Origin: an uncultured Lachnospiraceae bacterium
Lineage (GTDB): Bacteria > Bacillota > Clostridia > Lachnospirales > Lachnospiraceae
DNA: 46,544 nucleotides
Direction of reading: 5' to 3'
NCBI GenBank assembly: GCA_947650005.1
Contig: CANSTU010000018.1
Span: forward strand, 1-46,544
The translations under genes were made by a program, and so were the position numbers. The notes beneath the pieces are model-generated. The model was not told the DNA's origin. It was given only the letters and a program-made list of their open reading frames with translations, and made no database searches. This document shows positions 1-46,544 of the stretch, one piece after another; within the stretch, counting starts at the first letter, position 1; each line of letters begins with the position of its first letter.

Positions 1-77
1 CTTGCGCGGCTCCTGTCTGGGCGCTCCTCTCCTGGCCGCTCATGCGTTTGTCCTGTGCCTATCTGCAAATTCATTAC

Positions 78-118
78 GTGTAAATAGAGCCTGCCGCTGC
101 GGCAGACTCTATTTACAC
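78..118. terminator. Long hairpin downstream of endonuclease IV
   Basis: A 12-bp stem (GTGTAAATAGAG with CTCTATTTACAC) continues into a 7-bp stem (CTGCCGC with GCGGCAG) across one mismatch. It lies 14 nt past the endonuclease IV stop codon. There is no run of U, so a classical intrinsic terminator is only one reading; mRNA 3'-end protection is another. Confidence 0.5.
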
Positions 119-131
119 AGGATCTAATCCC

Positions 132-995
132 TCAAACCATATTTTGTGTACCATCCGGAAGGAACCCGGACAGTCTTTCCTTCAAGAAACGGATCTCTTC
201 CTTATGCCCGGCATCGTCCAAGGGCGTTTCCAGGTAGAAGGGCAGGTCCTTCAGGCGAGGATGGGAAGCTACGCGCAAAAGGGCTTCCAAACCGATTTCC
301 CCTTTTCCGATACAGCTGTGCCTGTCCTTATGGCTGCCAAAGGGCATCATACTGTCATTGAGATGAATGGCGCGGAGGGTGGAAAGCCCCAGAATGCGGT
401 CGAATTCCTCCAGAACCCCGTCCAGATCGTTGACAATATCATAGCCTGCCGAAAACACGTGGCAGGTATCCAAGCAGATTCCCACTCGTTCCGGCCTCTT
501 GACCCCTTCCCGGATGGCGCGAAGATGTTCAAATCTGTCTCCGATCTCCGTCCCTTTGCCGCTCATGGTCTCCAGCAGTACCGTAATCTGTCCTTCCTCT
601 AAAATCGCCTGATCCAGCCCGGCGATGATATTATGTATCCCCGCCTCCACGCCGATTCCTGTGTGGCTCCCCGGATGGAAAACCAGGTTTTCAATTCCCA
701 AACTGTCCATCCTGGCCAAATCCTCCCGTATCACAGTGCAGGCAAATGTATAGACCCGCTCCTGGGCGCTGGCCAAGTTCATGGTATACGGCGCATGGGC
801 CAGTATGGCGCCGAAATGGTGATCCCTGCGAAGTTCCAGGAAGCGTTCCCACTCCGCCGGGGTGGGATCCCTGTACCCGGATCCCCGGGGATTCCGGCTG
901 AAAATCTGCATGGTATTCGCTTCCATGGCCGCCACATTCTCCGCCGTCTTTCCCAGACCGCCTGCAATGGACATATGCGTTCCTATTGTCAGCAT
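132..995 (-). CDS. nfo: Deoxyribonuclease IV (endonuclease IV, AP endonuclease)
   Basis: The 287-residue protein matches the usual length of bacterial endonuclease IV, a TIM-barrel tri-zinc AP endonuclease of base excision repair. Family signatures are visible: an N-terminal IGTHMS, NTMQIFSRNPRG, the metal-binding H-x-G-S-H segment VFHPGSH, LLETMSG, ICLDTCHVFSAGYD, and HLNDSMMPFGSHKDRH near the C terminus. All expected metal-ligand motifs look intact. The ATG is preceded by AGAGGA at normal spacing. It is the last gene of a minus-strand series after the GH3 gene, separated by about 78 nt. The role is general DNA repair, unrelated to the sugar genes upstream. Identification is firm from motifs; operon membership is inferred from spacing. 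Confidence 0.95.
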   Translation of the reverse strand: MLTIGTHMSIAGGLGKTAENVAAMEANTMQIFSRNPRGSGYRDPTPAEWERFLELRRDHHFGAILAHAPYTMNLASAQERVYTFACTVIREDLARMDSLGIENLVFHPGSHTGIGVEAGIHNIIAGLDQAILEEGQITVLLETMSGKGTEIGDRFEHLRAIREGVKRPERVGICLDTCHVFSAGYDIVNDLDGVLEEFDRILGLSTLRAIHLNDSMMPFGSHKDRHSCIGKGEIGLEALLRVASHPRLKDLPFYLETPLDDAGHKEEIRFLKERLSGFLPDGTQNMV

Positions 996-1073
996 AGTTG
1001 ATTCCTCTTTTGTCCGCTTTTCGCATATGGAAGCCGGAACGGATGTACCGTCCCAGTTTCTTTGGCAGATGCC

Positions 1074-2840
1074 CTACAGCCTCGTATCGAACAGTCCGCA
1101 GAAGCTGTCGATGGGATCGCTTCCTTTGAAGGCCTCTTCTCCTCCCATCAACCCTTCCACCAGTGCTTGAAAGGTGGAATCTTTGGCGTCATAGGTATTA
1201 ATATAGGTACGCGCCTGAGGAATGTCGGCCAACATGGTGGGCTGTCCGCAGCCTACCACCACCACAGGGATTTCGAACACGTACCAGGGAATCTCCCCGC
1301 CGCCCTTGGACATGCCAAAGGAAGGCCTTCCGCCTGACACATCGCACAGGGTAATCACCAGATCCATGTCCTTCACGAAATCCGCAATGGCGTTTTTCCC
1401 CGCGAAATATAGGTTGATATCAGGCTTCTCCCCCGCTGCCATCTGTTTTTTAATTCGATCCAGGGGGCTTTCATAGATAAAGGCATCGAATCCCTTCGCG
1501 CATAGCTTTTCCTGCAGAAGCTGGGCTGCATTTCCTCCCCCGCCTCCCATCAGCTTCATCAATTCACCCATGGCTCCGCCGCTGCCCTTTACATGGACGA
1601 TCATGATCCTTTTATACCGTTCTGGCGTGATGGGCAGGACGTCTTTGTCCTTATATTTCACCAGGGTAATGCAGTCGCGGCTGATGGCCTTCTGCATTTC
1701 CTTATATTCCTCTTTTCCCAACACCGTTTCCAGAACCTCCGGCGCAGGAACCAGCTCTTCCTTCGCTTTCCTGTGCAGCCCCATATGGGCCTTGAGGCCC
1801 AGGATACGGCGCAGCGCCTCTTCCATACGCTCCTTTGGAATCACCCGATCCTGCCAGGCCTTCAGCATAGTGCCAAAGTCCTCCGCCGGGTCATTAAAGA
1901 ATAAAAACATGTCGCAGCCCGCATTGATGGCCCGCGGCAGCATCTCCCCGCGTGTCATGCGGTCAGTCATCGCCACCATATGGGAGGCGTCAGTAACCAC
2001 CATACCGTTGAATCCCATCCGTTCCCGCAGCAGGCCGGTCATGATTTCCGGGCTCAGGGTGGCCGGCATCATCTCCTCATCCGTAAGCTCTGGATTGATT
2101 TCCTTCGCATAGGCGGGCAGCATGATATGTCCGCCCATAATAGCGTCGAGCCCGTTTTCAATCAAGGTTCTATAGACCATGCCATAGGTGGCATCCCAGC
2201 GCTCCACATCGAAATAATTCACATTGTTGGCAATGTGGGCGTCACGGAAATCCTGCCCGTTACCAGGGAAATGTTTTGCCGCACAAGCAAAGCCTGGATT
2301 GGTATGGGCACCCTTCAGATAGGCGGCGCTCATTCTTGCCACCCGTTCGGGGTCGTTTCCAAAGGCTCTGGTAACGATCTCCGTGTTCTCCCAGTTATAA
2401 TGGATATCGCACACCGGGGCAAAAGCCATGTTACAGCCCAGGGCTGCGGCTTCCTCATTGGCCATCCTGCCCAGCGCATAGGCGTATTCCTCCTTGCCCG
2501 TGGCGCCGATCTTTACGCCGGAGCCGATGGCTGTCCCGTCCGCACAGGCGCCGTCCCCTCCCGCTTCCGTGTTACATGCGATGAATACCGGAATTTTAGC
2601 GTACTTCTGCAGCTTCCTGTTCTGCTCCTGGATGGCCTTGCCCGGCGCCGGATTATAACGACAGCCGCCCAGGTGGTATTTCTCCATCAGTTCTTTTAAA
2701 TGTTCCTCCTCATGGGACTGAGTGAGCTGGAAAAAAAGCTGTCCCACCTTTTCCTCATCGCTCATTTCCGCAATGGTTTCTTCCACCCACTTACAATCCT
2801 CGTCCGATAAATAATAGGGATTTGCTTTTAAATCTACCAT
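1074..2840 (-). CDS. Glycoside hydrolase family 3 protein (NagZ-like beta-N-acetylhexosaminidase)
   Basis: The 588-residue protein has a GH3 N-terminal barrel with the KHFPGNG motif followed by a D-A-H dyad. In NagZ-type GH3 enzymes this Asp-His pair acts as general acid/base. The segment VVTDASHM should hold the catalytic aspartate nucleophile. A C-terminal domain of about 200 residues with glycine-rich GSGGAMGEL resembles the GH3 (alpha/beta)6 domain. There is no signal peptide, so it is probably cytosolic. Substrate is likely a beta-N-acetylhexosaminide or another beta-linked sugar; the family alone does not settle this. The ATG follows a repeat-borne Shine-Dalgarno, ATAGGAGCAAACT (see the leader element at 2844-2917). 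It shares strand with a HAD hydrolase and a beta-glucuronidase, suggesting a glycoside-degradation cluster. Confidence 0.88.
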   Translation of the reverse strand: MVDLKANPYYLSDEDCKWVEETIAEMSDEEKVGQLFFQLTQSHEEEHLKELMEKYHLGGCRYNPAPGKAIQEQNRKLQKYAKIPVFIACNTEAGGDGACADGTAIGSGVKIGATGKEEYAYALGRMANEEAAALGCNMAFAPVCDIHYNWENTEIVTRAFGNDPERVARMSAAYLKGAHTNPGFACAAKHFPGNGQDFRDAHIANNVNYFDVERWDATYGMVYRTLIENGLDAIMGGHIMLPAYAKEINPELTDEEMMPATLSPEIMTGLLRERMGFNGMVVTDASHMVAMTDRMTRGEMLPRAINAGCDMFLFFNDPAEDFGTMLKAWQDRVIPKERMEEALRRILGLKAHMGLHRKAKEELVPAPEVLETVLGKEEYKEMQKAISRDCITLVKYKDKDVLPITPERYKRIMIVHVKGSGGAMGELMKLMGGGGGNAAQLLQEKLCAKGFDAFIYESPLDRIKKQMAAGEKPDINLYFAGKNAIADFVKDMDLVITLCDVSGGRPSFGMSKGGGEIPWYVFEIPVVVVGCGQPTMLADIPQARTYINTYDAKDSTFQALVEGLMGGEEAFKGSDPIDSFCGLFDTRL

Positions 2841-2843
2841 AGT

Positions 2844-2917
2844 TTGCTCCTATCTGCCCACTTTAGCGGGCTTTCCATTCAGGGAGGCCGAAAGCCGCCT
2901 TGCTCCTATCCGCCCAC
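2844..2917 (-). repeat. SD-carrying palindromic leader repeat, locus A (two units)
   Basis: On the minus strand two units end in GATAGGAGCAA, 56 nt apart; the second supplies the ribosome site of the GH3 gene. Between them lie a short GGC/GCC hairpin, then CCTCCCTGAAT, then a palindrome (GCCCGC, loop, GTGGGC). CUCC can pair with the downstream GGAG, burying the ribosome site. The same architecture occurs at 15083, 29114 and 34419. Confidence 0.7.
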
Positions 2918-2976
2918 AATATGCGCGCCCATAATCAAGCAGGCTGCGCCATTTCCGCCGCCGAAGGCTACCCATT

Positions 2977-3819
2977 TTATTTCAAGTTGTCCATAAAAGC
3001 CTTGACCTTCTCTTCCTGGTACGCGCCGCCATACTGTCCTTTTGCCAGCCTTTCCACCGCAGTTTCCCGGAATTCCTTCCAGGAATCCTTCTCATGGCGC
3101 ACCAGGATGGGATAGTAGAATACGCCGTTTTTCTTCGCCGCCTCAAAGTCCCCCACCGCATCCCCGGTCATGAGCACATGGTCAGGGGCATATCCCTTCT
3201 TTAGAAGCTCCTGGATACAGAAGGCTTTGCTTCCCACGTTCTGAGCCATAATAATGTCCACATGATCCATCAGGCCGTACATCTCCCACTCTTCCTCCAC
3301 GGCTTGCAGGTTGGCGGAGGATACGATGGCCACGTCTGCATAGGCCTGGGCGTGCGCCAGCCCCTCCTTCACCCCTTCAAAGGGCTTCTTGTCTTCAAAG
3401 GGCAGAGCGTTTATGCTCGCATTTACCGCCTCTGACCAAGACAGCGCTTTTCTCAGGCAGATGTTATCCGTCCTTTCAATGGCACGCTTCAACGCCGGAT
3501 TGGAAAGCTCGTCGCTCTCCTCCACCCATTTCTCCAGCATATCCACATCCTCTATGGCCGTATAGCTTTCGTTAATCTCCCGCAGCATCTTTGCCAGCCC
3601 CTTGAAGCGGTTGATTCCCCGGGTCATAGTATATAGATTGATATCGTTCCAGCGCTTCAGGATCGCATCTCTCCACTGGGAAAGCCCCCACTCCTCCACC
3701 ATGCAGGGGCCGAAACAGCGGATATGCTTAATATCCATGGTATCCATGGCACATCCGTCCGAATCCACACAGATCAGAAAGTCCTTCTTCTTTACATAGT
3801 CTGTTAGCGTCATACCCAT
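2977..3819 (-). CDS. HAD-family hydrolase (predicted phosphatase)
   Basis: The 280-residue protein carries the four HAD motifs in order: D19-x-D21 in ICVDSDGCAMD, a serine in VSSAN, a lysine in NVGSKAF, and acidic GDAVGDFEAA. The region between motifs I and II is a helical cap. The family hydrolyses small phosphorylated metabolites; the substrate cannot be read from sequence. The start was placed at the ATG with AAAGGA seven nt upstream; a longer reading frame extends 36 nt further without a ribosome site. It lies between the beta-glucuronidase and GH3 genes on the same strand, so it may dephosphorylate a sugar intermediate of that pathway (inference). The 3' end is followed by the repeat elements leading the GH3 gene. 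Confidence 0.85.
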   Translation of the reverse strand: MGMTLTDYVKKKDFLICVDSDGCAMDTMDIKHIRCFGPCMVEEWGLSQWRDAILKRWNDINLYTMTRGINRFKGLAKMLREINESYTAIEDVDMLEKWVEESDELSNPALKRAIERTDNICLRKALSWSEAVNASINALPFEDKKPFEGVKEGLAHAQAYADVAIVSSANLQAVEEEWEMYGLMDHVDIIMAQNVGSKAFCIQELLKKGYAPDHVLMTGDAVGDFEAAKKNGVFYYPILVRHEKDSWKEFRETAVERLAKGQYGGAYQEEKVKAFMDNLK

Positions 3820-4074
3820 TTTCTCATCCTTTCCGCCGCCTTTGGCCGACGGCACACACCACCGGGAAGCGTCTGGTTAAAAACATCGCATTCCCATCCA
3901 TCGCGCTGCGTTGGCAGCGCTTTCCGGCGCTTTCCATGCATTTTGTTTTACCCGAAATGTCTCAGGTCGCATACTCTCCAAGCCGGTTGCTTCCCATCCT
4001 CTCATCCTTTTGTCCATGCCTGCGGCATCCCTTCCACAGGCATCGTATAGGATGCCTTGCCCGCCTAAATGCGC
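3820..4074. other. Intergenic region with alternative hairpins
   Basis: This 255-nt gap separates the beta-glucuronidase stop from the HAD start. It holds a perfect 7-bp hairpin at 3903-3920 (GCGCTGC / GCAGCGC). At 4016-4056 two interleaved 7-bp inverted repeats occur: ATGCCTG (4016) with CAGGCAT (4037), and GGCATCC (4024) with GGATGCC (4050). The interleaved order allows either mutually exclusive hairpins or a pseudoknot. No gene was seen. Confidence 0.5.
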
Positions 4075-5892
4075 TCACCCCTTATAGTCCACGGGCAGTT
4101 CCTTCCATCTTCTACGCAGCAAATAAGCCACGGACTTGGGCTGCCGCTGCCTGGTGAACACCCCTTTCTTGTTGCCATTTACGCGCATAATCCCTTCCGT
4201 GGTCTGAAAATCCGCGAAATTCCAGATCAACTCTCCCCGTATAAAATCATAGGAGTCGAACACAGCGTGGGTCAAGCACAAATACTCCTCCTGGTATTCC
4301 TGGCTCCACATCACCGAAGGAAGCTTGTGTTCGGATACCAAGGTATCCGCCCCGTATTCCGTAAAAATAAACGGACGGTTCAGCTCCAGCGCCTTCCAGG
4401 CCTCCATTTCCCTCCGGAAGGCCTCCATGGCATCGTCGATCTCGTACCCGCCCTTTACATACCAGCCATAATACCGGTTCAGGGCAATCACATCGCTGAA
4501 CGGATAACATTTGCAGGTTCCCGGAAGGGAATTCATCACCAGGGCAAAGGTACGCGGCCGCTTCTGAGGATCCAGGATACGGGCCCTATCGAATACTTCT
4601 TTAAAATAAGGAACCGCCGCGTCGCTCGTGGTTTCCGGCTCGTTCAACAGGCTCCACATGATCACGCTGGGATGATTTTTATCCCGTACGATCATCTCCT
4701 CCAGGGCCATAAGGTGCGCGGCCAGGAGGGCAGGCGTCGTCTCCTTTTCAAAGAAGGCAGTCGTCTTCCCGGTACTGGCTTCCATGAAATTCATCATACT
4801 CTCGAACAGGCCAACCGCCGGGACCTCATCGATGATCAAAAAGCCCTCCCGGTCCGCCATTTGGTAGACCTCCTCGCTGTAGGGATAATGGGACGTGCGG
4901 AAGGAATTGGCTCCGATCCATTTCATCAATTCAAAATCCCGCTTCATGACGCCGATGTTGAACCCACGGCCCACCACATCGCTGTCCTCATGCTTTCCGA
5001 ATCCCTTCAGATAAACAGGCTTTCCATTGATCAAGATATCCTTGCCCTTAACCTCCACGGTGCGGATACCGATTTCCTGCACGTATTCGTCCAGCACCTC
5101 ATCCTCATCCACGATCTGGATCACCAGACGGTAGAGATAAGCATCGCGCACCTGCCACAGCCGGGCATCCTTCACCTCCAACACGCCTTCCTTCCCTTCG
5201 GCATACGCCGCCTGCCTTCCTTCCTCGTCCAAAAGAGAAAGCTGCACCGCATGTTCCCCCGTGGTGGCGACGCGATAGGAAACCCAGGCGTTTGTTCCCT
5301 CGATTTCATAGGTCAGATCCAGGTCGAATACGGATTCCATGGGCAGGGCGACGAGATGGACCGATCTATGCAGTCCCGAATAATTGAAGAAGTCAAAATA
5401 GGGCTTCGTCATCTTCTTTCCGTTGGAGAGAGTGACCGTAGTCCCACAGGGAATGTTGGCAACGTTCAGTTCGTTATTTACCTTCACCACCAGACGGTTA
5501 ACAGCATTATACCGCACCACATCGGTCACATCCGCACAGAAGGGAAGAAAACCGCCCTCGTGCTCCGCAACTTTCACCCCGTTTACATAGACCTGCGCCC
5601 GGTGGGTGGCGCTGCCAAAACGGACGAACACCTTCTTTCCTTCCCATTCGCCGGGAATGAACAGCTCCCTTTCATACCACAGATCCCCCGCATATTCCCG
5701 GACGTCTTTGCTCGTATAGAAATCCTGGAAGCTGGCCGGCACCGGGATCCGTTCCATCCCCGGCAGTCCATCCACCCATCCCGCTGCTTCCCCCTCCGAC
5801 TTTTCGTCCAAGCGAAACTTCCACATCCCGTCCAGAGATACTGCCCGCCTGGCCGCTGTCATACGTGGATACAGCATCGAATGCTCTAACAT
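4075..5892 (-). CDS. uidA: Beta-glucuronidase (GH2)
   Basis: The 605-residue protein equals the length of E. coli GusA and keeps its key residues. By hand numbering the acid/base is E418 in LLNEPE, the nucleophile is E512 in FTEYGAD, and the glucuronate-sensing N-x-K motif is N574-K-K576 in GNKKG. The YYGWY motif is also present. It hydrolyses beta-D-glucuronides, releasing glucuronate and an aglycone; no signal peptide is present, so action after uptake is expected. The start at 5892 was chosen because AAGGAGGAGG stands 8 nt upstream; a frame-open extension to 5946 begins before this ribosome site. An AraC regulator diverges upstream and is the obvious candidate activator, since the promoter has a perfect TATAAT but no recognisable -35 box. 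Confidence 0.95.
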   Translation of the reverse strand: MLEHSMLYPRMTAARRAVSLDGMWKFRLDEKSEGEAAGWVDGLPGMERIPVPASFQDFYTSKDVREYAGDLWYERELFIPGEWEGKKVFVRFGSATHRAQVYVNGVKVAEHEGGFLPFCADVTDVVRYNAVNRLVVKVNNELNVANIPCGTTVTLSNGKKMTKPYFDFFNYSGLHRSVHLVALPMESVFDLDLTYEIEGTNAWVSYRVATTGEHAVQLSLLDEEGRQAAYAEGKEGVLEVKDARLWQVRDAYLYRLVIQIVDEDEVLDEYVQEIGIRTVEVKGKDILINGKPVYLKGFGKHEDSDVVGRGFNIGVMKRDFELMKWIGANSFRTSHYPYSEEVYQMADREGFLIIDEVPAVGLFESMMNFMEASTGKTTAFFEKETTPALLAAHLMALEEMIVRDKNHPSVIMWSLLNEPETTSDAAVPYFKEVFDRARILDPQKRPRTFALVMNSLPGTCKCYPFSDVIALNRYYGWYVKGGYEIDDAMEAFRREMEAWKALELNRPFIFTEYGADTLVSEHKLPSVMWSQEYQEEYLCLTHAVFDSYDFIRGELIWNFADFQTTEGIMRVNGNKKGVFTRQRQPKSVAYLLRRRWKELPVDYKG

Positions 5893-5934
5893 AGCCTGCG
5901 CCTCCTCCTTTTTCATTTTGTATATATTGTCGTT

Positions 5935-5940
5935 ATTATA
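5935..5940 (-). promoter_or_regulatory. -10 box of the beta-glucuronidase promoter
   Basis: TATAAT on the minus strand, about 43 nt before the chosen start codon. The position 17 nt further upstream has no -35 consensus and falls inside the hairpin at 5945-5970, which fits activator-dependent transcription by the divergent AraC protein. Confidence 0.5.
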
Positions 5941-5944
5941 TAAC

Positions 5945-5970
5945 AAAAACCCCTCTTATCGGGAGTTTTT
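5945..5970 (-). promoter_or_regulatory. AAAACTCC/GGGGTTTT hairpin upstream of the beta-glucuronidase
   Basis: On the minus strand AAAAACTCC pairs with GGGGTTTTT around an 8-nt loop. A close relative lies at 20960-20988, again immediately upstream of a -10 box. It could be a terminator blocking read-through into the gene or a DNA-level promoter element. Confidence 0.45.
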
Positions 5971-6002
5971 TTTATCACAATCACTGTTTTTCCTTTTTTC
6001 AG

Positions 6003-6031
6003 TTGAAATTATCCAAAAATTATACGATAAT
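6003..6031 (+). promoter_or_regulatory. Promoter of the AraC regulator gene
   Basis: TTGAAA (6003-6008), a 17-nt spacer and GATAAT (6026-6031). Start of transcription would be near 6038, giving a leader of about 110 nt. Confidence 0.5.
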
Positions 6032-6147
6032 AGGGAAGAATAATACATAAGAAATAACAATGCCGCCCCTTCCGGGATTCCTGATTTTTTCTTCACAGAA
6101 ACCTCGGTGCCAGAAACCGGACCGGATCGGAGGCTTGGAGGTACTTT

Positions 6148-7401
6148 ATGAATTACCAGCCCGAACTTCGCTTTACGGAAAAATTGTGTCAAAGATTCCA
6201 TCTCGATGTCCGTATTCTCAAGGAACCCCTCGACAGCTCCTGGATCTTTGCCGACCAGAGCCTGCGCCGTCTTCTGGATCCCAATATCAATTATCCCAAA
6301 ATGTTTCAAACGGTTTCCGGGCTGTGCGCCCCAAACCGAATTTACAAAATACGGGATCCCTTTCAGTGCAGCTATTTTCTTTTTCAATTGCCCGATACAC
6401 AGGCGCCCTCCTATCTGCTCATCGGGCCCTACCGGAACACCTTTCTGTCGCCGGAGGAGTTCTTAACCCAGATCCAGGCCGTCTGTGCGCCTCCATCCCT
6501 GCATATCCGGCTGCAGAAGCTTTACGAGGAGCTGCCTTTGATCACGGATGACGGGCCGCTGATGGCTGTTGTGTATACCTTGGGAGAAGTGATTTGGGGG
6601 GGGGAGGATCATTTTACCATTCAGGACATGAAGGATTTTTCCCTGATGGAATTTGAACCCAAAACTCAGGATCCGGATTCCCTGAAGCAGGAAGACAACC
6701 AGATCAGTATGAAGCTGCTGGAAGAGCGATACGCTAAAGAAAACAAACTGATGCAGGCTGTTTCTCAGGGACAGACCCACAAAGCGGAAATTCTGGTCAG
6801 CAATTTCACAGCCCTGCAGATGGAACGGCGCGTTTCCAGCCCTCTGCGGAGCATGAAAAACTACATGATCATACTCAATACCCTGCTGCGCAAATCTGCT
6901 GAAATGGGGGCCGTGCATCCCCTCCACATAGACAGCCTTTCCACCCGATTTGCAAAGAAAATCGAGCTGGCCGCTTCCCCCAAGGCCATCGACGCCCTGC
7001 AGAAGGAGATGGTACATAAATACTGCCTTTTGGTGAAAAATCATTCCCTGCGCGGTTATTCCCTTTTGATCCGAAAGGTGATCACCCAGATCGACGCGGA
7101 TCTTACCGCGGATCTCAGCCTGCGGGCCCAGGCAGAATTTTTGAACGTGAATTCCAGCTATTTGTCCACCCTTTTTAAGAAAGAAACGGGGAGTACCCTC
7201 ACGGAATACGTGAACAGGAAACGGATTGAATACGCGATCTTCCTGCTTAACACCTCCAGCTTTCAGATTCAAACCATCGCGCAGTACTGTGGGATACCGG
7301 ATGTGAACTATTTTGCGAAAACATTCAAGAAGCATGTGGGCAGAACGCCCAAGGAATACCGGGATTCCATCCTGTCCTACAGCCGGACAGGACAGGCATA
7401 G
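6148..7401 (+). CDS. AraC-family transcriptional regulator
   Basis: The 417-residue protein ends in a typical AraC double helix-turn-helix, roughly residues 305-405, with LSLRAQAEFLNVNSSYLSTLFKK-type first HTH and IAQYCGIPDVNYFAKTFKKHVG as the second. The N-terminal 300 residues are not a recognised cupin; they may sense a ligand or partner. GGAGG sits six nt before the ATG. The gene diverges from the beta-glucuronidase gene, so control of that operon is likely (inference). A run of nine G at 6596-6604 lies within the coding sequence (about codon 150), a possible slippage site that would shift the frame. The 3' end faces the YyaL-like gene with a long hairpin element between. Confidence 0.9.
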   Translation: MNYQPELRFTEKLCQRFHLDVRILKEPLDSSWIFADQSLRRLLDPNINYPKMFQTVSGLCAPNRIYKIRDPFQCSYFLFQLPDTQAPSYLLIGPYRNTFLSPEEFLTQIQAVCAPPSLHIRLQKLYEELPLITDDGPLMAVVYTLGEVIWGGEDHFTIQDMKDFSLMEFEPKTQDPDSLKQEDNQISMKLLEERYAKENKLMQAVSQGQTHKAEILVSNFTALQMERRVSSPLRSMKNYMIILNTLLRKSAEMGAVHPLHIDSLSTRFAKKIELAASPKAIDALQKEMVHKYCLLVKNHSLRGYSLLIRKVITQIDADLTADLSLRAQAEFLNVNSSYLSTLFKKETGSTLTEYVNRKRIEYAIFLLNTSSFQIQTIAQYCGIPDVNYFAKTFKKHVGRTPKEYRDSILSYSRTGQA

Positions 7402-7418
7402 GGCGGAAAACAGAGAAG

Positions 7419-7522
7419 AAGCCGCATTTCTCTGCCCGTGCGAAAAAGATAATCGGCCTCCCGCCAAGTGTGACAGGCGCCAGGCCGACCGTCCTTTTCG
7501 TACGGACAGGGGAATGCGGCTT
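7419..7522. repeat. 104-nt nested inverted repeat between convergent genes
   Basis: AAGCCGCATT (7419) pairs with AATGCGGCTT (7513). The stem continues through TCTCTG, one mismatch and CCGTGCGAAAA against TTTTCGTACGG, then an inner TCGGCCT/AGGCCGA stem and a CGCC/GGCG tip. The outer stem is about 28 bp with one mismatch. No U-run flanks it on either strand. It could be a bidirectional terminator, a MITE-like element or a structured RNA. Confidence 0.75.
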
Positions 7523-7557
7523 TCATACTGTCGTGCTATGGAACGGCTCTGCATCCG

Positions 7558-9624
7558 TTACAGCCCCAGGAGGTCAAAATCCTCCAACGGGGCGCGGCAG
7601 GATCCGTTTTCACACAGATAATAGACGCTTCCCTGGCTGGGTATCGGTATCTCTTTCGTAAAGGGCGCCAGTTGGGCCAGCAGATCCGCATTTTCCGGCG
7701 TCTTCACCAGAACGCTCAGCCCATAGGCCGGACTTTCGTCCAGATATCGCCGCAGTACTTGGGGCACGCCGTCCCGGGTGGCGCACAACAGCTCCCGATG
7801 GGGATGAAGGACGTCCTCCATGGCCAAGAGCGCAAAGGAATGGCCTGCAGGGTATTCCTCACACGCTCCCGCCAGGAACTCCAGCTGCTGTTGGGCCGCT
7901 TCCTGCCACTTTTCCTCCCCGGTTAGGTTCCAAAGGCTGCACAGTACCAGCGCCGCCACGGAATTGCCCGAGGGCATGGCTCCGTCCCATGTCTCCCGAA
8001 GACGGACAATTAAAGGCGTCTCGTCAGAAGCAGTCACATAATATCCTTCCCCGTCACCCTTAAAATATTTTTCCATCTGTTCTGCCCGAAGGATGGCGGC
8101 GCGCAGATATTCCGTCCGGAAGGTGGCGCGATAGAGGCCCAGCAACGCCAGGGCATATACGCCGTAGTCCTCCAGCTGCCCTGCATGGGCGGCCTCTCCC
8201 TCCCGATAGCGCAGGTACAGGCGGCCTCTTCCATCCGTCATTCTCCTTTCCAGAAATCGTTCCCCGCGCTCGGCCGCCTCCAGGAAACGTTTTTCTTCCA
8301 GAATCCTTCCTGCTCTTGCCAGGGCCAAAACGGTCCAGGCATTCCAGGAAACCAGGCACTTATCATCTTTATGCAGCGTTGTCCTTTTATCACGGAATGA
8401 ACGCAGCTCATTCCACCTCGGATCCTGCGCCTCCCATCCCTTTGCCTCCTGCCCAAGCCGATTGGGAATGCTGGCTCCTTCAAAATTCCCCCGTTTTGAT
8501 ATGCCATAATCCTGGCAAAACGCCCTGCCGTCCGCCTCTCCCAAGGCAGCCCTGCTCTCCGCAGGCGTAAAGCAGTAATACTTCCCTTCCACGCCGTCGC
8601 TGTCCGCATCCTGCCCACAGTAAAATCCGCCCTCCGGGTCGGTTAAATCCCGCAGAATATAGTCGGCGGTGCGTCGGGCAATATATCCGTAGGTTTCCTT
8701 TCGGGTCATCTGATAAGCGTTCAGATAGGCGAGCAACAGCAGGGCATTATCGTAGAGCATTTTTTCAAAATGGGGCACGAGCCATTTCTCATCCGTTGAA
8801 TAGCGGGAAAAACCGCCGCCCACCTGATCCTGGATGCCGCCCCGGGCCATCCCTTGCAAGGTCGCCTCCGCCATATTCAATGCCTCTGGCTGCCTTTCTT
8901 CCAAGGCATATCTCATCAAAAACAACAGGTTGTGGGGGGATGGAAACTTAGGCGCGCTGCCGAAGCCTCCCCAGGTGCGGTCGAAGCTTTCTGCGAAACT
9001 GCGATATGCCCGATGCGGCAGGCTGGCGAACCCAAACATTTTCTCTGCCTGCCCTTTCTGCCCCATCCATTCTTCTGCATTTCCCCATCCCTTTGCCCCC
9101 ATCCTCCCTTTGGGCTGCGCAGTCTCCCTCTCCCGTATGGCTTCCACGATCTGTTCTCCAGCGCGAAGCAGCTCCGGCCGGCCGGTTTTCCACAGACGGG
9201 CCGCCTGCGTCAAGATTTCCTCCAGGCCAGGCTGCCCATAACGGCTTCGTTTGGGAAAATAAGTCCCCACGAAAAAGGGGATCTGTTCCGGCGTCATCAG
9301 GACGGTGAGCGGCCATCCGCCGGAGCCAGTCACGGCCATACAGGCTGCCATGTAAACCCCATCGACGTCAGGCCGTTCTTCCCGATCCACTTTAATACAG
9401 ATATAATCCCGATTCAATATCTCAGCTATTTTAGGGTCTTCAAAGGATTCATGAGCCATAACATGGCACCAGTGACAGGTGGAATAACCGATACTTAAGA
9501 AAATGGGGCAGTCTTCCCGTAAAGCCCTCTGAAAGGCCTCCTCTCCCCAGGGATACCAGTCCACAGGGTTATCCTTATGTTGCAGCAAATAGGGCGATTT
9601 TTCTTCATGCAATCGATTGGGCAT
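7558..9624 (-). CDS. YyaL/DUF255-family protein with thioredoxin-like domain
   Basis: The 688-residue protein matches the full-length YyaL (SSP411/spermatogenesis-associated-20-like) family. The N-terminal 170 residues hold the signature [20 protein letters not shown] and the redox-type motif STCHWCHVM in a thioredoxin-like fold. The remainder resembles an (alpha/alpha)6 barrel, with [24 protein letters not shown] and [18 protein letters not shown]. The biochemical role is unknown. The start codon has GGAGGAG at good spacing. It is the most downstream gene of the esterase series on this strand, 247 nt from the preceding gene, so it may have its own promoter. I see no functional link with the sugar genes. 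Confidence 0.9.
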
Positions 9625-9871
9625 GGCGATCTCCTCCAGGTCTGACTAAAAATCTCTTTCCTTATAGTCTGCCCAAAACCGGCCCGGCTATGTGCTAGGA
9701 AAGCAGGTCTCACCTGTTTGGCACGCAATGCGCCCCAAAACATAGGATGGCACGGGAAGATGCGATTATGAAGGCGGCATACAACATAAATTGAAAATTA
9801 CAGGATGGGGTTTGTATCGTATTTGTCTTGTTGTCCCTATTCCTTTCTTGCAGTGACGCCCTAGGTGTTTT

Positions 9872-10714
9872 CTATCGCTTGAGCGGCAGCCACTCGTCAA
9901 AAGTTTTTTTCATATAAAGATCCCAGAAATCCCATTCATGTCCGAGGCCCGGCGCCTCTTCATAATGCAGGGGAATGCCCAGAGCACGCATGGCGTCACG
10001 ATCCTTTCTCACCACGTCGCAGATGAAGTCGTCCTCACCCACCGCCATATAGAATTCCGGCAGCTGTGTCTGCTTCTTCAGATGTTCCCGCGCCAGAGCT
10101 CCCAAATCCAACGGCGACCCTGCAAGACGATCGTGGGTTGGGAAAGCGCTCCTCAGCTTTTTCATTCCCATGGTCCTTATTTCCTCCACGAAATATTCGC
10201 TGTCCACGCTGCATCCGATACCACCCGACAGATCCACGCAGGCCGAATACAGATCCGGCCGCCGCAGAGCCATCATCAGAGCCGCATTCCCTCCCATGGC
10301 CATTCCTACCACATAATTGTCCTCACGTGCGGGAGAAGAAGCGAACAGCGACCGCACCACCACCGGCAGTTCTTCTGTAAAAAACTTGTAATAAGAGATT
10401 CCGTATTCCGTATCGATGAAAAAACTGTCGTGCGCCTGCGCCGTTACCGTCATCACGCGGTTGCGGTCGGCATAGAATTCCAGCCGCGTATAGCGGTGCA
10501 ACAGGCTGTCATCGTCCCCGCCGCCGTGCAGGAGATATACCGTAGGGAATTTCATCCCCTCCTGGTACTGCCTCTGCGCCCGGCGGAAAGGGCCGATCCC
10601 TTTCTCCGTAGGGTCAGGCGTGTAATAGGTATACTGCCCTGACGGATAGGTGATCGTAATATCCGTATGCATGCCTAATGCTTCAGAACGGAAGTTGTAA
10701 CGTAATGTACCCAT
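9872..10714 (-). CDS. CE1-like alpha/beta-hydrolase with serine-to-alanine nucleophile change
   Basis: The 280-residue protein resembles the putative-esterase family (feruloyl, acetyl-xylan and S-formylglutathione-type). The expected nucleophile elbow G-x-S-x-G reads GMAMGG: alanine replaces serine at about residue 139 (codon GCC at 10298-10300). The other triad members appear kept: an aspartate in VGEDDF and His259 in GLGHEW. Without serine, normal ester hydrolysis should fail, so it may bind ligand, be inactive, or use another chemistry. One base change (TCC to GCC) suffices. The ribosome site AGAAAGGAG lies in the loop of an ATTTGGC/GCCAAAT hairpin touching the start codon. It follows the type-B carboxylesterase gene, but a terminator hairpin stands between, so it may be expressed at a lower level. 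Confidence 0.85.
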   Translation of the reverse strand: MGTLRYNFRSEALGMHTDITITYPSGQYTYYTPDPTEKGIGPFRRAQRQYQEGMKFPTVYLLHGGGDDDSLLHRYTRLEFYADRNRVMTVTAQAHDSFFIDTEYGISYYKFFTEELPVVVRSLFASSPAREDNYVVGMAMGGNAALMMALRRPDLYSACVDLSGGIGCSVDSEYFVEEIRTMGMKKLRSAFPTHDRLAGSPLDLGALAREHLKKQTQLPEFYMAVGEDDFICDVVRKDRDAMRALGIPLHYEEAPGLGHEWDFWDLYMKKTFDEWLPLKR

Positions 10715-10734
10715 ATTTGGCTCCTTTCTGCGTC

Positions 10735-10829
10735 AGGCCAAATGCAAGAATGCTCCTCCCTTCCTGGGCTTGAGCATACCGCCTTCCTCCGCTGCCCAGG
10801 GGACGCCAAACCATTCCTACATTTGGCCT
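10735..10829. repeat. Nested inverted repeat between two esterase genes
   Basis: AGGCCAAATG (10735-10744) pairs perfectly with CATTTGGCCT (10820-10829). Inside, GAATG (10748) pairs with CATTC (10812), and CTGGGC (10764) with GCCCAG (10794). The whole element spans 95 nt in the leader of the CE1-like gene. Its layered build resembles the element at 7419-7522, though the sequences differ. Confidence 0.65.
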
Positions 10830-10852
10830 ACTTCTACGTGTCATTTCTAAAT

Positions 10853-10878
10853 AGGGGAAGGGCATAAGCCCTTCCCCT
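10853..10878 (-). terminator. Intrinsic terminator after the carboxylesterase gene
   Basis: A perfect 11-bp stem (AGGGGAAGGGC / GCCCTTCCCCT) with a 4-nt loop, followed on the minus strand by ATTTAG. It lies 22 nt past the carboxylesterase stop codon. The short U-run suggests partial termination. Confidence 0.65.
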
Positions 10879-10900
10879 GCCAAACTGCCTTAGACAGCCT

Positions 10901-12412
10901 TTACAGATATTTGTTGATAAAAACTTCGGCCAGGGCAGTCTTTGCCTTCTGCATTCCCATCTCTTCTTCATTGAGCCGCATGCAATTGCCTGCGCCTTCC
11001 TCAAAGGGACGCCACACAGGCATCGGTTCACCATCCGCATCCGGGCCGTTCGGATCGCCCGTTTTCACGAAATTTACCCAGTAATTGCACATTTTGCGGG
11101 CCAGATCATAGTGCGCACCCACAAACGGCCTTGTACTCTTTGCCAGGGTCTCGAACATGAACCACAGATCCGAGGAATGGAACGCCCCAGCGTTATCCCC
11201 GGGCACCGTGGTGGGCGCGAAATAATAGAGATAAGCCGGCCGTTCCCCCAGCTTCAGCTGGTTTTGGCAAAACAGCACGTTCGCCATGGCTCTGGAATTA
11301 AACATATCTCCCGCATACAGACTGCGCACCGCTTCTGGCGTATCCGCCCCAGCAGCCTCCAGCAACGCGTCTGCAATGTCAGGATAGCGAAGCCTTATCC
11401 CTTCCCTGAATGCTTCCACGCTGTCCGGAATCCCGAAACTTTCCCCGCTGGTATGTCCCATCAGGTAGGCAATCTTCTTATGCTGCCCTTTTTTCACCAT
11501 TTCCGACGGATCGTCCGGAAGGAACCATCCGTCCACGCAGGGCTGGAAGCATACATAACCATGGATATCCCGATAACGTACATAGTGTCCGAACAGCTCA
11601 TCCGCGCTGATCTTCCTGGCCTCTTCCAGAGAAGAAAGCCCCGCAAAGCGCAGGAAATCTTCTCCCTGTTCCTGCGCTTCCGACAGGGATTTCAGCCGGC
11701 CGTATGCCCATGTACGCATGCCGCCGCCGCTCTGCATGATCGCCCCTTCAAACATCCCCTCCGTTTTAGGCGAAACCACCTGGTACAGCACGGAACCCGC
11801 TCCAGCCGATTGTCCGCCGATCGTAATCCGCTGTGCGTCGCCGCCAAAGGCCTCGATATTCTCCCGCACCCACTGTATGGCCATGCGCTGATCCAACAGG
11901 CCGAAATTCGTGCAGGGTCCTCCGGGATTCTCCTTTTCCAGATCCTTGTGGGCATACATTCCAAAAATGTTGACCCGATAGTTCAAGGAGACCACGACGA
12001 TACCCCGCCGCGCCATACGTTCTCCGTCAAACTCCATTTCCGAAGAATAGCCGCACTGGAATCCTCCCCCAAATATCCAGACCAGTACCGGCATACGCTC
12101 CTGTGTGGAACGGGCTGGCGTCCACACGTTCAGATACAAACAATCTTCTCCCATGGGCACTTTGGGATCCACATGCCATTCCTTGGCATAGAATTCCGTG
12201 GGATCCGCCCCCGGGACATCCTGCATGGGAATGGGGCCAAAGCTTTCACACACGCGGACCCCCTCCCAAGGTTCCGCCGGCTCAGGCGCCCGAAAACGCA
12301 GCTCCCCCACCGGCGGCTTTGCATATGGAATTCCCCGAAACGCTGTAATACGAGGATCCGCCGCGGGAACGCCGCGCACCATACCATTCTTGGTTGTCAC
12401 CTCTCTTAGCAT
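10901..12412 (-). CDS. Type-B carboxylesterase/lipase family protein
   Basis: The 503-residue protein belongs to the pNB-esterase/type-B carboxylesterase family. It starts with GxVRGV..ITAFRGIPYAKPPVGELRFRAPEP, has the oxyanion segment WIFGGGFQCGYS, and the nucleophile elbow GGQSAGAGS with Ser202. The acid residue is expected near GHTSGESF and the histidine in NAGAFHSSDLW. There is no signal peptide, so it likely hydrolyses esters in the cytosol. AAGGAGG precedes the ATG. It lies about 100 nt after the double-esterase gene in the sugar ABC transporter operon, which suggests deacylation of an imported acylated sugar or glycoside (inference). Confidence 0.93.
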   Translation of the reverse strand: MLREVTTKNGMVRGVPAADPRITAFRGIPYAKPPVGELRFRAPEPAEPWEGVRVCESFGPIPMQDVPGADPTEFYAKEWHVDPKVPMGEDCLYLNVWTPARSTQERMPVLVWIFGGGFQCGYSSEMEFDGERMARRGIVVVSLNYRVNIFGMYAHKDLEKENPGGPCTNFGLLDQRMAIQWVRENIEAFGGDAQRITIGGQSAGAGSVLYQVVSPKTEGMFEGAIMQSGGGMRTWAYGRLKSLSEAQEQGEDFLRFAGLSSLEEARKISADELFGHYVRYRDIHGYVCFQPCVDGWFLPDDPSEMVKKGQHKKIAYLMGHTSGESFGIPDSVEAFREGIRLRYPDIADALLEAAGADTPEAVRSLYAGDMFNSRAMANVLFCQNQLKLGERPAYLYYFAPTTVPGDNAGAFHSSDLWFMFETLAKSTRPFVGAHYDLARKMCNYWVNFVKTGDPNGPDADGEPMPVWRPFEEGAGNCMRLNEEEMGMQKAKTALAEVFINKYL

Positions 12413-12513
12413 CCTTTTATACCTCCTTATTTCCTGCCAACTCCCATTTGCCTATTTTAAGGCATTAAATCCAGATCGTGAAATCGATTCAATTCTCGCC
12501 CGCTCTAAGGCAT

Positions 12514-14208
12514 TCAAAGAATCCCCAAGCTTCCGTCCGGAAGTCTTCTGAACTGTTTCACATACTCCCAGCCCAGCGTCGGATCCATCTGCGCCACATC
12601 ATGGCCCTTGTCATGCATCATTACGTAGTTGTACAAGTTCCAATGGTTTTCGTCCCTGGTATAAAAACGCTGCACATCGTAAAAATGATGAGGATGGCGG
12701 GCGGAGGGACGAAGCCGCTCCTGTACCTGGCCAGGAACCCCGCAGCCGCAGTGATCCGGTTCTTCCTGAGGCGGTGTAGGTAACGCTTCTATATTATTAT
12801 AGGGCTTCCAGAAATCATACTGATGCTGTTGGCTGCACTTTTGATAGACCGGATAAGACATCTCCCTTGTCCCATAGGTATACCACACAGGCATCCGATA
12901 ATCGTATTCCTTCTTCTTTTCCAGGGCAAGACGCATAGGCGTCACTTCCTGATAGTCCACCTCACAGGGTTTTCCCCGCAGGCCGGGCCAATTGGAATCG
13001 ATATGGCAGATAGCCGCGATCAGCTCTGGATACAGCATGGCGACCACTTGGGCATGGGCCGCCCCGTTGCTGAAGCCGGACAAGTAAACCCGTTCAGGAT
13101 CCACCGGATAATGTTTAAGCATATAACGGATCAATGCCACCGCAAATCCCACGTCGTCCGGTTCCTGCGGATCCATGACGCTGTTCCACTGGGTTTTATT
13201 CGTTCCCCAGGGATATACGGTGATGAACCCTTCCTTTTCCCCCAGTTCATGGAATTTGCTCATCTCCGCCGCCTCCGCGGGATTATCCGATCCTCCATGA
13301 TAGAACATCATCAACGGGACCTTTTTATCACCCTTTTTTACGCTTTCAGGCACATGTACAAACCAGGTATGCGGTGTTTTCACTTCTTCTTCCAGCCGGT
13401 CGTCATCCAAATAGATCTCAAAGCCTGCCGCGGCAAAATCCATACGCGGCTCGCAGTCCCCATGAGCCCCTGTATTGGTGCGCCTCACCTTTGAGAACAA
13501 GCGCGCCCACACGTCTTCCAACAATTCGGAAGTAAATGCCTGGCTCTCCCCTGTCATAACGCATTGCAGCGGATTGGCCTGATTGCGCCATACATCCCAC
13601 TGTCCTTCCTGAGGAACGGATGCGGTTTCGTTGGCCACGTTGAAATAGTTCTCCGTTCTTTTATCGCTGCCTAGAAGGCATACCGGCATCACGGCATCCA
13701 CCGCTCTCTGCCGTGCCTCTTCGCACAAAACCCCGTCCAAACTGAGCACCGCCGTGACTTGCTCCGGCGCACAGGCCGCCAGGGTTAAAGCCATTTTCGC
13801 CCCATCCCCGATCCCGATCAGATAACGGGTATCCATCATGGGATGCCAGGTGCTGATCATGGCCTGATAGGTGGGGATGCCGTCCGGCCTGCGCTCCAGC
13901 GGCTCGTCGTCCGGTTTAGACATGGCATCCTGAAAATCCACATAGGCCGCCACATCGTCCGGCCCCTCGCCGAAGTCGTAGTTCCACCGTCCCCCTTCCG
14001 GATTGGGGAACGCCAGGATCGCCTGTTCCCTACGGGCCAGCTCGGCCATCCCTCCCTCCTCCAAAAGCTGACGCACCGACGCCTCATCGTTATTATCCCG
14101 CAGAACGGTGATGCTGCAGCGTTTAAACGCCGTACGATTTTCTTCAGAAGGATAGTATAAATACATCCCCCGTCCCGATTTTTTTAACTCCTTGTAGATC
14201 AGTTCCAT
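12514..14208 (-). CDS. Double alpha/beta-hydrolase, C-terminal PHB-depolymerase/LpqC-like esterase
   Basis: The 564-residue protein looks like two alpha/beta-hydrolase modules. The C-terminal half (about residues 275-564) has PLMMFYHGG, the elbow LSGFSNGAA with Ser380, and a late histidine in HDKGHD, as in polyhydroxybutyrate-depolymerase-like and feruloyl esterases. The N-terminal half contains a degenerate elbow, LIGIGDGAKMAL near residue 132, where glycine replaces serine; this module is probably non-catalytic. No signal peptide is seen. The start at 14208 follows AAGGAGGCG; a frame-open extension of eight codons begins before this site. The gene follows the second sugar permease by 40 nt, so the two are very likely co-transcribed. 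The substrate is probably an esterified carbohydrate or phenolic (inference). Confidence 0.82.
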   Translation of the reverse strand: MELIYKELKKSGRGMYLYYPSEENRTAFKRCSITVLRDNNDEASVRQLLEEGGMAELARREQAILAFPNPEGGRWNYDFGEGPDDVAAYVDFQDAMSKPDDEPLERRPDGIPTYQAMISTWHPMMDTRYLIGIGDGAKMALTLAACAPEQVTAVLSLDGVLCEEARQRAVDAVMPVCLLGSDKRTENYFNVANETASVPQEGQWDVWRNQANPLQCVMTGESQAFTSELLEDVWARLFSKVRRTNTGAHGDCEPRMDFAAAGFEIYLDDDRLEEEVKTPHTWFVHVPESVKKGDKKVPLMMFYHGGSDNPAEAAEMSKFHELGEKEGFITVYPWGTNKTQWNSVMDPQEPDDVGFAVALIRYMLKHYPVDPERVYLSGFSNGAAHAQVVAMLYPELIAAICHIDSNWPGLRGKPCEVDYQEVTPMRLALEKKKEYDYRMPVWYTYGTREMSYPVYQKCSQQHQYDFWKPYNNIEALPTPPQEEPDHCGCGVPGQVQERLRPSARHPHHFYDVQRFYTRDENHWNLYNYVMMHDKGHDVAQMDPTLGWEYVKQFRRLPDGSLGIL

Positions 14209-14248
14209 TTCCGCCTCCTTTTTTCCATCCAAGCCGCCCGAATTCCCA

Positions 14249-15079
14249 TCATCCCTTCAGACCGCTCGTAACCGTACCTTCCACAAAATATCTCTGCCCG
14301 ACCAGATACAGGACCAACATGGGCAGAATGGACACGAATGCGCCGGCAAAAGCCGCTCCATATTCAATCGTATCCGTTCCCACGAACATGGCCAGACCAT
14401 TTGCCAGAGTCCGCATCGATGTATCCCCGGTAACCAGCAGGGGCCACATCAGGTCATTCCATGCGCCGTTCACTCCAAGGATGATCAAGGTAACGATGGT
14501 CGGTTTACACTGGGGAAGCATCACACGCCAGAACAGACCGAATTCGCTGACCCCGTCGATTCGGCCGGCTTCTTCCAGCTCCTTGGGGATTCCCATGAAT
14601 ACAGCCCTCATCATAAAAATCGAAATTGCGCTCGCCAGTTTCGGCAAAATAAGACCCAGATAAGTATTGTAAATTCCCAACTTATGTACCACCAGATACA
14701 AGGGGATCATAATGACCTGGAAAGGAATCATCATAGTGGCCAATGTTGCGATGAACAATACGTTTCGACCTTTAAATCTAAGCCGGGCGAAAGCATAGCC
14801 CGCCAAGGCATTAATGAAAACCCCGGGAACCGTGGTACATATCGCATAGATAGCAGAATTTTTCACATATTTTAAAATGGGGATCCGCCTTCCCAGTTTC
14901 GTGAAGTTTTCAAATACGATCTCCCCGGGTAAAAGGGTGGGGGGATAGGAAATGATCTGCCCCTGCGGTTTGAAAGAACTCAAGAACATCCACAGTATCG
15001 GAAGAAGGATGATCACCATCACAAACCCCAGAAAGATATAAATGGGCAAATATTTGATAAATCTCATGCTTTTTTTCAT
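14249..15079 (-). CDS. Carbohydrate ABC transporter permease (MalG-like)
   Basis: The 276-residue protein has six predicted membrane segments, the first at YLPIYIFLGFVMVIILLPILW. The cytoplasmic EAA loop that contacts the ATPase reads ELEEAGRIDGVSEFGLFWR followed by VMLPQCKP. This is the MalG/CUT1 second permease. The start at 15079 is set by GGGAG six nt upstream, borne on the leader repeat of this locus. It works with the first permease and the binding lipoprotein encoded upstream; no ATPase gene is nearby, as is common in Firmicutes that share an MsmK-type ATPase. A 393-nt gap with a large inverted repeat separates it from the first permease, so the two subunits may be made in unequal amounts. 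Confidence 0.93.
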   Translation of the reverse strand: MKKSMRFIKYLPIYIFLGFVMVIILLPILWMFLSSFKPQGQIISYPPTLLPGEIVFENFTKLGRRIPILKYVKNSAIYAICTTVPGVFINALAGYAFARLRFKGRNVLFIATLATMMIPFQVIMIPLYLVVHKLGIYNTYLGLILPKLASAISIFMMRAVFMGIPKELEEAGRIDGVSEFGLFWRVMLPQCKPTIVTLIILGVNGAWNDLMWPLLVTGDTSMRTLANGLAMFVGTDTIEYGAAFAGAFVSILPMLVLYLVGQRYFVEGTVTSGLKG

Positions 15080-15082
15080 TGC

Positions 15083-15127
15083 TGGCTCCCATCCGCGCAC
15101 TTTAGCGCGTACAAATCAGGAATTGCT
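15083..15127 (-). repeat. SD-carrying palindromic leader repeat, locus C
   Basis: On the minus strand GATGGGAGCAA, TTCCTGATTTGT, a palindrome (GCGC, loop, GTGCGC), then GGATGGGAGCCAGCA and the ATG of the permease. The order of parts matches loci at 2844, 29114 and 34419, but the first hairpin of the unit is missing. Confidence 0.6.
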
Positions 15128-15220
15128 CCCATCTCATGAAATCACTAAGCTTGCCGCCTCCCTATGACAGGCCAAATCGGTACAGTAAAACTGTGGATTT
15201 CATGCTTACCTTTCAATCTG

Positions 15221-15475
15221 TTAACTGTTGCTTTTCATGTCCTGTCAGGATACCACCCGTAAAGAAACCAGGCAGCCTTTCTACTTTTCTGGTTCCTTCC
15301 ATACCAGCGAAGGAATGTGCCCTACGGACACATCAAGCCTGCTCCCTGGAGGGCCCCATCCTGACAGGGAAGCGTATAAGGTTCCCTGGAATGGACGGAA
15401 CCAGAAAAGCACAAAGGCTATCCGGCTCCTTTCTAGGCGGTATCCTGGCAAGGCATGAAAAGCAACTGTCAATTA
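15221..15475 (-). repeat. 255-bp imperfect inverted repeat between the two sugar permease genes
   Basis: The left arm from 15221 matches the reverse complement of the right arm ending at 15475. Shared blocks include GTTGCTTTTCATG, CAGGATACC, AGCCTTT and CTTTTCTGGTTCC. By hand count about 65 of the outer 82 positions agree. Most differences are purine or pyrimidine transitions, and about nine become G-U pairs on the minus (transcribed) strand against about four on the plus. The element begins at the stop codon of the first permease. It may be a folded RNA processing signal or a MITE-like insertion. Confidence 0.85.
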
Positions 15476-16360
15476 ATCCGATTCCTGCTTCAGCATACGG
15501 CTGTATAAGAGAATCGTAATTACCAGGATCAGCGCAAACAGGCATTCCGAAACGGCAGTCGCATAACCCATCCGGTTCACTTCAAAGGCTCTGGTATATA
15601 CATAGGTTACCAGTGTCTCCGTCGAGAAATTGGGGCCGCCGCCCGTCGTGGTATATACAATGTCGAATACCTGCAGGGATCCGATCACCCGCGTCATCAC
15701 CACATACCAAAGGGAAGGGGCGATACCCGGCAGAGTAATGGCAATAAACTGCCTGAACTTCCCAGCGTGATCCAGTTCCGCTGCCTCGTAAAGTTCCCGG
15801 GGAACATTCTGCATGGCCGCCACGAGAATAATGGTAGAAATACCGAAGGATCTCCATACGGACATGAAAACGATTACGTAAAAAGTAACGCCCGGGTTGT
15901 TCATAAAGCTGACTTTTCCAAAACCAAGCTGTCTGAGTAAGAAGGGGATATATCCTACATTGGAGTGCAGGATCATCCGCCACATAATCGCCACCGCTGT
16001 GGCGGAACATATGATGGGAAGGAAATACACGCCCCTGCATATCTTATTAAATATCGTATTTTTCACGATAAGAGCCGCCAAAAATAAGGCTACAAGCACC
16101 TGTACCGGCATTTCCACCAGCGTCCATTTCACGGTAACCCACATGCTGTTCCAAAACCTGCTATCGTGAAAGGCTTCCGTGAAATTCCCCAAGCCGATAA
16201 ACTTCACATTGCTCAGCGTCATATTCGCATCAAATGTGCTGATCACCAGCGAGGCTACCAGAGGCAGGATGCTGAAAACCAGCAGCAGAAGCAGGGCAGG
16301 CGCGATAAATAAATAGGCGATATGCTCCGGCTTGTTCCAGAATTCTCGTATCTTCGTCAT
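15473..16360 (-). CDS. Sugar ABC transporter permease (MalF-like)
   Basis: The 295-residue protein has a first membrane segment at IAYLFIAPALLLLLVFSILPLV and five further ones. The EAA loop reads LYEAAELDHAGKFRQF followed by ITLPGIAPSL. The family is CUT1 MalF/UgpA-like permeases. The start at 16360 follows GGAG at five nt; an open extension to 16492 would overlap the binding-protein gene and lacks a ribosome site. It lies about 110 nt after the binding lipoprotein gene, and its stop codon is the edge of the large inverted repeat. It forms the transmembrane heterodimer with the MalG-like protein. Confidence 0.92.
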   Translation of the reverse strand: MTKIREFWNKPEHIAYLFIAPALLLLLVFSILPLVASLVISTFDANMTLSNVKFIGLGNFTEAFHDSRFWNSMWVTVKWTLVEMPVQVLVALFLAALIVKNTIFNKICRGVYFLPIICSATAVAIMWRMILHSNVGYIPFLLRQLGFGKVSFMNNPGVTFYVIVFMSVWRSFGISTIILVAAMQNVPRELYEAAELDHAGKFRQFIAITLPGIAPSLWYVVMTRVIGSLQVFDIVYTTTGGGPNFSTETLVTYVYTRAFEVNRMGYATAVSECLFALILVITILLYSRMLKQESD

Positions 16361-16469
16361 TCCGTCTCCATTCTGCCGACACTCATCGTCCGGCAAAGAA
16401 CATTCCAAGCAAACTGCAGGGAGGTCTGACAGTTCAAGGCCTCCCTGCTCCATGTACCAATCCAGCGGA

Positions 16470-17849
16470 TTACTTATTCGCAATCCTTTCAATTACGCTT
16501 TCTGCCATCGACTGCGCTTTGTCGAGGGCACTGCCAGGTTCTGCGCCTTCCATGATCACCGACTGAATCAACGGATCTATCACTTCATTGGCCAGAAGGA
16601 AAGGTTCCGTAAAGGTCGCCGGCGCCATATAGGTAGTGTCAACGGAAGGATCCGCAGACATGGCTACCAACAGTTCGCTGCTGGTATAACGCTCGTCCTG
16701 CGTAGCAGGCGTATAAACGCTGGGGAAGCCGCAGTCCAGAGACCAGCGCAGGATACCTGTGGTTTCTGTAGTTTCAAATCCCTTGAACCACCATTCGATG
16801 AAACGGAAGCAGGCTTCCTTTGCTTCATCGCTTGCATATTTCGTTACGGAAAAACCGGAAACCGTGGACGGATTGATAGGGCCCGCATCCCCGTCGGGAA
16901 GGAGGGAAATCCCATAGTTCAAACCAGCATCCTTCAGCCCTGCATTCAGCCAAGCGCCTGAGCAGATAATACCGATCTGTCCGGCCTGCATCATGGAACC
17001 AGTATCAGACTCCACAGGGTTGTTGCCCTGATCCACCATGCCTTTGTACCATTCAAGGAACTTCTTGTAACCTTCGTTTCCAGCAAAATTGGCGGTATAG
17101 CTGCCATTTCCGTCATCGCTCACATACATTCCGCCAAACCGCTGCATAATCTGCAAATTGGATGCCACATCCGTATAGGAAACGCCAGAACCATAGACAT
17201 TCCTGTCCTCATCCGTGATCTTAGCTGCCATTTCAGCCCATTCTTCATAGGTGGCAGGCGGGGTATCCGGATCCAGCCCGGCCGCCTCAAACAGATCCTT
17301 GTTCCAATACATATACCGGCCCGTCTGCTGGAAAGGCAGTACATAGACGGTATCGTTCAGGCTACAGGTATCAAGCAGGGACGGTACCCAATCCGCTTTT
17401 TCCAAAGAAGTCGCTTCAAAGATCTCATTCATGTCGATCAGATAATCAGGATAGGTAAACTTGTAATTGTGAACTCCCAGAATCATATCCGGGCCTTCGT
17501 TTGCGGCAAAAGATGCTGCAATCTTATTCTGGAAATCGCTGTTAATATCCATCTCAACCGTAATCCCATAAGGATTATCCGCATTAAATTCCTCCACCAT
17601 TTCCAGAAGAACGTTGCCGTCATTTCCTGTCCAGCCATTCCAGAATTGAATGGTTATAGGAGCGCTGTTGCTTTCCGCACTCTCTTCCACCGCGCTTTCG
17701 CTTTCACTTTCTGCCTGTGCAGGAGCAGATGAGGGTTCTGCAGCATCTCCCCCGCCCCCTGTTTCTCCTCCCTTTGAACCTCCACAGCCTGACAATGTAA
17801 CCATTACCAAGCTCATGCAGACGGCCAGCGCCTTTGCATACCTCTTCAT
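16470..17849 (-). CDS. Sugar-binding lipoprotein of an ABC transporter (family 1)
   Basis: The 459-residue protein begins with a lipoprotein signal peptide, hydrophobic ALAVCMSLVMVTLSGC with the lipidated cysteine, then a low-complexity Glu/Ser-rich linker. The mature part has the family-1 solute-binding pattern FWNGWTGNDGNVLLEMVEEFN. It captures an oligosaccharide or glycoside outside the cell and delivers it to the two permeases. The start at 17849 follows AAGGAGGAG; the open frame extends to 17900 without a site. A near-consensus promoter lies upstream with an operator shared with the LacI gene, so expression should be induced by the LacI ligand. It is the first gene of the operon. Confidence 0.94.
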   Translation of the reverse strand: MKRYAKALAVCMSLVMVTLSGCGGSKGGETGGGGDAAEPSSAPAQAESESESAVEESAESNSAPITIQFWNGWTGNDGNVLLEMVEEFNADNPYGITVEMDINSDFQNKIAASFAANEGPDMILGVHNYKFTYPDYLIDMNEIFEATSLEKADWVPSLLDTCSLNDTVYVLPFQQTGRYMYWNKDLFEAAGLDPDTPPATYEEWAEMAAKITDEDRNVYGSGVSYTDVASNLQIMQRFGGMYVSDDGNGSYTANFAGNEGYKKFLEWYKGMVDQGNNPVESDTGSMMQAGQIGIICSGAWLNAGLKDAGLNYGISLLPDGDAGPINPSTVSGFSVTKYASDEAKEACFRFIEWWFKGFETTETTGILRWSLDCGFPSVYTPATQDERYTSSELLVAMSADPSVDTTYMAPATFTEPFLLANEVIDPLIQSVIMEGAEPGSALDKAQSMAESVIERIANK

Positions 17850-17882
17850 ATGATTTCTCCTCCTTTTCTTTGTTGCATAATG

Positions 17883-17900
17883 TTGCATTACATAATGCAA
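17883..17900. promoter_or_regulatory. Palindrome in the binding-protein leader
   Basis: TTGCATTACATAATGCAA is an 18-bp palindrome with 8-bp arms, just downstream of the inferred transcription start and touching the LacI-type operator. It could be a second operator or a leader hairpin. A partial direct copy, TTGCATAATG, lies just downstream on the transcribed strand. Confidence 0.55.
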
Positions 17901-17911
17901 TTTCGTTTTAG
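17900..17911. promoter_or_regulatory. LacI-type operator, binding-protein operon
   Basis: ATTTCGTTTTAG, a core shared with 20938-20948 and 22220-22230. It begins 7 bp downstream of the -10 box, a position expected to block initiation. Confidence 0.65.
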
Positions 17912-17918
17912 TGAGTTC

Positions 17919-17947
17919 ATTGTACGATTAATGCATTTGGTTGTCAA
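17919..17947 (-). promoter_or_regulatory. Promoter of the sugar ABC transporter operon
   Basis: On the minus strand a perfect TTGACA (17947-17942), 17-nt spacer and TACAAT (17924-17919). Transcription should start near 17912, inside or next to the LacI-type operator. Confidence 0.8.
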
Positions 17948-18180
17948 TGTATATAATTGCCTAACTGAACGCGTATTTTTCGTCAATTTTTACAATAAAT
18001 TTGTCCTTTCCTTTCTCTGCATCCCATGAAATCCTTTTCCATCGCCTTTTTCTATGTCGAATCCTCATTCCGACTTTCTGCTCTGAAAATGCTAAATTTA
18101 TCGGATTCTTCTTTATATCTTACCTGCAATTTTTCCACACTTTTCCTGCGCTTTTCTCCTTTATCGTTTTAGCTTTTTCA

Positions 18181-18209
18181 TTGACTTACCATTTTTCCCG
18201 TGCTAGAAT
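18181..18209 (+). promoter_or_regulatory. Promoter of the MATE transporter gene
   Basis: TTGACT (18181-18186), 17-nt spacer, TAGAAT (18204-18209). It leaves a leader of about 28 nt holding a strong AGGAGG. The rest of the 394-nt gap between the binding-protein and MATE starts is AT-rich with nothing further recognised. Confidence 0.7.
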
Positions 18210-18243
18210 GGGGCCAGTTTGATTCAAAAGGAGGTTGAAAAGA

Positions 18244-19770
18244 ATGATAAAGATAAAAAAGAATTCCCCAGGTGGCCAAACCACAGTCACCACCATCGAC
18301 AAGCTTCCGCCCGGCTCCGACGAAGATATTCTCGCAGAACGTATTTCCAGCACGCTCCCGGACGGTATTACGCCGCGAATGCTCTATGGAGACATCCTGC
18401 GCATCGCTTTCCCCACCGCCATCGAACTGGCTCTCACCTCACTCGTCTCCATGGCTGATCTCATCATGGTAGGCGGGCTAGGCACTTGGGCCATCACGGC
18501 CGTAGGGCTCACCACCCAACCCAAATTCGTCCTGATGACCATGGTGATGGCCATGAACGTGGGCGCCACTTCCTTGGTTTCCCAGTCCAGGGGGGCAGGA
18601 GATCAGGAGAAAGCCAGACTGTATACCAGACAGGCCCTGCTCATCAACCTGGCGTTGGCATTACTCTTTTCCGTGGCAGGCATTCTATCTTCCCGTGCCT
18701 TGGTACAATTCATGGGCGCTGCGGAGACCCGGGTTCTGGACGCCGGAGACGCTTATCTGAAAATACAGATGGCAAGCTTTGTATTTTATGGCATCACCTC
18801 CACGATCACCGCCGTGCTTCGCGGAATCGGGGATTCCCGCACCGCCATGTACTACAATTCCGTTGCCAATTTCGTGAATATCCTGCTCAATTACCTGCTC
18901 ATCGGCGGTAAGTTCGGCTTTCCCGCCCTGGGTGTGGCCGGTGCCTCCCTCGCCACCGCCATCAGCCAGTTTGCAGCTTTCCTCCTGGCTGTAGCAGCCC
19001 TTTGCCGAAAAAACTGTTATCTACATATAGGTCTGCACGATGATTTCCGGCCGCGCATAAAGGAATGCCGGGAGATCATCTCCATCGCCTTGCCAGCCGC
19101 GCTGGAACAGCTGATGATGCGCGCGGGTTCCATCGTCTTTTCCAGAACCATCGCTTCCCTGGGAACCCTGGAGTTCGCAGCCCATCAGGTATGCATGAAT
19201 ATCCAGTCTTTAACCATGATGAACGGGCAGATCTTTGCCGTTTCCGCCACCACCCTCATGGGGCAGGGCCTGGGACGCAGGCGTCCGGATATGGCGCAGG
19301 CGTATACGACCCGCTGCCGGCGATGCGGCATGTGGGTAGCCGTTTCCCTGGGCCTTGCGTTCGTCCTCTTCGGCCGCCCTCTTTCCTCCCTCTATACGGA
19401 TGATCCTCTGTGCATTTCCATCTGTCTCAATATCCTGTGGATCGTGGCCTTTATCCAGCCCTTCCAGTCCTCGCAGTTCATCGTTTCCGGCGCCCTGCGC
19501 GGGGCAGGAGATACGGGTTTTGTGGCCAAACTGACCTTTTTCACCGTCCTGCTCCTGCGTCCGGGCCTGGCCATCCTGGCCGTGGATTATCTTCACCTGG
19601 GCCTGTCCGGGGCCTGGATGGCCATTGCCACGGATCAGGTCCTGCGCGCCGTAGCGATTCTTCTGCGCTACCGCTCCGGAAAGTGGAAAGTGCTATGCCT
19701 ACGGAGGGGCCGGGAAAAATCGGTGCCGGACACCCTCAAGCCTTCCTCTGGCGCCTCTGGTAAAAGTTGA
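18244..19770 (+). CDS. MATE-family efflux transporter
   Basis: The 508-residue membrane protein has the duplicated six-helix MATE layout. Family signatures seen are the opening IAFPTAIELALTSLVSMADLIMVGGLG, AVGLTTQPKFVLMT, and in the second half LPAALEQLMMRAGSIVFS with GTLEFAAHQVCMN. Such proteins export drugs or metabolites in exchange for cations. An N-terminal tail of about 50 polar residues precedes the first helix, slightly longer than usual. The ATG at 18244 lies nine nt after AGGAGG; a TTG in the same frame at 18235 overlaps that site and is unlikely. Its last 35 bp overlap the 3' end of the convergent MFS gene. It could remove a toxic aglycone released by the hydrolases nearby (inference). 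Confidence 0.93.
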   Translation: MIKIKKNSPGGQTTVTTIDKLPPGSDEDILAERISSTLPDGITPRMLYGDILRIAFPTAIELALTSLVSMADLIMVGGLGTWAITAVGLTTQPKFVLMTMVMAMNVGATSLVSQSRGAGDQEKARLYTRQALLINLALALLFSVAGILSSRALVQFMGAAETRVLDAGDAYLKIQMASFVFYGITSTITAVLRGIGDSRTAMYYNSVANFVNILLNYLLIGGKFGFPALGVAGASLATAISQFAAFLLAVAALCRKNCYLHIGLHDDFRPRIKECREIISIALPAALEQLMMRAGSIVFSRTIASLGTLEFAAHQVCMNIQSLTMMNGQIFAVSATTLMGQGLGRRRPDMAQAYTTRCRRCGMWVAVSLGLAFVLFGRPLSSLYTDDPLCISICLNILWIVAFIQPFQSSQFIVSGALRGAGDTGFVAKLTFFTVLLLRPGLAILAVDYLHLGLSGAWMAIATDQVLRAVAILLRYRSGKWKVLCLRRGREKSVPDTLKPSSGASGKS

Positions 19771-20911
19771 ATCCTATCGTCACCACCACGATAAACGCCG
19801 CCAGGCAGTAGAACATCCTTCCGTAGCCCAACAAAGAGGATATTTTCCCCGCCACAATCGGCCCCAGCCCCTGTCCGATGTCCGCTCCGATATAATAGGT
19901 GCTGGTGGCCACCCCCACCCGCAGGGAATCCACCCGCTTAATGCAGGCCGACTGCAGCGATATCTGTCCGCTGCCCTGGCCCACCGCCTTCAGGACGGCC
20001 GCCAACAACATGACCCACAGCACGCTCCCCTTTCCCACAATCGCCATGGATACCGCGCTGGTGAGCAGGGAAATATTCACGATAAGAGTCAAGCTATTTT
20101 TGTCAGCAATCTTTCCCGCCACCAGACGAATGCCGAACAACGCTGCGGCGTTCACGGAGAAAAACAGGGCGATCCCCGCGATCTCCCTCTCCTCTCCCAG
20201 AAGAAGCAGGAAAGAATTGATCACGCCGTTCCCCAAAGAAAAAAGACCTGCCACCAGGGCATAGACAATACATTCCTTCGCAATCAGGTTATCCAAAGTC
20301 AGCCGTTTCTTTTCTTTCCCCTCTTCCTTCTTACGGGCCGGTTTATCCACCCCGAAAAGAACCAGTACCGCCAATACCGTCATAAGAGCAATGATCCCGA
20401 ACAGCGCCCGATAGCCCAGGCGGTTCTTCACGGCCAGCCCCAGGCTTGGCCCGCATACCTGGGAAAGCACCTGTCCCAGCCCGTAATAACCCAGCCCCTC
20501 AGCCAGGCGTTTTGAAGGAACATAATCGCACAGCAGCGCCATATTGGCCGTACCGCTCACCCCAAAGGCCGCTCCGTGCAGGATCCGCACCAGAAACATG
20601 GTCCGAATTCCTGGAGCCACGGCATACCCCGTCATCGCCACACAGATCATGACTGTGGAGAAAACACACATCATACGTTTATCCAAAATATCCGTAGCAT
20701 AACCGCCAAATGGTCTGATGAGCAAGGCCGACAGGGAATAGATTCCCACCAGCGTTCCGGCCGCCGTCAGACTGGCCCCCAGTTCCACTCCGTAGGAAGA
20801 AATCAACGTGGCAATCATGCTATAGCCAAAGGATGTGATCAGGCTCACCACGATCAACAGTATGTAATTCTTCCCGAATAATTTCTCTCCTTCTTGACTC
20901 TTTTTTTTCAT
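19736..20911 (-). CDS. MFS transporter
   Basis: The 391-residue protein has 12 predicted membrane segments and the MFS loop 2-3 motif as GIYSLSALLIRPFGGYATDILDKR (seen in parts: RPFGGYATD, DKR). It resembles drug or sugar/metabolite MFS carriers; substrate is unknown. The ATG at 20911 follows AAAGAGG; an in-frame GTG at 20917 overlaps that site. A LacI-type operator lies 24 nt upstream of the start, so the gene appears to belong to the same regulon as the sugar ABC operon. Its 3' end overlaps the MATE gene by 35 bp tail to tail. The lacI gene lies upstream on the same strand, with three hairpins between. Confidence 0.92.
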   Translation of the reverse strand: MKKKSQEGEKLFGKNYILLIVVSLITSFGYSMIATLISSYGVELGASLTAAGTLVGIYSLSALLIRPFGGYATDILDKRMMCVFSTVMICVAMTGYAVAPGIRTMFLVRILHGAAFGVSGTANMALLCDYVPSKRLAEGLGYYGLGQVLSQVCGPSLGLAVKNRLGYRALFGIIALMTVLAVLVLFGVDKPARKKEEGKEKKRLTLDNLIAKECIVYALVAGLFSLGNGVINSFLLLLGEEREIAGIALFFSVNAAALFGIRLVAGKIADKNSLTLIVNISLLTSAVSMAIVGKGSVLWVMLLAAVLKAVGQGSGQISLQSACIKRVDSLRVGVATSTYYIGADIGQGLGPIVAGKISSLLGYGRMFYCLAAFIVVVTIGFNFYQRRQRKA

Positions 20912-20937
20912 ATGCACCTCTTTCCGCTAAATTACAT

Positions 20938-20948
20938 TTTCGTTTTAG
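20938..20948. promoter_or_regulatory. LacI-type operator upstream of the MFS gene
   Basis: TTTCGTTTTAG, identical in 11 bp to the sites at the ABC operon and lacI promoters. A candidate -10 (TATACC on the minus strand, 20955-20960) lies six bp away, the same geometry as at the other two sites. No -35 is recognisable. Confidence 0.65.
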
Positions 20949-20959
20949 CAACATGGTAT

Positions 20960-20988
20960 AAAGAAAACCCCTCTTCGGAGTTTTCTTT
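20960..20988 (-). terminator. AAAACTCC/GGGGTTTT hairpin between lacI and the MFS gene
   Basis: On the minus strand AAAGAAAACTCC pairs over 12 bp (one G-U) with GGGGTTTTCTTT around GAAGA. It may end lacI transcripts before the MFS promoter. A close relative stands at 5945-5970. Confidence 0.55.
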
Positions 20989-21007
20989 TTTTCGTTCTTA
21001 TACCCCT

Positions 21008-21036
21008 GCATATCGCAGGCTATGCCTGCGATATGC
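21008..21036. terminator. Perfect 13-bp hairpin downstream of lacI
   Basis: GCATATCGCAGGC and GCCTGCGATATGC around a TAT loop. A second hairpin, TTTGAAAC/GTTTCAAA with ATA loop, lies at 21050-21068. Neither has a U-run. They lie between the lacI stop and the MFS promoter. Confidence 0.5.
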
Positions 21037-21140
21037 CACCACTAAAGAGTTTGAAACATAGTTTCAAATTTGCTACCGTCCATACGCCGTTGACGTTTCG
21101 TTTTCCAATCATCCGGTTTTGGCCAAAGACAGCCTCATTT

Positions 21141-22184
21141 CTACGGCTCTAGAAAACCGCCGCAGCTTTCCCTGAATACGTATTCCGCATTCAAAATACG
21201 GCTCATCGGCATATCGATGTCATTCTCTATCACGAGAATAATCAGGTTCAGCGCGCTTTCCGCCACCTCCTGCATGGAAATGTAATTGGAACTCACTGTC
21301 GGAGAAAAACAGTCAAAAGCATCGCTGTCACCGTAGGCGAGGATTTCCATATCTCCGGGAACGCTTAGCCCGGCCTCTTTACAGGCTCCAAGCACCCCTA
21401 AAACCTGTTCGGGAGCCATCACGTATATGGCTTCCGGCTTCCTCTCACTGTGTAACAGCTCCTTCATCGCCTTATAGCCGGACAGATAATCACGCCCCTC
21501 CGTCTCCTGTACCCATTCCTCGCAGATCTCTATGCCGCAGCGCTTACACATCTCCATAAAGCCCAGCTTACGCAGGGTAGCGCTTTGCCCCTTCTGAAGG
21601 CTCCCCACCAATCCTGCCGACAGATGCCCCCTCTGGGAGAAAAGCCGCGACACGTTTTTCCCCACCTCATAGTCCTCCACATAGACGCAGTGATAACGCC
21701 TTTCGTTGCGCAGAAGCAACACGATGGGCAGATCGAATTCATTGGCATTGAGAAATTCCGCATCCTGCTCCGAAACGCCGCAGATGATGATTCCGCTGAA
21801 ACGCTGGTGGGTCATCAATGACCGGTACCGGCTTAACTGTCCGAATTCAAACAGCTGAACATAGAATTCTACCTGATATCCCTTCTCCTGCGCCGTACTG
21901 TGAAGCCCCCGAAAAAAGCGTCCCATCACATCATCCGCATAACCGCTGTTCCAGAAAACGGCAATCACCCTCGCCGTCTCCTCTCCACCGGTGGTCCGCA
22001 GCCGCCGCGCATAGATATTGGGCTGATAGTCCATTTCCTTCGCCGCTTCACGAACTCTCTGCTGCGTTGCCTTGGAAATGCGCATCGCATCACCGCGCCC
22101 GTTGAGTACGATGGATACCGTTCCTGCCGACAATCCAAGCCGCTGGGCAATCTCCTTGATTCTTGCGCCACTTCCTTTTCCCAA
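21141..22184 (-). CDS. LacI-family transcriptional regulator
   Basis: The 347-residue protein starts with the LacI helix-turn-helix and hinge (IKEIAQRLGLSAGTVSIVLNG, then YQPNIYARRLR), followed by a periplasmic-binding-protein-like sensor domain. It likely represses in the absence of a sugar-type inducer. No ATG exists in frame before a stop; the best start is TTG at 22184 with AAAGG four to five nt upstream. A run of ten G (22195-22204) lies just before that site. Its own promoter carries an 18-bp operator overlapping the transcription start, so autorepression is likely. The same core occurs upstream of the MFS gene and the sugar ABC operon. Confidence 0.92.
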   Translation of the reverse strand: MGKGSGARIKEIAQRLGLSAGTVSIVLNGRGDAMRISKATQQRVREAAKEMDYQPNIYARRLRTTGGEETARVIAVFWNSGYADDVMGRFFRGLHSTAQEKGYQVEFYVQLFEFGQLSRYRSLMTHQRFSGIIICGVSEQDAEFLNANEFDLPIVLLLRNERRYHCVYVEDYEVGKNVSRLFSQRGHLSAGLVGSLQKGQSATLRKLGFMEMCKRCGIEICEEWVQETEGRDYLSGYKAMKELLHSERKPEAIYVMAPEQVLGVLGACKEAGLSVPGDMEILAYGDSDAFDCFSPTVSSNYISMQEVAESALNLIILVIENDIDMPMSRILNAEYVFRESCGGFLEP

Positions 22185-22194
22185 AATACCTTTA

Positions 22195-22204
22195 CCCCCC
22201 CCCC
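22195..22204. repeat. G10 homopolymer in the lacI leader
   Basis: Ten consecutive C on the plus strand (G on the transcribed strand) between the operator and the ribosome site of lacI. Such tracts can change length by slippage and alter translation efficiency. Confidence 0.6.
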
Positions 22205-22214
22205 TATCTTATTT

Positions 22215-22232
22215 AGCTATTTCGTTTTAGCT
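22215..22232. promoter_or_regulatory. LacI-type operator at the lacI promoter
   Basis: AGCTATTTCGTTTTAGCT has a central CG and matching outer arms AGCTA/TAGCT, the usual form of a LacI operator. It begins two bp downstream of the -10 box. Confidence 0.7.
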
Positions 22233-22233
22233 T

Positions 22234-22262
22234 ATCCTACTCTTTTTTTCCCTTTTTGTCAA
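22234..22262 (-). promoter_or_regulatory. Promoter of the lacI gene
   Basis: On the minus strand TTGACA (22262-22257), 17-nt spacer, TAGGAT (22239-22234). Confidence 0.75.
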
Positions 22263-22281
22263 GTATTTCACGGATTTTCTC

Positions 22282-22310
22282 TTGACAACAGCCTGCGGGT
22301 GTGGTAATAA
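22282..22310 (+). promoter_or_regulatory. Promoter of the family-VIII esterase / GH51 / MarR operon
   Basis: A perfect TTGACA (22282-22287), 17-nt spacer, TAATAA (22305-22310). It diverges from the lacI promoter with the two -35 boxes about 20 bp apart, so regulators bound here could affect both. Confidence 0.75.
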
Positions 22311-22314
22311 TTCA

Positions 22315-22330
22315 AATTAGATATCTAATT
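22315..22330. promoter_or_regulatory. Perfect palindromic MarR-type operator
   Basis: AATTAGATATCTAATT is a 16-bp perfect palindrome four bp past the -10 box, so a bound protein would cover the transcription start. The size and AT-rich TTAG/CTAA arms are typical of MarR-family sites. A MarR gene closes the operon. Confidence 0.7.
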
Positions 22331-22370
22331 AGCAAATGAATGACTCAACAATGAAAAGGAGGAACCACAA

Positions 22371-23543
22371 ATGTCAAACGCCAAGGATCTGGACCGTCTT
22401 CTCCAGGGATTTGTGGACAGAGGACTGCCGGGTTGCGCCATGAAGGTCGTAGCCCGGGGCAATACCCTGTATGAAGGATATTTCGGATATGCCGATGTGG
22501 ATACCAAGAAACCGATCCATGAACGGTCGGTTTTCCGCCAGGCTTCCCTGTCCAAGATTCCCATGTACACCGTCATGATGATGCTTTTTGAGCAGGGGAA
22601 ATTCCTGCTGAATGATCCCATCAGCCGCTTCTTCCCTGAGTGGGCGTCCGTCAAAAAGTATGTGCGTAAGTCCAACGGATCAATAGAAGCCGTTCCCACG
22701 GACGGTCCTATTACGGTACGGGACGTCCTGTCCATGAAATGCGGCCTGCCCTACTGCAACAGCACCGCCCCCACCGATGATCCCACGCTTCGCGCCATGC
22801 AGGAATGTATGCGTCCGCTTTGGGAAAAAGGACACTATACGCTCCGCGAACAGATTGCGGCTATATCGAAGGCTCCCCTGGCCTTTGAGCCCGGGACGCA
22901 CTGGCTCTACGGATTTTCCAGCGAACTGTCCGCAGGTATTATCGAAGCGGTCTGCGATAAGTCCATCGACGATGTGATGTTGGAATATCTGTTCCGTCCT
23001 CTAGGCATGGATGATACCCGTTCCCGCTTTTTCGGGGATATTCCGGAACGCCTGGTAAAGCTGTATCAATCCTCACAGGACAATACGCTTTCGCCCGGCC
23101 CTGACTTCTTCGATCGCAAACACCTTCCCGGTCCGGAGCATGAGGCAGGATGGGGCCGGCTGTTTTCCACCGTCAACGATTATTCCAGCCTGATGCAGAT
23201 GTTGGCTAACGGCGGCATGCACGACGGCATCCGCATCATAGGACGTAAGACCATCGACCTGATGCGCGCAAACGGCCTCAATGCAGTACAACAGGAGGAC
23301 TTTAACGATCCCTATAATGCAGGATATGGATATGGGTACGGCGTACGTACGCTCATCGACAACGCAGCCGGCAATCTGAACGGTTCGCCAGGCGCTTTCG
23401 GCTGGACGGGAGGTTTCGGTACTTGGGCCGAAGCGGATCCCCAGGAAGGGCTTTCCATCGTCTATATGCACAATCTCGTCCCTAACCAGGAACGTTACTA
23501 TCATCCCCGTATGCGCACTGCGGCGTATGGGCTGATCGAATAG
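22371..23543 (+). CDS. Beta-lactamase-fold serine hydrolase (family VIII esterase-like), copy 1
   Basis: The 390-residue protein has the class-C beta-lactamase/family VIII esterase fold. The S-x-x-K motif is S59-L-S-K62 in FRQASLSK. The tyrosine motif is expected in HWLYGFSSE, and GWTGG near the C terminus stands where penicillin-recognising enzymes have KTG. No signal peptide is present, so cytosolic ester or amide hydrolysis is more likely than cell-wall work. AAGGAGG precedes the ATG. It is the first gene of an operon with a second copy, a GH51 enzyme and MarR. Tandem copies share GYGYGVRTLIDN/GYGYGMRTLMDK and AFGWTGG, showing local duplication. Confidence 0.88.
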   Translation: MSNAKDLDRLLQGFVDRGLPGCAMKVVARGNTLYEGYFGYADVDTKKPIHERSVFRQASLSKIPMYTVMMMLFEQGKFLLNDPISRFFPEWASVKKYVRKSNGSIEAVPTDGPITVRDVLSMKCGLPYCNSTAPTDDPTLRAMQECMRPLWEKGHYTLREQIAAISKAPLAFEPGTHWLYGFSSELSAGIIEAVCDKSIDDVMLEYLFRPLGMDDTRSRFFGDIPERLVKLYQSSQDNTLSPGPDFFDRKHLPGPEHEAGWGRLFSTVNDYSSLMQMLANGGMHDGIRIIGRKTIDLMRANGLNAVQQEDFNDPYNAGYGYGYGVRTLIDNAAGNLNGSPGAFGWTGGFGTWAEADPQEGLSIVYMHNLVPNQERYYHPRMRTAAYGLIE

Positions 23544-23625
23544 GTTTTACCGGATGCCTCCATGCGCCGTTACGCGGCGCCCCAATACGCATGAAAAGCC
23601 GTTTATGCGGCAGAAAGTAGGTATT

Positions 23626-24822
23626 ATGTCTGATTTCAAACATTTGGATGCTTTGCTGCAAAAATATGTGGATGACGGCCTTCCCGGATGCGGATGCGTC
23701 ATTTCCCGGAAGGGGGAAATTTTATATGAGAATTATTTCGGCTGGGCCGATATAGAAGGCGGGCAGGCCCTCAACGCCGATCATGTTTTTCGTCAGGCGT
23801 CTCTGACCAAAATTGCCATGTACACGCTGGCTATGATGCTCTACGAGCAGGGACGTTTTCTCATGACCGATCCCATTTATGAATATTTCCCCGAGTGGAA
23901 GCATTCCACCAAACTGGTGCGCCTTGAAAACGGGTCTTGGGACGTGGTTCCCACCGATCAGCCAATCACCGTGCGTCAAGTCATGAACATGACCTGCGGC
24001 CTTCCCTATGAACTGATCATGGGAAGGACATTTGTACCGCATCCCACTGCGGCTGCAATGGCGGAAAGCATGAAAGAACTGCGTAAAAAAGGCCGTTTCA
24101 CCCTGCGGGAACAGATCCGGGCCGTTGCCAACGCGCCGCTTGCCTTTGAACCGGGAACCCAGTTCCTCTACGGCTTCGCCAGCGAACTGACTGCAGGGCT
24201 GATCGAAGTCATAACGGGTAAGAGCGCGGAAATGGCGCTGAAGGAAATGCTGTTCGAGCCGCTTGGAATGGATACCACCGCAAACTTCCTGTTTGGGGAT
24301 ATGGGGGAGAGACTTGTGAAGAATTATTATCTCACCCCCGGCAAGGAACTTGGGGAAGAAGGCGCTCTTTTCGTCCCGCCTGCAGAGGAAGACGTCATGG
24401 TGGGCCCTCTGGGAACCGTTTCCGGATTTTCCAGGGTGGTTACTAACTGCCGCGATTATACCAAACTGATGCAGATGCTGGCGAACGGCGGCGTCTACAA
24501 CAAAGTACGCCTCATTGGCCGCAAAACCATCGACCTCATCCGTACGAATACGCTGACAGACGAGATGCTCGAAAAGGATTTCTATAACTCTTATCTCGCC
24601 GGATATGGATACGGATACGGGATGCGCACGCTGATGGACAAGTACGCTGGCCAGCACAATGGTTCCCTGGGAGCCTTTGGATGGACCGGCGGTTCCGGCA
24701 CATGGGCGGAGGCCGACCCGTCCGAGGGCGTCTCCATTGTCTATATGCACAACATTCAGCCCAATCTGGAAGAATACCATCATCTGCGCATGCGCGCCGT
24801 CGCTTATGGCTGCCTGGACTGA
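23626..24822 (+). CDS. Beta-lactamase-fold serine hydrolase (family VIII esterase-like), copy 2
   Basis: The 398-residue paralogue of the preceding gene keeps S59-L-T-K62, QFLYGFASE and GWTGG. The start at 23626 was chosen because MSDFKHLDALLQKYVDDGLPG aligns with the N terminus of copy 1; the frame is open for 24 more codons upstream but that stretch has no counterpart. The ribosome site is weak (GTAGG). Compared with copy 1 it has extra residues around EEGALFVPPAEEDVMVG, which may alter the substrate pocket. Two related but diverged esterases suggest different acyl positions or chain lengths on one class of substrate (inference). Confidence 0.87.
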   Translation: MSDFKHLDALLQKYVDDGLPGCGCVISRKGEILYENYFGWADIEGGQALNADHVFRQASLTKIAMYTLAMMLYEQGRFLMTDPIYEYFPEWKHSTKLVRLENGSWDVVPTDQPITVRQVMNMTCGLPYELIMGRTFVPHPTAAAMAESMKELRKKGRFTLREQIRAVANAPLAFEPGTQFLYGFASELTAGLIEVITGKSAEMALKEMLFEPLGMDTTANFLFGDMGERLVKNYYLTPGKELGEEGALFVPPAEEDVMVGPLGTVSGFSRVVTNCRDYTKLMQMLANGGVYNKVRLIGRKTIDLIRTNTLTDEMLEKDFYNSYLAGYGYGYGMRTLMDKYAGQHNGSLGAFGWTGGSGTWAEADPSEGVSIVYMHNIQPNLEEYHHLRMRAVAYGCLD

Positions 24823-24866
24823 CAGGTGCCCATACACTGTTTTCATCACATAAGGAGGTAACCCCT

Positions 24867-26483
24867 ATGGCAGATGCAAAAATACTGGTTCATCCTGCCT
24901 TTCGTATCGGTACGATCTCTCCCCGGATCTACGGCGCCTTTCTTGAACCCATCGGCACCATGGTCAACGGGTGCATGTATAATCCCCGCCATCCTTCTGC
25001 GGATGGCAAGGGCTTCCGCCAAGACTTTATCAAGGCCTTGAAGGAAGCCGGACTGAAGGCCATCCGTCTTCCAGGCGGCAATTTCGTCTCCGGCTGGGAC
25101 TGGAAGGATTCCATCGGCCCTCTTTCGGAGCGAAAAGCGCACCTGGATCCTGCGTGGTTCCAGTACATCCCGAACGACGTGGGCCATGACGAGTATCTCC
25201 AATGGGCCGAATGCATAGGAGCGGAATCGATGTATACCGTCAACCTGGGCACGGGCACCATCCGGGATGCCATGGACGCCGTGGAATACACCAACCATCC
25301 CGAAGGAACCTATTGGTCCGATCTGCGCCGCAAAAACGGCCATCCCATGCCTTACGGCGTCAAAACCTGGTATCTTGGGAACGAAATGGACGGCCCGTGG
25401 CAGATCGGTTCCTGGGAAAAAGATCCCCGGGGCTACGGCGTAATGGCGCATGAAGTCTCCAAGGCCATGAAATGGACCAATCCCGGCATCGAAACCGCGG
25501 CCTGTGCTTCCTCCTCTCCTTTCCTCGCCCACTATCCTCAGTGGGATCTGGAAGTGCTGCAGGAATGCTATGAAACCGTGGATTATCTCTCGCTCCACCA
25601 CTATCATTCCGCCCCGGCGGGTGACTGGGCGGCCCTGTTGGGCGGTTCCTGCTATTTTGAAGACTACATCAGGACGGAAACAGCCCTCTGTGACTTCGTG
25701 CAGGCCAAGATGCGCTCCCCCAGAAAAATGATGCTTTCCTTTGACGAATACGGGACAATGGCACGGCCCTGCTCTAAGCTGAATCCCGGATACGGCCCTC
25801 ACAACCTGGCAGCTGCCCATTATCGTTTCGATCCGGACCGGAAATACCTGCGCTATGATCCGGATGACATGTCCAATGCAAGGCAATACCCGCAGCAAAG
25901 CGACATGTTCGATGCGCTGACCGCCGCATCCACTCTGCTGGTGTTCCTGCGCCATGCCGACCGCGTCAAGATCGCCTGTATGACCCATGGGATCAATTCC
26001 TTGGCAGCTGCAGACCGTCTGCACGTGTGGAAGGCCGGCGCCCATTATCCTCTCACCCAGCTCATGCAGTACGGTCAGGGTGTTTCCCTGCGTACAGCAG
26101 TGGAAGGGCCCACCTTTGATTTGCCCGGGTATGCCATCGACGACAATGCTCAGTATCAGTCCCGTGAAGGCCTTCCCTATCTGGATACAGCGGCAGCCGC
26201 TCAGGAGGAGAAAGGTGAATTGTGTGTCTTTGTCATCAACCGCCATCCACAGGACGAGATCTGTGCCGAAATCGATGTCAGTGCGTTTTCCGGCTATGAG
26301 CTGACGGAACATATTCAGATGTATTCCTCCGACCCGGACGCCACCAGTACCTGGGAGCATCCGGAGGCCGTAGTTCCGGAGGTCAACACGGAAACCAAGC
26401 AGGCCGGCGGAACTGTGAAAGCCGGATTCGCGCCGCTCTCCTGGAATGTCCTTCGGTTTTCTCTTCCCATGAAAAAAGCTTGA
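24867..26483 (+). CDS. GH51 alpha-L-arabinofuranosidase-like glycosidase
   Basis: The 538-residue protein has the GH51 N-terminal pattern ISPRIYGAFLEPIG and RLPGGNFVSGWDW. By hand numbering the acid/base is E173 in YLGNEMDGPW and the nucleophile is E294 in SFDEYGT, the usual spacing for GH51. The C-terminal beta domain ends in PLSWNVLRF. There is no signal peptide, so it trims imported arabinosides in the cytosol. The start follows TAAGGAGG; the frame is open further upstream but overlaps the previous gene. It is the third gene of the MarR-controlled operon. GH51 also includes endoglucanases, but the residues here favour arabinofuranosidase. Confidence 0.92.
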   Translation: MADAKILVHPAFRIGTISPRIYGAFLEPIGTMVNGCMYNPRHPSADGKGFRQDFIKALKEAGLKAIRLPGGNFVSGWDWKDSIGPLSERKAHLDPAWFQYIPNDVGHDEYLQWAECIGAESMYTVNLGTGTIRDAMDAVEYTNHPEGTYWSDLRRKNGHPMPYGVKTWYLGNEMDGPWQIGSWEKDPRGYGVMAHEVSKAMKWTNPGIETAACASSSPFLAHYPQWDLEVLQECYETVDYLSLHHYHSAPAGDWAALLGGSCYFEDYIRTETALCDFVQAKMRSPRKMMLSFDEYGTMARPCSKLNPGYGPHNLAAAHYRFDPDRKYLRYDPDDMSNARQYPQQSDMFDALTAASTLLVFLRHADRVKIACMTHGINSLAAADRLHVWKAGAHYPLTQLMQYGQGVSLRTAVEGPTFDLPGYAIDDNAQYQSREGLPYLDTAAAAQEEKGELCVFVINRHPQDEICAEIDVSAFSGYELTEHIQMYSSDPDATSTWEHPEAVVPEVNTETKQAGGTVKAGFAPLSWNVLRFSLPMKKA

Positions 26484-26498
26484 AGATTTGGAGTCCCC

Positions 26499-26520
26499 TG
26501 CGGCGGAATGATCCGCCGCA
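26499..26520 (+). terminator. Hairpin between GH51 and marR
   Basis: A perfect 9-bp GC stem (TGCGGCGGA / TCCGCCGCA) with loop ATGA, then AAAACCCTTTTTG rather than a U-run directly. Partial termination or stabilisation of the upstream mRNA would lower MarR synthesis. Confidence 0.5.
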
Positions 26521-26550
26521 AAAACCCTTTTTGTATACAGGAGGTGACCT

Positions 26551-26982
26551 ATCAAAACACCATTACATGTTGCACTAGCCGATGCATCCGCCTCCCACCG
26601 GAAAAGAAGCCGGGCCGAATTCCAAAAGCTTGATCTTTCGGAGGGCCAGCCCAAGGTATTGTCCTGCCTAATGGAACAGGAAGGCATCGTCCAAAAGGAG
26701 CTGGCACAGCAATGCCACGTAGAACCGGCCACCATGACCAGTCTGCTGCAGAAGATGTGTGCAGGCGGTCTGATCCAGAAAGAAAGCCTCACCGTCTCGG
26801 GAGGGAAGCGGGCGTATGGCATCTATTTAACAGACCTGGGCCGTTCTTATGCCCAAAAGGTCAATGACGTGGTCGATCGGATGGAACAGCTGGCTCTGCG
26901 GGATTTTACCCAGGAAGAAAAGCAGACCCTCCTGTCTCTTCTGGAGCGTCTCACCAAAAACATACAGGAAGGGCAGATTTAA
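26551..26982 (+). CDS. MarR-family regulator with apparent AUC start codon
   Basis: The 143-residue product has a complete MarR winged-helix: LHVALADASASHRKR at the N terminus, then QKELAQQCHVEPATMTSLLQKM as recognition helices and a wing with GGKRAYGIYLTDLG. No ATG, GTG or TTG precedes the conserved N terminus in frame; TGA lies two codons upstream. AGGAGG at 26539-26544 stands exactly six nt before ATC at 26551, so ATC appears to be the start. The next in-frame TTG (26659) or ATG would delete 36 or more conserved residues. The gene closes the operon whose promoter holds a MarR-type palindrome, so autoregulation is expected. A rare start would keep the repressor scarce. Alternatives are a recent ATG-to-ATC mutation or a base error. 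Confidence 0.82.
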   Translation: MKTPLHVALADASASHRKRSRAEFQKLDLSEGQPKVLSCLMEQEGIVQKELAQQCHVEPATMTSLLQKMCAGGLIQKESLTVSGGKRAYGIYLTDLGRSYAQKVNDVVDRMEQLALRDFTQEEKQTLLSLLERLTKNIQEGQI

Positions 26983-26994
26983 ATCTGCCCTTCC
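26967..26994. terminator. Bidirectional terminator between marR and aldo/keto reductase
   Basis: A perfect palindrome with 14-bp arms, starting GGAAGGGCAGATTT. The marR stop codon lies inside the right arm. It lies between two convergent genes. Confidence 0.7.
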
Positions 26995-26997
26995 AAA

Positions 26998-28128
26998 TTA
27001 ATTCTTTCCTTCAAAATGCTCCGCCACAGAACGCAGATGCTCTATGATCGGCAGATGCTGTGGGCATACGCCCTCACACTGCCCGCAGGCAATACACTCG
27101 CTGGCTTTCCCGAAATCAGCGGCCAGCTTTTCATAGTAAATTCCATTCGGCGTCCAGCCCTTTCCCTTCGCTTCCTGCATATCCCCATTGTATAAGAAGA
27201 AATACTTCGGAATGGCGATCTGTTTCGGGCATCCACTGGTACAGTAAGAACAGCCGGTACAGGGAATCGTGATATCCGCTTTGATAACGGATACGGCCTG
27301 ACGAATCAATTCCTTCTCCTGCTCGCACAGCGGCTTAAAATCTTCCATATAACTTATATTGTCTTCCAGCTGTTCCACATTGCTCATACCGGATAACACC
27401 ATCATCACGTTGTCCAGAGAAGCCGCGAAACGAATGGCCCAGGATGATATGGACATCTGCGGGGCATATGCCCGGAAAGAGGATTCCACGGCTTCCGGAA
27501 GGCTGGCCAGCGTACCTCCCTTGACCGGCTCCATGACGATCACCGGTTTTCCGTGTTTCGTAGCCACTTCATAGCACTGGGCTGACTGAATCCATTCATT
27601 GTCCCAGTCCAGATAGTTGATCTGAAGCTGTACAAATTCCATCTCCGGATGCTTCGTTAAGATCTCATCCAGAAGCTCGGCGCTGTCGTGGAAGGAAAAA
27701 CCGATGTTTTTCACCAAGCCCTGCTGCTTTTTCTCCACAATCCAGGAAAAGCAGTCCAGCTGTTCCATCTTCTGATAGCTTTCCGCCTCTAACCCGTGCA
27801 GCAGATAATAGTCAAAATAGGTTACGCCCGTTTTGGCCCGCTGTTCATTGAAAATCCGGTCCCGATCCTCAGGCGTCTCTATAAATCCCGCATGCAGCTT
27901 GGTTGCAAGCGTATAGGATTCCCTCGGGTGTCTATCCACAAGAGCCGTTTTGGTCACATTTTCGCTGTTAAAGCCGCAATACATCCATGCGGTGTCAAAA
28001 TAGGTAAACCCCTTCTCCAGGAAACGGTCCACCATGACCTTTACCTGTTCAACGTCCACATCCGCCGCGTTTGCCTGATTCACAAGCGGCAGACGCATCA
28101 GGCCAAAGCCCAGTTTCTTTTTTTCCAT
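26998..28128 (-). CDS. Aldo/keto reductase with C-terminal 2[4Fe-4S] ferredoxin domain
   Basis: The 376-residue protein has an aldo/keto reductase barrel with the tetrad positions visible: Asp and Tyr in YFDTAWMY, Lys in LATKLH and His in YYLLHGL. The last 110 residues carry two cysteine sets, CTGCSYCTSGCP and CIACGQCEGVCP, for two 4Fe-4S clusters. Such fused oxidoreductases are common in anaerobic Clostridia and Bacteroides; the substrate is unknown. The start at 28128 follows AAAGGAAG; an open extension of seven codons exists upstream. It is separated from the next gene upstream by a strong terminator hairpin, so it is probably transcribed on its own. Confidence 0.92.
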   Translation of the reverse strand: MEKKKLGFGLMRLPLVNQANAADVDVEQVKVMVDRFLEKGFTYFDTAWMYCGFNSENVTKTALVDRHPRESYTLATKLHAGFIETPEDRDRIFNEQRAKTGVTYFDYYLLHGLEAESYQKMEQLDCFSWIVEKKQQGLVKNIGFSFHDSAELLDEILTKHPEMEFVQLQINYLDWDNEWIQSAQCYEVATKHGKPVIVMEPVKGGTLASLPEAVESSFRAYAPQMSISSWAIRFAASLDNVMMVLSGMSNVEQLEDNISYMEDFKPLCEQEKELIRQAVSVIKADITIPCTGCSYCTSGCPKQIAIPKYFFLYNGDMQEAKGKGWTPNGIYYEKLAADFGKASECIACGQCEGVCPQHLPIIEHLRSVAEHFEGKN

Positions 28129-28199
28129 AAACTTCCTTTCCTGCCGCATCCTTTGCGGCTCTGCGATGCGAAATCCGCGCAGGCAGTTTCGCCTATGTA

Positions 28200-28239
28200 C
28201 AGTGTAATAAACAGGCCATCAAGCCTGTTTATTACACTG
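28200..28239 (-). terminator. Perfect 17-bp hairpin after the amino-acid-binding protein gene
   Basis: CAGTGTAATAAACAGGC and its exact reverse complement flank a 6-nt loop, 17 nt past the stop codon of the binding-protein gene. No U-run follows, as with other hairpins in this window. Confidence 0.65.
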
Positions 28240-28255
28240 CTTCCCTTTTTTGTGG

Positions 28256-29113
28256 TTACTGCGGATTCTGGGAAATATCGTTTCCAAAATATTTCATGGA
28301 CAGTTCGGAAAGTTCCCCAGACTCGCTCAATTCCGCAAGGGCTTCATTAATGGCGGTAAGCAGGGTGGCCGTCTCTTCCCCCTTACGCAGAGGGATCGCC
28401 ACATGAGAGGCATCCTCCGTCAGCGCCGCGATCCGAAGATTCCTGTCCGGATGGGCCTTCATATAATCGTAGTAAGTTAGTTCCGCATTGAGTGTGGCGT
28501 CTATGCGCCCGCTCAACAACAGTTCAAAGGTCTGGTTCAAATCATCCACGCCCGTCACCTCAGCGCCGTAGCTCTCCGCCAGCTCTGCATAGGTGCTGGA
28601 AATGGTGTTAGCAGTATGTTTGCCCGCCAAATCTTCAAAGGACTGGATCTCCTCATTATCGCCGTTCACGATGATAGCAGTCCTTATGTAACCGTAGGGG
28701 ACGGTAAAGTCGTATTTCTCCGCACGCTCATCCGTGATCTCCACGCCGTTCACCATCATGTCATACCGCCCGGCATCCAATCCGGCCAACAGACCGTCCC
28801 ATTCCCCTTCCACAAAGACAGCCGTCACGCCAAGCTTCTGTGCGATCCTTTGCGCCACCTCCACATCATACCCCACCAGATTGTCGTCCTCATCATGATA
28901 GGTCCAGGGAGCCCAGGTGCCCTCCATGGCCACCACGATCTCCCCCTTTTCCCGGATTTCACTCAGACGGTCGGAGGCTGTACTTTCCTCTGCCTGCGAT
29001 GCGCCGTCTCCCCCGGCTGCGGACGCCGGCTCCTTCTTAGAACAGCCGGACAGCGCCAACGTTCCCAATGCGAGAACAAGGGCCAGACCGGTTATGAATC
29101 CCTTTTTTTTCAT
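28256..29113 (-). CDS. Amino-acid ABC transporter substrate-binding lipoprotein (family 3)
   Basis: The 285-residue protein begins with a lipoprotein signal (ITGLALVLALGTLALSGC) and continues with the family-3 pattern IREKGEIVVAMEGTWAPWTYHDEDDNLVGYDVEVAQ and YDFTVPYG. Members bind polar amino acids, cystine or glutamine. No permease or ATPase gene is adjacent, so it is an orphan component here. The start at 29113 is set by GAGGGGAACG on the leader repeat. A near-consensus promoter lies about 150 nt upstream. A Cys/Met PLP enzyme lies upstream, which hints at cystine or methionine as ligand, but this is only context. Confidence 0.9.
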   Translation of the reverse strand: MKKKGFITGLALVLALGTLALSGCSKKEPASAAGGDGASQAEESTASDRLSEIREKGEIVVAMEGTWAPWTYHDEDDNLVGYDVEVAQRIAQKLGVTAVFVEGEWDGLLAGLDAGRYDMMVNGVEITDERAEKYDFTVPYGYIRTAIIVNGDNEEIQSFEDLAGKHTANTISSTYAELAESYGAEVTGVDDLNQTFELLLSGRIDATLNAELTYYDYMKAHPDRNLRIAALTEDASHVAIPLRKGEETATLLTAINEALAELSESGELSELSMKYFGNDISQNPQ

Positions 29114-29215
29114 AATCGTTCCCCTCTGCGTGCTGGGCACGCGCTCAAACCGAGGAGATTCCCTCTCCCCTCTTACCCATTGTTACTCTCAGCTTCCCGC
29201 TTAGCGGGCACTAGA
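29114..29215 (-). repeat. SD-carrying palindromic leader repeat, locus D (two units)
   Basis: In the leader RNA (minus strand): hairpin GATTGAAA/TTTCAGTC, then CTCCTTGATTCTAGTG, palindrome CCCGCTAAGCGGG; then CTCCTC, a palindrome (GCGTGC/GCACGC) and GAGGGGAACGATT before the ATG. CUCCUC pairs over six bp with GAGGGG of the ribosome site. Parts and order match loci A, C and E. Confidence 0.65.
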
Positions 29216-29260
29216 ATCAAGGAGACTGAAAAGTTAAAGTTTCAATCTTACTCCTGTGTT

Positions 29261-29289
29261 ATTATATATCAGGAACGGAAAATGGACAA
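29261..29289 (-). promoter_or_regulatory. Promoter of the amino-acid-binding protein gene
   Basis: On the minus strand TTGTCC (29289-29284), 17-nt spacer and perfect TATAAT (29266-29261). The transcript would carry a structured leader of about 140 nt. Confidence 0.75.
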
Positions 29290-29349
29290 ATACTTGTGTT
29301 GTATGCGTTGTTATGCTTTTTTGCTATAGTTGATTACAAAAGAGTCGTT

Positions 29350-30519
29350 TTATATTTTTGCCAAGGCCTGCTCCAGATCCTCCAGCAGCGCTTCCGTTCC
29401 TTCCAGGCCGCAGTGGATCCGGATCAATCCTCTGCCCTTTTCTCCCAACTGCAAAAACTTCAACTCTTCTTCGCTGGCGCCGGCCAACGGCGTGATGGCA
29501 AGGCTTTCAAATCCGCCCCAGGAGCATCCGATTTCAAAAACTTTCAGCTCGTTCACCAAACGCATGGCCGCCTCCGGTTCCGCTTTCAGCTGGAAACTCA
29601 TCAGGCCCGTATGGCCGGTCTGCTGTTTATTGATCAAGTCCGCCTGGGGATGGGACGCCAGGCCGGTATAATAGACCTTCTCCACTTTGGGGTGATTTTC
29701 CAGGAACGCAGCCACCTCCATGGCCGTCTTCTGATGCCTTTCCACCCGCAGATCCAGGGTACGCAGTCCCCGTATGGCCAGCCACGCTTCCATAGGCCCC
29801 AGAATACCGCCGAACCACTGCCTGATATTGTCCATCAATGTCTTCCCCAGCTTTTCATCCCGGACCGCCAAAATTCCGCCAATGATGTCGCTGTGTCCCC
29901 CGATATATTTCGACATGGTGTGCATCACAATGTCTATCCCCAAGGTTAACGGCTTCTGGTACAGCGGCGTACAAAAGCTGTTGTCTATGTATGTTTTCAC
30001 GCCATGGGCCTTCGCAATCTGCGCGGTTCCTTCGATGTCGAACACGGAAAAGACAAACGTGGCCGGGCTCTCCAGCACCATCAGGGCTGTATTGTCCCGA
30101 ATCAGGCTTTCCAGCTCATCCAGATCGCGCCCGTCCCAATAGGATACCGACATTCCCATCTGTGGAATGAAGTATTCGTTCAGCGCGCGTTTTACCGGCC
30201 CGTACACGTCCCGCAGACAGATGATATGGCTGCCTGCCTCGCATACTGCCAGAACTGCTGCAGAAAAAGCCGCCATCCCGCTGGCAAAAGCCACTGCCAT
30301 ACTCCCTTTTTCCAGTGCCGCCACCTTTTCCTCCAGGATATGTACCGTAGGGTTGGATACCCGGCCATACACATATTCCCCGGTTTTTCCCTGGTTCAGG
30401 TAGTCCTCCATCCTGTCGAAAATATGCAGGGAATTTAGGAATACCGGCGGCGTCACCGCGTTCAGATAGTCCTTTTGATGCTCCCCCGCATGCGTCAATG
30501 TCAACAATTCGTCCTTCAT
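29350..30519 (-). CDS. Cys/Met-metabolism PLP-dependent enzyme (cystathionine gamma-synthase/lyase family)
   Basis: The 389-residue protein matches the trans-sulfuration enzyme family. The PLP lysine is K204 in HTMSKYIGGHSD; the family pattern VYGRVSNPTVHILEEKVAALE and FASGMAAFSA is present near the N terminus, and YIDNSFCTP before the lysine. The family includes cystathionine gamma-synthase, cystathionine lyases, methionine gamma-lyase and O-acetylhomoserine sulfhydrylase; I cannot separate these by eye. AAGGAGGAG precedes the ATG. It is followed by the orphan amino-acid-binding protein gene with a promoter between. It borders the defence island and is the last ordinary metabolic gene before it. 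Confidence 0.9.
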   Translation of the reverse strand: MKDELLTLTHAGEHQKDYLNAVTPPVFLNSLHIFDRMEDYLNQGKTGEYVYGRVSNPTVHILEEKVAALEKGSMAVAFASGMAAFSAAVLAVCEAGSHIICLRDVYGPVKRALNEYFIPQMGMSVSYWDGRDLDELESLIRDNTALMVLESPATFVFSVFDIEGTAQIAKAHGVKTYIDNSFCTPLYQKPLTLGIDIVMHTMSKYIGGHSDIIGGILAVRDEKLGKTLMDNIRQWFGGILGPMEAWLAIRGLRTLDLRVERHQKTAMEVAAFLENHPKVEKVYYTGLASHPQADLINKQQTGHTGLMSFQLKAEPEAAMRLVNELKVFEIGCSWGGFESLAITPLAGASEEELKFLQLGEKGRGLIRIHCGLEGTEALLEDLEQALAKI

Positions 30520-30640
30520 CGCCCTTCTCCTCCTTTTTATCTGCTGCTATTCGCACGCCCGCCAGGATCCTGGACGGAAAAGGGCCTAAACCCCCTATCT
30601 TTTTCCAGTTCCTTTTATGCCGTGCATTTCAATAGACCCG

Positions 30641-31756
30641 TTATAGCCCGGGAACATGCCCCGCGACGAATTCCCGGAATGCCCTTACGGCATCCTTTTC
30701 CGGCGCATGGTTCCTCGCATCCAAAATGTAATTCAGGTTGCCTCCTGCTGCCTTGGAAACGGCCGTGCCCGCTCCATAGCTGCTCGTCAAACAGATCCTG
30801 TCAAAATCGTACCTACAGATCCCGTTATGATAATCTAAAAAATTCTCCTGGAATGCCTTCAAGGAATGGCTGTTGTTAACCTCTGGCAGCTTTAGGGTAT
30901 AAGGATATACCGCCAACAGGCGATCCGGACTCCCCACAATCCTCTCCATTTTCACGATACCGCCCTCTCTGTTGGGCACCGTAGAATAATAGAGCATATA
31001 GAGGGGACAGCCCAGGGTCTCCTTTAAGATTCCCAGGCTTTGGAACTTCAGCTTATCCGTGTCCCTATAATGATAAAGCGTCTCCCCTTCAACAGGGCCG
31101 TATTTCTTCTCGCTGAATATGGTGTGCTTTTTTACTTCGATCACTGCCTTGGCTCTCGCATTCTCATCCACCAAAACAATGTCCGCATCCCCCGGATAGA
31201 TATAATCGTCCCTGGATAAGTACACCTCCAGCGAAGATGAGGCGTACTGCAGCCCTTTGCGGCCTATGGCATGCGACTCCCTTCGCAGTCCGCGTATGAT
31301 TCCCTTCAGCTGATTCGCGCTTACCTCATACAATACCTCTTTCCCTGGGCAGCGCTCCAGATACTTTGTCATATTAAATAGGAACAAATGGTTTTCGGGA
31401 TCCGCCCAGGCGCCTGCTGGAATGTCCGGACATAAGAGATATTCCAGCTCAAACTGATTCTGCCTGCAAAAGCCCAGCAGGGTTTCTAGGCCATCTCTCC
31501 CGTCAACGGCGATGATTTTCCGATAGATCTCATCGCATTCCATGGAAAAAGGGCGATAGATGATCCGCTTGGTCCAAAGCCGCTTGGGAATCTTCCTTTT
31601 TTCCCAGTCCACAAAAAAGTCAAAGGTCACGCTGGACAAACCGTTATTTCTGAAATATTCGTTATCAAACCATTTCATCGGATCCCCGCAGTACGCATTA
31701 TAAGCCGCTATCTTCATCGGATCCTCCGCCCTGGCCAGAATTCCCTTCCGCAGCAT
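30641..31756 (-). CDS. PD-(D/E)XK nuclease-like protein of the restriction cassette
   Basis: The 371-residue protein is not a family I can name. Around residues 185-207 it has the pattern GDADIVLVDEN followed by AVIEVKKH, i.e. D, a short gap, then E-V-K, the core of PD-(D/E)XK nucleases. A lysine- and arginine-rich N-terminal half (KRKIPKRLWTKR) may contact DNA. Two good ribosome sites exist: GGGGAGG before 31756 and GGAGG before 31717; the longer form is given. It is the last gene of the DUF3788-methyltransferase-helicase series, 117 nt after the helicase. Its position suggests it is the cutting subunit, but the helicase also bears a GIY-YIG-like domain. Confidence 0.7.
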   Translation of the reverse strand: MLRKGILARAEDPMKIAAYNAYCGDPMKWFDNEYFRNNGLSSVTFDFFVDWEKRKIPKRLWTKRIIYRPFSMECDEIYRKIIAVDGRDGLETLLGFCRQNQFELEYLLCPDIPAGAWADPENHLFLFNMTKYLERCPGKEVLYEVSANQLKGIIRGLRRESHAIGRKGLQYASSSLEVYLSRDDYIYPGDADIVLVDENARAKAVIEVKKHTIFSEKKYGPVEGETLYHYRDTDKLKFQSLGILKETLGCPLYMLYYSTVPNREGGIVKMERIVGSPDRLLAVYPYTLKLPEVNNSHSLKAFQENFLDYHNGICRYDFDRICLTSSYGAGTAVSKAAGGNLNYILDARNHAPEKDAVRAFREFVAGHVPGL

Positions 31757-31873
31757 ACCCGCCTCCCCGCCGCATTCCCCTACGGCATCCCAATATAAAC
31801 CCAAAATCCTCGCCGAGAATCGGTTTTACATCCTCATTTTCCTCTGTATGGCCACAGCAAATCTAAGACCGGT

Positions 31874-34417
31874 TCAGGCATAAAAAAGGGCTTCATACTC
31901 CTCCCGTTGGATCGCCGTATCCCAGCCTCCCACATCTGTATCTTTTCTCATGTCAATGCCCGTATAAGATAGACTGGCGTCTTCGTAACGCTTGAACTTG
32001 AAGATCGCATCGTTCATCAGGCTCGCATTGAATACCCCGATGGTACAGAGCATCTCAAAATCCTTCACGTCCAATCCGGTCACCTTCCGAAAAAGTCCGG
32101 GTTCCAGCTGGGTGATAACATCCTTCAGGGTACGTTCACGGTACTCCGTTAAATACATGAAAATCGGCACCCTGGTGGCAAACTTGATCAATTTTTCCTG
32201 AATCTGCTTGCGCAGGAGCTTGTATTCCTTCTCCTCCTGGGTAAGCTCCCTCTTTTCCTTGTCCGTAAGCCGCCGGGATTCTTCCTTTTTCAATTGTTTC
32301 ACCCTTTCCGACTTGTTGATGATGATTTCCAAGTCCTGATTCAGGGCGCGGAAGCCTTCGATCTTCATCAGCGCGTCCATAGCCTCCCGGTTATTGATCA
32401 ACCTGGTTAGGGTATCGTTATCCACATTCACCAGAAGCGCCGATTCCCAGCGTCTGGCCAACAGCGTGGCAGAGGTGCCTGACAGAGCGATATCCAGCAC
32501 GTCTTGGGCGGAAATCTGCTTCATGGTGGAACCGTCATAGGCCAGAACAGGGAGAAAACTGATAAACTCCGCCACCTTGCGCTCCGGCTGATCTTCGTTT
32601 CCGTTCAGCCGGCAGGAATAGTCGGAAACCTGCCTCAACGCCCGATCCAGCGCGAAATCGAACACATAGCATTCCTGCTTCAGGATGATTTCACCGCCCT
32701 TTTCGTCCGGAACCGTCCAGGGAGACTGTACTCGGAACGCCGTCTGAAAATAGGTCTCCGGGCTTTTCAAGCTGCGCAGCATAAACACTCCCGTCCAGGG
32801 CTTGACCGTGACTGCCTGGGTCAATTTTCCACAGGACAGAGTGATGGTTTTTGTGGTAAGCGGATCTCCCATGGCCTCCAGCACCGGACGCAGGGCGTGC
32901 AGTCCCGTTCCCGCTCCTGTCCCCGCGCAGACCAGAATGCGGTAATCCGCGAAGAAATGATCCTCCTGCAGCAGATTGTACATGGCATAGCAGGAAGCCA
33001 CGTCAGGAAGAAACCACAGGGTATGATTCAACACCCTTAAGAGCCTGGTATCCGAAAAAGGCATGGGAGGACGTTTGTCCAGACCCAGCTTCATATCGTC
33101 CACATTGGAAGGCAGGTAGGCCCCTCTGATCAACGCAATCCACCTGGCCACCTCATTTTCATAGATAAACCGGGAATCCTCAACCCGTTTCGCCCGTTTG
33201 GCTGAGAAAAAAACGTTTAAATCGAATTCGTTGTACTCCCCTTCCATGGCGATCTGACGGATGCTCTCCGGAATCTGATAGGTCATCATCACCATACGCG
33301 GCAACGAAGCATAGGGGTTGCCGGGTCCTCTCCAGGTTTCCTTGGCTCTCTGTTCGTCGGAATAGGTCCAGCTATAAATCTGATCTTCTATGAATTCCCC
33401 GGAATTCATGGCGCGAAACGGCGTGCCGGACAGAAACAGATAGGCCCCCGTACGGATGGGCAGAAAAGTTTCGTCACAGGCATTATCCGCCTCCTGCGCC
33501 TTATATTTTTCCTGGTCGAAATCCACCTCCGCCTCCTCGTCCGGCTCCTCAAACAGCTTCTTCGCGTTCTCCCTCCAAGCGCCGAAATGGTATTCGTCGA
33601 AGATCACCAGATCCCAGTCCGTGGTGTGAATGAAACCGTTCTTCGCCTTGATTCCCCCGTTTTCATTGGTTCCCAACAGATCCTGGAAGGAGCCGAAGAC
33701 CACGATCGGCTTCGACCTATCCGCCTGACGGAAGGCATCGTCCACATTCATTTTCCGTTCCCGTGCGTCCTGATTGGAGACAAACTGCCAACCTTCAAAG
33801 TCCACATGGCTTTTCAGGTCTTCCATCCAGGCCGACTCAGCCGCGGGCTTAAAGGTGAGCACGAGCACCCTGGTATATCCCATCTGTTTGGCCAATTCAT
33901 AAGCCGCGAAGGTCTTGCCAAAACGCATTTTGGCATTCCACAGAAATTTCGGAGCCCGGCCGGGCTCCTCCCTCTTCGCCTGCTGATAGTAGGCACAAGT
34001 CCGCCTGACAGCCTCCCTCTGCTCAGGACGCATCTGAAAGCATTTGGTTCGATTTTCCGCGTTTTCCTTGCGATATCGGACAGAAAGGATGGCCGCGCGC
34101 ACCGCCTGTGCGTCACACTGAAACCACTCGTTTCTATCCTCCCCGGCATTGAGCTGCCGGTATCCTCTTTTTTGCAACGCCATATGTACATCGTGATCGG
34201 TAAAGCTGCTGCCGTCCGGGCGCATGGCCGACTCGCGCAGCACGATCCGATAGGGGACGGCGCTGGCATGCATCTGCTCGGCCACACGGGTTTCTACATC
34301 CCTTTTGGTATAGCCCACCTTCACATACCCGGCATGGCTGGCCACACCGGGCAGCATATATGCATAAATAGTGGGTGCAAGCTCCGGCCTTTGCCTAAAA
34401 AAATCCTGTTCTGCCAT
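31874..34417 (-). CDS. DEAD/DEAH (SF2) helicase with N-terminal GIY-YIG/T5orf172-like domain
   Basis: The 847-residue protein starts with a T5orf172/GIY-YIG-type nuclease-like domain, IYAYMLPG then YVKVGYTKRDVETRV within residues 15-110. An SF2 motor follows: Walker A NAKMRFGKTFAAYELA near residue 167, DEYH box VIFDEYHFG near 274, SGTPF as motif III and a second RecA-like domain with QTAFRVQSPW, as motif VI. A charged stretch rich in Lys and Glu (KKEESRRLTDKEKRELTQEEKEYK) near residue 730 may be a coiled coil. The start at 34417 is fixed by AGAGGGGAGCAAT on the leader repeat; the frame is open for 65 more codons upstream but runs through that repeat. Role inferred: translocating restriction subunit paired with the Eco57I-type methyltransferase gene just upstream. 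Confidence 0.87.
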   Translation of the reverse strand: MAEQDFFRQRPELAPTIYAYMLPGVASHAGYVKVGYTKRDVETRVAEQMHASAVPYRIVLRESAMRPDGSSFTDHDVHMALQKRGYRQLNAGEDRNEWFQCDAQAVRAAILSVRYRKENAENRTKCFQMRPEQREAVRRTCAYYQQAKREEPGRAPKFLWNAKMRFGKTFAAYELAKQMGYTRVLVLTFKPAAESAWMEDLKSHVDFEGWQFVSNQDARERKMNVDDAFRQADRSKPIVVFGSFQDLLGTNENGGIKAKNGFIHTTDWDLVIFDEYHFGAWRENAKKLFEEPDEEAEVDFDQEKYKAQEADNACDETFLPIRTGAYLFLSGTPFRAMNSGEFIEDQIYSWTYSDEQRAKETWRGPGNPYASLPRMVMMTYQIPESIRQIAMEGEYNEFDLNVFFSAKRAKRVEDSRFIYENEVARWIALIRGAYLPSNVDDMKLGLDKRPPMPFSDTRLLRVLNHTLWFLPDVASCYAMYNLLQEDHFFADYRILVCAGTGAGTGLHALRPVLEAMGDPLTTKTITLSCGKLTQAVTVKPWTGVFMLRSLKSPETYFQTAFRVQSPWTVPDEKGGEIILKQECYVFDFALDRALRQVSDYSCRLNGNEDQPERKVAEFISFLPVLAYDGSTMKQISAQDVLDIALSGTSATLLARRWESALLVNVDNDTLTRLINNREAMDALMKIEGFRALNQDLEIIINKSERVKQLKKEESRRLTDKEKRELTQEEKEYKLLRKQIQEKLIKFATRVPIFMYLTEYRERTLKDVITQLEPGLFRKVTGLDVKDFEMLCTIGVFNASLMNDAIFKFKRYEDASLSYTGIDMRKDTDVGGWDTAIQREEYEALFYA

Positions 34418-34418
34418 A

Positions 34419-34515
34419 TTGCTCCCCTCTGCGTGCAAAGCACGCACTCTTATCAGGGAGGTTGAAATTCCCTTTTTCAACCTTGCTTCCCTCTGCGTAC
34501 AATGCACGCACTCTA
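34419..34515 (-). repeat. SD-carrying palindromic leader repeat, locus E (two units)
   Basis: It begins at the methyltransferase stop codon. On the minus strand: AGTGCGTGCATTGTACGC, AGAGGGAAGCAA; hairpin GGTTGAAA/TTTCAACC; CTCCCTGATAAG; AGTGCGTGCTTTGCACGC; AGAGGGGAGCAAT and the helicase ATG. CUCCCU can pair with AGGGGAG, hiding the ribosome site. This is the clearest copy of the element. Confidence 0.75.
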
Positions 34516-36048
34516 AGCTTCCTCCGGCCGTTCCGGCCAGACAGAGGCCTCGATATATGCGATTTCCTCTTCCGTAAGGCCATATTTCTCGTACAGCTCT
34601 TCGTCCGTCCATGTCCGGCTAAAATCCTGCATGGGCACAAAGGAATAGACCCGTCTCATACAATCCTGCGTGTTTTTCTGCAGAGTAACCAGGAAATGGA
34701 AAAAACGGGTGCCCATGTATTCCATCACGTGCTCCGCAATTTCCCGGCTTTCAAAGGGCCCCACGAGCAGATAGGTTTCCGTACAGCAGGCTCCCGGTTC
34801 ACAGTATAGCGGCCTGATCACATCCGTTTTTCCGTCCCCTGAGCCCACCGCCTTGGGGACGATCACCTTGTGTTGATCCACGGCTTCCCGGTTTCTCGCA
34901 ATCTCCGCCCTCTGAACGTACTCGATCCTTCTGTTCGCATATAGTTTTACGCTGTCTTTAGAGGGTCTTTTCTTCGCCCCTTTATAATTGGTAATAAACC
35001 CGAACGGCTTCTTGGTGCTCACGATGGACGCAAAGGTATCCTCCCCCTTTGCCGCAACCTTATGCAGAATGGGGATCGCCTCATTGAGACGGATCACGAT
35101 GTCGCAGCCCGGTTCCCGCAGCAGCCGGTCCGCCTGAGATAGAATCCGCTCTCTCTGGTGCGTCACGAAGCGGCATGTTCCGTCGTACAATCTGTCCCGC
35201 AGAAAATAACAGACGCCGCCCTTGATCTCCACCCCAGGGAAGCAGTCCGACGCATCCGGAAAGTCGTGCAGCTCCCGGATGGAACGATCCGACATCATGG
35301 CATCCCTGAATTCGTCCAGCCCCCATCCTCCGGAAAACCACCTGGATGGGATAATCATCAAAAGATAACGCGGGTTCAGCTTTTTCGCCTGCTCGATGAA
35401 TTTGTGATAAACAGGCTTTGCCTGCGCGCCGTTATCGTCACCCGCCGTTGACAGCTGATACGGCGGATTCCCAATGATCACGTCAAAAGACATTCCCATA
35501 AGTTCCTCCGGTCTAGCATTATGAATGAATTCATAGGCATGGGCTTCCAGCCCCTCCCCCCTCTTTTGCGCAGACAGACTACCCTTCTGCGATGTTTTGC
35601 AGTAGATACACTTTCCGTTCTGCCAGCTATGCCCTATTTCCCGATATCTGATATTTCCCTCTTCATCTTCAAACCTGGATACAGAATACGCGCTGTTCGG
35701 ATATTTGGAACAATACAGGGTCCTTCTCGACAACAATCCCGTCAACTGTGTAATCGCAATCCCATACAACTGTCTGTGTAAAATATGGTCTATCCGCTCC
35801 TGCAGATCCGGTATCTGGCTTTCCAAGCCCACGATCAGCCGTTTCGCCGCCTCCCGCAGAAAGACGCCGGATTTGCAGGCAGGATCCAGAAAAGTCACCG
35901 ACGGATCCGTGAAAATCTCCTGGGGAAGCAGATCCAGCATGGCGCAGGCCACCTCCGGCGGCGTGAACACTTCGTCGTTCGACAGGTTTGCCAGGCAGGT
36001 TAATACATCCGGATTATAGACGGCCTGAAGGCCCCCTGTTTCAGCCAT
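34513..36048 (-). CDS. Eco57I-type N6-adenine DNA methyltransferase
   Basis: The 511-residue protein is a gamma-class N6-adenine methyltransferase. The start of the fold reads VFTPPEVACAMLDLLP; SAM-binding motif I is FLDPACKSGVFLREA, where lysine stands in the usual DPACGSG glycine position; catalytic motif IV is IIGNPPYQLS near residue 200. A region with four cysteines, YCSKYPN and CIYCKTSQKG, may be a small metal site. The C-terminal half should recognise DNA. Its ATG lies inside the end of the upstream methyltransferase-like gene (8-bp overlap), indicating coupled translation. It probably protects host DNA against the helicase-nuclease encoded next. Confidence 0.88.
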   Translation of the reverse strand: MAETGGLQAVYNPDVLTCLANLSNDEVFTPPEVACAMLDLLPQEIFTDPSVTFLDPACKSGVFLREAAKRLIVGLESQIPDLQERIDHILHRQLYGIAITQLTGLLSRRTLYCSKYPNSAYSVSRFEDEEGNIRYREIGHSWQNGKCIYCKTSQKGSLSAQKRGEGLEAHAYEFIHNARPEELMGMSFDVIIGNPPYQLSTAGDDNGAQAKPVYHKFIEQAKKLNPRYLLMIIPSRWFSGGWGLDEFRDAMMSDRSIRELHDFPDASDCFPGVEIKGGVCYFLRDRLYDGTCRFVTHQRERILSQADRLLREPGCDIVIRLNEAIPILHKVAAKGEDTFASIVSTKKPFGFITNYKGAKKRPSKDSVKLYANRRIEYVQRAEIARNREAVDQHKVIVPKAVGSGDGKTDVIRPLYCEPGACCTETYLLVGPFESREIAEHVMEYMGTRFFHFLVTLQKNTQDCMRRVYSFVPMQDFSRTWTDEELYEKYGLTEEEIAYIEASVWPERPEEA

Positions 36049-36655
36049 ATTCCTTTAACCTCCTGTAGTGAATCGGCGGGTAAGCCTTGATCAGAGTTCC
36101 TTCCCCCTCCAACAGCTGCGCAAAGGTGTAATCCTCCCGCTTCATCATCGGCCCTGTGGCAAAAGCCCATTGGCTGAAGATAATCGGCCTGTCCGTATCC
36201 CCTCCCATATCGTCCGCGCAACACAAGGTCAAGGCGTTCCCGCAGATAATATTGTGCTCCAGGATGTACCGGGCGGATTCCCGTACCTCCTCATTACGCT
36301 CCCTTTTCGCCACCGCTTTTTCATATTTCTGATTCCAAAGTCCATATAGCCGTTCCCGACAGGCAATGACGTTATCCCAAAGGAGTTCCACGCCATAGAG
36401 GCTTCCCAAGGCGAGCAGGGCATTTCTTTCATAATCATAGGGAACTTTTCTGTACCTTTTTGTCACCACATCCAGCTTCCGCCCCAGGATCTCCCACAGA
36501 AAATTCCCGCTCCCGCAGGCCGGTTCCAGAAAACGGGAATCGATGCGCAGGCATTCGTCCTCCACCAGGGCGCACATGGCCTCAACCTCCCGTTTCGCCG
36601 TGAACACCTCGCCATGGTCGGCCACGCGCCGCTTTGTCTTGACCTGCCCGTCCAT
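36041..36655 (-). CDS. Short methyltransferase-like protein lacking the catalytic NPPY
   Basis: The 204-residue protein resembles only the N-terminal half of an N6-adenine methyltransferase. It has HGEVFTAKREVEAMC as the X motif region and SAM motif I as FLEPACGSGNFLWEIL, then YGVELLWDNVIACRERL. Where NPPY is expected it has RPIIFSQWAFATG, so it cannot transfer a methyl group by the known mechanism. The next gene encodes a complete methyltransferase and overlaps it by 8 bp, so the two are made together and may form a heterodimer. The ATG overlaps the stop of the DUF3788 gene (TGATG). It could also be a remnant of a once complete enzyme, but the neat overlaps at both ends argue for a maintained subunit. 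Confidence 0.78.
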   Translation of the reverse strand: MDGQVKTKRRVADHGEVFTAKREVEAMCALVEDECLRIDSRFLEPACGSGNFLWEILGRKLDVVTKRYRKVPYDYERNALLALGSLYGVELLWDNVIACRERLYGLWNQKYEKAVAKRERNEEVRESARYILEHNIICGNALTLCCADDMGGDTDRPIIFSQWAFATGPMMKREDYTFAQLLEGEGTLIKAYPPIHYRRLKEYG

Positions 36656-37098
36656 CACTTCCCCTTTTCCCATCGCGCCGGCTGCCCCCTGCGGATTTCA
36701 ATCAGCCGGAATACGTCACGGTACATCCTGTCCTGATCCTCAAGGTCAATCATCAGCCACTTCTGCCCGTTTCCCTCCTCCGTCCGATCATAGATCTCCC
36801 TGATTTGCGCAGTACACTCCGGAAGAATCGCTTCCAAGGTTTCCTTTTCCTTCCTGCCCACCACGACCATCACCGTGAAGTAGGATTCCCGGGGATATAT
36901 GGTGCACAACGTCTTCCCTGATTTCTTAAATTTGATGTTCCAGCCCGGCTCCCAGCTGCAGGAGCTGAATTCGATTTTTTCCTTGCATTGGAATCCTTCC
37001 TTCATTTGGGAACAGAATTGGAGGAATACGGGGGTACGGATATAGCCTCCGATTTCCTCAAGGGTAGGGCGGCAGCTTTTATCCTGTAAATCTATCAT
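36655..37098 (-). CDS. DUF3788-family protein
   Basis: The 147-residue protein matches the DUF3788 pattern by eye: an N-terminal PTLEEIGGYI, a central WEPGWNIKFKKSGKTLCTIYP, then YFTVMVVVGRKE and a late WLMIDL. The family's role is unknown to me. The start at 37098 follows GGAAGG; the open frame runs further upstream through the promoter at 37199-37227 and is not credible there. It is the first gene of the cassette and its stop overlaps the next start, so co-expression with the methyltransferases is likely. It may be a passenger or an accessory regulator. Confidence 0.78.
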   Translation of the reverse strand: MIDLQDKSCRPTLEEIGGYIRTPVFLQFCSQMKEGFQCKEKIEFSSCSWEPGWNIKFKKSGKTLCTIYPRESYFTVMVVVGRKEKETLEAILPECTAQIREIYDRTEEGNGQKWLMIDLEDQDRMYRDVFRLIEIRRGQPARWEKGK

Positions 37099-37198
37099 GT
37101 ACGGCACCTTCCATGTAATTTCTTTGACAGTTCGGCTAAAACGATTGCATCCGGGCAAGAAAGGTATCTGGGACATTCCGCGCCGGTTTCCGTTATCC

Positions 37199-37227
37199 AT
37201 CATAACAGAAAAGGGGGGACTTATCAA
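37199..37227 (-). promoter_or_regulatory. Promoter of the DUF3788-methyltransferase-helicase cassette
   Basis: On the minus strand TTGATA (37227-37222), 17-nt spacer, TATGAT (37204-37199). The -35 overlaps the stop codon of hsdS. It separates this cassette from the type I system transcriptionally. Confidence 0.65.
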
Positions 37228-38588
37228 CTAAACACAACCTCCTCGAATTCCCTTTTTGCAAGCAGCCTCAGATCCTCCGCCTTTTGGCGTAATGCCCTTA
37301 TCTTTCCTTTCCTAACCGCTATCTGTCTGGCAATTTCGTCTTGCGTCGCACGATCCGGCAAAGGGAACTGCAGCTTCTTCACATTTTCCACACCGAGTTC
37401 CGTCTGATTTGTGGCCTGGGCGCTTTTGATCATTTCAATCTGTTTTTGGCCGAAGCTGCTGTTGATCAGATAGACGAGCAGCTGAGCGTTCACATATCTT
37501 TCATCGACCCTCAGGCACAGCATATGGCTGTCATAGAATAATCCGGCATGTCTCTCCTCTTTTATCCGGCCCGCCCTCCCCAGCGTACCTTCGCCGGTCG
37601 AATTGATCAGGATATCGTTGAATTGGGTAAGCAAACTCTTGTCTATCTTTTTGAGCCAAAGGGAGTCCACCTTCTTTACGAACGTTAAATCGATTTCATC
37701 CCAGCGATTGCATTTCTGGTTCAGCAGATATTCTTCACCCTCCTGGGCATATATGGGGCTCTTTCCGCGGGTGATGGACAAACACCATTTCGGCATATTC
37801 GAAAAAGAGCAGGCATTATCCTTCACAAACGAATAGGGAAAGGAAAGGACGTTCCTATCGTATCCCCACTGCGCAGTCTCTTTCAGACGGACGAATTGGA
37901 GCGTCCCTGATTTCTCTCTGCCCGTCCGCTTCCTGGTAACGATTCCCAGACTTTCAAATAAATAGTCTTCTATCTCCGCCTCCGAAGATTTTATCTCTTT
38001 TTCGCACATCTTCGCTTCCTTGATCGTGCTACCATATTTTTCGGCCAGCTTTCTCTGCTCCTTCAAGCTGGGAAAGGGAATCTCACAATCCATGAAATCC
38101 GCCTCGTTTACCCTCTGCCGGTTTGTCGTTCCATTGCTCTTGCTCTGCCAGTAGCTCTGAAATCTGAGGCTGGACAAAACGAGCATCAGATACGCCTCAT
38201 CCGCCCCGTACACATCAAATAGCCAAAAATCGTTGGTCACAATGGCTCCATCCAATGCCGGCGGAACCACCCCGAATGCACCATTTCTGGCATCTATTCT
38301 CGATAGGATCAATTGGCCAGCTTTTGCCCGAAACTGCCTTTTCGTACCTATTTCTCTTCCATATACCCTATCCCGTTCAAAAACCCCGTTCCCATAGAGC
38401 TTTACCGTGATTCTCCGATACTGCGTTGTATCCTCCACCATTATGACATCCTTAACCCGCTTCATGATGTCTGAAAGCTTCTGCATTTTAAAAGATGACG
38501 AAAAGCGGTTCATGCCGTAAGCATCCACGCTCCATTTGTTCAGCTGCGTAAAGCGGATCAAGGATAGAATTCCGTCTTGCTCTACCAA
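37224..38588 (-). CDS. hsdS: Type I restriction-modification specificity subunit HsdS
   Basis: The 454-residue protein has the two target-recognition domains and two conserved helices of HsdS. The first domain ends in IPFPSLKEQRKLAEKYGSTI; the second ends in FPLPDRATQDEIARQIAVRKGKIRALRQ. It gives the methyltransferase its DNA target of two half-sites. The start is taken as TTG at 38588, which overlaps the upstream stop and has GAGGAAGAG before it; a later ATG exists about 24 codons on. The order hsdM-hsdS is normal. No hsdR with motor domain is encoded in this window, so the type I restriction side appears absent or elsewhere. Confidence 0.88.
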   Translation of the reverse strand: MVEQDGILSLIRFTQLNKWSVDAYGMNRFSSSFKMQKLSDIMKRVKDVIMVEDTTQYRRITVKLYGNGVFERDRVYGREIGTKRQFRAKAGQLILSRIDARNGAFGVVPPALDGAIVTNDFWLFDVYGADEAYLMLVLSSLRFQSYWQSKSNGTTNRQRVNEADFMDCEIPFPSLKEQRKLAEKYGSTIKEAKMCEKEIKSSEAEIEDYLFESLGIVTRKRTGREKSGTLQFVRLKETAQWGYDRNVLSFPYSFVKDNACSFSNMPKWCLSITRGKSPIYAQEGEEYLLNQKCNRWDEIDLTFVKKVDSLWLKKIDKSLLTQFNDILINSTGEGTLGRAGRIKEERHAGLFYDSHMLCLRVDERYVNAQLLVYLINSSFGQKQIEMIKSAQATNQTELGVENVKKLQFPLPDRATQDEIARQIAVRKGKIRALRQKAEDLRLLAKREFEEVVFS

Positions 38589-40036
38589 TTCAGCTCTTCC
38601 TCCCTGCCCTCCGCTATCCGATAAATCCTGCCATCTTCCTTTATGGTATAGATGATGGAACCTCTCTTTTCCTGCCACAATTGATTCCTGATCCGGTATG
38701 TCTTGTATTCCTCCTGCAGAGGTTTTAGCTGGTTATTCGAAGAAACTGCCCCTGTGGCTGTTATCCCCGCGTCCTCCACCATCGCCATCGGAATTTCATA
38801 ATCAAAATACTTTTTAATAAGAGGCTTTGCTTTCTCAATAATTGCGTCTTCTATCGCGGCCAGCCGTATTCTGATTTCTTTGATCTTTCTGCGCGTCTGC
38901 TTCTTATTGTCCGGATTCTGCTCCAGATTTTCATTTTGCATGCGTAACTCCTCATCCAGACGGGCGATTTCATTCTGATAGGTTTCCCGAACTTCCTTTC
39001 TCGCCTTTTTCGTTACATTTGCATAGGTTATCTCTTCCTCTTGTGTAAACCGTTTTAAGAAAACGAGGCTGGGCTTTACCGTTGCCCCTGCGGCTGTAAA
39101 GACGTCCTGCGGTATGGAACAGATCAAAAGGATTTTCGCTCTGCCCTCAAAATATTCACGGACTTTCTGCAGATTGGAAGTATTTAACACGCCCTCCGGA
39201 AGGACCATTCCCATCCGTCCGCCCTTCTTCAACAAGCGTAAGCAGCGCTCCATGAATAAAACTTCCGTGAGCCCCGACATCTCGCCCACGTCGAATATTT
39301 TCAATAAAGGTTTGCCGATATTATCGTTCACCTGCTTTAACGCCTTCTCATAAGCGTCGCCATATTTTCGGAGGTATTGATCTATCAGCTCCTGATCCGT
39401 AAACTGATCGGCTTCGGAGATTTTCTGTCCTTTATCGATCCGCGCCCCAAACGGCGGATTGGTCAAAATAACGTCGAAACGCTCTTCAAAAATACCGTTC
39501 ACGTTTAACAGCCCGTCATGATGATGCACACCGCTGTGGCCATCGCCATGCATAATCATATTCATCTTGGAAGTTCTTGCCATCCGTGGATTCGCATCGG
39601 TGCCATAGATGCAGTTATGGGAAAGGCAATGCATCCGGCTGTTAATCTGCTGTGTATTCAGCTCTCCGTTCAGGGCATTCTGCATACGCTCTATTTTCTC
39701 ATTTATTACTAGTTGTTCCTTTTCGCTTTTCTGCTCGTAATCAGCCCCTTCCATGGAGCTGCGCAATTCTTCCTTTGCCTCCTTGATCTCTTTTTCTATT
39801 TTCTCTCTGATATATTCAAAAGCTTTGATTAAAAAACCCCCGCTGCCGCAGGTCGGGTCGCATACCGTCTCTCCTTCCATGGGATCCAGGATGTGGGTCA
39901 TAAAATCAACGATCGTTCTCGGTGTGAAAAATTGGCCCAGTTCTCCGCGGAATGTAGTGCCCAGAAACTTTTCAAAGGCGATTCCTTTGATGTCATCCTG
40001 TGTATCGGAAAGATTATAGGTTTCCAATTTTTCCAA
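38582..40036 (-). CDS. hsdM: HsdM-type N6-adenine methyltransferase domain (3' part of amber-split gene)
   Basis: This 484-residue segment has the HsdM core: GELGQFFTPRTIVDFM, SAM motif I VCDPTCGSGGFLIKAF, and catalytic LTNPPFGARI. It methylates adenine at the HsdS target. The reading frame is in fact open back to 40096, directly after a TAG, and continuous with the segment upstream (40097-40879); the two form one gene interrupted by a single stop codon. The coordinate start given here is a TTG without a clear ribosome site, so separate translation is doubtful. If read through, the product would be about 765 residues. Confidence 0.85.
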   Translation of the reverse strand: MEKLETYNLSDTQDDIKGIAFEKFLGTTFRGELGQFFTPRTIVDFMTHILDPMEGETVCDPTCGSGGFLIKAFEYIREKIEKEIKEAKEELRSSMEGADYEQKSEKEQLVINEKIERMQNALNGELNTQQINSRMHCLSHNCIYGTDANPRMARTSKMNMIMHGDGHSGVHHHDGLLNVNGIFEERFDVILTNPPFGARIDKGQKISEADQFTDQELIDQYLRKYGDAYEKALKQVNDNIGKPLLKIFDVGEMSGLTEVLFMERCLRLLKKGGRMGMVLPEGVLNTSNLQKVREYFEGRAKILLICSIPQDVFTAAGATVKPSLVFLKRFTQEEEITYANVTKKARKEVRETYQNEIARLDEELRMQNENLEQNPDNKKQTRRKIKEIRIRLAAIEDAIIEKAKPLIKKYFDYEIPMAMVEDAGITATGAVSSNNQLKPLQEEYKTYRIRNQLWQEKRGSIIYTIKEDGRIYRIAEGREEELNW

Positions 40037-40096
40037 TATCTGTTCAAAGCTGTTTTGCCGAATTTTAATGGTTTCCGTTTCTTCAAAAATATGGTC

Positions 40097-40099
40097 CTA
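40097..40099 (-). other. In-frame amber codon splitting the HSDR_N-HsdM fusion gene
   Basis: The frame reads EEFR, TAG, then DHIFEETETIKIRQNSFEQ with no shift. Related single-chain proteins, as I recall them, run through this point without a break. One base change from AAG (Lys) or CAG (Gln) would create it. Confidence 0.85.
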
Positions 40100-40879
40100 C
40101 CTGAACTCTTCTTTCGTCTGTTCAAACATCCACTGCATATAAGGAATATCTTTCGATGTTCCCTTTAAGATCGAGCGGTATCTTTTCTCGTGATTCTCAT
40201 GATCCAGGACAAATTGATCTTTTGTGAAAACTTTCGTCCCTCTCTGCTCTCTTTCATATTTAATCTTCATAAATAGGATCTTGCTGATTTCATCAAAAGC
40301 CGCCTCGGGCGAAAGTTTATCGTTGTTGCGGATAATGTTATGGCAGATTCTTAACGTCTTGGTAAATTCTTCGCGGGTGAATGTTTTGGTCTTATTTAAC
40401 AGTTCTTTTATCTTTTTTTCGCTCTCCGCTTCGGAAGCGGTGGGAAGCCAGACCACCTCAACCAGATTTTGTGGAAGATGATCCTTATCCACATTAAAAT
40501 ATTTCGTTTCTTTCTCGTTTGTCGTCACGAAAAAGCTCGCTCCGGCCCAAGATGCGTAATTGAAGCCTTGATAATAGTCTTCTTCGTGAATGCGGACGTT
40601 TTCCGCCTTGCACTCCACGACGATAAAGGCGTTCCTGTTCTCTAATTTATCCTGCTCGCTTTTCCATATGACGATGTCCGCCCTCGCAGCGCCTTTGCCG
40701 CGGTGTGAATTCGTAACTTTTAATTCCTGCGCCATCTGCGACAGCGTATAACCGTATTCATTCACCAATTTAACAATAAAGTTTTGACGTACCTTTTCTT
40801 CCGGCGTAGAAATATACCATTCGTTTTTTAACGGGCAGAAAATCTTCCTATCTTTTTCCCGGATTGTCATTTCGCTCAT
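40097..40879 (-). CDS. HSDR_N-like nuclease-fold segment (5' part of amber-split type I gene)
   Basis: The 260-residue segment resembles the type I restriction HSDR_N domain. The core is ARADIVIWKSEQ followed by AFIVVECKAE, the D...E-x-K of PD-(D/E)XK nucleases, then a helical region SPEAAFDEISKILFMKIKYERE that normally leads into the HsdM methyltransferase. GGAGG lies 8 nt before the ATG. The frame ends at TAG (40097-40099) with methyltransferase sequence continuing directly behind it. As it stands the protein would be a free nuclease-like domain. It starts 39 nt after the AlkC-like gene. Confidence 0.85.
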   Translation of the reverse strand: MSEMTIREKDRKIFCPLKNEWYISTPEEKVRQNFIVKLVNEYGYTLSQMAQELKVTNSHRGKGAARADIVIWKSEQDKLENRNAFIVVECKAENVRIHEEDYYQGFNYASWAGASFFVTTNEKETKYFNVDKDHLPQNLVEVVWLPTASEAESEKKIKELLNKTKTFTREEFTKTLRICHNIIRNNDKLSPEAAFDEISKILFMKIKYEREQRGTKVFTKDQFVLDHENHEKRYRSILKGTSKDIPYMQWMFEQTKEEFR

Positions 40880-40918
40880 CTATCTATCCTCCATGCAGGA
40901 TTCCCCAGCTTTGCCTTT

Positions 40919-41647
40919 TTATTTCTGATTTCTCATCCCATGTTTGATGATCCATTCCTGGGCTTTGCTTTCTTTGGTCCTTTTCCATTGAGAGATGATA
41001 AAATCCGCCTTTTCCGGGGCTTCCTTGTATAAATCGTTCAGATTATTTCCCACGCTTTTTTGGACAAACCTTTCCGGATCGTCTTTTAGGTTTGTGAGGA
41101 TAACCGTATATCTGTCAAATTCCTCCAATGCGACAAATATTTTTTTAGACCAGGGCAACCGTATTCTGACGCCTTCGCTCGCAAGCCGCCGAACGTGCAC
41201 ATTCTCATCCCCCGTCCATGTTATCAGCTCATCCATTACCTCTTTTGGATGTTCCCTCAGTAAAGGCCGGATCGCGTATTCTCCGGTAAATCTTTTCGTC
41301 AATTCTTTTAAAAAGGAAAGGGATAAACGCCAGTTTTCGTTTCCGTGGCGTTCCACATACCTGCCGATGGGCCACAGCCACCATCCCAAACGAAACATGC
41401 CTTCAGGCTGTGTCAATTCCGGTCCCAGCAGCCGAAAAAATGATTCTATCTTTTCTGAGTAATCAAAGGGCATCCATTCTTCCATCGCATCCACAATGCA
41501 GTCCAACCGCGGAAATAGTTCTTTCTCATCGAGTTTACCTATGATAGCCTGAGAAAAATTTTTTCCATCAAAGCCTGGCATTACGGAACCGATTCTTTGG
41601 GAAAGATCCGAAATGTAAACGTCATCATAGTAGTCTTTGTATTTCAA
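40919..41647 (-). CDS. AlkC-like DNA alkylation repair protein (HEAT-repeat)
   Basis: The 242-residue protein resembles AlkC/AlkD-type DNA glycosylases built of HEAT-like repeats. Recognisable parts are WPIGRYVERHGNENW, LTKRFTGEYAIRPLLREHP, HVRRLASEGVRIRLPW and DDPERFVQKSVGNNLNDL. Members remove 3-methyladenine-type lesions. The start is taken as TTG at 41647, seven nt after AGGAGGAGGG; the ATG-started frame at 41761 would overlap mcrC. It sits between mcrC and the type I system with gaps of about 40 nt on both sides, so it is probably part of the island's transcript. A link between base-lesion recognition and defence is possible but unproved. Confidence 0.8.
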   Translation of the reverse strand: MKYKDYYDDVYISDLSQRIGSVMPGFDGKNFSQAIIGKLDEKELFPRLDCIVDAMEEWMPFDYSEKIESFFRLLGPELTQPEGMFRLGWWLWPIGRYVERHGNENWRLSLSFLKELTKRFTGEYAIRPLLREHPKEVMDELITWTGDENVHVRRLASEGVRIRLPWSKKIFVALEEFDRYTVILTNLKDDPERFVQKSVGNNLNDLYKEAPEKADFIISQWKRTKESKAQEWIIKHGMRNQK

Positions 41648-41690
41648 ATTTGTTCCCTCCTCCTGATCGCCGTATTTATATCCACATCCA

Positions 41691-42773
41691 TCAGGATACT
41701 TCCTGTTCCGCATCCGCGTTTCCAAAATGTACCGAAACGATCCGGTCGAGCTGGGATGCAATCTCCGAAAACTTCCTGTTTAAATCCAGCGTATGGACCC
41801 CGATCTGATTGCCGCTCATCTGATACGTGTTATCCGGCTGTATTTCTTCATCCGTCCGCGCATAAAGGAGCATCCCCGACACCCTGTGCGGCCTATCGCC
41901 AAAGGATGCCTCCTTATTCTTCACATAGGTAAAAATCTGATACAGATGCGCTGAACGCAGGGAATTGACATCGTAATGGGACTGCATTGTGTTGGTGTAA
42001 TACTTCGCATCGATAATCAGCACCCGATCGCCCGCCTGATTCGCCAGCATAATGTCGCTGCGCATGGTCGGAAGCATCGTCCGGTATCCGTCGTCCACCA
42101 CCCAAGGGATCTGCGGCGCACTGGCATTGACCTCCGGATGCTCCCTGGAATAATATTCGAGGATGAACTTCTCATATAAGCGGTTCATCTGGTCTGGCTT
42201 GATAAACGATGCAAGCCGGTATTCCCCCTTGTCCGTAGTCAGAAGCATTCCCTCCAATACCAGCTGGCAGAGGCCAAGGAGCATCCGATAGGTATTGTTA
42301 TTCCTTTGAAAACGGATGGATGGCCATCGGATCGCGGATGGCTCAATCGTATCCACATTGGAGAAAAACAGCATTTCTTTCTTTAGATCCGACTTGTTTT
42401 CCGGCTTTACCTGGCTTTGGCGCAGAAGCAGCATGACCGTTGTTTTGAGAATCTGATTGAATAGATTATTCTCCGAAAGCTCATCGAACTCACAGGTCAG
42501 GACGCGCCTCCTCGCCAGCCTGTTCCGAATCGTTCCGGGCATATCGATCTTGCCTCGCATGGATACGACATCTTCCTTGCAGCCGATGTATTCCCGGTAT
42601 AAGCCCTGCTTCAGCTGACGGCCGATGCCCTTTGAAAGAAGGGCGGCGAAAAGATTGTGGATATGATCAAACTCCTCTTTTTCGACATCCTCGTATCCAC
42701 CCTGATTCAGCGGCATAAAGGCATAGGAGAGCATATAATAGATGTTTTTTATGAAGATGCTCTTATCCTTCAT
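41691..42773 (-). CDS. mcrC: McrC nuclease subunit of a McrBC modification-dependent restriction system
   Basis: The 360-residue protein has the McrC N terminus FIKNIYYMLSYAF and the PD-(D/E)XK core as MRSDIMLANQAGDRVLIIDAKYY, with D and D-x-K. It cleaves DNA when driven by McrB GTPase. The start at 42773 gives an ATGA overlap with the mcrB stop, typical for this pair; a longer open frame lies inside mcrB. Both genes look intact. Confidence 0.92.
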   Translation of the reverse strand: MKDKSIFIKNIYYMLSYAFMPLNQGGYEDVEKEEFDHIHNLFAALLSKGIGRQLKQGLYREYIGCKEDVVSMRGKIDMPGTIRNRLARRRVLTCEFDELSENNLFNQILKTTVMLLLRQSQVKPENKSDLKKEMLFFSNVDTIEPSAIRWPSIRFQRNNNTYRMLLGLCQLVLEGMLLTTDKGEYRLASFIKPDQMNRLYEKFILEYYSREHPEVNASAPQIPWVVDDGYRTMLPTMRSDIMLANQAGDRVLIIDAKYYTNTMQSHYDVNSLRSAHLYQIFTYVKNKEASFGDRPHRVSGMLLYARTDEEIQPDNTYQMSGNQIGVHTLDLNRKFSEIASQLDRIVSVHFGNADAEQEVS

Positions 42774-45169
42774 CCTTGAAACACCCCATGCAGGATGTTT
42801 TCCCAACGCTGGAATCTGTCCTCATCATCAAACCAATACTCGGAGAGCATCGGGAGAATGTCATAATCCACGACCTCGCGGAGCCATTCATCCGTGCATA
42901 CGTCCCTTTCGCAAAAATAGCTGTGACCGATACAAAAGCCCTTGCCCAGGGACTTGTCCCCCGCAATCTCCACGTTGAGTTCCTTTATCCTGGCAATCAG
43001 TTCATGGAAGGTCTCGCTGTTCAGCCCATTTTGATACCGGATGAAGCCCTCTGAATCGAATCCCGGCTCCATATTGAAGAAACCGAAACGCCTCCGCAGA
43101 GCATAGTCAATCAGGGCAAGGCTGCGGTCAGCAGTATTCATCATACCGATGAGATACAGATTGGACGGCACGAAGAAGGTCATCCCATTGTACGCGAGGG
43201 TGACTTTCGTGTCCCTGTAGCCGCGCTCAATCAGCATGAGCAGCTCGCCGAAAATCTTGCTCAAATTTCCGCGGTTAATCTCGTCAATGATAAAGAAATA
43301 ATCCTTATCCGGATGGTTGGATGCTTTCTGGCAGAAACGATAAAACACTCCCGCCTTCAGTTCAAAGCCGTCCTCCACGGGTTTGTAGCCCATCATGAAA
43401 TCCTCATAGGAATAGTTCTGATGGAATTGCACGAATTCAATGCGGCTGTCGTCTTTTTCCTCCATCATGGAATAGGCCAGACGCTTTGCCGCGAACGTCT
43501 TTCCAACACCCGGCGCGCCCTGCAGGATAATGTTTTTCTTATTCCGAAGGACTGCCGCAAGCGCATCATAATGTTCTTCGGCCATATAAACTTGCGCAAG
43601 AAAATCCTCCTTGCCGTAACCATCAATAACAGCTTCCATCTGGATAGGATTCTCATCCCGGATCATATCCAGGATGAAGTCGAACTCGCCTCTGGTCAGC
43701 TTGAAAAGGCTGCCGTTTGGATTGACGAAGAATTCCATCTTTTCTAATTCCGGACAGCTCCTCACCCTCTGATAATCGATCGGGTAAGCGAGCCCCTCGA
43801 CCTTCTCAAAGAATATCTTTTCGCCGTCCTGCTCCGCACAGATCCTGCCAAGCGCCACAATCTGTTTGACCGGATTGGATTCGTAGCCGATTACCATATC
43901 CCCAGCTTTGGCATCCAGGAAGTTCTGAAAGATGCGGCGTTTGTTTCCATTGTCGTTATATAAAGTATAGGCCTGTGCTTCTCCCACAGCCATATTGGAA
44001 TAGCTCCAGATTTTCGGATTGGCGTTCAGCCACCAATAGCCGCGGTCCTCTTCGCCGGGAGCCGCATGGGCATATAGTTCCACGCTTGAAAGGTCAAACT
44101 GGCCGAGAGCCTCCAAAAGCTCATCCCTGATTTTCCATGTAAATACGCCTTCCTCGTCCTTACCTGCTTCTCTTCCAATAAAAAGGATAGGCCACCAGCA
44201 TTCCTCACCCGGATAGATCTCAACTGCGGTCAGTCCTGCCTTGTCAGCAACTCTCTTAGCCAGAGATGATGCGCCGGAAAGATAGAAATTCTTTGTCTCG
44301 CCATATTTCACGGCAAGCTGTGTACAAGTGGCTGCTCCGCCGTAGTCCTTCATGCGCTTCATAATTTCGAGACTTCCGGTATTAAATACCGAATCATCAC
44401 CGAGAAGTCCGAACCAGCCAGCCGCCGTAAGACCCGGATCATAATCTGCCGGTATCCATTCTGACTCAGAACTTGTGCCCGTGCCTCGCTGTGAATAGTA
44501 GCGGCTGATGTAAAAGCCCACATCAAAGGTCAATGTCCGCAGCTGCGGATCAGGATAGCAGGAATCCGTCAACTGGCTCTCAAAGAGATCTACAAGCTCC
44601 GTATCTGTCGCAAGCTCCTCGCGGATCTCGTCATAGAACTTATAGAAGCTGCGGATATTGTCCGCATAGGCTCCCTTCTTAAATCGGTAGCCGCTTTCCA
44701 GCTCGTCCGCTACGGATTTAATCTCGCCAAATTTATAGATGTAATATTTGTCCGGATAGCGCAGCCAGAGATAGGTGGTAATCGCATTCTCATATTGATA
44801 ATGCTGGCCTGCTCCGTTTCCATATTTCTCAAGCAGGACGGCGGACTGCATTTTGAATTTCTCGATGCGCCCGTACACGTCCTTGCTCTCGTCGTAGAGG
44901 TCAATATACATCGCCCTGACTTCTTCCGGAGCGTTTTGGGCAAATCCCATGATCATTTTGGCCGGAAAATTATTCAGGGATGCCAGCAGATTATAGGTCT
45001 TGGCAAGAGATCGGCTTAGCATGTCTGCGAAATCGGCTATGTTCACGTCCCAATTGTCTTGGAAACATTTTACTGCTTCCCATTTATACTTTTCGTTTCC
45101 CCATTGTGTGGGGATGAAGTCTTTTTTGTATTGGGTTAGTACGTCTTTTAGACGGAATTTGTTGAACAT
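42770..45169 (-). CDS. mcrB: McrB AAA+ GTPase with EVE modified-base-reading domain
   Basis: The 799-residue protein has a long N-terminal region, an EVE-type domain at about residues 376-470 (YWWLNANPKIWSYSN, AGDMVIGYESNP, IVALGRI), and a C-terminal AAA+ motor. Walker A is GAPGVGKT with K557, Walker B is FFIIDEINRGNLSK, and the McrB GTP-binding signature is MNTADRS. EVE domains bind modified cytosines, so this reader probably selects methylated or hydroxymethylated phage DNA. The region before the EVE domain (TAAGWFGLLGDDSVFNTGSLEIMKRM) resembles another winged-helix module. AGGAGG precedes the ATG. It is the first gene of the island, next to the nested hairpins at 45259-45374. Confidence 0.92.
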   Translation of the reverse strand: MFNKFRLKDVLTQYKKDFIPTQWGNEKYKWEAVKCFQDNWDVNIADFADMLSRSLAKTYNLLASLNNFPAKMIMGFAQNAPEEVRAMYIDLYDESKDVYGRIEKFKMQSAVLLEKYGNGAGQHYQYENAITTYLWLRYPDKYYIYKFGEIKSVADELESGYRFKKGAYADNIRSFYKFYDEIREELATDTELVDLFESQLTDSCYPDPQLRTLTFDVGFYISRYYSQRGTGTSSESEWIPADYDPGLTAAGWFGLLGDDSVFNTGSLEIMKRMKDYGGAATCTQLAVKYGETKNFYLSGASSLAKRVADKAGLTAVEIYPGEECWWPILFIGREAGKDEEGVFTWKIRDELLEALGQFDLSSVELYAHAAPGEEDRGYWWLNANPKIWSYSNMAVGEAQAYTLYNDNGNKRRIFQNFLDAKAGDMVIGYESNPVKQIVALGRICAEQDGEKIFFEKVEGLAYPIDYQRVRSCPELEKMEFFVNPNGSLFKLTRGEFDFILDMIRDENPIQMEAVIDGYGKEDFLAQVYMAEEHYDALAAVLRNKKNIILQGAPGVGKTFAAKRLAYSMMEEKDDSRIEFVQFHQNYSYEDFMMGYKPVEDGFELKAGVFYRFCQKASNHPDKDYFFIIDEINRGNLSKIFGELLMLIERGYRDTKVTLAYNGMTFFVPSNLYLIGMMNTADRSLALIDYALRRRFGFFNMEPGFDSEGFIRYQNGLNSETFHELIARIKELNVEIAGDKSLGKGFCIGHSYFCERDVCTDEWLREVVDYDILPMLSEYWFDDEDRFQRWENILHGVFQG

Positions 45170-45258
45170 ACTTTGTCCTCCTATGGGGCGCGGGTGTTCG
45201 TATTGGGGGGGGATGCATTTGGGAGTATTATTTGGGTAAGTGTTTGATCATGCTGGGG

Positions 45259-45374
45259 GGGCAGAGACCCGAAAAAACTGCGTTTTTTCGGGTTCGCTTC
45301 GCTCGTCAAATAGGTAAAGACGCATCTGCTCGAGCAAGCTCGGCAGATGCGTCTTTACCTATTTGACTCTGCCC
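45259..45374. repeat. Nested hairpin cluster at the island edge
   Basis: GGGCAGA (45259) and TCTGCCC (45368) enclose two hairpins. The first has 11-bp arms, ACCCGAAAAAA and TTTTTTCGGGT (45267-45293). The second has perfect 25-bp arms (45305-45329 and 45343-45367) around a 13-nt loop that is itself CGAGC/GCTCG. The first has a U-run inside its stem and can end transcription in both directions. The rest may be a transfer scar, a replication or recombination site, or an RNA. Confidence 0.75.
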
Positions 45375-45889
45375 TTAACGGACATTATATCACAAAACCA
45401 TCTATTTTCGTATATCCAATTTTCTCTGTACTGGGCGGCTTTCTGGCGCTGAATTTCTTCCGTTTTTCTATTCCTCTATGATCACGCGCATCTGCTGGCT
45501 CTCTTTTCAGTGGTTTAGTTCTTTAATGCTCCCCGTCCATTCCGAGTCGGATACACTGGTTGGTTCGTTTTTACTTCTTTTAATTCTTCTGTATCATTTC
45601 TCAAATCCGATATTGGTTTCATATTCGGCATAGTCATCATTTCCTCTTCATTCATTCTATGGAATCTCCCTCACACCTATATCCTTTTTTGAATGTCACA
45701 AACAAGATAGATTTTATAGATAGCGGAATGATATAATCTGAATGTGCATATATCCTTATGTTTGTTCAAATTCCATTCATAACTATACTATCTTTAGAAT
45801 TAAAAGGCCCTGTTTTATCCAACTCTACCGTTGGTAGGTGTCCATTTTTATGCCGGATTTATATAATTTACTGCAAGCAGGAGGGCTGA
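45375..45889. other. AT-rich gap before the XRE-ABC gene
   Basis: This 515-nt stretch is clearly richer in A+T than the rest. It contains the antitoxin remnant at 45515-45655, TATAAT boxes at 45734-45739 and 45862-45867 that could serve the plus-strand gene, and a small CTACC/GGTAG hairpin near 45825. No other gene was found. Confidence 0.5.
45515..45655 (-). pseudogene. Truncated Phd/YefM-type antitoxin
   Basis: A 46-residue frame on the minus strand reads MPNMKPISDLRNDTEELKEV and then NQPVYPTRNGRG, the N-terminal DNA-binding pattern of Phd/YefM antitoxins. After NGRG the expected RYAIVD continuation is lost and a stop follows, so the dimer and toxin-binding part is missing. No toxin gene is adjacent. 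It looks like the relic of a toxin-antitoxin pair, a common passenger of mobile DNA. Confidence 0.65.
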
Positions 45890-46544
45890 ATGATGAATCA
45901 AATTAAGATTGGAGCTTTTATTTCCGAACGCCGGAAAGCAAAAGGCTGGACGCAAAGCCAGTTAGCAGAGAAACTGGAAATAACCGATAAGGCTATCTCA
46001 AAATGGGAAACTGGACGGTCTATGCCGGATTTATCTTTGTTTATTCCTTTATGTACTCTTTTAAACGTTACTTTGAACGAACTATTTGCGGGTGAGTGCA
46101 TTGCAGAAGAAAAGTTGAAGGAAAAAGCAGATGAGGTACTTATGGACGTAATTACAAATTGGTTAGGACACGATAAATGGGAACCAAAAGAAAATGATAC
46201 AGCGCCCCAAAATGTTTTAGAAGTTGAAAACGTTTCCAAGCTCTATGAAACAGAAAATGATTCCGTATTAGCTGTAAATGACGTGAGTTTTCAGATACCG
46301 CACGGTAGCTTTGTTGGAATTATGGGGGCATCCGGTTCTGGGAAAACAACATTGCTTCATTTAATAGCCACAATAGATAAGCCGACAAATGGGACAATAC
46401 GAATAAGCGGGCAGAATATCGTGGATATACCAGACGAAGCTACCGCAGAATTTCGCCGCAGACATTTAGGCTTTGTTTTCCAAGAATATAATTTACTTGA
46501 AACTTTGACTATCTATGAAAATATTGCGCTTGCTTTGACAATTA
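45890..46544 (+). CDS. XRE helix-turn-helix fused to ABC transporter ATPase (partial)
   Basis: The frame is open to the window end (218 codons). Residues 1-70 form a Cro/C1-type helix-turn-helix, with ERRKAKGWTQSQLAEKLEIT and AISKWETGRSMPDL. From about residue 107 an ABC ATPase of the lipoprotein/antimicrobial-peptide exporter type begins: Walker A MGASGSGKTTLLHL and Q-loop FVFQEYNLLETLTI are seen; the signature and Walker B lie beyond the edge. The two parts are one continuous frame with no stop. AGGAGG lies five nt before the first ATG and eight before the second. Such a fusion could sense and export a peptide antibiotic. Base composition is much richer in A+T than the island, which suggests separate transfer. 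Confidence 0.85.
   Translation, partial: MMNQIKIGAFISERRKAKGWTQSQLAEKLEITDKAISKWETGRSMPDLSLFIPLCTLLNVTLNELFAGECIAEEKLKEKADEVLMDVITNWLGHDKWEPKENDTAPQNVLEVENVSKLYETENDSVLAVNDVSFQIPHGSFVGIMGASGSGKTTLLHLIATIDKPTNGTIRISGQNIVDIPDEATAEFRRRHLGFVFQEYNLLETLTIYENIALALTI

Follow-up and report, generated by a model that had tools for sequence, protein, structure and literature searches.

A probable split restriction-modification operon of the DrdVI kind (type IIG) and two local genes added to it in an uncultured Lachnospiraceae bacterium

The stretch of DNA analysed here (the window, 46,544 nucleotides, from an uncultured Lachnospiraceae bacterium) carries on its minus strand, at 30641..37227, five genes that the initial annotation presented as a candidate undescribed restriction or defence system, knowing of no named one with this gene set. 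Do they form a new system, or are they accounted for by a known one? We put at roughly 90% the probability that they amount to a split, DrdVI-like restriction-modification operon of type IIG, composed of two methyltransferase subunits (M1 and M2) and a GIY-YIG-SF2 restriction subunit, to which two local genes have been added.

An ORF check of the window recovered all five ORFs, each of them open, as had been claimed. Pfam matched the labels given to four of the products: DUF3788, a methyltransferase-like protein without NPPY, an Eco57I methyltransferase, and a GIY-YIG-like domain with an SF2 helicase. Relatives support starts downstream of the longest-ORF starts for DUF3788 (ATG at 37098), M1 (36655), the helicase (34417) and the PD-(D/E)XK-like gene (31756). 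The small overlaps described among the first three genes are present: DUF3788 ends on the first base of the M1 ATG (1 bp in common, at 36655), and M1 and M2 overlap by 8 bp. The promoter proposed for the five genes fared less well. The sequence TTGATA-17-TATGAT does exist (37199..37227, minus strand, read 37227-37199; 10 of 12 matches, with TG ahead of the second hexamer) and overlaps the hsdS stop. However, the region holds no more sites of this kind than chance would give (7, against 11.3 expected), which leaves both the promoter and a single five-gene transcript putative.

Each of the three central genes has its own counterpart on plasmid pDrdVI from Deinococcus wulumuqiensis NEB 479 (M1.DrdVI, M2.DrdVI and DrdVI), and the gene order is identical; hence, the core of the operon cannot be called undescribed. 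M1 (36041..36655, minus strand, 204 aa; Pfam MmeI_Mtase, 2.5e-6) is a small methyltransferase-like subunit that aligns over nearly its entire length with the 212-aa DNA methyltransferase of pDrdVI (37% identity, E 6e-40). M2 (34513..36048, minus strand, 511 aa; Pfam Eco57I, 2.4e-33) is an Eco57I-type adenine methyltransferase that is 48% identical to the second pDrdVI methyltransferase (E 1e-169); a PDB sequence search with M2 gave no match. The restriction subunit (31874..34417, minus strand, 847 aa) combines an N-terminal T5orf172 domain (Pfam, 2.4e-10), which we take to be of the GIY-YIG type, with an SF2/ResIII motor (ResIII, 1.8e-5), and is 52% identical to the DEAD/DEAH helicase of pDrdVI over its entire length. 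The window thus shows the features by which we recognise DrdVI-like loci: an M1 without NPPY, an M2 with NPPY, GIY-YIG and SF2 domains in one chain, and the order M1-M2-translocase. Modification, motor and nuclease lie on separate chains, as first annotated, and a function in restriction-modification is well supported. In the fold search the motor fold of the helicase matched LlaBIII and LlaGI; many SF2 proteins had similar scores, so that the predicted fold points to a motor and to no particular subfamily. Searched against PDB sequences, residues 695-788 of the helicase matched three NAP1-related chains (E 0.002-0.009), which we took for chance.

The methyltransferase motifs are divided over the pair. 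M1 has a canonical SAM loop (motif I, FLEPACGSGN) and lacks NPPY, whereas M2 has NPPY and carries a lysine in its SAM loop. The idea that M1 simply compensates for this lysine is weakened by more distant relatives, single-chain or otherwise split, that have the same lysine.

The order M1-M2-helicase was kept in 107 of 121 close loci, and 12 of the 14 misses had less than 1.7 kb of contig ahead of the helicase. Scanning GTDB genomes by pattern yielded at least 587 confirmed DrdVI-like loci, and such loci also occur on viral contigs and plasmids. Recurrence of the whole five-gene set, proposed as a check of the initial claim, was found in none of the 138 related loci. A new five-gene defence system, in which the M1-M2-helicase complex could not do without DUF3788 and the PD-(D/E)XK-like protein, is accordingly very improbable, even though all five genes lie on one strand and the first two overlap. 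By both tblastn and profile searches, DUF3788 was present in 0 of these 138 loci and the PD-(D/E)XK-like gene near the system in one, that of a genome of the same genus (L062), where a GNAT gene occupies the place of DUF3788. The pDrdVI methylases, moreover, are described as functioning in E. coli without either outer gene.

We therefore regard the outer genes as local extras. The DUF3788 protein (36655..37098, minus strand, 147 aa; Pfam DUF3788, 4.4e-32) is probably a passenger. The label of the PD-(D/E)XK-like protein (30641..31756, minus strand, 371 aa) comes from a motif, GDxDIVL ... IExK, which is unchanged in all three of the homologues aligned; searches of Pfam, NCBIfam, PADLOC, PHROGs and PDB sequences found no match to the protein. 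Its AlphaFold model was too poor for a fold search (mean pLDDT 49). The copy in L062 is 77% identical and lies in the same place, with a dN/dS of 0.18, which speaks for the five-gene system; judging from this comparison, the gene is kept by purifying selection in the genus. In another genome (G243) a relative sits immediately ahead of a type III-like mod-res pair, which could also be read in favour of that system. No relatives were found on plasmids or in viral contigs. The protein is probably a lineage-specific accessory, perhaps a second nuclease.

The surroundings of the operon suggest two further readings. An hsdS gene ends 126 bp upstream of the DUF3788 ATG on the same strand, and L062, too, has a fragment of HsdS upstream of M1, as would be expected if the trio belonged to the upstream type I-like system, with that HsdS giving its specificity. 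This is extremely unlikely: L062 is the only one of the 138 relatives with HsdS, the upstream methyltransferase frame is interrupted by an in-frame TAG, and M2 aligns end to end with its pDrdVI counterpart, including the C-terminal half. The same stop codon would suit an operon in decay, either a relic of a DrdVI-like system or one left with modification only, its restriction subunit having lost the ability to cut. Bibersteinia is described as having broken loci of the DrdVI kind, and the trio is known here from its genes. Yet M1, M2 and the helicase are full-length frames with invariant motifs and the helicase has a dN/dS of 0.10, which makes decay of the operon most improbable.

At the M2-helicase junction of the operon, a palindromic repeat (34418..34512, minus strand) has strong predicted RNA structure (fold z -5.3). 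No tandem array was called in the window; the junction of L062 has 2.4 tandem copies of a 66-bp unit. Strong structure at this junction is not general in the family: across 87 loci the median z was -0.6, and one locus fell below -3. Of 114 loci, 26 had more than 200 bp between M2 and the helicase, against 3 of 107 with as much between M1 and M2. Proteins encoded between M2 and the helicase in relatives include Abi_2, HEPN, AAA, toxin-antitoxin and unknown ones. Impressions by eye of SIR2-like cargo in one locus (L069) and EVE-like cargo in three (L121, L125 and L127) were not borne out by Pfam, and a paper on the EVE domain had, in its accessible part, no bearing on this gene set.

The gene content and order, the full-length homology to the pDrdVI trio, the wide recurrence and the purifying selection are the observations from which a mechanism may be proposed. 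M1 and M2 would act together on a short asymmetric target sequence, one strand of which would receive N6-methyladenine. Where the site is unmethylated, the restriction subunit, in complex with M1-M2, would hydrolyse ATP and translocate on double-stranded DNA, and the GIY-YIG domain would then cleave, probably on meeting another complex, as in type ISP. We also offer, tentatively and at less than even odds, a wider reading in which DrdVI-like operons are a platform: a heterodimeric methyltransferase with motifs divided over M1 and M2, and, between M2 and the restriction subunit, an exchangeable slot whose second defence gene would serve as a backup to restriction. The genus studied here would have in that slot a hairpin repeat throttling translation of the nuclease subunit, with a second nuclease, of PD-(D/E)XK type, added downstream.

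What had been a candidate new system can thereby be assigned firmly to a named, little-studied family, one that occurs far more often than its literature would lead one to expect. Both the divided motifs and the cargo slot offer specific, testable leads, and cargo-bearing loci are places to seek new single-gene defences.

Other known systems resemble the operon in part. Among the five genes there was no HsdS match, which argues against type I (HsdRMS). No protein reached an NCBIfam equivalog cut-off for BREX or MADS (best scores: M2, 19.5 of 400 for BREX_2_MTaseX; M1, 18.5 of 720 for MADS2), and none had an NCBIfam match for DISARM. Type III Mod-Res systems also have separate modification and helicase subunits, but here M2 matches Eco57I/N6_Mtase, there are two methyltransferase-like chains, and neither matches PF01555 (N6_N4_Mtase) at E ≤ 0.5, the family matched by the Mod-like protein of G243. 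Type ISP enzymes (LlaGI, LlaBIII) likewise unite an SF2 motor, a nuclease and an adenine methyltransferase; they are described as single chains with an Mrr-family nuclease, whereas the window has three ORFs and an N-terminal domain matching T5orf172. The PADLOC model REase_MTase_IIG (PDLC03626) spans both the helicase (profile positions 151-800) and M2 (864-1356) as a fused single-chain helicase-methyltransferase, in contrast to the split chains of the window; M1 did not match it at E ≤ 0.1. The papers found that name DrdVI gave no mechanism, and class it as type IIG, in a "split methylase/RM" family with "fused translocase and REase". The annotation of DrdVI has neither a DUF3788 nor a PD-(D/E)XK-like gene alongside; the window has both and, in contrast to DrdVI, a hairpin repeat between M2 and the helicase.

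All five open reading frames of the region 30641-37227 were found on the minus strand of the window, which confirms the five-gene observation of the initial annotation. With starts as supported by relatives, they encode a DUF3788 protein (36655-37098), the small methyltransferase-like protein M1 (36041-36655), the Eco57I-type methyltransferase M2 (34513-36048), a helicase (31874-34417), and a PD-(D/E)XK-like protein (30641-31756). The helicase, present in a single copy in its genome, combines an SF2/ResIII motor with an N-terminal T5orf172 domain, which we take to be of the GIY-YIG type. The first three genes overlap as described (by 1 to 8 bp), with 1 bp shared by DUF3788 and M1 and 8 bp by M1 and M2. 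The sequence TTGATA-17-TATGAT, previously regarded as the operon's own promoter, is present, promoter-like, and overlaps the hsdS stop codon, but similar sites are no commoner in this region than in shuffled sequences.

The trio formed by M1, M2 and the helicase is recurrent. A 12-row helicase alignment run against GTDB genomes gave at least 587 confirmed loci. The best 80 were retained, together with 58 helicase loci from viral contigs. The helicase had matches in 14 of the 200 genomes from the family of the window (own genome counted), and four of these (G000, G107, G003 and G083) encode it nearly full-length at 62% identity or more. The helicases of the same-genus genome G107 and the same-genus locus L062 are both 88% identical to that of the window. 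The window proteins were searched by tblastn (E ≤ 1e-3) against the full set of 138 retained loci (L039-L176). These loci are not independent of one another; L121/L123/L124 and L127-L129 look like near-copies. The order M1-M2-helicase was found in 107 of the 121 close loci (L039-L159). Twelve of the 14 other loci have less than 1.7 kb of contig ahead of the helicase, e.g., L097, with no M2 within its 919 bases. There are two real exceptions: L107 lacks both M1 and M2 and has an upstream ORF that looks recombinase-like by eye, and L153 has M2 and lacks M1. More distant viral relatives (L161, L163, L174, L175) have the parts rearranged, with the helicase first and a small M1-like ORF without NPPY last; in L163 the helicase is fused to an NPPY methyltransferase.

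The outer genes do not follow the trio. Recurrent five-gene synteny had been proposed as a check, and among the 138 loci DUF3788 was found in none and the PD-(D/E)XK-like gene in one, L062. Profiles built from 18 loci for DUF3788 (L177-L194) and from three homologues for the PD-(D/E)XK-like protein gave the same results as tblastn (E ≤ 1e-3). L062 keeps M1, M2, the helicase, the PD-(D/E)XK-like gene and the gene downstream, and encodes a GNAT protein (Pfam, 6.9e-14) instead of DUF3788, between an HsdS fragment and M1. The dN/dS values between the window and L062, a single sequence pair, were 0.06 for M1, 0.07 for M2 and 0.10 for the helicase; the PD-(D/E)XK-like gene gave 0.18, and the flanking gene (29350-30519) gave 0.08. 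DUF3788 was matched in 12 of the 61 genomes of the relatives set, own genome counted (E ≤ 0.001; 10 over the cut-off), and has a second copy elsewhere in its own genome. The PD-(D/E)XK-like protein was found in three of 295 order-level genomes (its own, G243, and G032 with a 52-residue match) and in one of 398 at the phylum level (its own); its profile matched two of 391 class-level genomes, its own and one weakly, with stops. The G243 relative (L201 8784-9560, minus strand) is 36% identical over its open part, with a stop further upstream in the match. Directly behind it come an N6_N4_Mtase gene, with which it has a slight overlap, and then a ResIII gene; these two form a type III-like pair.

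The junction between M2 and the helicase is a candidate cargo slot. The gap exceeds 200 bp in 26 of the 114 close loci with both genes readable (19/76 from genomes, 7/38 viral) and mostly contains one main ORF, vs. three of 107 M1-M2 junctions (Fisher's test, 5e-6, relatedness of loci ignored). Slot genes occur in L041, L045, L049, L051, L052, L054, L059, L061, L069, L077, L092, L100, L101, L103, L104, L108, L111, L121, L125, L127, L135 and L136. L123 and L124 were omitted as copies of L121; the other 24 loci gave 25 slot ORFs for a Pfam search (E ≤ 0.01), in which 13 were matched. Eight were over the cut-off: Abi_2 (L052, L059, opposite strand in both), HEPN_Apea (L054, L104), HEPN_AbiU2 (L092), AAA_21 (L051), DUF2971 (L101) and HicB_lk_antitox (L136). 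Those below it were HEPN_AbiU2 (L077, L103), DUF4276 (second ORF of L051), HTH_34 (L100) and Zn_ribbon_CSL (L041). The remaining 12 had no Pfam match at this threshold, seven of them scanned with PADLOC also gave none, and some (e.g., in L056 and L080) are perhaps not real genes. Plasmid pCRULAC2 (L021) has M2 and the helicase separated by a Tn3-family transposase, further transposition genes and genes for aminoglycoside resistance. Genes embedded in type I restriction-modification operons are a known idea (TgvAB, PMC11411939), and the literature passages searched did not mention embedded genes in DrdVI-like operons. The slot is a possible source of new defence genes.

In the window, the slot (34418-34512) holds a palindromic repeat and no gene. 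This repeat has a strong predicted RNA fold (z -5.3, for a region picked after being seen) and lies immediately ahead of the nuclease subunit's start codon, where it might regulate translation of that subunit. At the same junction of L062 (7849-8006), a 66-bp unit is repeated in tandem, with 2.4 copies. An exact pattern taken from the hairpin in the window had no second occurrence in its genome, and strong RNA structure was not general across 87 related junctions.

The region resembles a defence island. Upstream of the five genes, on the same strand, are mcrB, mcrC, a DNA_alkylation-family protein, a type I-like methyltransferase and hsdS. An in-frame TAG (40097-40099) separates the HSDR_N_2 and N6_Mtase halves of this methyltransferase (frame 38582-40879, minus strand), so the type I-like system may be inactive, or its two halves separate. 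McrBC restricts modified DNA. Its homologues lie downstream of the trio in L027, L091, L119 and L127-L129, whereas they are upstream in the window. The association occurs in a phage genome (NatCom_35866, L027 7694-16887) and viral contigs, among others. Trio and McrBC together represent joint carriage of restriction for unmodified and modified DNA.

The restriction-modification reading of the operon was right; its presentation as an undescribed system fails, since the trio is a DrdVI-like split type IIG system. A tblastn search of plasmids with the window helicase gave 79 records. Among them is pDrdVI (Deinococcus wulumuqiensis NEB 479), which carries an adjacent trio annotated as DNA methyltransferase, Eco57I methylase and DEAD/DEAH helicase. 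Window and DrdVI proteins are 37% (M1), 48% (M2) and 52% (helicase) identical over nearly their full length, and PADLOC PDLC03626 and PDLC03375 are the leading models for helicase and M2 in both. Against this likeness, Pfam (E ≤ 0.01) matched ResIII and no T5orf172 in the DrdVI helicase. Its N-terminal region can be aligned to that of the window helicase, with residues such as G30, K33, G35, T37, R44, E97 and W98 invariant in all 12 rows. The main interest of the operon lies in the cargo slot and in the methyltransferase motifs divided between M1 (motif I, no NPPY) and M2 (NPPY). DrdVI-like at its core and carrying local add-ons, the operon adds a new member to this split type IIG family.
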